Made by a program: the position numbers and the translations under genes. Below the pieces are notes generated by a model. That model was not told the DNA's origin. It worked only from the letters and a program-made list of their open reading frames with translations, and ran no database searches. This document shows positions 1 through 37,599 of a stretch of DNA of 37,599 nt, one piece after another. Source of the stretch: Dehalococcoides mccartyi (GTDB taxonomy: Bacteria; Chloroflexota; Dehalococcoidia; GIF9; DYGU01); assembly GCA_020724525.1 (NCBI GenBank), contig DYGU01000014.1:1-37599 (forward strand), read 5' to 3'. Numbering within the stretch: position 1 is the stretch's first letter; each line of letters begins with the position of its first letter.

Positions 1-47
1 AATAAAAAGGGTGCGCAGGCTTGACAAAACTGTGCGCTCATGGGAGG
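1..47 (+). repeat. Left arm of 47-bp perfect inverted repeat (gene leader)
   Basis: These 47 bases are identical to the reverse complement of 37547-37593. The arm carries a -35-like TTGACA (21-26), the word GTGCGC twice (11-16 and 32-37, 21 bp apart) and ends exactly at the GGGAGG ribosome binding site (42-47) of the gene starting at 53. A short hairpin can pair GCGCA (13-17) with TGCGC (33-37). The arm may continue beyond the window edge. It could be a duplicated promoter/leader, an inversion site, or a contig-end repeat. Confidence 0.9.
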
Positions 48-52
48 TAAAT

Positions 53-634
53 ATGAAAAGACTAATTGTCATCGGTCTGCTTGGTGCTGTAGCCCTCTTC
101 CTTTTCTTTGTCTTTGCGGTGACTCGTGGCGAGCTGAGCAAGGTACAGACTCAGATTACAACCCTTGAGAAAGACCTCAGCGGTGTAGCCGGTGAATTGT
201 CATCGGCGAAATCTGAGTTAGCTTTGGCTCAAGCGGAGCTTTCTTCAGTAAAATCTGAGAATGATAAGCTACGGAAGGGAGACAGCTATAATCTTAGGGC
301 CCATACATATAAGGAGGTAATGAGCTTTCTGGCTGCTGACTTAACCAATACCAAGAAGTATGTTAAAGGGGAATATACAAGTGAGCACTTTAGCCGAGAT
401 GTAAATAATGCAGCTAAAGAAAAGGGGTTGCTTTGTGCCTTTGTATTTGTTGTTTATCCCGATGGTAAACAAAGCGTGTTAGTTGCCTTTCAAACTATTG
501 ATGCCGGGCTAGTGTTCATCAACCCTCAGGACGATAAGGTAATGAAAGTAGCTAAAGGTGTAAAGTACTGGAGAGACAATGGTTATGAAACAACTAGGGA
601 TGATACTATAGTGGAGATACTTATCCTTTGGTAG
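53..634 (+). CDS. Membrane-anchored coiled-coil protein with degenerate transglutaminase-like domain (copy 1)
   Basis: The 193-residue protein has an N-terminal hydrophobic segment (about residues 4-23, signal anchor), a heptad-like coiled coil (about 27-75) and a C-terminal globular domain (about 85-193). The ATG at 53 is chosen over an upstream GTG because GGGAGG sits 5 bases before it and the product then has exactly the length of its tandem paralogue at 676. The C-terminal domain aligns without gaps to the paralogue, whose pattern resembles transglutaminase/papain-like folds. Here the putative catalytic Cys110 is Ser, His141 is Ser and Glu157 is Asn, so the domain is probably inactive as a thiol enzyme. 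A binding or regulatory role beside its active sister is an inference. Confidence 0.72.
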   Translation: MKRLIVIGLLGAVALFLFFVFAVTRGELSKVQTQITTLEKDLSGVAGELSSAKSELALAQAELSSVKSENDKLRKGDSYNLRAHTYKEVMSFLAADLTNTKKYVKGEYTSEHFSRDVNNAAKEKGLLCAFVFVVYPDGKQSVLVAFQTIDAGLVFINPQDDKVMKVAKGVKYWRDNGYETTRDDTIVEILILW

Positions 635-675
635 TCAGATTTATTATTATGAGGTGGAAAGGAGGTTTATAAAAT

Positions 676-1257
676 ATGAAAAGATGGATTGTTATTGGTG
701 TGCTTGGTGTAATTGTTCTCGTCCTTTTTTTCAGCCTTGGAGTGACAGCGGATGAACTCACCAAAGCGCAGGCACAGATACCGATACTTGAGCAAAAGTT
801 GTATTCCACTAAATTTGAGCTGTCTGGGGTTGAGTCAAAGTTGGCTTCCAGCAGACTTGAACTAACTAATCTCAAAACCGAGAATGAGCGGTTGCGAGCA
901 GTTCCTCGTTACACCCTGCGTGACCCTACTTATAAAGGGATGATGGACTTTTTGTATGCCGACCGAACAGACTTGAATCGGTATGTTAGGGATGTTTATG
1001 ATTGCAAGCATTTCAGTCGGGATGTAAATAATGCCGCCCAAGAAAAGGGGCTCCGCAGTGCTATTGTTTCAGTTGTGTTTCCGGGTGGCACTGGGCATCT
1101 TCTGGTTGCCTTTCAAACAACCGACCAGGGGCTGGTATTTATTGAGCCCCAGTCTGACAGGAAGATGAAGGTAGAGAAAGGTCTGAGATACTGGAGAGAT
1201 AATGGTTACTATTCGGACATAGACGATACCATTGTATATATGGTTATTGTTTGGTAA
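676..1257 (+). CDS. Membrane-anchored coiled-coil protein with transglutaminase-like domain (copy 2)
   Basis: This is the tandem paralogue of the gene at 53, with the same length (193 aa) and architecture: signal anchor (about residues 4-23), coiled coil (about 27-75), then a C-terminal domain. The domain has the order Cys110 (YDCKHFSRD), His141 (GTGHLLVAF) and an acidic motif at 157-161 (IEPQSD). That spacing and context resemble the Cys-His-Asp arrangement of transglutaminase-like cysteine proteases; the assignment rests on motif reading only. The domain would sit outside the membrane if the anchor is a signal sequence. AAAGGAGG lies about 11 bases before the ATG. Substrate unknown. The gap to copy 1 is 41 bp, so the two are probably co-transcribed. 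Confidence 0.7.
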   Translation: MKRWIVIGVLGVIVLVLFFSLGVTADELTKAQAQIPILEQKLYSTKFELSGVESKLASSRLELTNLKTENERLRAVPRYTLRDPTYKGMMDFLYADRTDLNRYVRDVYDCKHFSRDVNNAAQEKGLRSAIVSVVFPGGTGHLLVAFQTTDQGLVFIEPQSDRKMKVEKGLRYWRDNGYYSDIDDTIVYMVIVW

Positions 1258-1298
1258 ATTAGTCATCTTTATGTTTGCTGTAAAAAGGAAGCTGATTT

Positions 1299-2319
1299 AT
1301 GAAAACCCATGAATATCAAGCTAAAGCTCTGTTAGCTCAGTTTGGCATTCCTGTGCCCAGGGGAAGGGTAGCAACTACTTCCGAAGAAACTGAAAAAGTG
1401 GCTGCGGAACTGGGGGGTAAGGTAATAGTCAAAGCTCAGGTCTATGCTGGGGGGTAAAGCCGGTAGCATAAAAGTGGTGAGTTCGGCTGAAGAAGCTGGG
1501 AAACTGGCTGGGCAGATGTTGGGCACGAGACTGGTCACCTACCAGACAACACCGAAAGGAGTGCCGGTAAGCAAGGTCCTGGTTGCAGAAGCTGTAGAGG
1601 TAAGCAGGGAGCTTTACCTGAGCGTTATTGTTGATAATACCCATCGGCTGCCGGTAATGATAGCCAGTGAAGCTGGCGGGATGGAGATTGAGGAAGTCGC
1701 CCGGGTAAGCCCCGAGAAAATCCTTAAAGCCTATATTGACCCGGCTGCCGGTTTCCAGCCTTTTCAAGGTCGAAAGCTGGCTTATGGAATGAACTTATCC
1801 CCGGAACTAATCCGCACGGCTACCGAGTTGATGGCTAACCTTTACCGCCTGTTCCGGGAGAAAGACTGTTCCCTGGCTGAAATTAACCCGTTAGTTATTA
1901 CCAATGAGGGTAAACTTTTAGCTTTAGATGCCAAGCTAAATTTTGATGACAATGCCCTTTTCCGGCATAAAGATATTCAGGAGCTTCATGACCCGGAGCA
2001 GGAAGACCCTTTAGAGGTAAAGGCTATTTCACTTGGGGTTAGAAATTACATTAAGCTGGATGGTAGTATTGCCTGTATGGTCAATGGTGCTGGGTTAGCT
2101 ATGGCAGTTTTGGATCTTCTGACCCAGGTTGGAGGTAGACCAGCTAATTTCCTGGATATTGGCACTGTTAACACTCACGGCCGTGTTGTCAATGCTTTTA
2201 AGATTTTCACCACTGACCCCCGTGTTAAAACAGTGCTGGTGAACATTTTTGAGGGTAAGCTTCCCTTACCCTCTCTTGACCTTGACAACCCTGCTGTAGG
2301 AAAAAGCACGATGACTTAG
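1299..2319 (+). pseudogene. sucC: Succinyl-CoA (ADP-forming) ligase beta subunit, frameshifted and 3'-truncated
   Basis: The first frame (1299 to about 1454) begins [20 protein letters not shown], the standard SucC/ATP-grasp start, and runs into a TAA right after KAQVYAGG. The family normally has AGGRGKAGG here. The rest continues in another frame with KAGSIKVV, as if five bases of a G-rich stretch were lost near 1455. The remainder shows CSLAEINPLV, LDAKLNFDDNA and FLDIGT, all typical of SucC. Homology stops at VLVNIF (about 2250), roughly 70 residues before the usual end, at a small hairpin, and the frame then ends in unrelated residues. No sucD follows. Both breaks make it non-functional as written. 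Confidence 0.85.
2253..2271. repeat. Small hairpin at sucC truncation point
   Basis: GGGTAAG (2253-2259) and CTTACCC (2265-2271) form a perfect 7-bp stem with a 5-base loop, exactly where similarity to SucC ends. No T-run follows, so a terminator role is not supported. It may mark the recombination or deletion joint. Confidence 0.5.
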
Positions 2320-2510
2320 TAGCTCTGGTGGACAGGATGCTGGAATTGAATAAGCGGCTGGCACCAATTCGCAATATAGCTTTTAGCGAGCGGGAGGAAC
2401 TTCTTCGGGAAATTAAGCGCATTGATTCTGAGATAGACCAGAAGATTTATGAACTCTATGGGCTGACTGAAGACGAAAAGAAGGTAGTGGGGGGAGCAAC
2501 CAAAAGTTAA
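2286..2510 (+). pseudogene. C-terminal remnant of a restriction-modification protein
   Basis: An open frame without a proper start encodes about 74 residues containing KKHDDLVALVDRMLELNKRL and ending near IYELYGLTEDEKKVV. This pattern is typical of the extreme C-terminus of TaqI/Eco57I-type methylase-specificity proteins, which carry a coiled helix followed by an ELYGLT motif. The catalytic and target-recognition parts are absent. It directly abuts the truncated sucC, so the joint (about 2255-2295) fuses two unrelated gene ends. Family reading is from motif memory only. Confidence 0.55.
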
Positions 2511-2570
2511 TAAGGGGTTGAGACGGAAATAGAGCCGGCTGGCTCAGGATGAGGGAAAGGAAGAGTTGAA

Positions 2571-3731
2571 ATGCCAATAAGACGTTTTAGTGTGCGGAAT
2601 TACAAAAGTTTGGAAAATCTTGACCTAGACTTAAAGCCATTTGTGGTTTTTGTTGGCCCTAATAATGCTGGAAAAAGTAATATTTTTGATTTCCTTTACT
2701 TTTTATCCCAAATTGTGAAAAGCCGGGAATTTGCAAGCGTCATTCGAGAAAGAGGCGGATTCGAGCAGATTATTTTTAATGGAGATATAGGGCAAACCAT
2801 CTCCATCGAGCTATACGGCTTAATCAAGGTTAAAGGCAAGGAGAGACATTACCACTATTCGCTCGAACTTGTTGGTGACCGTTATGGGCGTGGTTGCAAT
2901 AACAAGGAATTTTTTCAACTTTTAGAAGATAGCGGGAAAAAACTTCTTGAATTTCCTTCAGAACAATATCAGGGTCAGGGGGTAGCCTGGGACGAAGCCG
3001 GCAAGGTAATTAGTTTTTCAGCGTCAGGGAGAGAGCTATCCTACCTTTCAGTGTTTACAGATGAGGACACTTATCCCATTCTGGCTCAGTTTTCTAAGGA
3101 AGTTCAAAACTGGGTTTTGTTTAACCTTTTGCCACCTTTGATGCGAGCCTCTCTGCCGGTGCGAAGAGAACTCCAGCTGCGAGCTTGGGGTGAGAACTTG
3201 CCTACTGTCCTGCATGCATTGCAAACAGAATACCCACAAAAATTCAGGGAAATAGAGGACATTTTGAAGTTGGCAGTGCCTGAACTTGAAGAACTTGCCA
3301 CAGGCTTAACCAGCCACGAAGCCGGACAAACTTATATTCGTATTCGGGAAAAAGGACTTAAAACATCTATACCGGCGTGGGGGATGTCAGATGGGACACT
3401 GCGGTTATTGGGACATTTGGCTACTTTCTACTTGCCGGAACCTCCGCCACTTGTCTGCTTTGAAGAACCGGAGAACTATGTTCACCCAAGGTTGTTAGAA
3501 TTAATGGTTGACCTTCTTAAGAATGCCTCTGAAAAGACACAGGTGCTGGTGAGCACTCATTCCCCATATCTTGTTGATTTTCTCCAACCTGAAGACCTCT
3601 TTATCGTGATCAAAAAAGAGGGAAAAACACAGGTCACTAAGGCTCAAGAGAGAAAGGGAATAAAAGAAGCATTAAAGACATTGGGACTAGGAGAAATGTG
3701 GTATTCGGGAAGCTTGGGGGGTGTTCCATAA
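2571..3731 (+). CDS. AAA family ATPase, RecF/OLD-like (AAA_21)
   Basis: The 386-residue protein starts MPIRRFSVRNYKSLENLDLD, the usual first strand of SMC/RecF-like single-domain ATPases. It has Walker A GPNNAGKS (residues 29-36), Walker B LVCFEEPEN (about 292-300) and an H-loop STHSPYL (about 327). Such ATPases commonly sit in pairs with a small TOPRIM- or DUF4276-type protein and are frequent in defence or mobile islands. Here the partner follows immediately but is broken. The ATPase itself is intact. It starts at ATG 2571; the preceding GGAAGAG is a weak ribosome site. Its function without the partner is unknown. Confidence 0.85.
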   Translation: MPIRRFSVRNYKSLENLDLDLKPFVVFVGPNNAGKSNIFDFLYFLSQIVKSREFASVIRERGGFEQIIFNGDIGQTISIELYGLIKVKGKERHYHYSLELVGDRYGRGCNNKEFFQLLEDSGKKLLEFPSEQYQGQGVAWDEAGKVISFSASGRELSYLSVFTDEDTYPILAQFSKEVQNWVLFNLLPPLMRASLPVRRELQLRAWGENLPTVLHALQTEYPQKFREIEDILKLAVPELEELATGLTSHEAGQTYIRIREKGLKTSIPAWGMSDGTLRLLGHLATFYLPEPPPLVCFEEPENYVHPRLLELMVDLLKNASEKTQVLVSTHSPYLVDFLQPEDLFIVIKKEGKTQVTKAQERKGIKEALKTLGLGEMWYSGSLGGVP

Positions 3732-4311
3732 AGATTGCTCTTTTTGTGGAAGGTCAAAGCGATGAGAAGGCCATGTTGATCCTTGTCCGTAAGATTTTAG
3801 GAGAACAGGTCAGCATTGTTCTAGGGTCAAGAGGCGTGGAGATTTGTTAAACAAAGAGAAAGTTTGTTCTCACATTACCAACGACATCCTTCAGGAGCAT
3901 TCAGATGTATCAAAAGTTATTGTCTGTGTTGATTCAGAGTGCACTCCTCCACAAGAAATTGAAAAGGAGGTGCGAAAGGTAGAAAAGAATATTACATCAG
4001 AAGTGAAACATTCGGTTCACTATGTAGTCGTTGTTCATGCTCTAGAGGGGTGGCTCTTAGCTGGCCCTGAGAGCATCAGGGAATACTTAGGCGCTCGTGT
4101 TAAGGTCAATATTCCTCCCTCAGCTACATTGGAATGCAAACCAAAGAAGGTAATGAGTGGCATTTTTAGCCAGAGTGGGAAGGAATTTCTCTATACGCGA
4201 GACAATCCACGGATTACTGAAAGAATTCATCCTGATGAGATAGCCAGACGGAACCCAAGCTTTGGCAAATTTATGGACAGAATTAGAAACCCTGATGCTT
4301 GGTATTCTTGA
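3728..4311 (+). pseudogene. DUF4276/TOPRIM-like partner of AAA ATPase, frameshifted, start codon lost
   Basis: Reading from 3728 gives IKIALFVEGQSDEKAMLI, the standard opening of this partner family, but the first codon is ATA where an ATG overlapping the ATPase stop (ATGA) would be expected. The frame stops at TAA near 3848 and the protein continues one frame over, from about 3840 (GDLLNKEKV), with CVDSECTPP, HALEGWLLA and a C-terminal NPSFGKFMDRIRNP. Two independent lesions (start ATG to ATA, and a one-base indel between about 3825 and 3843) therefore affect it. The gene is co-directional with and overlaps the ATPase, so the two were an operon. Confidence 0.7.
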
Positions 4312-4413
4312 AAAACAGAGATAACTGTTCCTCAGGCAAGGTAGTGCTAAAGGGTTTATACCTGCGAAAATGGTCAATGATGAAGTGGTATGCCCTGATT
4401 GAGGAGGTGATAT

Positions 4414-4619
4414 ATGGCGCAAGTTTTGTCCTATAAAGTTATATTAGAGCCTTGCGAAGGGGGCGGTTACACACTGTTTATGTGCCGTCTTTCCTGGGCT
4501 ATATTTCGGAGGATGATACCTTTGAGGAGGTTATAAAAGGCTGGGTTGAAGTCTCTAAAGAGTATGGTGACGTAATCCCACCCAGCAGTGTCAATGGCTC
4601 TGTTAAGGGTATGGAGTGA
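4414..4619 (+). pseudogene. HicB-like antitoxin, frameshifted
   Basis: After GAGGAGG (4401-4407) an ATG at 4414 begins MAQVLSYKVILEPCEGGGYT, the usual N-terminal strand of HicB/UPF0150 antitoxins. A one-base loss near 4474 moves the rest to another frame, where VYVPSFLGYISEDDTFEEV, the diagnostic HicB stretch, is found, ending at TGA 4617-4619. No clear HicA toxin is recognisable in 4312-4413. The end overlaps the GTG start of the transporter at 4616. Confidence 0.6.
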
Positions 4620-5764
4620 ATAATCGCCTTACCCTGTTTACTCTTTATGTAACCGGTTTTATTGGCTACACAGGTTTTAGTCTTTTATTTCCGGTAATGC
4701 CCCTCTATGCCCGACAACTGAGTGCTTCCGTATCTCAAGTAGGGCTGATAGTAGCCCTTGGTTCTTATGTGACGGCTCTGTTTCTGGTTCCCTTTGGCAT
4801 TTTAGCTGACCGGCTGGGACGGCGAACTTTACTGGTTACTGGTTTTACTGCCTTTACTTTAGCCCCGTTACTTTATCTCATGGCTGACACTCCTGGGCAA
4901 CTTCTTTGGTTTCGGGCTGTCCACGGTTTAGCTACGGCGGCTTTCATTCCTGTGGTCACATCCCTGGTAATTGACTTAGCCTCCCCATCACGGCGGGGCG
5001 AAGTCGTGGGGTGGTACACGACTTCAACTCAACTCGGCTTTGTAGCTGGACCGGTAACGGGCGGCTTGCTGTTGAGTCATTATGGATTTGAAGTTGCTTT
5101 TTATGGTTGTAGTGCTATTACCATGCTTGGTCTTGTTTTCATTCTTTTTCGATTGACCACGATACCACAAAGGTTGAGTGGGGAGATGGCTTTAGACAGG
5201 TCGCTAAACTGGCTAAGTCAGCGTCGGGTTTTTGCCGGGCTGTTAGCCCCCTTTTTCGTTACCTTTGGCTCGGGTACTATCGCTGCTTATATTCCCCTTT
5301 ATGGTAAGGGTTTTGGTATTACTGAGGCTCAGGCGGGGTTTATTGTTACTGCTGTTTATATCACTTCTACGGTATTGCGGACTCCGGCGGGGAGGTTATC
5401 GGACAAAATTGGACGGAAGCCAGTAATTCTTTTGGGATTGGCTATAAGCGCTTTATCAGTAGCCTTAATATCCCAGTTCCACAGCTTTGTCTCGTTAGTG
5501 GTAGTGGCTCTTTTCTTTGGCATCGGCATGGGATTAGCCATACCACCCAGTTTTGCTCTGGTAGCTGATGTGGCATCTTCGGGGATGAGGGGTTTAGCTA
5601 TGGGTATGACCAGTAGTTTTCTTCAGGCGGGCATAGCTGTTGGGGCTACCGTTATGGGAATTGTAGCTGGAATAAGCAATTTTGAAATAATGTTTATAGC
5701 TTGTGCCTTTAGTCTAACTTTTGGTCTACTTCTTATTTTTAGCTTGCTCCGCGGTCAAAACTAA
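4616..5764 (+). CDS. MFS transporter
   Basis: The 382-residue protein is highly hydrophobic with about 12 predicted membrane segments in two halves. It shows the MFS loop motif DRLGRRTLL after helix 2 (about residues 62-70) and its repeat SDKIGRKPVILLG (about 262-274) after helix 8. The layout resembles drug/sugar efflux permeases of the DHA1 or YajR type; substrate cannot be read from sequence. The GTG start at 4616 lies within the end of the HicB remnant. A Fur gene follows on the same strand after a clear promoter, so the transporter is probably a separate transcript. Confidence 0.85.
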   Translation: MNNRLTLFTLYVTGFIGYTGFSLLFPVMPLYARQLSASVSQVGLIVALGSYVTALFLVPFGILADRLGRRTLLVTGFTAFTLAPLLYLMADTPGQLLWFRAVHGLATAAFIPVVTSLVIDLASPSRRGEVVGWYTTSTQLGFVAGPVTGGLLLSHYGFEVAFYGCSAITMLGLVFILFRLTTIPQRLSGEMALDRSLNWLSQRRVFAGLLAPFFVTFGSGTIAAYIPLYGKGFGITEAQAGFIVTAVYITSTVLRTPAGRLSDKIGRKPVILLGLAISALSVALISQFHSFVSLVVVALFFGIGMGLAIPPSFALVADVASSGMRGLAMGMTSSFLQAGIAVGATVMGIVAGISNFEIMFIACAFSLTFGLLLIFSLLRGQN

Positions 5765-5772
5765 ACTTGGAC

Positions 5773-5801
5773 TTGACAGCGGGATCATAGTCTTTTATAA
5801 T
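5773..5801 (+). promoter_or_regulatory. Consensus sigma70-type promoter of the fur-feoB cluster
   Basis: TTGACA (5773-5778), a 17-bp spacer and TATAAT (5796-5801) match both consensus hexamers perfectly. They lie 31 bp upstream of the Fur gene start and read toward it. Confidence 0.85.
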
Positions 5802-5812
5802 TGTAATTGCAA
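5801..5812. promoter_or_regulatory. Candidate Fur operator
   Basis: TTGTAATTGCAA is a near-perfect dyad (TTG-N-AATT-N-CAA) that begins at the last base of the -10 box and covers the expected transcription start. Its A/T-rich, TAAT-containing form and position suggest an autoregulatory Fur-family site. This is inferred from sequence only. Confidence 0.45.
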
Positions 5813-5832
5813 AAGAAAAGCATTAGCATAAA

Positions 5833-6264
5833 ATGAAGAAAACCAAAATTAAGAGAACCAGTTGGCAAATTTTGAATAGTTCCAAGCAGCGGGTGACTAA
5901 TCAGCGGGCTTTGCTCCTTGATATCCTCCGTAAAGGGGGTGGGCATCTCGATGCCAATGAGCTTTATGAGCGAGCCCGGCGAAAACAACCCCGGCTCAGT
6001 TTGTCTACAGTCTACCGAAACTTGCAGCTTTTTAAGAAGCTGGGTCTGGTGGACGAGCATCATTTTACTGAAGAGCATTTTCACTACGAAGTAAAGTCGG
6101 GAGGGGAGCATCATCATTTGCTATGCCTTGGTTGTGGCAAAGTTATTGAATTTACTTACCCGGTAGGTTATCAACTGCGGGAAGATATTAGCCGGGGGTG
6201 TGGTTTTGAAATTACCGGGGTAGAGGTTCGAATGGTAGGTCTGTGTTCCGAGTGCCGTAAGTAA
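5833..6264 (+). CDS. fur: Fur family transcriptional regulator
   Basis: The 143-residue protein has the Fur winged helix (NQRALLLDIL ... LSLSTVYRNLQLFKKLGLV, about residues 25-72) and the C-terminal metal-binding part, with GEHHHLLCLGCGKVIEF (about 92-108) and a final CSEC pair for structural zinc. It is expected to act as a metal-dependent DNA-binding repressor in the cytoplasm. It lies directly upstream of feoB, so iron (Fur proper) is the most plausible signal, though a PerR or Zur role cannot be excluded. Its own promoter (5773-5801) carries an overlapping dyad. The gap to feoB is 30 bp, so one operon is likely. Confidence 0.9.
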   Translation: MKKTKIKRTSWQILNSSKQRVTNQRALLLDILRKGGGHLDANELYERARRKQPRLSLSTVYRNLQLFKKLGLVDEHHFTEEHFHYEVKSGGEHHHLLCLGCGKVIEFTYPVGYQLREDISRGCGFEITGVEVRMVGLCSECRK

Positions 6265-6294
6265 GTCGCCTTAGCTAAAAAGGAGATAAAGACG

Positions 6295-8265
6295 ATGTCT
6301 CAGTGTCATCAAGTTGAGACTAAGATTTCCGGGAAGAAAAGGATACTCCTTTTAGGCAATCCTAATGTGGGGAAAAGTGTCATCTTTTACCACCTTACCG
6401 GGAGATACGCTACAGTATCTAATTATCCTGGAACTACGGTAGCCGTAGCTTCAGGCAGGGCTAATTTTGATGAGGGAAGCACCATTATTGACTCTCCGGG
6501 TGTGAATAACCTTATTCCTCGCTCTGAGGATGAGAAAGTAGCCCGAGACCTCCTCCTTGAACATACGAAAACCGTGTTAATTCAGGTAGCTGATGCTAAA
6601 AACCTCAAGCGGGCTTTGTTACTTTCTGCCCAGTTAGCTGAAGCTGAGGTGCCTTTTCTTTTAGCCCTGAACATGGCTGATGAAGCCGAGAAAAAGGGCA
6701 TAATGATAAATGAGAAAGAATTGTCTCGAGCTTTAGGGGTACCGGTGGTGCTTACAGTAGCTACCCAGGGACAAGGCATAAACCAGCTTAAAGAAAAAGT
6801 CAAAGAAGCCCGCCCGGGCTCGTTTCAGGTTAGACATGATGATGTTCTGGAAGAAGCTATAAGTAGCATTGAACGCCTTCTGCCATCTTTACCTATTGCC
6901 CGCCGCAGTCTGGCAATAATGCTCCTTAGCGGCGACCCCGAATTGGAAAAATGGTTGTCTCAGTACTTAAGTGCTGAACTGCTTAAAACCATTAGAAAAA
7001 AATCCGTTGACCTCCGGTCTCGTTATGCTAAGTCCATAGCGTATATAGTTAACCGAAGAAGAATGCAAGAAATAGAAAAAATAGTAGCCCAGGTGGCTAT
7101 GGTTAAAAAGGGTGGGGGGAGTCCGATAGCTGAGCTCATAGGGGAATTAAGTGTTCATCCGGTGGTGGGGATACCCATTCTGCTCCTTGTCCTTTATTTC
7201 TTTTATTTGGTGGTGGGTGTCTTTGGTGCTGGCACCGTCGTTGAGTTTGTGGAAGGAGTCCTTTTCGGCGAATATATTAATCCAGCAGCTACCTGGCTTT
7301 TTAGCCTTGCACCAACAGCTTTGCTAAAAGATTTGATGGTGGGTGAATACGGACTGATTACCATAGGAGTGACTTATGCGGTAGCTATTATCCTGCCGGT
7401 GGTTGGTTTTTTCTTCATCTGTTTCAGTCTCCTCGAGGATATTGGCTATCTACCTCGCCTAGCAGTAATGGCAAATGCCCTCCTCAGGCATATTGGTCTT
7501 AGTGGCAAGGCTGTCTTACCTTTAATTTTAGGGCTGGGCTGCGACACCATGGCGACCCTGACCACGAGAACATTGGAATCAAAGAGAGAGCGTCTCCTAG
7601 TAACTTTGCTCCTCGCTTTAGCCATTCCGTGTTCAGCTCAGATGGCAGTTATTCTGGCATTGATGGCTGGTATTTCAGGAAAGGCGACTATTCTTTTCTT
7701 CAGCCTTATTCTTATCAACTTGCTTATTGTAGGATACCTGGCTTCTAAGGTCATTCCTGGTCAGAGGTCTGATTTTGTCCTGGAGATGCCACCCATTCGC
7801 TTGCCTCAGCCTTCTAATGTAATGATAAAGACCCTGTCAAGGATGGAGTGGTATTTTAAAGAAGCGGTTCCCCTCTTTCTCCTAGGTACCCTCATTCTTT
7901 TTATACTGGATAAGATTGGCTTCCTTCTTTCACTGGAAAGAGCTGGTGCCCCTTTAGTCCAGCAATGGTTAGGATTACCGGCAGCCGCTACAGGGGCTTT
8001 TATTATGGGCTTCTTGCGCCGAGACTATGGTGCTGCCGGATTCTTTAGGCTTAATGAACTTGGGTTACTGGATGTGAACCAGATTATCATAAGCTTAGTA
8101 GTAATTACCCTTTTTGTCCCCTGTATTGCCCAGTTCTTTATAATGATTAAGGAAAGGGGACTAAAGATAACACTGGCTATCGTAGCCTTTATTTTCCCCT
8201 ATTCCTTTTTTGTAGGGGGTGTGCTTAATTTCATCCTAAGGACACTGGGAGTAACATGGCAATGA
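6295..8265 (+). CDS. feoB: Ferrous iron transport protein B
   Basis: The 656-residue inner-membrane Fe2+ transporter has an N-terminal G domain with G1 GNPNVGKS (about residues 21-28), G3 DSPG (about 66-69) and G4 NMAD (about 126-129), a helical spacer, and then the membrane part with two Gate-type blocks from about residue 270. The G1 to G4 order and the motif LPLILGLGCDTMA are typical. It has a good AAGGAG ribosome site. It is followed by a tiny zinc-ribbon gene overlapping its last 10 bases and by a DtxR-FeoA fusion, so FeoA function appears to be supplied by that fusion. Regulation by the upstream Fur protein is likely. Confidence 0.95.
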   Translation: MSQCHQVETKISGKKRILLLGNPNVGKSVIFYHLTGRYATVSNYPGTTVAVASGRANFDEGSTIIDSPGVNNLIPRSEDEKVARDLLLEHTKTVLIQVADAKNLKRALLLSAQLAEAEVPFLLALNMADEAEKKGIMINEKELSRALGVPVVLTVATQGQGINQLKEKVKEARPGSFQVRHDDVLEEAISSIERLLPSLPIARRSLAIMLLSGDPELEKWLSQYLSAELLKTIRKKSVDLRSRYAKSIAYIVNRRRMQEIEKIVAQVAMVKKGGGSPIAELIGELSVHPVVGIPILLLVLYFFYLVVGVFGAGTVVEFVEGVLFGEYINPAATWLFSLAPTALLKDLMVGEYGLITIGVTYAVAIILPVVGFFFICFSLLEDIGYLPRLAVMANALLRHIGLSGKAVLPLILGLGCDTMATLTTRTLESKRERLLVTLLLALAIPCSAQMAVILALMAGISGKATILFFSLILINLLIVGYLASKVIPGQRSDFVLEMPPIRLPQPSNVMIKTLSRMEWYFKEAVPLFLLGTLILFILDKIGFLLSLERAGAPLVQQWLGLPAAATGAFIMGFLRRDYGAAGFFRLNELGLLDVNQIIISLVVITLFVPCIAQFFIMIKERGLKITLAIVAFIFPYSFFVGGVLNFILRTLGVTWQ

Positions 8266-8462
8266 TAAAATGCCCTTTATGCGGTTTAGCATATGAGTCA
8301 GAAGCTGCCTGTGCTTTCTGTCCTCTGTCCAAAGCTTATCGGTTGAGCTGCTGCCCTAATTGTGGCTATTCTCTACCCCCAGAGTCCAGCTTGGTCAAGT
8401 TATGGCAGAGAGTCACCGGAAAAGACAAGAGAGGAGGAAAAGATGTTAGAAAGGGAAATTGA
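8256..8462 (+). CDS. Small zinc-ribbon protein of the Feo operon
   Basis: This 68-residue protein contains two CxxC-type knuckle pairs, CPLCGLAYESEAACAFCPL (about residues 6-24) and CCPNCGYSLPPES (about 32-44), and a basic tail. It overlaps the feoB end by 10 bp and the following regulator by 20 bp, so translation is probably coupled. Small zinc ribbons of this kind are found beside feoB in anaerobes, but their role (iron delivery or regulation) is not established. I do not assign a FeoC symbol because the winged helix of FeoC is absent. Confidence 0.75.
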   Translation: MAMIKCPLCGLAYESEAACAFCPLSKAYRLSCCPNCGYSLPPESSLVKLWQRVTGKDKRGGKDVRKGN

Positions 8463-9168
8463 AGAAATTTTAGAAGCTTTGTGGACTGATGCTGGGATAG
8501 AAGAAGAAAAGGAAAGGCTTTCCTTAACCCCTCCTCATCAAGAGGAGTCGCTATTCCAACAACCGGGCATGGAAGAGGCCCTGAAAGTAGCTGAAGAGAG
8601 GGGTTTAGTTACCATCCGGGGGGGAATGCTGTCGCTTACCGAAGCCGGGAAGGCTCAAGCCCGGGACATAGTACGAAGACATCGTCTTGCGGAACGACTA
8701 TTCTATGATGTTTTTGATGTGGGGAGTGAGGAGGCTGAATCTTCAGCTTGTAAATTTGAACATTTGCTCACTGCCGAGGCGACTGACAGTATCTGTATCT
8801 TGTTGGGGCATCCTTCTACTTGTCCCCATGGAAACCCAATACCAAAAGGAGACTGCTGTCTTAGTGAGTTGGAGGAAATACTGCCTGTGGTTATTCCAGC
8901 GAGTCAGCTCCGTATTGGGGAAGAAGCTGCGGTTGCCTACTTGGGAAGCCGGGTTAAAGACAGACTTGACCGGATAGCGAGTTTGGGTATTTTCCCGGGC
9001 ACCAGGTTGACTTTACTTCAGCGACATCCCGCTTGCATTATCCGTTGTGGTGAAACGGAGTTGGCTCTTGACGAAACCATTCTCAGGGATATACGAGTAA
9101 GACGTTCTACCCCGGAACTATTTCCTCAAAAAACAAGACACCGGCATCGCCGGCGAAGACGGTGGTAG
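8443..9168 (+). CDS. DtxR/MntR-type metalloregulator fused to FeoA domain
   Basis: The 241-residue protein is read from ATG 8443, which follows GAGGAGG, rather than from an upstream ATG in the same frame that would run far into the zinc-ribbon gene. The first about 75 residues are an N-terminal winged helix with some divergence. A DtxR dimerisation/metal segment follows (RRHRLAERLFYDVF, then CKFEHLLT, CPHGNPIPKGDCC at about 150-162). The last about 75 residues are a FeoA/SH3-like domain (GSRVKDRLDRIASLGIFPGTRLTLLQ). It likely senses Fe2+ or Mn2+ and represses its target genes. As the last gene of the Feo cluster it could both regulate and supply FeoA-like contacts to FeoB. Confidence 0.85.
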   Translation: MLEREIEEILEALWTDAGIEEEKERLSLTPPHQEESLFQQPGMEEALKVAEERGLVTIRGGMLSLTEAGKAQARDIVRRHRLAERLFYDVFDVGSEEAESSACKFEHLLTAEATDSICILLGHPSTCPHGNPIPKGDCCLSELEEILPVVIPASQLRIGEEAAVAYLGSRVKDRLDRIASLGIFPGTRLTLLQRHPACIIRCGETELALDETILRDIRVRRSTPELFPQKTRHRHRRRRRW

Positions 9169-9246
9169 TAACTTTAACCTGGTGGAGGGAGTTGTTTCCC
9201 TTGCTTTAGCGTAGTAAGATAAAAGGCAAAAAGCGGGCAAACTAAT

Positions 9247-9918
9247 TTGAGACCCCGTCTCATCGCCATTGACGGTCCGGTTGCAGTAGGTAAAAGCACT
9301 ATTGGTCAGTTATTAGCCGAGAAGCTTGGTTATTCCTTTATCGATACTGGCACTATGTACCGGGCTTTGACCTGGAAAGCCCTTAGATTGGGTATTGACC
9401 TTGAGGATGAAGATAAACTTCCCCAATTAGCTACGACTACCAGGATTGAGTTCGTCTTAGAGGATGTTTATGATAAAGCTTACCGGGTCTTTGTTGATGG
9501 CGAAGATATCACCGGGGAGGTGCGTTCGGCAGAGGTGGAGAGAAATGTATCTTTAGTATCAAAGGTAGCGGGGGTGAGGCGGGTGATGGTAAGAAAGCAG
9601 CGACTGATGGCAGGAAAGGGAAAGATAGTAATGGCGGGAAGAGACATTGGTACGGTGGTTTTACCTGAAGCTGAACTAAAAATATTTCTGACTGCCTCTC
9701 CTGAAGAAAGAGCTCGTCGGCGTTATCTGGAGTTATTGAACCAGGGTAATAAGGCAGACTATAGTGTCATTCTAACTGATTTAAAAAAACGAGATGAAAT
9801 AGATAGTCAACGGATGGTGTCACCTTTACAACCAGCAGGTGATGCTAAAATCATTGATACGGAAGGTCTGACTCTGGAGCAAGTTGTCCAGAAGATATGG
9901 GCTTTTGTAGAGGAGTAA
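9247..9918 (+). CDS. cmk: Cytidylate kinase
   Basis: The 223-residue enzyme converts (d)CMP and ATP to (d)CDP. It starts at TTG 9247 with RPRLIAIDGPVAVGKSTIG, containing the P-loop GPVAVGKS (about residues 9-16), then FIDTGTMYRALTWKAL, GRDIGTVVLPEAELKIFLTA and the Lid ERARRRYLELL. Full length for the family. The ribosome site before TTG is weak, but no better in-frame start exists before the P-loop. It is followed by plsC after one base and then ispH in an overlapping tandem; cmk-plsC-lytB is a common arrangement in Gram-positives and Chloroflexi. Confidence 0.93.
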   Translation: MRPRLIAIDGPVAVGKSTIGQLLAEKLGYSFIDTGTMYRALTWKALRLGIDLEDEDKLPQLATTTRIEFVLEDVYDKAYRVFVDGEDITGEVRSAEVERNVSLVSKVAGVRRVMVRKQRLMAGKGKIVMAGRDIGTVVLPEAELKIFLTASPEERARRRYLELLNQGNKADYSVILTDLKKRDEIDSQRMVSPLQPAGDAKIIDTEGLTLEQVVQKIWAFVEE

Positions 9919-9919
9919 A

Positions 9920-10579
9920 GTGAAGCTGTCTTTCAAGATTGCTGAACTAATATTTAGGGTCTTGGTCAAAGTTTTCATGCGGCTGGAAGTAAAGGGGAAA
10001 GAAAATATACCCCAAACAGGTCCGGTTATTATTGCCTCTAACCATATTCATTTGATGGACCCACCTCTTCTCATACTCAGTATTCTCCCCCGAAAGAGTA
10101 GTTTTATGGCAAAGGAGGAGCTTTTTCAGACACCGTTTTATAGTACGCTGATGCATATAGCCGAAGCTTTTCCGATACGCCGGAGTGGAACGGATGAAGA
10201 CAGAAAGGCGGCAATACAACAAGCAGTTCAGGTATTAGAAAGGGGACTTGTCTTAGGGATGTTTCCGGAAGGCACCAGAAGCCGTAACGGTCAACTTAAA
10301 CGCGGTTACCCCGGGGTAGCAATTATTGCTGTGCGCACAGGTGCGCCTATTATACCGGTAGCTGTCACCGGGACGGAAAAGCTCAGGGCGATAGGCTGGC
10401 TACGGCGTCCAAAGGTAACTATAAAATTCGGTCGTCCATTTGTACTGCCCAAGGTTAAGGGTGAGTTAACTCGTCTTGATATGCGGCAGCTAACGGACTC
10501 ACTAATGAAGGGAATTGCAGCACTGTTGCCGGCTGAATATCGCGGGGAATACAGACAGGCGGTGGAAAGTGGAGATTGA
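9920..10579 (+). CDS. plsC: 1-acyl-sn-glycerol-3-phosphate acyltransferase
   Basis: The 219-residue membrane-associated acyltransferase makes phosphatidic acid. It shows the HX4D motif in SNHIHLMDPPLL (about residues 40-51), FPEGTRSRNG (about 115-124) and IIPVAVTG, in the order expected for PlsC. It starts at GTG 9920, one base after the cmk stop. Its last 11 bp overlap the ispH start at 10569. The substrate class (acyl-ACP or acyl-CoA) cannot be read here. Confidence 0.92.
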   Translation: MKLSFKIAELIFRVLVKVFMRLEVKGKENIPQTGPVIIASNHIHLMDPPLLILSILPRKSSFMAKEELFQTPFYSTLMHIAEAFPIRRSGTDEDRKAAIQQAVQVLERGLVLGMFPEGTRSRNGQLKRGYPGVAIIAVRTGAPIIPVAVTGTEKLRAIGWLRRPKVTIKFGRPFVLPKVKGELTRLDMRQLTDSLMKGIAALLPAEYRGEYRQAVESGD

Positions 10580-11444
10580 AACAGCTCGGGAGCTTGGTTT
10601 TTGTCTCGGGGTACGCCGGGCAATAAGGCTCCTTGAAAGAGCAGCTCAAAAGCCAGGGAGAATACAAACTCTGGGACCAGTGGTGCACAACCAACGGGTG
10701 GTGGCTGACCTGGCTAAAAAGGGAATAACTATTATTAATAGCCTTGACCAGTTTCAGGGTGATATTTTGGCGATAACGGCTCATGGCGTGAGTCCGGAGG
10801 TAATGACGGAAATCCAAAGCCGTCGCTTTTCCTTAATTGATACCACTTGTCCTATAGTTCGGAGGGCACAAAGAATAGCTAAAAAGCTGATGGAAGCTGG
10901 TTTTTGGGTTATTATTTTTGGTGAACCAGACCATCCTGAGGTAAAGGGTCTATTGGGCTGGGCTGGCAACAAAGCCATAGCTACTTTAGAGGTTCCGGAG
11001 GTAAGCGTTATTAATCCATTGCCTCGGCGTCTTGGTATTATCTCTCAAACTACCCAAAGTCAGTCTAATTTTAGCCATTTTGTCACAAAAGTTGTCCATT
11101 TGGCTTTGCCTCAAATTCAGGAAGTTCATATTATTAATACTCTTTGTGATACTACCCGGAATCGGCAAGAGGTAGCTTTAGAATTAGCTAAAAGGAGCGA
11201 GCTGGTGATAGTGGTTGGTGGGCGTAACAGTGGTAATACCCGACGCCTGGCAGAAGTATGCTCGGCGATAGTCGAAACTTATCTGGTGGAATCGGCAGAG
11301 GAATTAAAGACGACTTGGCTTACCGGGAAAAACCGAATTGGAATTACTGCCGGTGCCTCAACCCCGGACCGGGTTATAGATGAAGTGATATTAGCCCTAA
11401 AAACCCTTAACCCAACCAGTCGCTTAGCTTACGACCGCCGATAA
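10569..11444 (+). CDS. ispH: 4-hydroxy-3-methylbut-2-enyl diphosphate reductase
   Basis: The 291-residue iron-sulfur enzyme catalyses the last step of the MEP isoprenoid pathway. The three cluster cysteines appear in GFCLGVRRA (about residue 12), DTTCPIVRRA (about 96) and NTLCDTTRNRQ (about 194), together with GPVVHNQRVV, THGVSP and GITAGASTP. GTG 10569 is chosen because it starts the family-typical sequence EIETARELGFC; longer in-frame starts would read back through plsC. It overlaps plsC by 11 bp, and its end overlaps the convergent HIT gene by 38 bp. Confidence 0.95.
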   Translation: MEIETARELGFCLGVRRAIRLLERAAQKPGRIQTLGPVVHNQRVVADLAKKGITIINSLDQFQGDILAITAHGVSPEVMTEIQSRRFSLIDTTCPIVRRAQRIAKKLMEAGFWVIIFGEPDHPEVKGLLGWAGNKAIATLEVPEVSVINPLPRRLGIISQTTQSQSNFSHFVTKVVHLALPQIQEVHIINTLCDTTRNRQEVALELAKRSELVIVVGGRNSGNTRRLAEVCSAIVETYLVESAEELKTTWLTGKNRIGITAGASTPDRVIDEVILALKTLNPTSRLAYDRR

Positions 11445-11745
11445 GGTGAAGATGGAGGTGGGGCACCACTTGTCCCCCCTCGGCGCCACAGCTTATTGAC
11501 AAGCGGTAGCCGGTACCTATCCCCTCCTGGTTGGCTAATTCCCTGGCTAAGAGGATGAGCCCACCCATCAAATTCCGGTGTTCTGTCTTTAGCTGGTTTA
11601 AAGAGGGTATATGGGCTTTAGGTATAATCACCAGGTGCTTGGGTGCTTGGGGGTGGATATCCCGGAAAGCTATAAAGTCTTCATCCTGGTAAACAATATC
11701 AGTAGCTATTTTGCCGGAAACAATCTCACAGAAAATACATTCCAC
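11407..11745 (-). CDS. HIT family protein (HINT-like)
   Basis: The 112-residue protein begins MECIFCEIVSGKIATDIVY with a CxxC zinc pair and ends with the histidine triad HLHLHLIGGRKL, preceded by GGQVVPH. It is a standard small HINT-type nucleoside phosphoramidase or dinucleotide hydrolase in the cytoplasm. The final 38 bp overlap the 3' end of ispH tail to tail, so opposing transcripts are possible; no terminator hairpin is visible between them. Confidence 0.93.
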   Translation of the reverse strand: MECIFCEIVSGKIATDIVYQDEDFIAFRDIHPQAPKHLVIIPKAHIPSLNQLKTEHRNLMGGLILLARELANQEGIGTGYRLSISCGAEGGQVVPHLHLHLIGGRKLSDWLG

Positions 11746-11798
11746 GGCTTAATCCGCTTTAATCTGTTAGATTGATGGAAAGGAGATTTCTCGATTCT

Positions 11799-12035
11799 TC
11801 AGGAGACCCGGATGGACAAGCAGGTTACGGTTCTGGTAACTCCAGCGACGGGGTGTATCTTGTTGGTGACCAGGGTACCGATGTTGTTTAAGTCTTCTCC
11901 TTCGACGACAGCAATAACATCATAAGGTCCCGTAACCACATCCACAGACTTTATTCCCTCAAGCTTTTCTAAAGCTGAGTAGACGTCTCTAGTTTTGCCC
12001 ACAGCCGTCTCAATGAGAACAAAAGCTTTAGCCAT
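11799..12035 (-). CDS. Stand-alone Lrp/AsnC ligand-binding (RAM) domain protein, copy 1
   Basis: This 78-residue protein is a free RAM/ACT-like domain, MAKAFVLIETAVGKTRDVYS through VTGPYDVIAVVEGEDLNNIG, with no DNA-binding helix. Such small proteins bind amino acids or act as partners of full Lrp regulators. A close relative lies at 17735 (77 aa) on the other strand, and both are next to acyl-CoA metabolism genes. A purine-rich GGGGGTGA precedes the ATG. Confidence 0.88.
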   Translation of the reverse strand: MAKAFVLIETAVGKTRDVYSALEKLEGIKSVDVVTGPYDVIAVVEGEDLNNIGTLVTNKIHPVAGVTRTVTCLSIRVS

Positions 12036-12071
12036 AAAACTTCACCCCCTTTTGGTTTCACTAACTATATT

Positions 12072-13157
12072 TTAAACTATAACTCCCGTTTGACGCAAAT
12101 GCTCAATCCCTTGTTTAGTATAACCTGAATTGAGGAGTACTTCACCAGTATGCTCACCGAGGAGAGGTGATAGACTTCTTACTTTACCCAGGGTAGGATG
12201 GTCTATTTCTATTACCATCTCTTGATGTTTAACCTGGGGTCGGAGAAAACCTCATCGAGAGTATAAACCTTAGTTACCGGCACATCACTTTTTGTCAGGA
12301 AATCAAACCATTCGTCCCTGGTTTTGGTCAAGAAGATTTGCTTTAGAGACGTGGTGATTTTTCCCCATTTCTGGTCATCAGGCTTTTTCCAGAAGTGCTC
12401 TGGTAAAAGTGGTAAGAAGTGAATTCTTCCTTGTCCAAAGCCTGGCACAGGTTTTCCCAGAACCAGGGTTCAAGACAGCCGAGGCTAATATATTTGCCAT
12501 CTTTGGTTTGATATACGGCATAGTAAGGGTAAGCCCCGTGGAGAGCGGTTTCACCCCTTTTTGGTATTGTCCAGCAGCAGTCTTCTGTCTGGCAATTAAA
12601 GCTGATAGAATTCCACTAATCCCGTGCCGGGATGCCCCGGCAAAGTCAGCTATTAAATTTAAAGGAATAACTGGCGGACCATCCTGGTTGCCAATTAGTG
12701 CTAAAGCACCACCAAAGGAAATATAGTTAACGTCATGCCCGGGTAAATTGGCGTAAGGGCCGTCTTGACCGTAGCCGCTCAGGGAGCAATAGATAATTTT
12801 TGGATTTAACCTCTTTATAGTCTCGTAGTCTATCTCCAATCTTTTGACACCCCTGGTCTGAAGCCTTCAACAATAATGTTAGCCTTTCTGCCAGACGGTA
12901 AAATATCTGGCGACCAGCTTCAGTACGGAGGTTAAGCCCGAGGCTTTTCTTATTGCGGTTAAGGGGGTTATAGGCTGCTTCCTGCCGCTCTTGCTCGTCT
13001 CTGGGTGAAGCTCCTAACTGAACCCCCCGGGGGCGAGCCTCGGGGGAGCTTCAATTTTGAGCACCTCAGCCCCTAAATCATCCAGGAACATAGTGCATAA
13101 AGCACCCGGGGGCAGGGGAGCCAGGTCCAGGGCTTTGATACTCTCTAAAGCTAACAT
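12072..13157 (-). pseudogene. CaiB/BaiF family CoA-transferase, multiply frameshifted
   Basis: The gene starts at ATG 13157 (MLALESIKALDLAPLPPGAL, then FLDDLGAEVLKIEAP), the normal beginning of class III CoA-transferases. The frame breaks in a C-run near 13025-13040. Further family pieces appear in changing frames: NPLNRNKKSLGLNL, NIIVEGFRPGV, then LNPKIIYCSLSGYGQDGPYA (from about 12839), a break near 12570, VYTLDEVFSDPRL (about 12250), and a C-terminus with HPTLGKV ending at TAA 12072. At least five indels are needed to restore it. It would have moved CoA between acids and fits the acyl-CoA genes downstream. Confidence 0.85.
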
Positions 13158-13224
13158 AATTAGCTTCCAAATTTACCTTCTTTATCTTACTCGGTGGATT
13201 AAAGGTGGTCAATTCTGCGCCTAC

Positions 13225-13334
13225 GGGGTTGTTTACCAAAGCTTATCAACCATCCTGAGCAAAGCGGAGAAACCCTCGCCTACCCTCTCCCTTGAAGGGA
13301 GAGGAATAAGGTTAGGGTGACAAAATAGACACTT
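13225..13334 (+). repeat. MITE-like repeat, family 1 copy A
   Basis: This element is delimited by a GTTGTTTACCAA-type left end and a TAGACACT-type right end. Its core is CTCTCCCTT/AAGGGAGAG (perfect inverted arms) within a longer imperfect palindrome. Copies B (17319-17418, same orientation) and E (30290-30397, inverted) share termini, the CATCCTGA.CAAAGCGGAGAAA stretch and core. It sits in the 250-bp gap between the CaiB remnant and the toxin-antitoxin promoter. Confidence 0.85.
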
Positions 13335-13348
13335 TCTTTATCTATGCG

Positions 13349-13378
13349 TTGACATTTACATAATGAAAATGTTAATAT
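13349..13378 (+). promoter_or_regulatory. Toxin-antitoxin promoter with possible operator
   Basis: TTGACA (13349-13354) and TAATAT (13373-13378) are separated by 18 bp. The spacer contains ACAT-N7-ATGT arms (13358-13372), a plausible site for autoregulation by the antitoxin 36 bp downstream. Confidence 0.6.
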
Positions 13379-13413
13379 TTCTATCAGGAACACTTATTAA
13401 GGAGGAAAAAGCT

Positions 13414-13698
13414 ATGTTAGACACTCTCAGAAACCGTTTTCTAGGCGTGCATGAGCTTCGAAAAAACTTAACCAAACTCCTAACTACTGTCAAAGAGGAT
13501 GGCACCGAAGTAGTAATTACCCAACGGGGCAAACCGGTTGCTCTCTTGATGGGTATAGAGAAATACCTTGAGATGAAGCAAGCATTAAAGGAGCTCTCCG
13601 ACCCTGAATATCTGACAGCCTTGCTTGAAGCGCGAAAAGAAATTAAGGAAGGGAAGGGGGTTGTTGCCGAAGAAATTTTTGTTAAGAAAGGTCTGTAA
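13414..13698 (+). CDS. Phd/YefM family antitoxin
   Basis: The 94-residue protein, read from ATG 13414 after AAGGAGG (13399-13405), begins LDTLRNRFLGVHELRKNL and continues VVITQRGKPVALLMGIEKYL, the canonical Phd/YefM DNA-binding fold. The charged C-terminus (about residues 60-94) would wrap the toxin. The longer in-frame start at 13363 is rejected because it lies between the -35 and -10 boxes. The stop overlaps the toxin start by one base (TAATG), giving translational coupling. Confidence 0.9.
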   Translation: MLDTLRNRFLGVHELRKNLTKLLTTVKEDGTEVVITQRGKPVALLMGIEKYLEMKQALKELSDPEYLTALLEARKEIKEGKGVVAEEIFVKKGL

Positions 13699-13958
13699 TG
13701 TACAAAGCTATCTTTTCCCGCAGGGCAGAGAAGGCTTTTTTAAATCTACCCGATAAGGAAGCCCGAAGGGTAAAAGAGGCAATACAGAAATTGAAACAGA
13801 ACCCTCGCCTCCACGGCACTATAAAACTAGAGAATGTTCCAGTCGCTTCCTTCAGATATAGAGTTGGCAGCAACCGAATTCTTTTCGATATAGATGATAA
13901 AGCCAAGATAATAGAAATCTTGGATATCAGAAAAAGGGATGAAAAGACCTATAGATAG
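13698..13958 (+). CDS. RelE/ParE family toxin
   Basis: The 86-residue toxin MYKAIFSRRAEKAFLNLPDK through FRYRVGSNRILFDIDDKAKI and EILDIRKRDEKTYR follows the RelE/ParE pattern, with the conserved R-x-R-G/S region and terminal R-x-x-x-Y. It probably cleaves mRNA on the ribosome (RelE type), but ParE-like gyrase targeting cannot be ruled out. It is intact and overlaps its antitoxin by one base. Confidence 0.9.
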   Translation: MYKAIFSRRAEKAFLNLPDKEARRVKEAIQKLKQNPRLHGTIKLENVPVASFRYRVGSNRILFDIDDKAKIIEILDIRKRDEKTYR

Positions 13959-13977
13959 CCCCACGAAGTAAGAGGAG

Positions 13978-14135
13978 TTATCGCCAAAACTGAGTTAACT
14001 TGTGTGCCAGTGTTTGTGCATTCTTCACAGCATAAGCTTGGGCATCGTTATTGAAGTAAATGTAGGTGGCTTTCAGATTTTGCCCCAGCTCGGAAATCCG
14101 CCCTGACCGATGGGAAAGCTCGGCATCACTGTAAC
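13978..14135 (-). pseudogene. DUF72 (YecE-like) 3' remnant
   Basis: Only the last about 50 residues remain: CYSDAELSHRSGRISEL, then YIYFNNDAQAYAVKNAQTL and a stop at 13978-13980. YFNND...Y...NA is the typical C-terminus of the TIM-barrel DUF72 family. The sequence further upstream (toward 14185) has stops and no DUF72 signature, so about 80 percent of the gene is missing. The missing end faces the missing 5' end of the HMGS/DUF35 remnant, which implies one deletion or rearrangement joint. Confidence 0.7.
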
Positions 14136-14184
14136 AGCTCCAACCTCAGTTTTCTCAAATGAGTAATGAGACGGCTTACTTTGA

Positions 14185-14810
14185 CCGCAAAGACAAAAAC
14201 CAGGAGACAAGATTCTCCTTGTCAGCTTTGGGAATGGTTGTGATGCTCTTTTCTTTCAGGTCACTCAGGAAATAGACAAGGTGAAGAATAGGCGAGGAGT
14301 CAAGAAATATCTGGCGTCTAAAAAGGAACTCAATAATTATGAGAAATACCTCGCCTTTTGCAATCTGATTCCGGTGGAGGTAGGAATCCGGGGTGAAGAG
14401 ATTGCTCCGACTCAAATATCTACCCTGTGGCGGGAGCGGAAGACGGTTTTAGCCCTTGTTGGCTCAAGATGTAAGCATTGTGGCACTCCCCAATATCCTA
14501 TCAAAGAGTGTGTGTTAACCCTGATTGTGGGGCTGTTGATGAGATGGAAGAGTATTGCTTCTCTGATAAAAAGGCTGCCTTATTTACTTATACTGGGGAT
14601 AATCTGGCTTTTAGTATCAGTCCGCCGGCAATGTATGGTCTGGTAGATTTTGAGGGAGGGGGAAGATATTTCCTTGAGCTCACTGATTGCGACCTTGATT
14701 CTCTTAAAGTTGGCATGCCGGTAGAGATGACCTTCCGCAGAAAATATGTGGGTGAGCCGCGGGGCGTTTATGGCTACTTCTGGAAGGCAATGCCACCACG
14801 CACCGGGTAG
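14185..14810 (+). pseudogene. HMG-CoA synthase-like/DUF35 fusion protein, 5'-truncated and frameshifted
   Basis: The open frame from 14185 starts inside the protein with KPGDKILLVSFGNGCDALFF, a motif from the C-terminal part of HMG-CoA-synthase-like thiolases, then RRGVKKYLASKKELNNYEKY. A DUF35 region follows, with the zinc ribbon CKHCGTPQYP ... CVNPDCG and an OB fold (GDNLAFSISPPAMYGLVDF). One base is missing near 14510: the second half is one frame off. The stop is 26 bp before the thiolase start. In intact systems this protein forms a complex with that thiolase and channels acetoacetyl-CoA; the N-terminal synthase part is absent here. Confidence 0.75.
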
Positions 14811-14835
14811 AGCAACAGTTTAAGGAGGGCAAAAA

Positions 14836-16032
14836 TTGGCAGACGGCATAAAAAATAAAGTAGCCATAATAGGAATGGGTTGTACCCAATTTGGGGAATT
14901 ATGGGACAAAAGTGCCGAGGACTTGATAGTTGACGCATTCAAGGAAGCTATTGAAGATGCCGGAATAGAAAAAAAGGACATTCAGGCAGCCTGGTTTGGC
15001 GCCCACTTTGAAGAGGTCAATGTCGGCAAGGGCGGTTTGCCTCTGGCACTGACGCTTAAACTACCCTTCATCCCGGTAACCAGAACCGAAAATTTCTGTG
15101 CTACTGGCTCAGAAGCCTTAAGGGGAGCTTGTTATGCGGTTGCCTCAGGAGCTTACGACATTGCTTTAGCCCTGGGGGTGGAGAAGCTTAAGGATACCGG
15201 GTATGGTGGTCTCCCGGAATTCGCTGGTGTTGTGGGGACAAAAAATAGGCTCATTTTCCCCAATTTTACGGCGCCGGGCGTCTTTGCCATGATGGCGACT
15301 AAATACTTTGCCCGGTATGGGCTTAGCTCCGAGGAAGGTAAAAGGACGTTAGCCAGGATATCGGTAAAGAGCCATCATAATGGAGCACTGAATCCTAAAG
15401 CTCACCTGCGCCGGGAGGTGACTATAGAGCAGGTAATGAATGCGCCGATAATTGCCTGGCCCTTAGGCTTATTTGATTGCTGCGGAGTGAGTGACGGAGC
15501 TGACGCAGCTATTGTAACTCGGGCTGATATGGCTAATAAATTCAGACCAGACCCAGTCTACATTAAAGCTCTTCAAGTTGCTGTCAGTCCCGGAGAGGAG
15601 TTAATGTATACGAACTGGGATGGCAGCCATGTGGAGACCACTTATCGGGCTGGAGCCAGGGCTTATGCCGAAGCCGGAATAAAAAATCCACGGGAAGAGA
15701 TAAGTATGATGGAGACCCATGATTGTTTCTCCATTACCGAGCTTACTGAATATGAGGACCTGCAAATATCACCGAGGGGTAGAGCTAAGGAAGATGTGGA
15801 GGCTGGTTTTTTCAACCTGGATGGGAAGATTCCAAATCAACCGGATGGAGGTCTGAAGTGTTTTGGGCATCCCATCGGTGCCAGCGGTCTGAGAATGATG
15901 TATGAGATGTATAAGCAGTTGCAGGGGAAAGCCGGACAAAGGCAGATAAAGAATCCAGAATCAGGACTTACTCATAATATGGGTGGTTTCCCGGCTATGA
16001 GTGTGGTCAGTGTATTTATTGTGGGACTTTGA
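14836..16032 (+). CDS. Thiolase (acetyl-CoA acetyltransferase, SCP-x type)
   Basis: The 398-residue protein, from TTG 14836 after AAGGAGGGC, begins with KVAIIGMGCTQFGELWDKSA. It has the nucleophilic cysteine in ENFCATGSEALRG (Cys88), a second cysteine motif MMETHDCFSITEL (about residue 290) and KCFGHPIGASGLRMMYE (about 340-356) with the catalytic His. It is intact and of normal length. It would cleave or form beta-ketoacyl-CoA. The HMGS/DUF35 remnant just upstream is its usual complex partner, and an acyl-CoA dehydrogenase follows, consistent with a beta-oxidation or ketone pathway. Confidence 0.92.
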   Translation: MADGIKNKVAIIGMGCTQFGELWDKSAEDLIVDAFKEAIEDAGIEKKDIQAAWFGAHFEEVNVGKGGLPLALTLKLPFIPVTRTENFCATGSEALRGACYAVASGAYDIALALGVEKLKDTGYGGLPEFAGVVGTKNRLIFPNFTAPGVFAMMATKYFARYGLSSEEGKRTLARISVKSHHNGALNPKAHLRREVTIEQVMNAPIIAWPLGLFDCCGVSDGADAAIVTRADMANKFRPDPVYIKALQVAVSPGEELMYTNWDGSHVETTYRAGARAYAEAGIKNPREEISMMETHDCFSITELTEYEDLQISPRGRAKEDVEAGFFNLDGKIPNQPDGGLKCFGHPIGASGLRMMYEMYKQLQGKAGQRQIKNPESGLTHNMGGFPAMSVVSVFIVGL

Positions 16033-16077
16033 GAATAGCATCATAAAGCGACATTTAAATATTTAAAGGAGGGAAGT

Positions 16078-17231
16078 ATGGACTTTGAGTATACAGAGGA
16101 ACAAAACCTGTTTCGCAAGATGGCACGAGACTTTTGCCAGCGTTATGTGATACCTATTGCCAGGGAAATTGACCGAGAAGACCGTTTCCCGAAAGAGTTA
16201 ATTAAGGAACTGGTGCCTTTAGGGTTGTTAGGTATCACAGCCCCCAGGAGGACGGTGGTCTGGGAGTGGACCGCATTTGTTATTGTGTAGTTCTTGAGGA
16301 ACTTGCCAAAGGGAGTGCTACAGTACAAACTCTGGTAGTAATACAGAACTCTTTTGCCGAGGTACCTGTTCTGGAATGGAGTAGTGAAGAGCAGAAGAAG
16401 AAATATCTTCCCCGGATGATTAAGGGGGAGCTTATTGGTTGCCTGGACGTTACCGAACCTAACATAGGCAGTGATGCTGCTGGTATGGAGACAATGGCAA
16501 CTCGCGATGGTAATTCGTGGCTAATTAATGGTTCCAAAATGTTTATCAGTCAGGGAGATGTAGCTGATGTAGCTATTACTGGTGCTCAGACGCAGAGAGG
16601 TAGCCGTCATGTTGGGATAGTAGCTTTTGTTGTCGAGAGGAGAATGCCCGGTTTTCGGAGCCGAAAGCTTGAGGGCAAGTTGGGTTTGCATGGCACTGCC
16701 ATAGCTGAACTCATCTTTGAGAACCTGAAGATACCTGATGAGAATGTTTTGGGTAAAGTAGGTGATGGCTTTAAGGTGCTGATGAGTGCTATGGATGATT
16801 GCCGGGTAGCTGTAGCGGCAACATCAGTTGGGCTGTCCCAGACGGCTATAGATGCTTGTATTAGCTATGCTCAGCAGCGTCAGCAGTTTGGCAAAGTCAT
16901 TGGTAGCTTTCAGCTTATTCAAGCCATGATTGCTGATATGATAGTAGAGACCAAAGCCGCCCGGCTTCTAACCTATAAGGCAGCGGCTCTTATGGACAAA
17001 GGAAAGCGGGGAATGCCAGAAACCTCCTATTGCAAATTGTATGCCTCCGAGGTAGCCCAAAAAGTTGCCTATAATGCCATACAAATCCACGGGGCTGCTG
17101 GGTATTTTGATGATTATCCCTTAGAACGTGTCTTCCGTGATGCTCGGGCTCAGACCATTGTTGAGGGTACTTCTCAAATCCATAGACTGATTATTGGTCG
17201 ACAGGCTTTGGGCATCAGTGCCTTTGTCTGA
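16078..17231 (+). pseudogene. Acyl-CoA dehydrogenase, single-base frameshift
   Basis: ATG 16078 (after GGAGGG) starts DFEYTEEQNLFRKMARDFCQ, a normal ACAD N-terminus. The frame fails near 16244 in GCCCCCAGGAGGAC; adding one base restores APEEDGGLGVDRICYCVVLEEL. The rest is intact: CLDVTEPNIGSDAAG, DDCRVAVAATSVG, FGKVIGSFQLIQAMIAD and QIHGAAGYFDDYPLERVFRD, ending IVEGTSQIHRLIIGR. The base is missing next to a C-run, so a sequencing error is a real alternative. If functional it would be an FAD-dependent dehydrogenase passing electrons to ETF (genes at 21-23 kb). Confidence 0.88.
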
Positions 17232-17318
17232 GACTCCCAGAGATCTGTGTTTTCCCAGAAGCTGTATCTCTAGAACTGAACAATGAATCGTTGGCTCCAA
17301 ATTTCCCTTCTGCAATTT

Positions 17319-17418
17319 GAGGTTGTTTACCAACGCTTATCCACCATCCTGAACAAAGCGGAGAAACCCTCACCTACCCTCTCCCTTGAAGTAGGTGAGG
17401 GTGACAAAATAAACACTC
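17319..17418 (+). repeat. MITE-like repeat, family 1 copy B
   Basis: The element runs from GAGGTTGTTTACCAAC to TAAACACTC. Its hairpin is CCCTCACCTAC/GTAGGTGAGGG, an 11-bp stem; relative to copy E one side of the palindrome core (GGGAGAGG) is deleted. It lies in the 270-bp gap after the acyl-CoA dehydrogenase and is in the same orientation as copy A. Confidence 0.87.
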
Positions 17419-17500
17419 TGCCATTTGGAAATTGACAATCAAGACCAAAAAACGTAAACTGATAGTGTTAAAAGTGTGGAAAGGAGGTGTTGATTGATAA

Positions 17501-17680
17501 ATGAAAGTTTTAGCAAGTAGCCTGTGGGCTGTAGCCGGATTATCCCTGGCAGCCGGAATTGCCCTTAAATTTGCTGTGGGTTGTTGGATTGGGAACTGGC
17601 TGTTTGGACTTTTCGCCGCTTCGGCTATTGCTGCAGCATTTATTTGGCTAAGGGTTTTGCCCAAGACCAAAACAAATTGA
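17501..17680 (+). CDS. Small membrane protein
   Basis: A 59-residue open frame from ATG 17501 encodes two hydrophobic helices (about residues 5-27 and 31-51) ending in a short basic tail PKTKTN. GGAGGT lies 12 bases upstream, a slightly long spacing. No family recognised. It precedes the RAM-domain gene at 17735 on the same strand by 54 bp and could be co-transcribed. Confidence 0.55.
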   Translation: MKVLASSLWAVAGLSLAAGIALKFAVGCWIGNWLFGLFAASAIAAAFIWLRVLPKTKTN

Positions 17681-17734
17681 TAGTGCACAAAAAGGCTTCT
17701 GAAAAGAAAGCCGGATAAAGGAGGTGTTAAGAAA

Positions 17735-17968
17735 ATGGCAATCAAAGCTTTCATATTGATTGAAGCTGAGGTTGGTAAGACGGGAAACGTCGTTGGAGCT
17801 GTCCAGAAATTGGAAGGAGTGAAATCAGCCGATCCAGTAACAGGTCACTATGACATTGTAACCACCATTGAAGTTGCTGACCTTGAAGCAATAGGAGGCC
17901 TTGTCAAACAAGTCCACTCTGTTGCCGGTGTCCGTAAAACCACGACTTTCATCAGTGTGAAGTTCTAA
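17735..17968 (+). CDS. Stand-alone Lrp/AsnC ligand-binding (RAM) domain protein, copy 2
   Basis: This 77-residue free RAM domain (MAIKAFILIEAEVGKTGNVV, then VTGHYDIVTTIEVADLEAIG) is paralogous to the 78-residue protein at 11799. An AAAGGAGGT ribosome site precedes the ATG. No DNA-binding part is present. It probably senses a small ligand, or forms a complex with a full-length Lrp protein elsewhere. Confidence 0.88.
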   Translation: MAIKAFILIEAEVGKTGNVVGAVQKLEGVKSADPVTGHYDIVTTIEVADLEAIGGLVKQVHSVAGVRKTTTFISVKF

Positions 17969-17972
17969 ACCT

Positions 17973-18071
17973 GAGACTGTTTACTAATGTAGTGCGAGGC
18001 TTTAGCCTCGCTACAAAAAAGCGACCCTAAAGGGTCGCACTACATTGAAAATAAATTGTTGATAAACACTC
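17973..18071. repeat. MITE-like repeat, family 2 copy C, doubling as convergent terminator
   Basis: It has the same outer ends as family 1 (GAGACTGTTTAC ... GATAAACACTC) but a different interior. An outer palindrome AATGTAGTGCGA (17986-17997)/TCGCACTACATT (18035-18046) encloses two hairpins, GCGAGGC/GCCTCGC (17994-18000, 18005-18011) and GCGACCCT/AGGGTCGC (18021-18028, 18031-18038). It lies exactly between the 3' ends of the convergent genes ending at 17968 (+) and 18089 (-), so it could stop both transcripts. Copy D at 25736-25873 is an inverted, longer relative. Confidence 0.88.
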
Positions 18072-18088
18072 TTGAACCTTATTGAGAC

Positions 18089-20197
18089 TTATAGTCTACC
18101 CAGCTTCTTCCGGCGCCATCTAAGGAGGTCAACAAAGGCTTCAAGCCTGGTTAAAAGCCCCGCTTTTGCCATTTGCTCATCACAAAGAAGAGTAAGGACA
18201 GGAATATTTTCCGCGGTTGAGGGCATTATGTTCTCAGCAACTGCCTCAGGCATACAGGTGAAAGGGGCTAAATGAATTATCCCATCATAGCCCTCCATAC
18301 TCAGGCGAACCTTCTCCGCCACTGATTCAAAGCCATGCCCTCCCACATCGCGTTTCAGATAAGGCAAAGCAAACCTTTGCATTTTCTTTTTCTCCTCATT
18401 AAGAACGTTAAACTGCCCAAGGCGTGCCCATTCCGAAAAGAATGTGCTTTTGGTACGCCTTACCTCCACACCCAATTTCCCCAGTTCTACTTCCAGGTTC
18501 ATATTAATGAAAGGCTCCATGACCACATAAATTTCACCAACAATACCAACCTTTAGGGGTACAATTCCAGAGTCCTTAGGTATCTGGTTCAGTTTCTCCA
18601 GGTGTTGACTCATAACCTGTTTTATCGAAGATAAATCCGGGGCTTCCTCAATAGCTGTGACAGCTTGGCGGAAGATACGGTGAGCCATGCCCTTTTCTAT
18701 TTCTATAGCCCGGCATTTCTGCACCTGCCGCTCAATATTATCCAAAGCCTCCAGCTTAGCTGTGCCCAAACGATAAGCAGCGATAACTGTTGACCAGGGA
18801 GAGTCATTAGTCAAGTGTTTGACCGCTTTTAGAACTCCAACCAAGCCTTTTTGTGAACTTTTAAATTTGAGAAACTTAAATTTATAGTCTAGGTCACGGA
18901 GAATTTGCTCCTGGACTTTAGCATAATAACCAAGACGGCAAGCATTAACACTGGTTATCATAAATAAGGTATCTGCCCCTTGTTCTAAGGCTTCAATAAA
19001 GTTACCCAGAATAAATTTGAAAGGAATGCAAGTAAACTCAGGTGAGTATCTGGTGCCTAAGGAAAGGGTGTGCTTGGTAACAGGTGGCGCCACTATAGAG
19101 ATATCAAGCATCTTGGCGACTGTTTTAATTGCTGCCAGGACATTCCCAAAGGTCTGAATACCCAGGACATTAATCTCTTCCTCAGCCTCGTTTCCAAAGT
19201 GAGGAATATAGTGAAAGGAAGGTGATGATGTTTTTCTTCTTCGCCTTATCATATCGGTAAAAGCCTCAAGACGCGTAACAACACCGGTTTCGGTAGTGTG
19301 CTCATCCAGGACGAGGTTAAGAAAAGGTTTGTCTAATTTTTTGGCTCGACGACGAAGCAACTCTACCATTAAGGAATCAGGACCACAACCAAAAGCGGTG
19401 AGGGCGATTATGCCATCGATACCATGTCTCAAGTAATATCCGCCAGCTCCTATTACCTCGTCCTCATAAGTCCAGTAGGGCTGTTCCACCAATTGGGTTA
19501 ATGACTGACGCAGTTCTATTGGTTCCACCATTTCAGGAAAGACAACATTTACACTGCTCCTTTCTAATTTCCTCATCAGCCGGTGGTTAATATATTCGTC
19601 ATAAAGGAGATAGGGATGCCCAACCAAAGCTATGGTCATGTTTGAGTCAAGACCCTTATTTCCTAGCTCCTTTGGCTGATAAAGAATTTTCTCTATTGCT
19701 TGGGGTGGGGTTAGCTTTTGAGATCGTATTTCTTCACGGTACTTTCGATGAACCTTTAGCGCTTTGTCCACTGCTTTCCTAATCCGCCATGGGTTGCGGG
19801 TAAGGATTTGTCCCAGCTTGTAAATGGTCAGGTAAAGCTGTCTCCTGCCTTTATTAACATCGAAATCTGGCTCAAGGAGAGGTGGACATTCCGGGATGCT
19901 TGCCCGGATGAGGTCGGGCAACCCGATGAACTTGGGGCAATTATAGACCTTTAGCTCCACACTATGAATGGAAGGTATAAAGATATGATCACACTGGTTA
20001 ACCAAAGAAAGCACATGACCACAAAAGACCCTCACCGGCAGACAAATTTCCGTAGAAAGTCGGGAGCACCCTGAAGCAACTACTTCGGCACTGGTTAGGG
20101 GGGAGACTAATACTTCAGCTCCCAGCTCCTCGAAAAATGTCTTCCACATCGGATAATACTGATAATATAGTAAAGCCCGGGGAATACCTATTCGCAT
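18089..20197 (-). CDS. Acyl-CoA dehydratase activase-related protein (DUF2229/CoA-protein activase)
   Basis: The 702-residue protein begins MRIGIPRALLYYQYYPMWKT, the mark of the DUF2229 family that accompanies BadF/HgdC activases. The N-terminal half has SRLSTEICLPVRVFCGHV and AFGCGPDSL; the second half has SPEFTCIPFKFILGNFIEAL and LAPFTCMPEAVAENI, resembling the cysteine-based cluster sites of 2-hydroxyacyl-CoA dehydratase subunits. It is intact and lies 15 bp downstream of the activase gene, which in many anaerobes is fused to it. Expected role: radical-type dehydratase activation or a related double-cubane-like reductant; substrate unknown. Confidence 0.88.
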   Translation of the reverse strand: MRIGIPRALLYYQYYPMWKTFFEELGAEVLVSPLTSAEVVASGCSRLSTEICLPVRVFCGHVLSLVNQCDHIFIPSIHSVELKVYNCPKFIGLPDLIRASIPECPPLLEPDFDVNKGRRQLYLTIYKLGQILTRNPWRIRKAVDKALKVHRKYREEIRSQKLTPPQAIEKILYQPKELGNKGLDSNMTIALVGHPYLLYDEYINHRLMRKLERSSVNVVFPEMVEPIELRQSLTQLVEQPYWTYEDEVIGAGGYYLRHGIDGIIALTAFGCGPDSLMVELLRRRAKKLDKPFLNLVLDEHTTETGVVTRLEAFTDMIRRRRKTSSPSFHYIPHFGNEAEEEINVLGIQTFGNVLAAIKTVAKMLDISIVAPPVTKHTLSLGTRYSPEFTCIPFKFILGNFIEALEQGADTLFMITSVNACRLGYYAKVQEQILRDLDYKFKFLKFKSSQKGLVGVLKAVKHLTNDSPWSTVIAAYRLGTAKLEALDNIERQVQKCRAIEIEKGMAHRIFRQAVTAIEEAPDLSSIKQVMSQHLEKLNQIPKDSGIVPLKVGIVGEIYVVMEPFINMNLEVELGKLGVEVRRTKSTFFSEWARLGQFNVLNEEKKKMQRFALPYLKRDVGGHGFESVAEKVRLSMEGYDGIIHLAPFTCMPEAVAENIMPSTAENIPVLTLLCDEQMAKAGLLTRLEAFVDLLRWRRKKLGRL

Positions 20198-20212
20198 TAG
20201 TCCAGAACACCT

Positions 20213-21193
20213 CTATTTTAGACTTGGTTCGAGAACTGGGATTCTCTCCCAAAGGTCACACCGTCCACCCCAGCACGCCAAAACTTCACCATCGAGAGAA
20301 AGCCGAACAATTTCACACAAATTGGGACAAGCTTTGCACTCAAAGGAGGAGGTGTGATAATTGGCTTGGCTAATACTTAAGCCTTTAAATTTAGTCTTTT
20401 TTTCTTGGCTATCCATTTCCTCGCGCACTAACAGGACAACACCAATAGCTCCCATAATTTCAGGGTAGGGCGGCACAATAACTGAGGTATTAAGACTTTC
20501 CTCAAATGCCCTAACCATTCCCAAATTAAAGGCAACTCCACCCTGGAATACTACTGGTGGTAGAATTTCTTTACCTAAAGCCACATTATTAAGATAGTTA
20601 CGCACTAAAGCCTGGCATAAACCATAAAGGATATCTTCAAGTTTATGCCCCATCTGTTGCTTATGAATCATATCGGACTCACCGAAAACAGTACATCGGC
20701 CAGCAATACGTACCGGTGTCTTACTTTGTAAGGCTATTTGCCCAAAGTCCTTAATATCTATGCCTAGCCTTAAGGCTTGGTGGTCAAGAAAGCTGCCAGT
20801 GCCAGCGGCACAAACTGTGTTCATGCCAAAATCAGTAACTATACCATCGCGGATAAATATAATTTTGCTATCCTGTCCGCCAATTTCAATTATAGTCTGG
20901 ACATCAGGAATATAAGACATGGCACCAACAGCATGACAGGTGATTTCATTTTTTACTAAATCAGCACCAACCACTACTCCGGCTAAGTAACGAGCGCTTC
21001 CAGTGGTAGCCACACCACAAATTTCAACCTCCTGGGCGATTTGGTTCCTGATTTGTTTTAGCCCTTCTTGAACCGTAGCCACGGGTTTACCCTGAGTTCG
21101 TAGATAGGAGCTGGCAATAAGTTGATTGTCCTCGCCAAGCACAACTAACTTGGTAGTTACCGAACCAACATCAATACCCAGATAACCCTGCAT
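20213..21193 (-). CDS. BadF/BadG/BcrA/BcrD-type ATPase (2-hydroxyacyl-CoA dehydratase activase)
   Basis: The 326-residue ASKHA-fold ATPase starts with GIDVGSVTTKLVVL (phosphate 1) and has IEIGGQDSKIIF (phosphate 2 region), Cys128 in NTVCAAGTGSFLDHQ and Cys167 in AGRCTVFGESDMIHK. These are the two cysteines that bridge the [4Fe-4S] cluster in HgdC-type homodimers. A C-terminal extension carries further cysteines (CKACPNLC, CWGGRCD), less common in the short activases. An ATP-driven low-potential electron donor role is expected. It is in line with the etfBA and Hdr-like genes upstream, all on the minus strand. Confidence 0.92.
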   Translation of the reverse strand: MQGYLGIDVGSVTTKLVVLGEDNQLIASSYLRTQGKPVATVQEGLKQIRNQIAQEVEICGVATTGSARYLAGVVVGADLVKNEITCHAVGAMSYIPDVQTIIEIGGQDSKIIFIRDGIVTDFGMNTVCAAGTGSFLDHQALRLGIDIKDFGQIALQSKTPVRIAGRCTVFGESDMIHKQQMGHKLEDILYGLCQALVRNYLNNVALGKEILPPVVFQGGVAFNLGMVRAFEESLNTSVIVPPYPEIMGAIGVVLLVREEMDSQEKKTKFKGLSISQANYHTSSFECKACPNLCEIVRLSLDGEVLACWGGRCDLWERIPVLEPSLK

Positions 21194-21227
21194 ATTACAC
21201 CCCCTTTGGTAAGACCTTTTCTGTCAA

Positions 21228-22224
21228 CTAACCCCCCATAAGTTCTTTAATTTTGGCTATTAAGGCTGGCATTGCCTGTTTATAATCGCCGACCACCCCA
21301 AAGCGAGCCACCTTGAATATATTAGTCTCTGGGTCTCTGTTTATAGCTACAATTTTTTTTGAGCCTGAACACCCGGCTAAGTGCTGCATGGCTCCGGAAA
21401 GAGCCCGCAATATAAAGGTTAGGGCTAATAATTTTCCCGTCTGACCAACCTGGAGGCTGGTGGGTAGCCAACCTTCTTCACAAGCTGCCCGGGTGCCACC
21501 GACACTACCCCGGAGGAGGCGGGCTAACTCTTTTAGAAGTTCAAAGCCTTCCTTGCCCCCAATACCCCGACCCGGTAACTACCACTTCAGCATCCTCAAG
21601 CTTTATTCCTTCCACTTCCTCTTTAACTCGGTCAATTATCTTGATTTTAGCGGCTGTCTCATCAACTTTGACATCTATAGTTAAAACTTGTCCCTCCCTT
21701 GAATAATCCGGTTCTGTCAGGGAGATGGACTTTGGTCTGATTGCACCTATTTGGGTCTGGGTCTTTTCCCAGATTTTGATTGCCAGGGTATTGCCGCCGT
21801 AAACGGGACGAGTCGCCATTAACAGCTTTGTTTCCGGGTCAATATTGAGCTCAATACAGCCCATACTTAATCCCGAGCCTAATTTGGCAGTCAAATGCGG
21901 GGCTAAATCACGACCCATATCCGTTTGACCCAGAAGCAGGATAGACGGCATCATCTCCTGGCATAAATTGGTTATTACTTAAGTATAACAATCAGGATGA
22001 TATTGAGCAAGAAGAGAATGCTCAGCCAGGTAAACTTTATCGGCACCAAGGGTAATAGCTGTCTTGCCCAAATCCTGAAGGCTTTCTCCCATAAGTAGCA
22101 CTGATAATTCTTCGCCTAATTCATCAGTTAGCTTTCTGCCTATGGTGAGGAGTTCTTTAGTGGTAGCTGCCAGTTCCCCATTAACTAATTCGCCACAGAC
22201 TAAGACTCCTTTATATTCTGTCAT
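21228..22224 (-). pseudogene. etfA: Electron transfer flavoprotein alpha subunit with in-frame stop and frameshifts
   Basis: ATG 22224 follows AGGAGG and begins TEYKGVLVCGELVNGELAAT. An in-frame TAA at 21979-21981 interrupts it after YHPDCYT; the same frame continues VITNLCQEMMPSILLLGQTD, where relatives tend to have Gln or another polar residue. A frameshift in a G-run near 21563 precedes GRGIGGKEGFELL, and near 21435 a compensating pair of indels alters the GQTGK...LY segment before SGAMQHLAG and FGVVGDYKQAMPAL. The FAD-binding end is otherwise complete. Thus it has one nonsense and two or three indel lesions. It overlaps the context of etfB 21 bp upstream. Confidence 0.88.
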
Positions 22225-22245
22225 GCTCAATCCTCCTGAATTAGA

Positions 22246-23045
22246 CTAAATCAGTTTAGCTTCCCTCAATTTGGAAGCCAGCTTAGTGGCGGCATCAGCC
22301 ACATCTTTGCCTCAATAAATTCGCATTTTACCTGGCGAACGGGTATGAATAATTTATTTAGCCTGAGGCGAGAAGCCGCGGAACCGGCCTGGGCGGTGTC
22401 CACGCCAATGTCCTGGGCTGTCCAGGTTTCAATTTTCTTCCGGGTAGCAGTGATGATACCGAACCCGGTGGGCGGGCGAGGCTGTCCTAATTCATTGCTG
22501 ATAGTAACTAACGCTGGCAAGGGGGCTTCGACTATTTCGTAGCCATCGAGCAATACTCTTTCTACTCTAACCTTTCCATTTATAGCCTCTACCTTTCGGG
22601 CAAGGCTGATAACCGGTATTCTTAAATTTTCAGCAATGAAGAAGCCAGTTTACCCCTCGTCCCAGTCAGCGGCTTGCCTGCCACACAGAACAAGGTCATA
22701 TTGCCCAATTTTTTCAATAGCTTTGCTCAAAGCTAAGGCGATGCCTGAACTATCAGAACCTTCCAAGGTTTCGTCTTCCAGGATAATGGCTTCATCGGCT
22801 CCCATGGCTAAAGCATGTCTCAGTATGTCCTTAGCCTGGCTTTTACCTAAAGTAATAGCGGTTATTTTACCACTGCGGGTATCTTTAATCCGGAGCGCGG
22901 CTTCAACAGCCTGCTCATCAAAGGGGTTTATTACCGGTGGCACGCCTTCAGGAGGAATAACCTTATTAGTTTCCGGGTCTATTTTGAACTTTGCTGGCGG
23001 AATTTCCGGGTCCTGTATTTGCTTGATACAGACGACCATATTCAT
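22246..23045 (-). pseudogene. etfB: Electron transfer flavoprotein beta subunit with in-frame stop and 3' frameshift
   Basis: ATG 23045 begins NMVVCIKQIQDPEIPPAKFK, with INPFDEQAVEAALRI and DLVLCGRQAADWDEG, all typical of EtfB. An in-frame TAA at 22650-22652 then stands where the family has Gln (DEG-Q-TGFFIAENL); the same frame resumes TGFFIAENLRIPVISLARKV and LPALVTISNELGQPRPP. A one-base loss near 22310 shifts the last about 20 residues (GKDVADAATKLASKLREA is in the next frame), ending at 22246. CAA to TAA is a single transition. It would pair with EtfA to move electrons from acyl-CoA dehydrogenases. Confidence 0.88.
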
Positions 23046-23060
23046 AACTACTTACTTCCT

Positions 23061-25090
23061 TCAATCTGTTGCCTCGTCAATTAGCTCGGCGATGTCTAAA
23101 AGCTGGAGTTGTTCTTTTAACTGTTTTTCGTCCACAGCATTTTCCAACATATGCAGACAATAGGGACAAGAAGTAATTCCGGTTGCAGCTTTGGTCCTGG
23201 CTATATCTTCAATGCGCAGTTCGTTAACTCGTTTACCCCGTTCTTCTATCCACAGGTGCCCACCCCCCCCACTACAGCAGAAGCTCTTTTCTTTAGACCG
23301 CTTCATTTCCAGCCTGTTAATACCGGGAATAGAAGACAGAATCCGGCGGGGTATGTGGTAAACATCATTGTAGCGACCCAGGTAACAGGGGTCGTGGTAA
23401 GTTATAAACTTGTTTACTGGCTTACTCAGCTTGAGTTTGCCCTCTTTCAGTAAACGGGCAATAAACTGGGTATGGTGCCAGACTTCAATTTTTAGAATCT
23501 TTCCCCTGTAATTCGGGGTTAAGTTGGGGATATTCGTGCTTAATAGTATTGAAGCAGTGGGGGCACAGGGTAACTATCTTTTTGACCCGGTAGGTCTTAA
23601 AGAGATTAATATTTTTCTGGGCTAATTCCAGATATAGCAGTTCATAGCCTATTCTCCGGGCTGGGTCACCGCAGCAGGTCTCTTCTCTACCCAGGATGTC
23701 AAAGTTTACCCCCGCCTTATTAAGGATGTTTACCATGGATAAAGTTACCTTTACCACCCGTTCATCCAGGGCAGCGGTGCAACCAACCCAGAAGAGGATA
23801 TCTGCATTCTTGTCCTGGGCTAACCTCTTTAGCTGTAGTCCACTGCTCCAATCGTCTCTCAACCTTAGATACTGGCTACCTGCCCAGGGGTGTCCCCTTT
23901 TCTGGAGAGCTGAGGCTGAGCTGGATTGTTTCGGGCATTTTACTTTGCATCAGTGTTAAATTGCGGCGCATTTTGATGATTTTAGCCACCGGATTAATAT
24001 AGACGGGGCAGTGGACAAGGCAAGCCCCACAGGTGGTGCAGTCCCAGATTTCCCCTTCCGTTACCACTTTGCCAATCACAGAGTGCCCGGGATTATTACT
24101 CTTCACGAGGGAAGGGCTTAGCGGCACCAACTGGCTTTTAAGGTTCTGAATTACCCTCTTCGGGGAGAGAGCTTTACCAGAAAGATAAGCTGGGCAACTG
24201 TCCTGACACCGACCACAGCGGGTACAGGCATCCAGGTCGAGGAGAAGTTTCGAGCTAAACTCTTCAATACTGGCTACCCCTAAGGTCGAGGCAGTTTCAA
24301 TATCAATAGGTTCTAATTCCTCTTTAGGTTTTAGAAGCACAAAAAAGGCGTTTATGGGAGCTATTAAAATATGACTTAAATTAGAAAAAACAATAGCTAC
24401 ATAGGCTATTGCTCCCAGAGCCACAAGGGTATGGAACCACCACAAAATACGATGCCATAAAAGGATGGTCTTGTCAGCCAGACCAGAGAATAGGTTGGCT
24501 AAAATAAATCCACCCGGTGACCAGACTGCCCACTGGGGATTTTCCTTTAGCTCGGTGGCGACCAGGCGCAGACCTTCGACGAAGAAACCGGTTATCACCA
24601 CGACAAATATCAAAGCCAGAACAAGGGCATCATCAAAAGTATTGTCTAACCTTGAGGGTCTCTGGATGTATCTCCGGTAGGTAGCGATAATGACGCCAAT
24701 GAGAACAGCGATTCCAAAGGTATCAAAAACTAAGGAAGACACCAAGTAGAAGGTACCTTCCATAAAGTGGAGCCAATAATAGCTGAGGGCATCCAAGAAA
24801 GCAGCCATAAGGAGAACAAGGCAGCCCCAGAAAAGAAGCAGATGCATTACACCGGGGTAGGTGCCTTTAAGCAGTCGCTTGTGTTCTAAGCCATCCGTCA
24901 GGGCAAGGACTACAAAATTGTAGAGCCTTTTACTCAAACTGACAGAGCTAACTTTTCCTTTACCAGTAAGCCGTAAACGGTAGCGTTTATACAGGGAATA
25001 AACAAGAAGGCTTAAAACGATGACAGACAGAGGATAAAGGACAGCCGGACCGAAGGGGATATTCCAGAAAATTTCTCGTGATGGGACCAT
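23061..25090 (-). pseudogene. Membrane Hdr-like iron-sulfur oxidoreductase (HdrDE/ETF-quinone type), two frameshifts
   Basis: About 676 residues in three frames. The first 404 (25090-23876) have about six membrane helices of the NarI/DsrM cytochrome type, then two [4Fe-4S] motifs, CTRCGRCQDSCPA and CTTCGACLVHCPV. After a shift near 23905, ALQKRGHPWAGSQYL leads to the first cysteine-rich domain with CCGDPARRIG and LCPHCFNTI. A one-base excess in an A-run near 23493 precedes the second, with THYDPC-like TYHDPCYLGRYNDV and CCSGGGGHLW. Proteins of this build take electrons from ETF to menaquinone or the reverse. The first gene of a five-gene minus-strand run with its own promoter at 25123-25151. 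Confidence 0.88.
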
Positions 25091-25122
25091 TATTTGTCTA
25101 AAGCTTCAAGTGAAACCGCTAT

Positions 25123-25151
25123 ATAGTAGCGTATTAAGGAAACCTTGCCAA
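25123..25151 (-). promoter_or_regulatory. Promoter of the hdr-etf-activase run
   Basis: On the minus strand TTGGCA (25151-25146), a 17-bp spacer and TACTAT (25128-25123) lie 33 bp upstream of ATG 25090. Five of six bases fit each consensus hexamer. Confidence 0.6.
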
Positions 25152-25233
25152 GAGTGCGAATTGCGTTATAATTTTTGTTACCGAAAGTGCTATCGTTGCC
25201 TCAAAAAATGTGTTACCACAAGGAGGGGCAAAA

Positions 25234-25452
25234 ATGGCACGAGGCAGCATAAAAGAATACATTGAGGTAATACGATGGCGCTACTTACGGGGTAAGAAGA
25301 AAGAAAAGGGGAGAATCCTGGACGGATTCACTCAGGTTACCGGTTATCAGCGCAAGTCGGCTATCCGTCGACTTTGCCACGGCAACCAGCCTCAACAAAA
25401 GAAAAGGCATGGGCGTCCCCGGTGTGAAAACAACCCCATTTTTAAGCCTTAA
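25234..25452 (+). pseudogene. Transposase/integrase N-terminal stub
   Basis: After AAGGAGGGG, ATG 25234 opens ARGSIKEYIEVIRWRYLRGK and KEKGRILDGFTQVTGYQRKS, ending in KKRHGRPR. This matches the N-terminal helix-turn-helix of DDE integrase-type transposases (ISNCY-like, IS name not assigned). Similarity ends at about 25422; the catalytic domain is gone and the frame closes at TAA 25450-25452 in foreign sequence. The 3' joint interrupts the zinc-ribbon gene on the opposite strand. Confidence 0.65.
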
Positions 25453-25671
25453 GTCGCCCCTTTTACTCAGCCTAAAAGCGTTAACCTTGCTCAACCTTTG
25501 GCTGGTCTTCAGTTCCTTTTGGGTAGAAGGACTCTCTCCCGTTTGAGTAGATTTCTCCTTAGGACGACTTACTTCAAGGAGGGTTCCGCACTTAGAGCAG
25601 TAGGGGTTGCTGAGTAGCTCCCAGCCATACCATTTGCTTCCGCATTTGAGGCAAATACCTTCTAAGCTCAA
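25440..25671 (-). pseudogene. Zinc-ribbon protein, 3' end cut by the transposase stub
   Basis: ATG 25671 encodes MSLEGICLKCGSKWYGWELL and NPYCSKCGTLLEV, two CxxC pairs of a small zinc ribbon, followed by a polar linker to about residue 75 (SKRGDLRLKNG). Beyond this the frame stays open to 25285 only by reading antisense through the transposase stub, so the natural C-terminus is probably lost. Function unknown. Confidence 0.5.
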
Positions 25672-25735
25672 CTATCCACCTTTCGGCTCTTCATTTTAGC
25701 AAAAAATCAAAATATAGTCAATGGGAATATTAAGA

Positions 25736-25873
25736 GAGTGTTTATCAACGGTTTATTTTCGATGTAGCGCGACCCTTCAGGGTCGCTTTTCCGTAGCGAG
25801 GCTAAAACACCCCACAAAATCGCAGATTTTAATGGGCATTCTAAAGCCTCGCACTACATTAGTAAACAATCTC
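25736..25873. repeat. MITE-like repeat, family 2 copy D (long form)
   Basis: An inverted relative of copy C, running from GAGTGTTTATCAAC to GTAAACAATCTC. It contains the GCGACCCT/AGGGTCGC hairpin and an arm pair GCGAGGCT/AGCCTCGC, but between those arms about 37 extra bases form an inner hairpin centred on AAAATC-TGC-GATTTT. Copy C has only TTTA there, so C looks like a deletion product of this longer form. It lies between two genes that end and begin on the minus strand. Confidence 0.87.
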
Positions 25874-25896
25874 CAATTAGATAGCTGGTGTAGCTT

Positions 25897-26647
25897 TTAG
25901 CATGGGGAAGTAAGATATTGAGTTAGCTGCTCAAATCTTTTCCCATCTGTCCCTAAGACGAGTTCCTTAAAGTAAGCGTTAATTTTTTCCCGCTCCTTGA
26001 CTTGCTTAACTATGATGTCTTTGAAAAGATAGGGAAAAATGTTATGATAGCTTCCCATAAAGAGAACCCCCGTTTCTCCCTCCTTTAGAGTTTCATTAAT
26101 CGTCTTGGCTACGAATTTATCCCTTGCCTTCGTTAACTCGCCTTTACGGAGTTTATATTTGGCATAGGCGATGGTTTTCTTAGCCGCTGATTTAGACTGA
26201 AGAAGCTCAACAATATGTTTATATTCCTCTTCAAGGAGAGAGGGGGTCTTCAGTCTTTCTTATCTCAGCGCCTTTTTGCATCAGGTTAAGTATAAGTTGA
26301 AGGTTTTTGCTTCCACGCCTTGCCCCCTCTTCAATGGTTTTTCTACCGAGTTCACCATCTGCCGGGAGCCCATCCTGATATATTTTCAAGTTGGAAGCAT
26401 CAATGGTAGCGAAATAGTCAGCTATGCTTTCCCAGAATTTAGCTACCGTCTCTTTGTGTTTAGCCCACCTCTCCTCGCCGCACAAAGAGGAGCTTTTACT
26501 GTCAATAGCAGAAGCAACGCTTCCAAGGTCAGATTCTGTGTGGATGATGGGAACATAAAGGAGTTTCCTCATTTTTACCTTTGCGACCACCGGCGTAATT
26601 TGTATTTCTTCTGCATTATCATAAGTCTTTTCTTCTCGATCACCCAT
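25897..26647 (-). pseudogene. Conserved hypothetical protein, frameshifted
   Basis: ATG 26647 begins MGDREEKTYDNAEEI, then KLLYVPIIHTESDLGSVASA, ERWAKHKETVAKFWESI, IYQDGLPADGELGRKTIEEG and KNLQLILNLMQKGAEI. One base is out of place near 26235-26245 (CTCTCCTTGAAG); the other frame continues LLEEEYKHIVELLQSKSAAK and GVLFMGSYHNIFPYLFKDI to the stop at 25897-25899. About 250 residues in total. I recall similar proteins in archaea and Chloroflexi but no function. It follows the Ntn hydrolase remnant by 6 bp, so the two belonged to one operon with CDC48. Confidence 0.6.
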
Positions 26648-26653
26648 TTCCTA

Positions 26654-27325
26654 TTAAGAAAGCTGGAGCTCTGCAATCTCGTTGCCAAGTCTTGGAATTG
26701 CCTCTCGTGAGGAGTAAATTTGCCTGAGTCTTTCGATTGTTTGTTCCCTAATTGCATGGACCCCTCCTTCATCGATTAACCACGCATCTGTTGCCTTACC
26801 CACTTGCCCGGCTGTTTCTGCCGTTTCCAGGGCAGAAGAAGCCTATAGAATCATAGCTTTCATAAGTGCCTGGGTTACGAATGTAATAGAAGTGTGCCTT
26901 GCTATCTACTCCGGCGAGAAGAATATGCACACCTAAGTCGTATTGTTCGATTTGTGAGTTAAGGTCTATCACTAAAGCATCATGCTGTAATTTTTGCCTA
27001 TTGTAGTATTCTTCAAGTGAATCAAATCCCCTTGCTTTCAAAACCTGGTCTCTTATCCTGCTAAGCCTGATTTCATGATATTTCTGCGTAAGTGCTCTGG
27101 CTACGCTTAAAATGGGGGGCTTGGAAATAGTGGATAAATCGCTTCTAACTTGGTCAATTAGTTCAGGCTCATGCATAGTTCCCGCAGTAAGAACCATAGA
27201 GTTTTCTGCTATTTTTTCTCCTTTAGGGTCGCGCTCGAATGTTAAGCCTGCTCGTGACACCAGCCTATCTGAGACGAGGATCACTTTTTTGCCAGCTTCG
27301 CATATCGCTCTATTAGTTGCGTCAC
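26654..27325 (-). pseudogene. Proteasome-like Ntn hydrolase, internally deleted
   Basis: GTG 27325 follows AGGAGGT with an 8-base spacing, but the recognisable frame (AICEAGKKVILVSDRLVSRA) is reached only after a shift in the first few codons. It continues with ENSMVLTAGTMHEPELIDQV and DLGVHILLAGVDSKAHFYYI, the pattern of 20S-proteasome-superfamily proteins, up to YDSIGFFCPGNG. There the expected gRHAE...AK segment is missing and the rest, AETAGQVGKATDAWLIDEGG, follows in another frame to TAA 26654. The N-terminal nucleophile is not identifiable. It lies 36 bp downstream of a CDC48-type unfoldase. Confidence 0.6.
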
Positions 27326-27361
27326 GGAATTTGACCTCCTTTATTAGCTCATAACATTATA

Positions 27362-29500
27362 CTATGTCAGCGTTGATTTCCCTATCGTCTCCAATGCCTC
27401 ACTGAAATGCCGGGCATTAATCTTGAATTTGGTAAAGTCCTTCTCCTCTTGATTTATAAACTCCCTTATCGCCAGCATAGAGGCCCTCCTCGAGATAGCC
27501 TCTATATCTGAGCCAACCAGACCTTCTGTTGCCTCAGCCAGAGACTCAAGGTTGACATCGTCAGCCAGGGGCTTGCCTCTGACGTGGACTTTGAATATCT
27601 CAAGCCTCGTTTTCTTATCAGGAATAGGCAGTTCAAGCTGGAGGTCAAATCTGCCGGCTCTAAGTAGGGCAGGGTCGATAATATCTGGTCTATTGGTAGC
27701 GGCGAGAACCACCACCCCCTTGAGCTCTTCTATCCCATCCAGTTCAGTTAGAAACTGGCTGATGACTCGCTCAGTAACATGGGAATCGGCACTTGCCCCT
27801 CGGACAGGGGCAATGGCATCTATTTCGTCAAAAAAGATAATACAGGGGCTGGCTTGTTTTGCTTTCTTAAAGACCTCTCTAATGCCCCTTTCAGACTCGC
27901 CGACCCATTTGGAAAGAAGAGCTGGACCTTTGACTGAGATGAAGTTCACCTCACTCTGGCTGGCTACTGCCTTCGCCAGAAGAGTCTTGCCCGTGCCAGG
28001 GGGACCGGTGAGCAGAATGCCCTTGGCAGGTTTGGTATTGGCATGTTCAAACAGTTCTGGATACTTAAGTGGCCACTCAATAGTCTCCATAAGCACCCTT
28101 TTAGCTTCCTCAAGCCCGCCGACATCGCTCCACTTAACATCGGGGATCTCGGTGAAAACCTCCCTTATAGCTGAAGGCTCCACCTCCTTTAAAGCTTCCA
28201 GGAAATCATTCATGGTGACTTCTAATTGTAAAAGCAGCTCATAAGGAATATAGTCGGCTTTAAACTCAATCTTGGGCATGATTTTTCTTAAGGTCACCAT
28301 CGCCGCCTCTCGGCAGAGCGCTTCAAGGTCTGCTCCAACAAACCCATGGGTAATGTCGGCAATTCTTTCCAGGTCTACATCAGAAGATAAGGGCATGCCT
28401 CTGGTATGGATGTGAAGTATCTCCAGCCTTCCATTTCTGTCGGGGATCCTTATGGAGATCTCGCGGTCAAATCTCCCCGGCCTCCTCAAAGCCGGATCGA
28501 GGACATTGGGTATATTAGTGGCACCGATAACAATTACCTGTCCTCTTGATTTCAAGCCGTCCATTAAAGCCAGGAGTTGAGCGACAACCCTTCGTTCTAC
28601 CTGCTGATCACCTCTGACTTCCTCTCTCTTGGAAGCTATAGCGTCAATTTCGTCCATAAAGACTATAGCCGGGGCCTGTTCATTTGCTCTTTCAAAGATA
28701 GCCCTTAAATGTGCTTCGCTCTCACCGTAAAATTTATGGATAACCTCCGGACCAGTTATATGGAAAAAGTTGGCATCGGTTTCATTAGCCACGGCTCTGG
28801 CTATCAAGGTTTTCCCACACCCCGGTGGACCGTGCAAGAGCACGCCTTTTGGGGCCTCTATCCCCAGCCGCTCAAAGACTTCAGGATACTTCAGAGGGAG
28901 CTCGATCATCTCCCTTATCCTTTGAATCTCCTTATGTAGCCCCCCAATATCTTCGTAGGTAACCCCGGTTCTTTCTTTTTCTCCAACCCTCTCCCCTTTT
29001 ATCTTTATGTTGGTAATGGGATGGATGATGACCACTCCCCTGGGACTGGTATCAACTATAGAGAATTCCTGATACCGGGTGCCAAATAGAGTAGCTCTTA
29101 CTTTATCTCCGGGAGTCACCGCCAATCCCTCGAGTAACCTCCCAATATATCTGGTATCCCTTTCCTTTAGGGCTGCTTGAGCAGTTATAGGAGCCAAGAT
29201 TACTGTGTTGGCAGCCTTATAGTCCACTTTCTGGGTCTGTGCCTTTTCGCCCAGACCTATCTGGGCATTTTCACGGGTAATACCATCTATCTGGATAATT
29301 TCTTTGCCCCGGTCCTCGGCGTAAGCTGGCATAACTTTAGCTACCGTGGCTCTTTTGCCTGTAATCTGGACGATGTCCCCCACCATGGCTCCAATCTTCG
29401 CCATATCTTTAGGGTCGATCCTGGCTATTCCCCTGCCGACATCCTTGGCCAGCGCCTCTGATACCCTTAGGGTCAAAGTTTTGGTCTCCGTTTGTGCCAT
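27362..29500 (-). CDS. CDC48/VAT-type double AAA ATPase
   Basis: The 712-residue protein has the CDC48 N-domain (double-psi barrel, about residues 5-175), D1 with Walker A GPPGCGKT (224-231) and Walker B VFMDEIDA (280-287), and D2 with GPPGTGKT (499-506) and IFFDEIDA (555-562). The arginine-finger region [13 protein letters not shown] is present in D1. It should be a hexameric unfoldase/segregase. The C-terminus (GKSTLT) lacks the HbYX motif used to dock on 20S proteasomes. It starts 3 bp after the HTH-GvpH stop and is probably co-transcribed from 30245-30273. Uncommon in bacteria outside some anaerobes; close association with gvp-like genes suggests it remodels the vesicle-type proteins. Confidence 0.95.
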
Positions 29501-29503
29501 TTT

Positions 29504-30223
29504 TTACTTCTTTTTCATGAGCTTTATCTCGAGGATTCCATTCCTGTAGGAGGATTCCATAGTATTGATGTCGACCGGGTAGGGCAGTAGGACCTCTTTG
29601 CTGTATTTTCTATCCTTTGCCTCGGCCATTAGCTCCAGGATATCCTCCTTTGCCTCCAGATGAATATCATCCTCTTCGACACCAGGAAGTTCGGCAATTA
29701 CTACCAGCTGATCACCTTCATCGAGCACATCGACTAACGGTTCACGGACCTCAGCCACCACTGTGCCCTCCTCCGTTGCCCGAATGTTGCCGAACTGCTC
29801 GATAACCGGCTTTCCTCCCAGTCCCATCTTTATGCTGAAACCATATACCCCTTTAAGCTTGTCGCCTAAACCTTTAATCTCACCGGTTCGGGTATATTCC
29901 TCTTTCCTCTCCTCAGTCATTTTGGAGATGAGGTCAAAGAGACTACCAATCCCTTTAAATAACCCGCCAAGACTGAACTCAACTGGCTCTCCAGGCCTCT
30001 TTCGTCTTTCACTCATCGGAACACCTCCTTTTTTTCGTTGAGCTTTACTTACTTGGTTCTGTAGTTCCTCCAGCTTAAGGCTAATAATGGGCAAAGGCTT
30101 GGTGAGGCCGGCTTCCCAGCGCCTCACCGTCTGAAGCGAGACGCCGAGGAGCCGGGCAAACCTCTCCTGTGATAGCCCAAACTCAAGCCGGAGGTTCTTG
30201 ATATCCTTGTCCTCCATAGACAT
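29504..30223 (-). CDS. gvpH: HTH-GvpH (Hsp20) fusion with internal GvpH start
   Basis: The 239-residue frame starts with a Cro/CI-type helix-turn-helix (LRLEFGLSQERFARLLGVSL, about residues 11-45), a linker, and from Met70 (base 30016) a complete GvpH-like protein: SLGGLFKGIGSLFDLI, GVYGFSIKMGLGG, EPLVDVLDEGDQLVVIAELP and a C-terminal NGILEIKLMKKK alpha-crystallin fold. AAGGAGGT stands 6 bases before Met70, so a second, free 170-residue GvpH can be made. Seven consecutive As just before it could allow slippage that ends the HTH frame shortly after. The HTH may regulate the consensus promoter at 30245-30273. Confidence 0.9.
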   Translation of the reverse strand: MSMEDKDIKNLRLEFGLSQERFARLLGVSLQTVRRWEAGLTKPLPIISLKLEELQNQVSKAQRKKGGVPMSERRKRPGEPVEFSLGGLFKGIGSLFDLISKMTEERKEEYTRTGEIKGLGDKLKGVYGFSIKMGLGGKPVIEQFGNIRATEEGTVVAEVREPLVDVLDEGDQLVVIAELPGVEEDDIHLEAKEDILELMAEAKDRKYSKEVLLPYPVDINTMESSYRNGILEIKLMKKK

Positions 30224-30244
30224 TTATCCCCCAACCTTTTCCTT

Positions 30245-30273
30245 ATTATAACACATGTTTAGTCATATGTCAA
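30245..30273 (-). promoter_or_regulatory. Consensus promoter of the HTH-GvpH/CDC48 unit
   Basis: On the minus strand TTGACA (30273-30268), a 17-bp spacer and TATAAT (30250-30245) match both consensus hexamers. The spacer and flanks contain two similar words, ACATATG and ACATGTG, about 12 bp apart, a candidate operator for the HTH protein whose ATG is at 30223. It divides the minus-strand cluster into at least two transcription units. Confidence 0.85.
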
Positions 30274-30289
30274 TACTTTTTGAGCGCGA

Positions 30290-30397
30290 GAGTGCTTATT
30301 TTGTCACTCTCACCTACCCTCTCCCTTGAAGGGAGAGGGTAGGTGAGAGTTTCTCTGCTTTGTTTAGGATTGTGGATAAGCATTGGTAAACAACCTC
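30290..30397 (-). repeat. MITE-like repeat, family 1 copy E (full hairpin)
   Basis: The best-preserved copy. From GAGTGCTTATTTTGTCA to GGTAAACAACCTC, with a perfect 21-bp stem CTCTCACCTACCCTCTCCCTT facing its reverse complement across one base. It is inverted relative to copies A and B. It sits between the GRAM-Hsp20 gene and the promoter at 30245-30273, so it may terminate the upstream unit or have carried in that promoter. The remaining 30398-30514 holds no further feature that I can recognise. Confidence 0.9.
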
Positions 30398-30514
30398 TTG
30401 AGCGGAAATTTTGGATTGTCAGGGGCTGTGCTTGTGACGAGGAGGGGCGGCTACTTTAGCGAGCGAAAATAGGGCTGTGTTTATTAGCCGGCAACTAACA
30501 ATGGGATAATCTCC

Positions 30515-31468
30515 TCAGAGTAGGTCACTGGGAAGCTTCTCCAGCCTAATTACTAAAACGTGGTTGCTATAGGATCTCGTGCATCTGTTAGGATTGACTT
30601 CAGCGGGAAGGGCAACTTCTTCGCAATAGCTCTTGTCCGGGCGGTTAACAGAGATGGTAAGCATATCCTTCGTTACGTTGATGCTGATATCCTCCTCGGC
30701 TACACCCACAATTTCGGTAACGACCTGTATATGGTCCCCCTCATCGAAGATATCCAGGAGTGGCTCTTTCTCCTTTTGCCTAACCTCCGCAGGGACAACC
30801 AGCCACCAGCTGAACAAAACCTTCTTGCCCGTGTCGGGGTCGAGCTTTGACCTCTCAAATAACAGGAGGGGATTACCAGTTATCTTTTTGGCAACAGGGT
30901 TTATAGTGTCCCTTATTTTAAGGAGAACGTGCATGTGATTGGGAGCTGATACTAAATCGGCGAGTTTGCTGATGGTGGCATAGCGATTTTCCCAAAGATA
31001 AGTCACAATCTCCCTGCTAACAGAGTCGAGCTCTTCCATCACCCTATTCAGGGATTCTTCGCTGACTCTGAGCGATGCCCTCTCAAAAAGCTCTTTTCTC
31101 CAGAGTTCCAAGTCAGGCATGATAATCCAGGCTTTTGATTGTCTTTGAGTTATTGGGCTCTGGTATTTCATAGCAATAGTGTCCTTTATCTTGCCAGCAA
31201 TATATTTTTGTTGTTCCACCCTAATCTCCCTTACGTTACTCAGAGGCGTTTCAAATATGATCCTTGAGGGAACGAAAAAGAGTAGCCTGTGGTTGGTAAG
31301 ATAGAAACGGCCAAGCTTCCAGATTGAACGCATATTATCTTTATAGCCACCTTGCGAGTGGAGGATAACTTGCTCATCACTGGCTAAGCCTGGGTCGATG
31401 GCTCGTCTAATTCCCCCTGACAGCTCTCTGGTGCCCTCATACCTGCTTTTGATACTCCCCAGTCCCAT
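30515..31468 (-). CDS. GRAM-winged helix-Hsp20 fusion protein
   Basis: This 317-residue protein joins three parts. Residues about 30-130 are a GRAM/PH-like domain (WKLGRFYLTNHRLLFF, IIFETPLSNVREIRVE). Residues about 150-225 look like a winged helix (SREIVTYLWENRYATISKLA). Residues 235-312 are an Hsp20/GvpH-type alpha-crystallin domain (PLLDIFDEGDHIQVVTEIVG, LPAEVNPNRC, NHVLVIRLEK). The first part matches the GRAM domains of the GvpA-type fusion at 33419, so the two likely contact the same lipid or partner. No signal peptide. I know no characterised protein with this domain order. It lies 53 bp downstream of dnaK. Confidence 0.78.
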   Translation of the reverse strand: MGLGSIKSRYEGTRELSGGIRRAIDPGLASDEQVILHSQGGYKDNMRSIWKLGRFYLTNHRLLFFVPSRIIFETPLSNVREIRVEQQKYIAGKIKDTIAMKYQSPITQRQSKAWIIMPDLELWRKELFERASLRVSEESLNRVMEELDSVSREIVTYLWENRYATISKLADLVSAPNHMHVLLKIRDTINPVAKKITGNPLLLFERSKLDPDTGKKVLFSWWLVVPAEVRQKEKEPLLDIFDEGDHIQVVTEIVGVAEEDISINVTKDMLTISVNRPDKSYCEEVALPAEVNPNRCTRSYSNHVLVIRLEKLPSDLL

Positions 31469-31521
31469 ACTCTTTTCCCTTAAATAAAGGACATTTCTTA
31501 TCCGGTATTTCCTAAATCTGA

Positions 31522-33386
31522 TTAAGCCGACCTATCCTGAGTCCTATCCAACCCCTTCGCCATCTCTCGTTTCTTATCTTTTGTTTCGCGGTAAAGGGCT
31601 TTGACTGCCTTTTCCAGTCCTTCCGTCGTCGCTTTGATCTGCTGGCTATTTCCATTAGCCAGAGCAGTTTGTACCCCCAGTATTTTTATCTCGACATCGT
31701 CGACTAAGAATGAATCCACATTTAAGTCGACTTCTTCAATAGTCTGCCGGGCAGCCCGAACCATATTATCGGCCTTGATTCCTATCTCGACCTCTTCCCG
31801 CGATTTCTTGTCCGACTCGGCATACTTTTGGGCTTCCTCGAGCATACGGCTGATTTCCTCTCTGGACAGCCCATAAAAACGGGGGCTAATCCTCAGTTTC
31901 TGCAAGTTGTCTGTATACAAGTCCCGAGCCGATACACGGAGAATACCGTCGGCGTTGATATCGAAGGTTACCTCAACTCGAGCTTCCCCACGAGGTAGGG
32001 GAGGGATACCGGTCAATTCAAATTTATCCAAAGTCATATTATACATAGCCATTTCTCGCTCACCCTGCAAGACATGGATATCCATGGAAGTTTGATTATC
32101 GGTGGCATTGGTGAAGATCTGACCCTGCGAGACAGGGATTGTGGTATTGCGCCCGATGATCTTGGTGAATATCCCGCCCTGGGTCTCAACGCCGAGAGAT
32201 AGGGGAGTAACATCTATTAATATATTAATACCTTTCCCTCTATTTCCCCGGTTAGAATGCCGGCTTGGATAGCTGCCCCCATAGCCACCACTTCATCAGG
32301 GTGGATATCCTTATAAGTCTCCTTGCCCATAAGTTGCTGGACAAGCTCCCTTACCGCGGGCATTCTGGTGGCTCCACCCACCAGGATCACCCGGTCAATA
32401 TCCTCAGGTTCCAGTCCGGCATCAGCCAGCGCCTGTTTAGTGGGGCCGACCATCTTCTGAAGTAGATCTTCAGTCAGCTCTATAAACTTTGCCCTGGTTA
32501 GAGTTGTTTCCCAGTGCTCAGGGGTCTCCCCACCGGCATCGATAAAGGATATCCTGATACGGGTAATCTCTCGATCCGTTAGTTCGAGCTTAGCCTTCTC
32601 AGCGACCTCCTTGAGCTGTTGTAAAGCTATCTTGTTTTCTCGCAGGTCGATGCCATATTCTTGCTGGAACTTGTCAGCCAGGTGGTCCACTACCCTTTGG
32701 TCATAATCATCTCCGCCAAGCCAGGTATTGCCATTTACTGCTTTAACTTCAAAGACCCCCTCCCCAAGCTCCAGAATAGAAACATCAAAGGTGCCGCCAC
32801 CGAGGTCCCAGACCAGGATAGTGTGGATGTCCTCCAGGTCAAGTCCGTAAGCAAGGGCGGCAGCGGTAGGTTCATCAACGATTCGCATCACTTCCAGACC
32901 GGCAATGGTACCAGCATCTATAGTAGCCTGACGCTGGCTTATGTTGAAATAGGCAGGGACGCTGATCACTACTTTCTCAATTTTCTCGCCGAGGTAATTT
33001 TCAGCGTCTGTTTTGACCTTTTGCAAAATCATGGCTGATATTTCCTCAGGGGTGTATTCTCTGTCTTCAAACCTAACCCAATAATCGGAGCCCATGCGCC
33101 TTTTGATTTGCCGGATAACCTCCCGGTCATTGCTGAGATTATCAAGGTCAAGGTAAGCTCTCCGCCCCATACGTCTTTTTATGGAGAACACAGTTCCATC
33201 CGGGTTGGCGATAGCTTGGAGTTTAGCCAGTTGCCCTACCAGTCGCTTTCCGTCTTTTAGGAAAGCGACGACTGATGGTGTGAGCCGACCGCCTTCGGCG
33301 TTAGGTATGATTATCGGTCGGCCCCTTTCCAGATAAGCGACCACTGAAAAAGTAGTCCCAAGGTCAATACCCACTACCTTTGACAT
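31522..33386 (-). pseudogene. dnaK: DnaK (Hsp70) chaperone with one-base frameshift
   Basis: ATG 33386, preceded by GGAGGGG, starts [20 protein letters not shown]. The ATPase domain is complete ([50 protein letters not shown]). At about 32220-32230 one A is missing (GTATTAATATATTAATAGATG); adding it restores [18 protein letters not shown], and the substrate-binding part continues to 31522 with GEREMA and LPRGEARVEVTFDINADGIL. About 621 residues, a little shorter than housekeeping DnaK. The loss is in an A/T run and may be a sequencing error, in which case this is a working operon-dedicated Hsp70. An in-frame upstream start (33488) is rejected. Confidence 0.88.
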
Positions 33387-33418
33387 TGAATTTCGCCCCT
33401 CCACCAAACTCCCCGTTA

Positions 33419-34504
33419 TCAGCCTGAGATTGCCGCCTGGCGTATTTCCTTTTTCAGCCTCGGGCTTACCCAGCCACACCTGGCGCACCCCTTCTCCAGA
33501 AGCTCCCTAACCGGGGCCTCTTGACCACACTGAGGGCAGGTGTCTATCTCCTTAGTTGAAGCAATGCCTGGCTGTGAGGCGACTCGATTAAGTGTCTTTT
33601 CCCATTGCCATAATTCATCCCCAGAAAAGGAAGCTACCTGTTTCCCAAAGTCATTTTGATATATGACGTCAAGGACATTCCTTTGGGTGAGCACAGTACT
33701 GAGGTTTCTCCGTTCCACGGTGGAGGCGACAATCTTGTCTAAGGGCACTTCAAAGACCACTTTTTGTTCAAAATCATACCACCACAATAATCTTTTGTTG
33801 GTGATGTAAAGGTGGCCAGGCTGCCAACTTTCGCCTAAGATTCCGCGGGTTTTCATTAAATGCCACATTTTCCCTCGGCAAGTGATCTCCTCGCCATCGG
33901 TGAGGAAACTGGCTGCCCTTTTGTCCTGTCTTAGAAGAATCGGCATTTCCTGCCAGGCAATTCCCAACTTAGACATTTCTTTTTCCACAGCTTGTCTCAG
34001 TTCATGAATGTCTACAGCGTGCAGCCGGGCAATATTACCCCCCTTGAGCAAGAGACAGAGGTTTTCTCGCTCTTCTCTCTCTATTGCCAATCCTTTTATC
34101 TTTTTCAAAGGTGTCTCAAAGAGCACTTCTTCAAAGCTTGGGTGATATAGAATTAGTCTTTTGTCGGTCAAATAGATACGTCCCAGCCTCCAGGCGGTGT
34201 ATATCCCTTGGCTATAGTGATAAGAGCCAAACATCTCGAGGATGATTTCCTCCCCCAAGGTGGCTGAAAGCTGTTTCTGCTTTCTGTGTTCTTGCTCCCA
34301 GGCGCGGGTGCGCTCGTCCCATTCCGTCATCACGCCATACCTTAGCATGGTCTCCATTCCGGCCAAGGCGGCTCTCAGGTTAACCCCGATCAAGGGGATG
34401 CCAGCAACGGAAATAATGATATCTGCGTAAAGGACTAAACCTTTGTCCAGCACCCTGTCCAGCAGGTCAACCAGGGTAGCGTGTGAATTTCGTGTCGGCT
34501 CCAT
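33419..34504 (-). CDS. GvpA/J/M domain fused to two GRAM domains and a zinc ribbon
   Basis: This 361-residue protein begins with a complete gas-vesicle structural-type domain (about residues 9-58: [20 protein letters not shown] and [20 protein letters not shown]), closest in pattern to GvpJ/M minor proteins of the GvpA superfamily. Two GRAM/PH-like domains follow: about 83-175 ([38 protein letters not shown]) and about 202-300 ([34 protein letters not shown]). The end is a zinc ribbon with Cys323/326/340/343 (CPQCG, CARCGW). Gas-vesicle shell proteins are normally about 70-150 residues, so this fusion is unusual. GvpF/L, GvpK and GvpH are encoded just upstream. Confidence 0.82.
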
Positions 34505-34530
34505 TTTCCCTCACTTCGCTCAGTAAATCC

Positions 34531-34953
34531 TAATGACAAATTGAAAAACTGAAACTTATTGATTTATCTTTGTTTTTCCGATAATAGAACTCAGTATTTT
34601 CATTAACTCTTTGCTTTCGTTTAATAACCACTTTAATTCTTCATTATCATCCTGTTTCTTTAATAAATTAGATAAATCAATTACCTTAAGCCAATAATTA
34701 GACTCTCTTGCTTCTTTTCTAGCAATTCTATCTTATTAACAAAATCTTTCTTAGAAACTGCTCCATCTGCCTCTTCCATATTCGCACCTATCGAAGTACC
34801 AGCTCGAAGAAGTTGCTTTCCTATTTCATAGCCAGCAATAGTCTTAGGTAACCTGTCTATAAAACTTACAATCTTAACAGCAAATCTAAGACATCTTTTA
34901 ATGTCATAAATTTTTTCATTCATTGACCATTTGTCATTTTTAATTTGTCATTA
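34531..34953. mobile_element. Inverted-repeat-bounded insert carrying a four-helix-bundle gene
   Basis: Perfect 12-bp inverted repeats TAATGACAAATT (34531-34542) and AATTTGTCATTA (34942-34953) bracket the gene at 34556-34923. The right repeat overlaps the TAA stop of the GvpF/L gene (34951-34953). A second ATTTGTCATT lies at 34929-34938. The insert separates GvpF/L from the GvpA-GRAM gene in an otherwise tight operon. Confidence 0.6.
34556..34923 (-). pseudogene. Four-helix bundle protein (S23/IVP-like), frameshifted
   Basis: ATG 34923 begins MNEKIYDIKRCLRFAVKIVS, then IGKQLLRAGTSIGANMEEAD, the signature of the S23 ribosomal intervening-sequence/four-helix bundle family. Near 34705-34725 the frame slips: the family ending ARKEARESNYWLKVI and a lysine-rich tail lie one frame over, closing at 34556-34558. 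Codon use is markedly more A/T-rich than in its neighbours, suggesting recent arrival. Confidence 0.75.
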
Positions 34954-35766
34954 AGTGAAACTGTATGGCGGCCAGGGACCGGTGAAGCGAACCGAGAATC
35001 CCTCCATTTTATTGATTTCGTCCAGTTCTTCGCCTAACTCCCTGTATTTATCTACATAGACTAAGCAGGATAGGTTCATGAGCATCTGTAAGTCCTGGTC
35101 CGCCTTTTTTGTCTTTTCCACACGAATGTCGTCAACGTGTTTCTTTATCCTGCTGTAAAAGTCCTTAAAGCACTCATCCGCCTTAAATTCCATCTCCTTC
35201 TTCAGGAGGTTCTCCAGCCTTTGCCGGTACATGTAGGCTAATCCCTTCGACTTAGACCTGATTTCCGCCTCTAACCTCTTGATTTCAGGACTGCTTTCGG
35301 TGAGGTGTTGGGCGATGATTTTTGGATCCCAGAAGACCTGGACGCCATATTCTGCCTTATCTCTTACCTTTTCTATTTTCTTCTTAAGGTTCTCATAGTC
35401 CTCTTTTAGCCAGTTAAGCGTATTCTCCTCAGCGCTCCTTGCTTCTGCTCTAATTATGGTATCAAAGCCGAAGGGGAGGACAGTGCCCCACTTCTCCCAG
35501 GCAGTATCAATCACCTTCTGATGCCTCAATACCCATGCCTTCACTACCTCTTGGTCATCTGACTTATATGGTTCGGCGGGGCAACTATGGACCACGGCAC
35601 AAATATCCCTGTAAGCAATAGTGTAGACTTCGCTGTTTTCTATCCCAATTTCCCCGAGGCTTATGCTTTCCTCGGCATCAGCAACACAATAAAGGTAAAT
35701 GCCTTTTTCTTTGGCATTCGTTTCAGCTTCACTCAATTGAATTTCTTCAGTTCCTCCTCCTGCCAT
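34951..35766 (-). CDS. gvpF/L: Gas vesicle protein GvpF/GvpL family
   Basis: The 271-residue protein has the family start KGIYLYCVADAEESISL, then AYRDICAVVHSCPAEPY, HQKVIDTAWEKWGTVLPFGF and the C-terminal hallmark SVRFTGPWPPYSF. GvpF/L proteins are minor vesicle components or assembly factors that bind GvpA. The ATG at 35766 overlaps the gvpK end by 34 bp; a later TTG (about 35737) could instead be used because homology starts only near residue 20. It is complete. Confidence 0.93.
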   Translation of the reverse strand: MAGGGTEEIQLSEAETNAKEKGIYLYCVADAEESISLGEIGIENSEVYTIAYRDICAVVHSCPAEPYKSDDQEVVKAWVLRHQKVIDTAWEKWGTVLPFGFDTIIRAEARSAEENTLNWLKEDYENLKKKIEKVRDKAEYGVQVFWDPKIIAQHLTESSPEIKRLEAEIRSKSKGLAYMYRQRLENLLKKEMEFKADECFKDFYSRIKKHVDDIRVEKTKKADQDLQMLMNLSCLVYVDKYRELGEELDEINKMEGFSVRFTGPWPPYSFT

Positions 35767-36056
35767 CTTTCGGGATTTACCATCCTGTCAAGGACATCGT
35801 CGACTATATCATCCAGACCATCCTTGACCGATTTTACAGATTCACTAATTCCCTGCTCTTTCTTTATTTCTTCGATGGCGAGGTCAAGGTCCATAAGTGC
35901 TTGCCCCAGCCTTTCTATCTTCTCTTCAGTCAAGCTTCCACCCTCCACTCTTCTTATTGCCTGGAGTTTGAGGGCGTCCCTTATTATTTCAACAAGGGCC
36001 ACAACCAGCCCGAGTAGACCATGTTTCAGACTTTTCTCATCAATATCAACCACCAT
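35733..36056 (-). CDS. gvpK: Gas vesicle protein GvpK
   Basis: The 107-residue protein shows the GvpK pattern: HGLLGLVVALVEIIRDALKL (about residues 12-31), QAIRRVEGGSLTEEKIERLG and LGQALMDLDLAIEEIKKEQG. GvpK is a small accessory protein in essentially all gas vesicle clusters. It is 12 bp downstream of the GvpH-like gene and overlaps gvpF/L, so the three are translationally linked. Confidence 0.93.
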   Translation of the reverse strand: MVVDIDEKSLKHGLLGLVVALVEIIRDALKLQAIRRVEGGSLTEEKIERLGQALMDLDLAIEEIKKEQGISESVKSVKDGLDDIVDDVLDRMVNPERWQEEELKKFN

Positions 36057-36068
36057 TTCTCTTTCTCT

Positions 36069-36641
36069 TTAGCTACCGGACTTCTTGCGCAGTCGAATTT
36101 CTAAGATACCATTGTGGCAAGTTGCCCTTAAACTCTCCTTGTCTACTTCAGTGCGTAGCTTGATCACCTTTCCATAGTTCCGTTGAGCGGTAGGTTTTGT
36201 TAATAACTGAAGGACATCGCCTTCGATTTTCAGCTTCAGGTCTTCCATGTCCACACCAGGAACCTCAGCTACGATTATGATTTCTCCCGCCTCGTCGAAA
36301 ATATCAACAGGCGGTTTGACGGCCTCAGGAGGTTTGGGAATTCTTTCTACCCTTTTCTGTGGTCTTGGTCGTGAAACTGTTCCAATATGGTATTCAGCAT
36401 CACCCAGAATGCCACGAGTGTGAAAGTGCCCGCCGATACTTATACCCCCCCTCCGCCACTCCTCATCACTCAAAACTTCCTTCCCGCCGGCTTGTTTTAG
36501 CTTCTCCCTCAGTTCCTCAAGCCGATCTTTTACATCCTCAGGTGAGGAAAGAAGCTTGGCCAGGTCTATCTTGAGGCCGAAGATATTCAGTGTCCCCCCA
36601 AGCACATCGGAGATATCAAACTCTTTGTCTTCTTTTTTCAT
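36069..36641 (-). CDS. Hsp20/GvpH-like protein
   Basis: The 190-residue protein has a leucine-rich helical N-terminus (SDVLGGTLNIFGLKIDLAKL), a linker with GGISIGGHFHTRG, and an Hsp20 domain from about residue 110 (PVDIFDEAGEIIIVAEVPGV, VLQLLTKPTA, CHNGILEIRLRKKSG). The VDIFDE..E..VVAEVPGV block is shared with GvpH at 29504 and the Hsp20 part at 30515, making three alpha-crystallin proteins in one cluster. GvpH-type proteins stabilise or limit vesicle formation in haloarchaea; here the client is unknown. Confidence 0.85.
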   Translation of the reverse strand: MKKEDKEFDISDVLGGTLNIFGLKIDLAKLLSSPEDVKDRLEELREKLKQAGGKEVLSDEEWRRGGISIGGHFHTRGILGDAEYHIGTVSRPRPQKRVERIPKPPEAVKPPVDIFDEAGEIIIVAEVPGVDMEDLKLKIEGDVLQLLTKPTAQRNYGKVIKLRTEVDKESLRATCHNGILEIRLRKKSGS

Positions 36642-36665
36642 CGGGCTCTCCTTGACTTATTACAC

Positions 36666-37067
36666 TCATGCCTCTTTTTTGGAGATCACGCCTGCGCCCT
36701 TACAGCGTAAACAGTGGAGATAAATTCCATTAATGCGCTTGGTGCCTGTGCCGAAGCAAGCCGGGCATGTCTCCGTTGGCTCTCCTACGGTTATCACCCC
36801 TGTGCCGTAGCAGGCAAGACAGGTCAGCCTGGTGAAAGGCTGGACCCCTGTCTGGTCACAGGCACGGCAGGGGACATAAGGCTCTATTACCCGGACTTTA
36901 CCTTTACCGCCACAGACGCAGCAATTAGAAAGGTGAGACATGATTCCGAAAGGGTCTTTGCCGGTGCCCTCACAAAAGGCACATTTCACCTCCGCCCGCT
37001 TTACCTCGACCTCAATCTTTGGCATTACCCGCCGTGGTCGCAGTTTTGCTCTTACTTTTTGTGTCAT
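36666..37067 (-). CDS. DnaJ-type zinc-finger protein without J domain (copy 2)
   Basis: The 133-residue protein consists almost wholly of CxxCxGxG-type knuckles (CAFCEGTG, CCVCGGKG, CRACDQTG, CLACYGTG, CPACFGTG, CLRCKGAG). They form a DnaJ-like cysteine-rich module, but no HPD J domain is present. ATG 37067 follows AAGGAGGT. Its paralogue precedes it at 37167. Likely a client-binding or disulfide/zinc chaperone partner for the DnaK encoded downstream; this is inference. Confidence 0.87.
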   Translation of the reverse strand: MTQKVRAKLRPRRVMPKIEVEVKRAEVKCAFCEGTGKDPFGIMSHLSNCCVCGGKGKVRVIEPYVPCRACDQTGVQPFTRLTCLACYGTGVITVGEPTETCPACFGTGTKRINGIYLHCLRCKGAGVISKKEA

Positions 37068-37166
37068 CTTTTACCTCCTTGGAAATTGTTTTGTTAGTTC
37101 AGTAACAATTTCCATTTTTGTCCTCGGAAGAGGGTATAGTAAAATTGCCCATCTGGCAAATAGCTA

Positions 37167-37538
37167 TCAGGCACGCACCACACCTTTGCCCGAGCAGATA
37201 GCGCAGGGAAGCCCGAACTCATCCGTCAGAGTTCTACCTGAACCCTGACAGGCAGGACAGGTCTTTGTCTCACCAGGCACGCTGACTACGCCCTTCCCGG
37301 AGCAAACAGAGCAGGTAAGGCGACGGGGGAAGCCGCGGCGATCACGATGGATGCCTTCGCTGCTACAGTAACCACACTGGACATAGGGCTCCCTGACCCG
37401 AATGGTTCCCCTTCCACCACAGGCAGGACACTTGCCGAAGCCGATTACGGGATCGGCACCTGTCCCCTCGCAGAGGCCACACTCAAGTACTGCATACCCC
37501 TCTTCCTTTCTTAGCACCTTTATCTCTCTCTGTTCCAT
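37167..37538 (-). CDS. DnaJ-type zinc-finger protein without J domain (copy 1)
   Basis: The 123-residue protein read from ATG 37538 (after GGGAGGG) has the knuckles CGLCEGTG, CPACGGRG, CGYCSSEG, CSVCSGKG, CPACQGSG and CAICSGKG. A longer in-frame start at 37583 lies inside the inverted repeat and is not used. It is paralogous to 36666-37067, but the two are distinct in sequence. First gene of the minus-strand cluster in the window; its leader is the right arm of the 47-bp inverted repeat. The 99 bp between the two genes shows no further feature. Confidence 0.87.
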   Translation of the reverse strand: MEQREIKVLRKEEGYAVLECGLCEGTGADPVIGFGKCPACGGRGTIRVREPYVQCGYCSSEGIHRDRRGFPRRLTCSVCSGKGVVSVPGETKTCPACQGSGRTLTDEFGLPCAICSGKGVVRA

Positions 37539-37546
37539 TTTGCCAC

Positions 37547-37593
37547 CCTCCCATGAGCGCACAGTTTTGTCAAGCCTGCGCACCCTTTTTATT
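37547..37593 (-). repeat. Right arm of 47-bp perfect inverted repeat (gene leader)
   Basis: Reverse complement of bases 1-47. On the minus strand it gives TTGACA (37573-37568) and ends at the ribosome site of the DnaJ-type gene at 37538. Identity stops exactly after GGGAGG, so the two inward-facing genes share a leader but not a coding sequence. Confidence 0.9.
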
Positions 37594-37599
37594 TTTTAC

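Follow-up and report, generated by a model that had tools for sequence, protein, structure and literature searches.

A single gene in the window, by which we mean the whole analysed stretch of 37,599 nucleotides from Dehalococcoides mccartyi, probably encodes two proteins on one mRNA, namely an autoregulatory fusion of a helix-turn-helix (HTH) domain with a small heat shock protein (sHsp) and the same sHsp in free form, at the head of an sHsp-Cdc48 operon. Comparison with relatives establishes, at the level of sequence, that the fusion and its frame are shared, that the HTH part is under selection, that the internal Shine-Dalgarno (SD) sequence and start are kept, and that a dyad in the promoter is kept together with the HTH. 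The sequence-only reading of this region, which had proposed a DNA-binding chaperone sensor and a free chaperone from one message, is right in outline, though the run of A residues to which it drew attention is irrelevant and the sensing of client load would be a further, putative step.

A frame scan of the window showed an open frame of 239 codons without a stop at 29504-30223 (-), giving a protein of 239 residues, or of 237 if translation starts at Met3 (30217). A profile search placed an HTH_3 domain of the XRE/Cro-C1 type at residues 8-53 (30065-30202, -; E = 4e-11, 43.1 bits against a gathering threshold of 23), which is also present in the fold model and is followed by a helix to about residue 63. 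The alpha-crystallin domain occupies residues 157-239 (29507-29755, -), as seen by profile, fold model and structure match, and the predicted domain superposes on that of Hsp20.1 from S. solfataricus (4rzk) with an rmsd of 0.8 and 43% identity. The AlphaFold model of the whole fusion has a mean pLDDT of 64.9, with the linker at residues 63-93 below 50, and is thus to be read at the level of domains and is silent on oligomers. The in-frame passage from an HTH domain into GvpH described earlier was therefore borne out by a frame without a stop and by HTH_3 and then HSP20/GvpH matches along it. The label GvpH itself held in part: Pfam PF05455 covers residues 150-237 at 24.3 bits, narrowly above its cut-off of 22, in a partial match to positions 86-167 of a profile of 177, whereas the archaeal Hsp20 family NF041800 is the best curated family for the second half (residues 87-239, 162.9 bits against a cut-off of 140), and the HSP20 profile, matching residues 169-239, scores above GvpH there. 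The second half of the fusion is an Hsp20/GvpH-type sHsp, for which GvpH is a loose name.

We then compared 45 GvpH-type loci, gathered by one contig scan and by searches of 198, 393 and 400 genomes, which overlap. These comprise 12 intact fusions from 12 genomes, the window's included, 32 loci without an HTH, and one locus (L027) counted in neither group. Dropped before counting were L066 (4e-22, with only query residues 157-237 matched), L034, L035, and paralogous matches to the alpha-crystallin domain alone or to the HTH alone; the contig scan contributed three loci without an HTH part, of which only L033 was used. The in-frame fusion is thus present in 12 of the 45 loci, each with an HTH_3 match at E of 0.1 or better. 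No stop interrupts the joint in any of them; a stop between HTH and GvpH in all relatives had been named as the finding that would overturn the reading. The other 11 fusions share 55-80% identity with the window protein; the most similar of them, at 80% (genome G445), belongs to another class. Linkers vary in length by whole codons only. When the 32 HTH-less loci were scanned with an HMM of the fused HTH, none had an HTH in another frame upstream, L040 with just 74 nt of upstream sequence being silent on this point. Standalone relatives of the HTH (L023, 70 residues; L030, 68 residues) had no adjoining sHsp gene and, by eye, no copy of the dyad, and viral contigs gave a single weak match, to the HTH only.

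The HTH half is under strong purifying selection, as judged from codon comparisons. Across the 46-codon HTH core of the fused loci, mean identity falls from 0.72 and 0.85 at the first and second codon positions to 0.42 at the third, which is the least identical in 65 of 66 pairs; 18 columns are invariant among fused homologues, and the nearest pair has a dN of 0.078 and a dS of 0.64 (dN/dS of about 0.1). A tree built from the sHsp portion unites all 12 fusions with L027 and with L014, which lacks the HTH, in one clade (support 94/97). The HTH label takes three changes on this tree, with L027 labelled HTH-less, and as few were reached in none of 500 shuffles. The tree, in which L014 is loosely placed, is consistent with a single gain of an HTH that was later lost or decayed in L014 and L027. 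The fused loci probably have a common origin, so their agreement at 12 of 12 does not amount to 12 independent events. L027 (G106:C73) is a second copy of the fusion beside an intact one in the same genome and gives the sole match to an HTH in another frame; its sHsp part is interrupted by a frameshift near query residue 86, its promoter site is degenerate and its CDC48 gene is reduced to a fragment, so that this copy is probably decayed. L014 has neither HTH nor operator, which shows that the cluster can dispense with the switch.

The earlier description of a strong ribosome-binding site with ideal spacing before Met70 was confirmed. The internal SD, AAGGAGGT, lies at 30023-30030 (-), where both the letters and the predicted pairing with the anti-SD identify it, and 7 nt separate its GGAGG from the ATG at 30016-30014; the host carries the anti-SD, since the 16S rRNA of the same genome ends in ACCTCCTTT. 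The free sHsp predicted from this start would be 170 residues long (29504-30016, -). The methionine at the joint is kept in all 12 fusions, preceded by GGAGG in eight, AGGAG in two and weaker purine runs in two (L038 and L013), so that a conserved internal ribosome-binding site and start codon, the marks of a gene within a gene, are found across the 12. This methionine lies 18-24 residues ahead of the FKG motif, and the starts of HTH-less relatives lie mostly 15-35 residues ahead of it. Because the positions match, the internal start looks like the native sHsp start, retained when an HTH was added in front of it.

The upstream start is less uniform. Ten of the 12 fusions have a methionine in the column of Met3, which makes Met3 (30217) the probable true start. 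Pairing of the anti-SD at the upstream start is -7.7 or stronger in seven fusions and weaker than -3 in five. If transcription begins 7 nt past the -10 box, three of these five (L036, L037 and L011) would have a leader of just 0-2 nt; their mRNAs would open at, or almost at, the HTH start codon, a leaderless arrangement unlike the SD-led internal start. Such upstream starts would favour production of more free sHsp than fusion.

If only the full-length fusion were made, the internal SD and methionine would be a by-product of a linker rich in Lys and Gly, whose codons yield purine runs. Indeed, resampling of synonymous codons already gives an average pairing of about -8 at the joint, and 7.8% of 798 internal in-frame ATGs in 105 neighbouring ORFs (mean -3.1) reach -7.4. 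We nevertheless hold this explanation unlikely. Pairing at the joint averages -11.0 kcal/mol over the 12 fusions, the weakest being -7.4, against a mean of -3.0 at the other in-frame ATGs of the same genes (n = 38). It beats the synonymous null (p < 0.05) in six loci and is not significant in the other six, among them L013, where it is weaker than the null (p = 0.69); the Fisher combined p over the 12 loci, which assumes independence, is 5e-6. Moreover, a methionine with a purine run recurs at one spot in every fusion despite variation in the length and sequence of the linker, and that spot is where HTH-less relatives start. The converse, in which free sHsp is the sole product and the HTH region is just leader sequence, decayed or untranslated, might draw on the five upstream starts that lack an SD and the three with almost no leader, yet it is very improbable in view of the purifying selection on the HTH and its invariant columns, and of the strong SD at seven upstream starts; leaderless starts also work in many bacteria. 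The sequence-only reading had further pointed to a run of seven As at the joint. The run is present (30029-30035, -) and is confined to the window's joint, the longest A run in the other 11 fusions being six (L008) and four or fewer in nine; its lack of conservation speaks against a role. An assembly slip within this run, by which two separate genes for HTH and sHsp would appear fused, was suggested by its position at the joint and is refuted by the 11 other genomes, which are in frame without an A7; we leave it next to no probability. Slippage on the run might instead yield a third product, a free HTH: by eye, an in-frame A_AAA_AAA is accompanied by a stop that overlaps the internal start, the -1 frame meeting a TGA at 30011-30009, right after Met70. 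Most other fusions have no comparable A run, and we give slippage very little credence.

The proposal of a consensus promoter just upstream also stands. TTGACA, 17 nt and TATAAT with a TG extension lie at 30245-30273 (-), matching the consensus at 12 of 12 bases, and this was the only such match among 20 promoter-like sites in 26000-37599. TTGACA is exact in all 12 fused loci, 33-66 nt before a reference point near the start codon, and a GTA immediately upstream of the promoter is kept in 11. Between the -35 and -10 boxes, and overlapping both, is an operator-like dyad, ACATATG-N6-CATGTGT (30251-30270, -), identified by conservation and a scan of the own genome. The pattern ACANNTG-N6-CANNTGT with a TTGACA-17-TATAAT-like promoter occurs in 12 of 12 fused loci and in none of the 32 HTH-less loci, of which L040 has too little upstream sequence to be scored. 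This distribution links the HTH, putatively, to the promoter, as the earlier reading had supposed, and a predicted palindromic site upstream of the regulator's own gene is what an autoregulator of the HSR1 kind would have. In a leave-one-out analysis, the combined promoter and dyad score was 20.1-43.2 in the fused loci, and the best HTH-less locus scored 2.5. A perfect 22-bp inverted repeat (30306-30350) lies between the promoter and the upstream PH-Hsp20 gene.

Since three outer pairs of the dyad fall on TTGACA and the TG-extended -10 box, only the four inner pairs are informative. These were complementary in 29 of 48 cases against 15.8 +/- 3.2 in shuffles (p = 1.5e-4), with two pairs strong (10/12 and 8/12) and two weak (5/12 and 6/12) when taken singly, and the dyad axis scored highest among 676 axes and gaps tried. 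The site might be bound by another regulator, or simply be a strong extended promoter, with the HTH acting elsewhere; the sharing of the outer pairs with the promoter boxes would allow this, and binding by the HTH is itself predicted. We assign that explanation a rather small probability, because conservation extends to the inner CA and TG bases, which are not part of the boxes, and because the module, present wherever the HTH is intact, is absent in L014 and degenerate in the frameshifted L027. The own genome holds a single exact match to the site pattern, and other matches in the window and 12 longer stretches score 15.3 or less, which is more in keeping with a dedicated autoregulator than with a regulon.

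The gene for a CDC48-family AAA ATPase (27362-29500, -; TIGR01243, 985 bits) has its start codon 3 nt past the stop of the fusion. It comes directly after the fusion in all 12 fused loci and follows the sHsp gene in 20 of 32 HTH-less loci, some of whose stretches end early; the sHsp-Cdc48 pair thus appears to be the common core, and the HTH an addition. Presumably cdc48 is also part of the HSR1-hsp20 operon of Archaeoglobus fulgidus. A small protein without an NCBIfam match (26231-26647, -) lies downstream of CDC48, as it does in eight of the 11 other intact fused loci. The cluster around the fusion includes gvpK, gvpF/L and a gvpA-type gene. Between the latter two sits a four-helix-bundle protein (TIGR02436, 34681-34923, -), which we take to be of the 23S rRNA intervening-sequence type. 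Two reading frames of the cluster have unusual joins, one with a PH-like stretch before Hsp20 (30515-31468, -) and one with a GvpA-type N-terminus before PH/GRAM-like stretches (33419-34504, -). A frameshift near 32215 breaks the window's copy of DnaK (31522-33488, -) in two. Of the four relatives that we checked, L068, L072 and L075 have a fully open frame, and L071 shows a single stop in the frame that was scanned. The contig ends (1-47 and 37547-37593) share 47 bp as inverted copies, which probably mark a boundary of the assembly or of a repeat.

These observations suggest the following sequence of events. An HTH module would have been gained in frame just upstream of the native sHsp start, with the ribosome site retained. 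From the present mRNA, the full-length HTH-sHsp would be translated from Met1 or Met3, and the free 170-residue sHsp from Met70 by means of its own strong SD. The full-length form, dimerised through its chaperone half, would bind the dyad in the spacer of its own promoter and repress transcription; the sHsp half could supply the dimer that two half-sites require. According to a review (PMC9133787), the sHsps of archaea function both as dimers and in larger oligomers, and sHsp hetero-oligomers are known, so the fusion and free sHsp could mix and may form mixed oligomers. Repression would be relieved once clients occupy the sHsp part. Gas-vesicle proteins are plausible clients, since the GvpH of Halobacterium is described as preventing aggregation of GvpM (PMC9501494). 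As the transcript would run on into Cdc48, the loop would set the level of the sHsp-Cdc48 pair in the gas-vesicle and chaperone cluster. A possible, though doubtful, extension is that the gene acts as a one-gene thermostat, in which the repressor would gauge unfolded or gas-vesicle clients through its own chaperone half and free sHsp from the internal start would co-assemble with it, the ratio of free to client-bound forms directly setting transcription of the operon with no separate sensor.

Known systems offer partial parallels. HSR1 of Archaeoglobus fulgidus is autoregulatory and binds the palindrome CTAAC-N5-GTTAG upstream of its own gene, repression being relieved on heat (PMC9133787); as predicted here, a DNA-binding regulator stands with and upstream of hsp20, with a palindrome before its own gene. 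However, HSR1 and its sHsp are separate genes, whereas here one frame has an internal start, and the candidate site, ACANNTG-N6-CANNTGT, lies in a promoter of sigma-70 type in a gas-vesicle cluster. The Rpn toxin-antitoxin system (PMC10327210) and SAerR/LAerR (PMC9144470) likewise use internal starts to make nested proteins from one frame, and the short and long forms can differ or oppose each other in regulation; unlike those systems as described, the protein here joins an HTH to a chaperone, and the N-terminal part alone would bind DNA. In the overlaps of C proteins with endonucleases, a small autoregulator similarly lies just upstream of an independently translated effector, but the overlapping genes are separate and C.PvuII activates its own promoter, where we see an in-frame fusion (PMC2997769). 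Haloarchaeal GvpH, of the same Pfam family by the narrow margin given above, is an accessory gas-vesicle protein; the account drawn on here mentions no HTH and attributes regulation to GvpD and GvpE (PMC9501494). An Hsp20 gene has been noted before in bacterial gas-vesicle clusters (PMC2963123).

Our searches of open-licence literature turned up no HTH-Hsp20 fusion, which does not exclude one in print. Chaperones that feed back on their own genes usually do so by way of a separate repressor, such as HrcA or HspR, which the chaperone helps or frees. New here is the promoter-dyad module that is common to all 12 fusions and absent from the 32 HTH-less loci. Taken together, the comparative evidence points to a conserved, directly testable one-gene circuit. 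If the predictions drawn from it hold, a repressor covalently carrying a chaperone, with a second start for the free chaperone, would constitute a minimal circuit that titrates itself, and the two starts of a single frame would, unusually, set the doses of both regulator and effector. This suggests a way in which an HTH module may be added before an effector without loss of the effector's own translation.

Follow-up and report, generated by a model that had tools for sequence, protein, structure and literature searches.

Gas-vesicle seeding has been described as the least understood step of vesicle formation, and in Bacillus megaterium GvpJ and GvpS have been proposed to seed vesicles and to occupy their tips (PMC11445434). 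The cluster of Desulfobacterium vacuolatum yields gas vesicles when expressed in E. coli (PMC10344784). In haloarchaea, residues 60-84 of GvpM contact GvpF, the Hsp20-like GvpH and GvpL, and vesicles still form when these residues are deleted; the same 2021 paper states that GvpM is specific to haloarchaea (PMC8716928). The GvpM of Halobacterium salinarum (84 aa) stops about 17 residues past the Gvp core, carries neither PH domains nor a zinc ribbon, and is encoded in the gene order gvpJ-gvpK-gvpL-gvpM.

Here we describe a Gvp protein of a different build, encoded in a 37,599-nucleotide stretch of Dehalococcoides mccartyi DNA that we refer to as the window. The gene (Table 1) is a single intact open reading frame with an ATG start and the sequence AGGGA, a plausible ribosome-binding site, 5 nt upstream. 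In its 361-aa product a Gvp domain is followed by two domains of PH fold and by a C4 zinc ribbon. A first-pass annotation made from the letters alone had named these same parts, and all of them were recovered by our analysis: PF00741 matches over its full length at the N-terminus (residues 10-48, model positions 1-39 of 39; 58.6 bits in hmmscan, cut-off 25), both later segments are PH folds by AlphaFold2 and structure comparison, and the four ribbon cysteines are present in a segment homologous to the GvpJ ribbon. Looking for the three-part order in other genomes, as had been suggested with that annotation, returned the identical domain order in several unrelated records. Because the order recurs in this way and selection on the tail is purifying, an assembly chimera or frameshift fusion was ruled out. 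A phage or viral origin was also rejected, one scan of viral contigs having given 157 pattern matches and zero relatives. The architecture had been called undescribed, and we likewise found no description of a gas-vesicle protein with a PH domain or zinc ribbon in the open-licence PMC literature, where one paper mentions gas vesicles and pleckstrin, each a single time. Homologues in public databases stand as single entries under generic or wrong names.

Table 1. Coordinates of the gvpM gene, its domains and neighboring genes in the window
Feature	Coordinates	Strand	Basis or remarks
gvpM-PH-PH-ZnR gene	33419..34504	-	361 aa; ORF, hmmscan, GvpM score, AlphaFold2, structure comparison
GvpM domain, residues 1-67	34304..34504	-	alpha1-beta1-beta2-alpha2 Gvp core; PF00741, NCBIfam GvpM, tree
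PH1, residues about 81-182	33959..34264	-	AlphaFold2 PH fold; match to GRK2 PH (Z 14.1); monophyletic across phyla (98/96)
PH2, residues about 197-312	33569..33916	-	Vps36 PH (25.6 bits); SKAP-Hom PH (Z 13.2), Vps36 GLUE (Z 12.5)
C4 zinc ribbon, Cys323/326/340/343	33476..33538	-	Sequence; match to GvpJ zinc ribbon of own genome
PH-wHTH-Hsp20 gene	30515..31468	-	HSP20 22.7 bits; related PH at residues about 27-118
dnaK/Hsp70, first part (frameshifted)	32217..33488	-	PF00012 512 bits
dnaK/Hsp70, second part	31522..32085	-	Continues in another frame across 32085-32217
gvpL (GvpL/F)	34951..35766	-	PF06386 229 bits; NCBIfam GvpL above cut-off
gvpK	35733..36056	-	PF05121 72.9 bits
Hsp20 (GvpH/I-like position)	36069..36641	-	PF00011 33.8 bits
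HTH-Hsp20 (GvpH-like)	29504..30223	-	HTH_3 43 bits, HSP20, GvpH 24.3 bits (cut-off 22)
Cdc48/VCP-like AAA ATPase	27362..29500	-	Conserved in relatives' clusters

The first-pass annotation had treated the Gvp core as that of the assembly unit, GvpA, while domain scores and trees place it with GvpM, an accessory or seeding protein. Among the NCBIfam models, GvpM scores the core at 97 bits over all 67 positions, compared with 50 for GvpJ and 40 for GvpA; the 97 bits do not reach the GvpM cut-off of 109, which belongs to a model restricted to haloarchaea (‘halo’, kind ‘exception’). The core is 45% identical to H. salinarum GvpM over 82 residues. In trees of 64-68 alignment columns, all bacterial sequences of GvpM type form a clade with Halobacterium GvpM apart from GvpJ (100/100), and this clade is also set apart from the GvpA, GvpJ and GvpS-like rows (99/100), the GvpS-like rows having been picked by sequence as stand-ins for B. 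megaterium GvpS. The gene order is K-L-M in the window and J-(Zn)-K-L-M in relatives, as against J-K-L-M in Halobacterium, with a small gene resembling a 23S rRNA intervening-sequence protein between gvpL and gvpM in the window. Given the best score to GvpM, the supported clade and the same K-L-M order, we assign the Gvp domain by sequence to GvpM, a minor seeding or tip protein, and not to the GvpA shell unit. The family scores and trees thus rule out GvpA, and the name GvpJ, under which the Streptomyces homologue is annotated, was rejected since GvpJ is a separate adjoining gene with its own zinc ribbon. The published view of GvpM as haloarchaea-specific (PMC8716928) is contradicted by these orthologues, found in several bacterial phyla and in the same gene slot. 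Among other Gvp proteins of Chloroflexota, GvpS-like proteins of 193-209 aa (records L036, L038 and L033) have C-terminal halves that resemble GvpK and are possible GvpS-GvpK fusions.

In the slot between gvpL and dnaK, GvpM occurs in three lengths. The short form (80-117 aa), which has no tail and a core up to 87% identical to that of the target, is the usual one in Chloroflexota, judged from 13 sampled genomes, and is also present in Nitrospinae. One-PH forms have 187-246 aa, with or without a zinc ribbon, and two-PH forms range from 303 to 372 aa. The tailed architecture is not confined to the D. mccartyi genome. Within Chloroflexota, it is carried by the window and by three further genomes of its class or order. 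In Desulfobacterota, 10 of the 11 GvpM-bearing genomes have a tailed protein (291 genomes were sampled from the class to which a Desulfobacteraceae record belongs), and tailed forms with degenerate PH domains are present in Synergistota/Atribacterota records. For Actinomycetota, covered through a plasmid collection, a tailed GvpM of 303 aa (WP_137962300.1, annotated ‘GvpJ’) is encoded on a plasmid from Streptomyces sp. SGAir0924, a cultured organism. This protein shares the GvpM core and two PH-like segments with the target (36% identity over residues 1-261), yet it lacks the zinc ribbon and its gene order is J-M-K-L. In a tree of the PH domains, PH1 (98/96), PH2 (100/99) and the PH of an Hsp20 protein of the same operon (94/82) form separate clades. 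Since PH1 is monophyletic, a single GvpM-PH1 fusion accounts for every tailed form observed; label counts on the core tree require several gains or losses of the tail.

In Chloroflexota and Desulfobacterota alike, gas-vesicle clusters (window 27362-37583; L084-L095) share a chaperone set in conserved order, made up of DnaK, several Hsp20s, a Cdc48-like AAA ATPase, an ArsA/Get3-like ATPase and DnaJ-type zinc-finger proteins. In relatives, the genes follow the consensus order gvpN - gvpL/F - Hsp20 - Cdc48 - gvpL/F - gvpL/F - gvpJ(ZnR) - gvpK - gvpL/F - gvpM - dnaK - PH-wHTH-Hsp20 - arsA. The PH-wHTH-Hsp20 protein, two genes from gvpM in this conserved operon, has a PH domain related to those of GvpM-PH joined to an alpha-crystallin domain, and unlike GvpM-PH it has no Gvp core. 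The GvpM-PH profile was sufficient to find its PH domain genome-wide (E 6e-9), and hhalign gives a probability of 96%; an AlphaFold2 model of the whole protein (pLDDT 51, 2-row alignment) was set aside. Stand-alone PH genes are present in some relatives as well, and one of them (L093) lies directly between gvpL and gvpM. Overall, 12 of the 17 tailed and 1 of the 12 short GvpM proteins come with a PH domain encoded in the gas-vesicle locus outside gvpM (Fisher p 0.0018), a value inflated by relatedness, as the co-occurrence is phylogenetically clustered and a test on independent pairs, of which there are too few, falls short of significance. A second PH protein was not found in five of the tailed cases.

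Several further features of these loci were observed. The 23S rRNA-intervening-sequence-type gene of the window (34681-34923, by Pfam), predicted to encode a four-helix bundle, flanks gvpM, and similar four-helix-bundle genes, judged from sequence, flank gvpM at 7552-7980 and 9072-9500 in the unrelated cluster L012. The HTH-Hsp20 gene is preceded by a sigma-70 promoter that fits the consensus perfectly (12/12, extended -10) at 30245-30273 on the minus strand, and a hairpin with a 20-bp stem adjoins it at 30307-30349. Broken reading frames affect dnaK (frameshift, 32085-32217), several of the window's metabolic genes and copies of gvpN; elsewhere in the genome, gvpA (C25:10965) is frameshifted after 46 aa and gvpJ (C25:26129) has a TAG within its zinc ribbon, which together suggest either decay or an assembly prone to indels. 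Both ends of the window carry a 47-nt perfect inverted repeat with TTGACA (1-47 and 37547-37593). Its 28-nt core is present 16 times genome-wide, for the most part at the ends of contigs, against 0 matches for the reversed control, and the repeat is a multicopy element where the assembly breaks.

In sequence profiles the matches of the PH domains are weak, though real. Only PH2 passes a curated cut-off in hmmscan, with the Vps36 PH model (residues 227-267, cut-off 24.1), and PH1 falls just under those of bPH_3 (22.9 bits, cut-off 23) and GRAM (20.9, cut-off 23.6) near residues 82-143. When solved structures were searched by sequence, GvpA shells alone were returned, and a PH profile gave nothing significant. 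In an AlphaFold2 model built from an 8-row alignment (mean pLDDT 64), confidence in the Gvp core is low (pLDDT about 40), and the PH fold of seven strands plus a C-terminal helix appears twice, with core pLDDT mostly 75-90. Foldseek ranks BBS5, a protein with tandem PH domains, as the top match of the model (E 4e-9). By VIA-align, model residues 77-183 match the PH domain of GRK2, and residues 196-312 match that of SKAP-Hom and the GLUE domain of Vps36/EAP45 (Z scores in Table 1). Like the tail, BBS5, the Vps36 GLUE domain and archaeal CheF contain tandem or single PH folds of GRAM/Vps36 type; they act in eukaryotic trafficking or archaeal chemotaxis and, unlike GvpM-PH, have no link to Gvp proteins. 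The zinc ribbon, CPQC-x13-CARC, is a predicted metal site that independently matches the ribbon of the GvpJ from the same genome (47%, E 1e-5). Ribbon-bearing GvpJ proteins (119-153 aa) share with the target both the Gvp core and a ribbon of the same CPxC...CxxCGW pattern, but they form a clade separate from GvpM (100/100) and are without PH domains. The dN/dS of the ribbon ranges from 0.28 to 1.03 over very few sites.

In cryo-EM structures, GvpA shells have their C-terminal side on the outside. From this orientation, the contacts made by haloarchaeal GvpM residues 60-84, and the proposed role of Bacillus GvpJ and GvpS in seeding and at tips, we infer an outward docking arm. With about even confidence, we propose that the tail serves as a cytosolic arm bringing chaperones to the vesicle during nucleation. 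By analogy with haloarchaeal GvpM and Bacillus GvpJ/S, the Gvp core of GvpM-PH would insert into the nascent shell at the seed or tip; its C-terminal side, if oriented as in GvpA, would face the cytosol, so that the PH-PH-ZnR arm would hang outside and could keep proteins that aid assembly close to the site of nucleation, most probably PH-Hsp20, DnaK and GvpL. The bacterial tail starts at the place that matches haloarchaeal residues 60-84, and as those residues are dispensable, this fusion point should tolerate change. The sister PH domain on a cytosolic Hsp20 of the same operon points to protein-protein docking, and the arm would dock chaperones rather than lipid. Many clusters carry and work with a tail-less GvpM, therefore the arm is not essential to gas-vesicle assembly in general.

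In close pairs, PH1 has a dN/dS of 0.23-0.48 (0.31 in one nearly identical pair) compared with 0.04-0.13 for the Gvp core, so the tail is under purifying selection while evolving faster than the core, and it has disappeared repeatedly, in one case through an explicit internal deletion that left a short form retaining the end of the tailed one (L078). These observations would suit a solubility or spacer module without a specific ligand that prevents the hydrophobic GvpM from aggregating or growing prematurely, a role we consider unlikely given that single ancient PH1 and PH2 lineages have been retained across phyla, that the zinc ribbon matches that of GvpJ and that the partner chaperone bears a related PH domain.

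The first-pass annotation had read the tail as lipid-binding and the protein as a membrane adaptor; on this view the PH domains would bind anionic lipid and anchor the vesicle seed or tip at the cytoplasmic membrane. PH and GRAM folds do include lipid binders, and the structural matches of the model include the phosphoinositide-binding PH domains of TAPP1 and BTK; across homologues, however, the net charge runs from -6 to +4 in PH1 and from -3 to +5 in PH2 (pI 5-9.7) and is not consistently basic. Charge, pI and conservation across homologues revealed no conserved basic cluster in PH1, where nearly all residues conserved among tailed proteins belong to the generic PH core motif (G-I-Y..W-R.G....T..R-L). 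To our knowledge, phosphoinositides, the canonical PH ligands, are absent or rare in most bacteria. With charges that are near neutral and variable, and with related PH domains sitting on a soluble cytosolic chaperone, membrane reading is less likely than a docking arm, and we regard it as improbable. A regulatory tail, in which ribbon and PH domains sense the cytosolic state (redox, zinc or a metabolite) and gate nucleation, can draw on the winged-helix-like segment of PH-Hsp20 and the HTH-Hsp20 gene alongside, but is very doubtful, as several tailed homologues (L012, L075-L077) have no zinc ribbon and ligand-like conservation is absent.

GvpM itself is a known protein, and what is new is its form with the adaptor domains PH-PH-ZnR. 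A GvpM that carries its own interaction domains makes the seeding question testable, since the arm could be expressed alone as bait for partners. It also offers gas-vesicle engineering a natural fusion point on a seed or tip protein, where large C-terminal domains are evidently tolerated. Beyond the docking arm, we tentatively suggest that the PH modules on GvpM at the seed, on Hsp20 and on stand-alone proteins might constitute an adaptor network, coupling nucleation to a local chaperone relay of Hsp20, DnaK, the ArsA/Get3-like ATPase and Cdc48. If true, such a PH adaptor network would represent a way of building organelles that has not been described for the protein organelles of prokaryotes.
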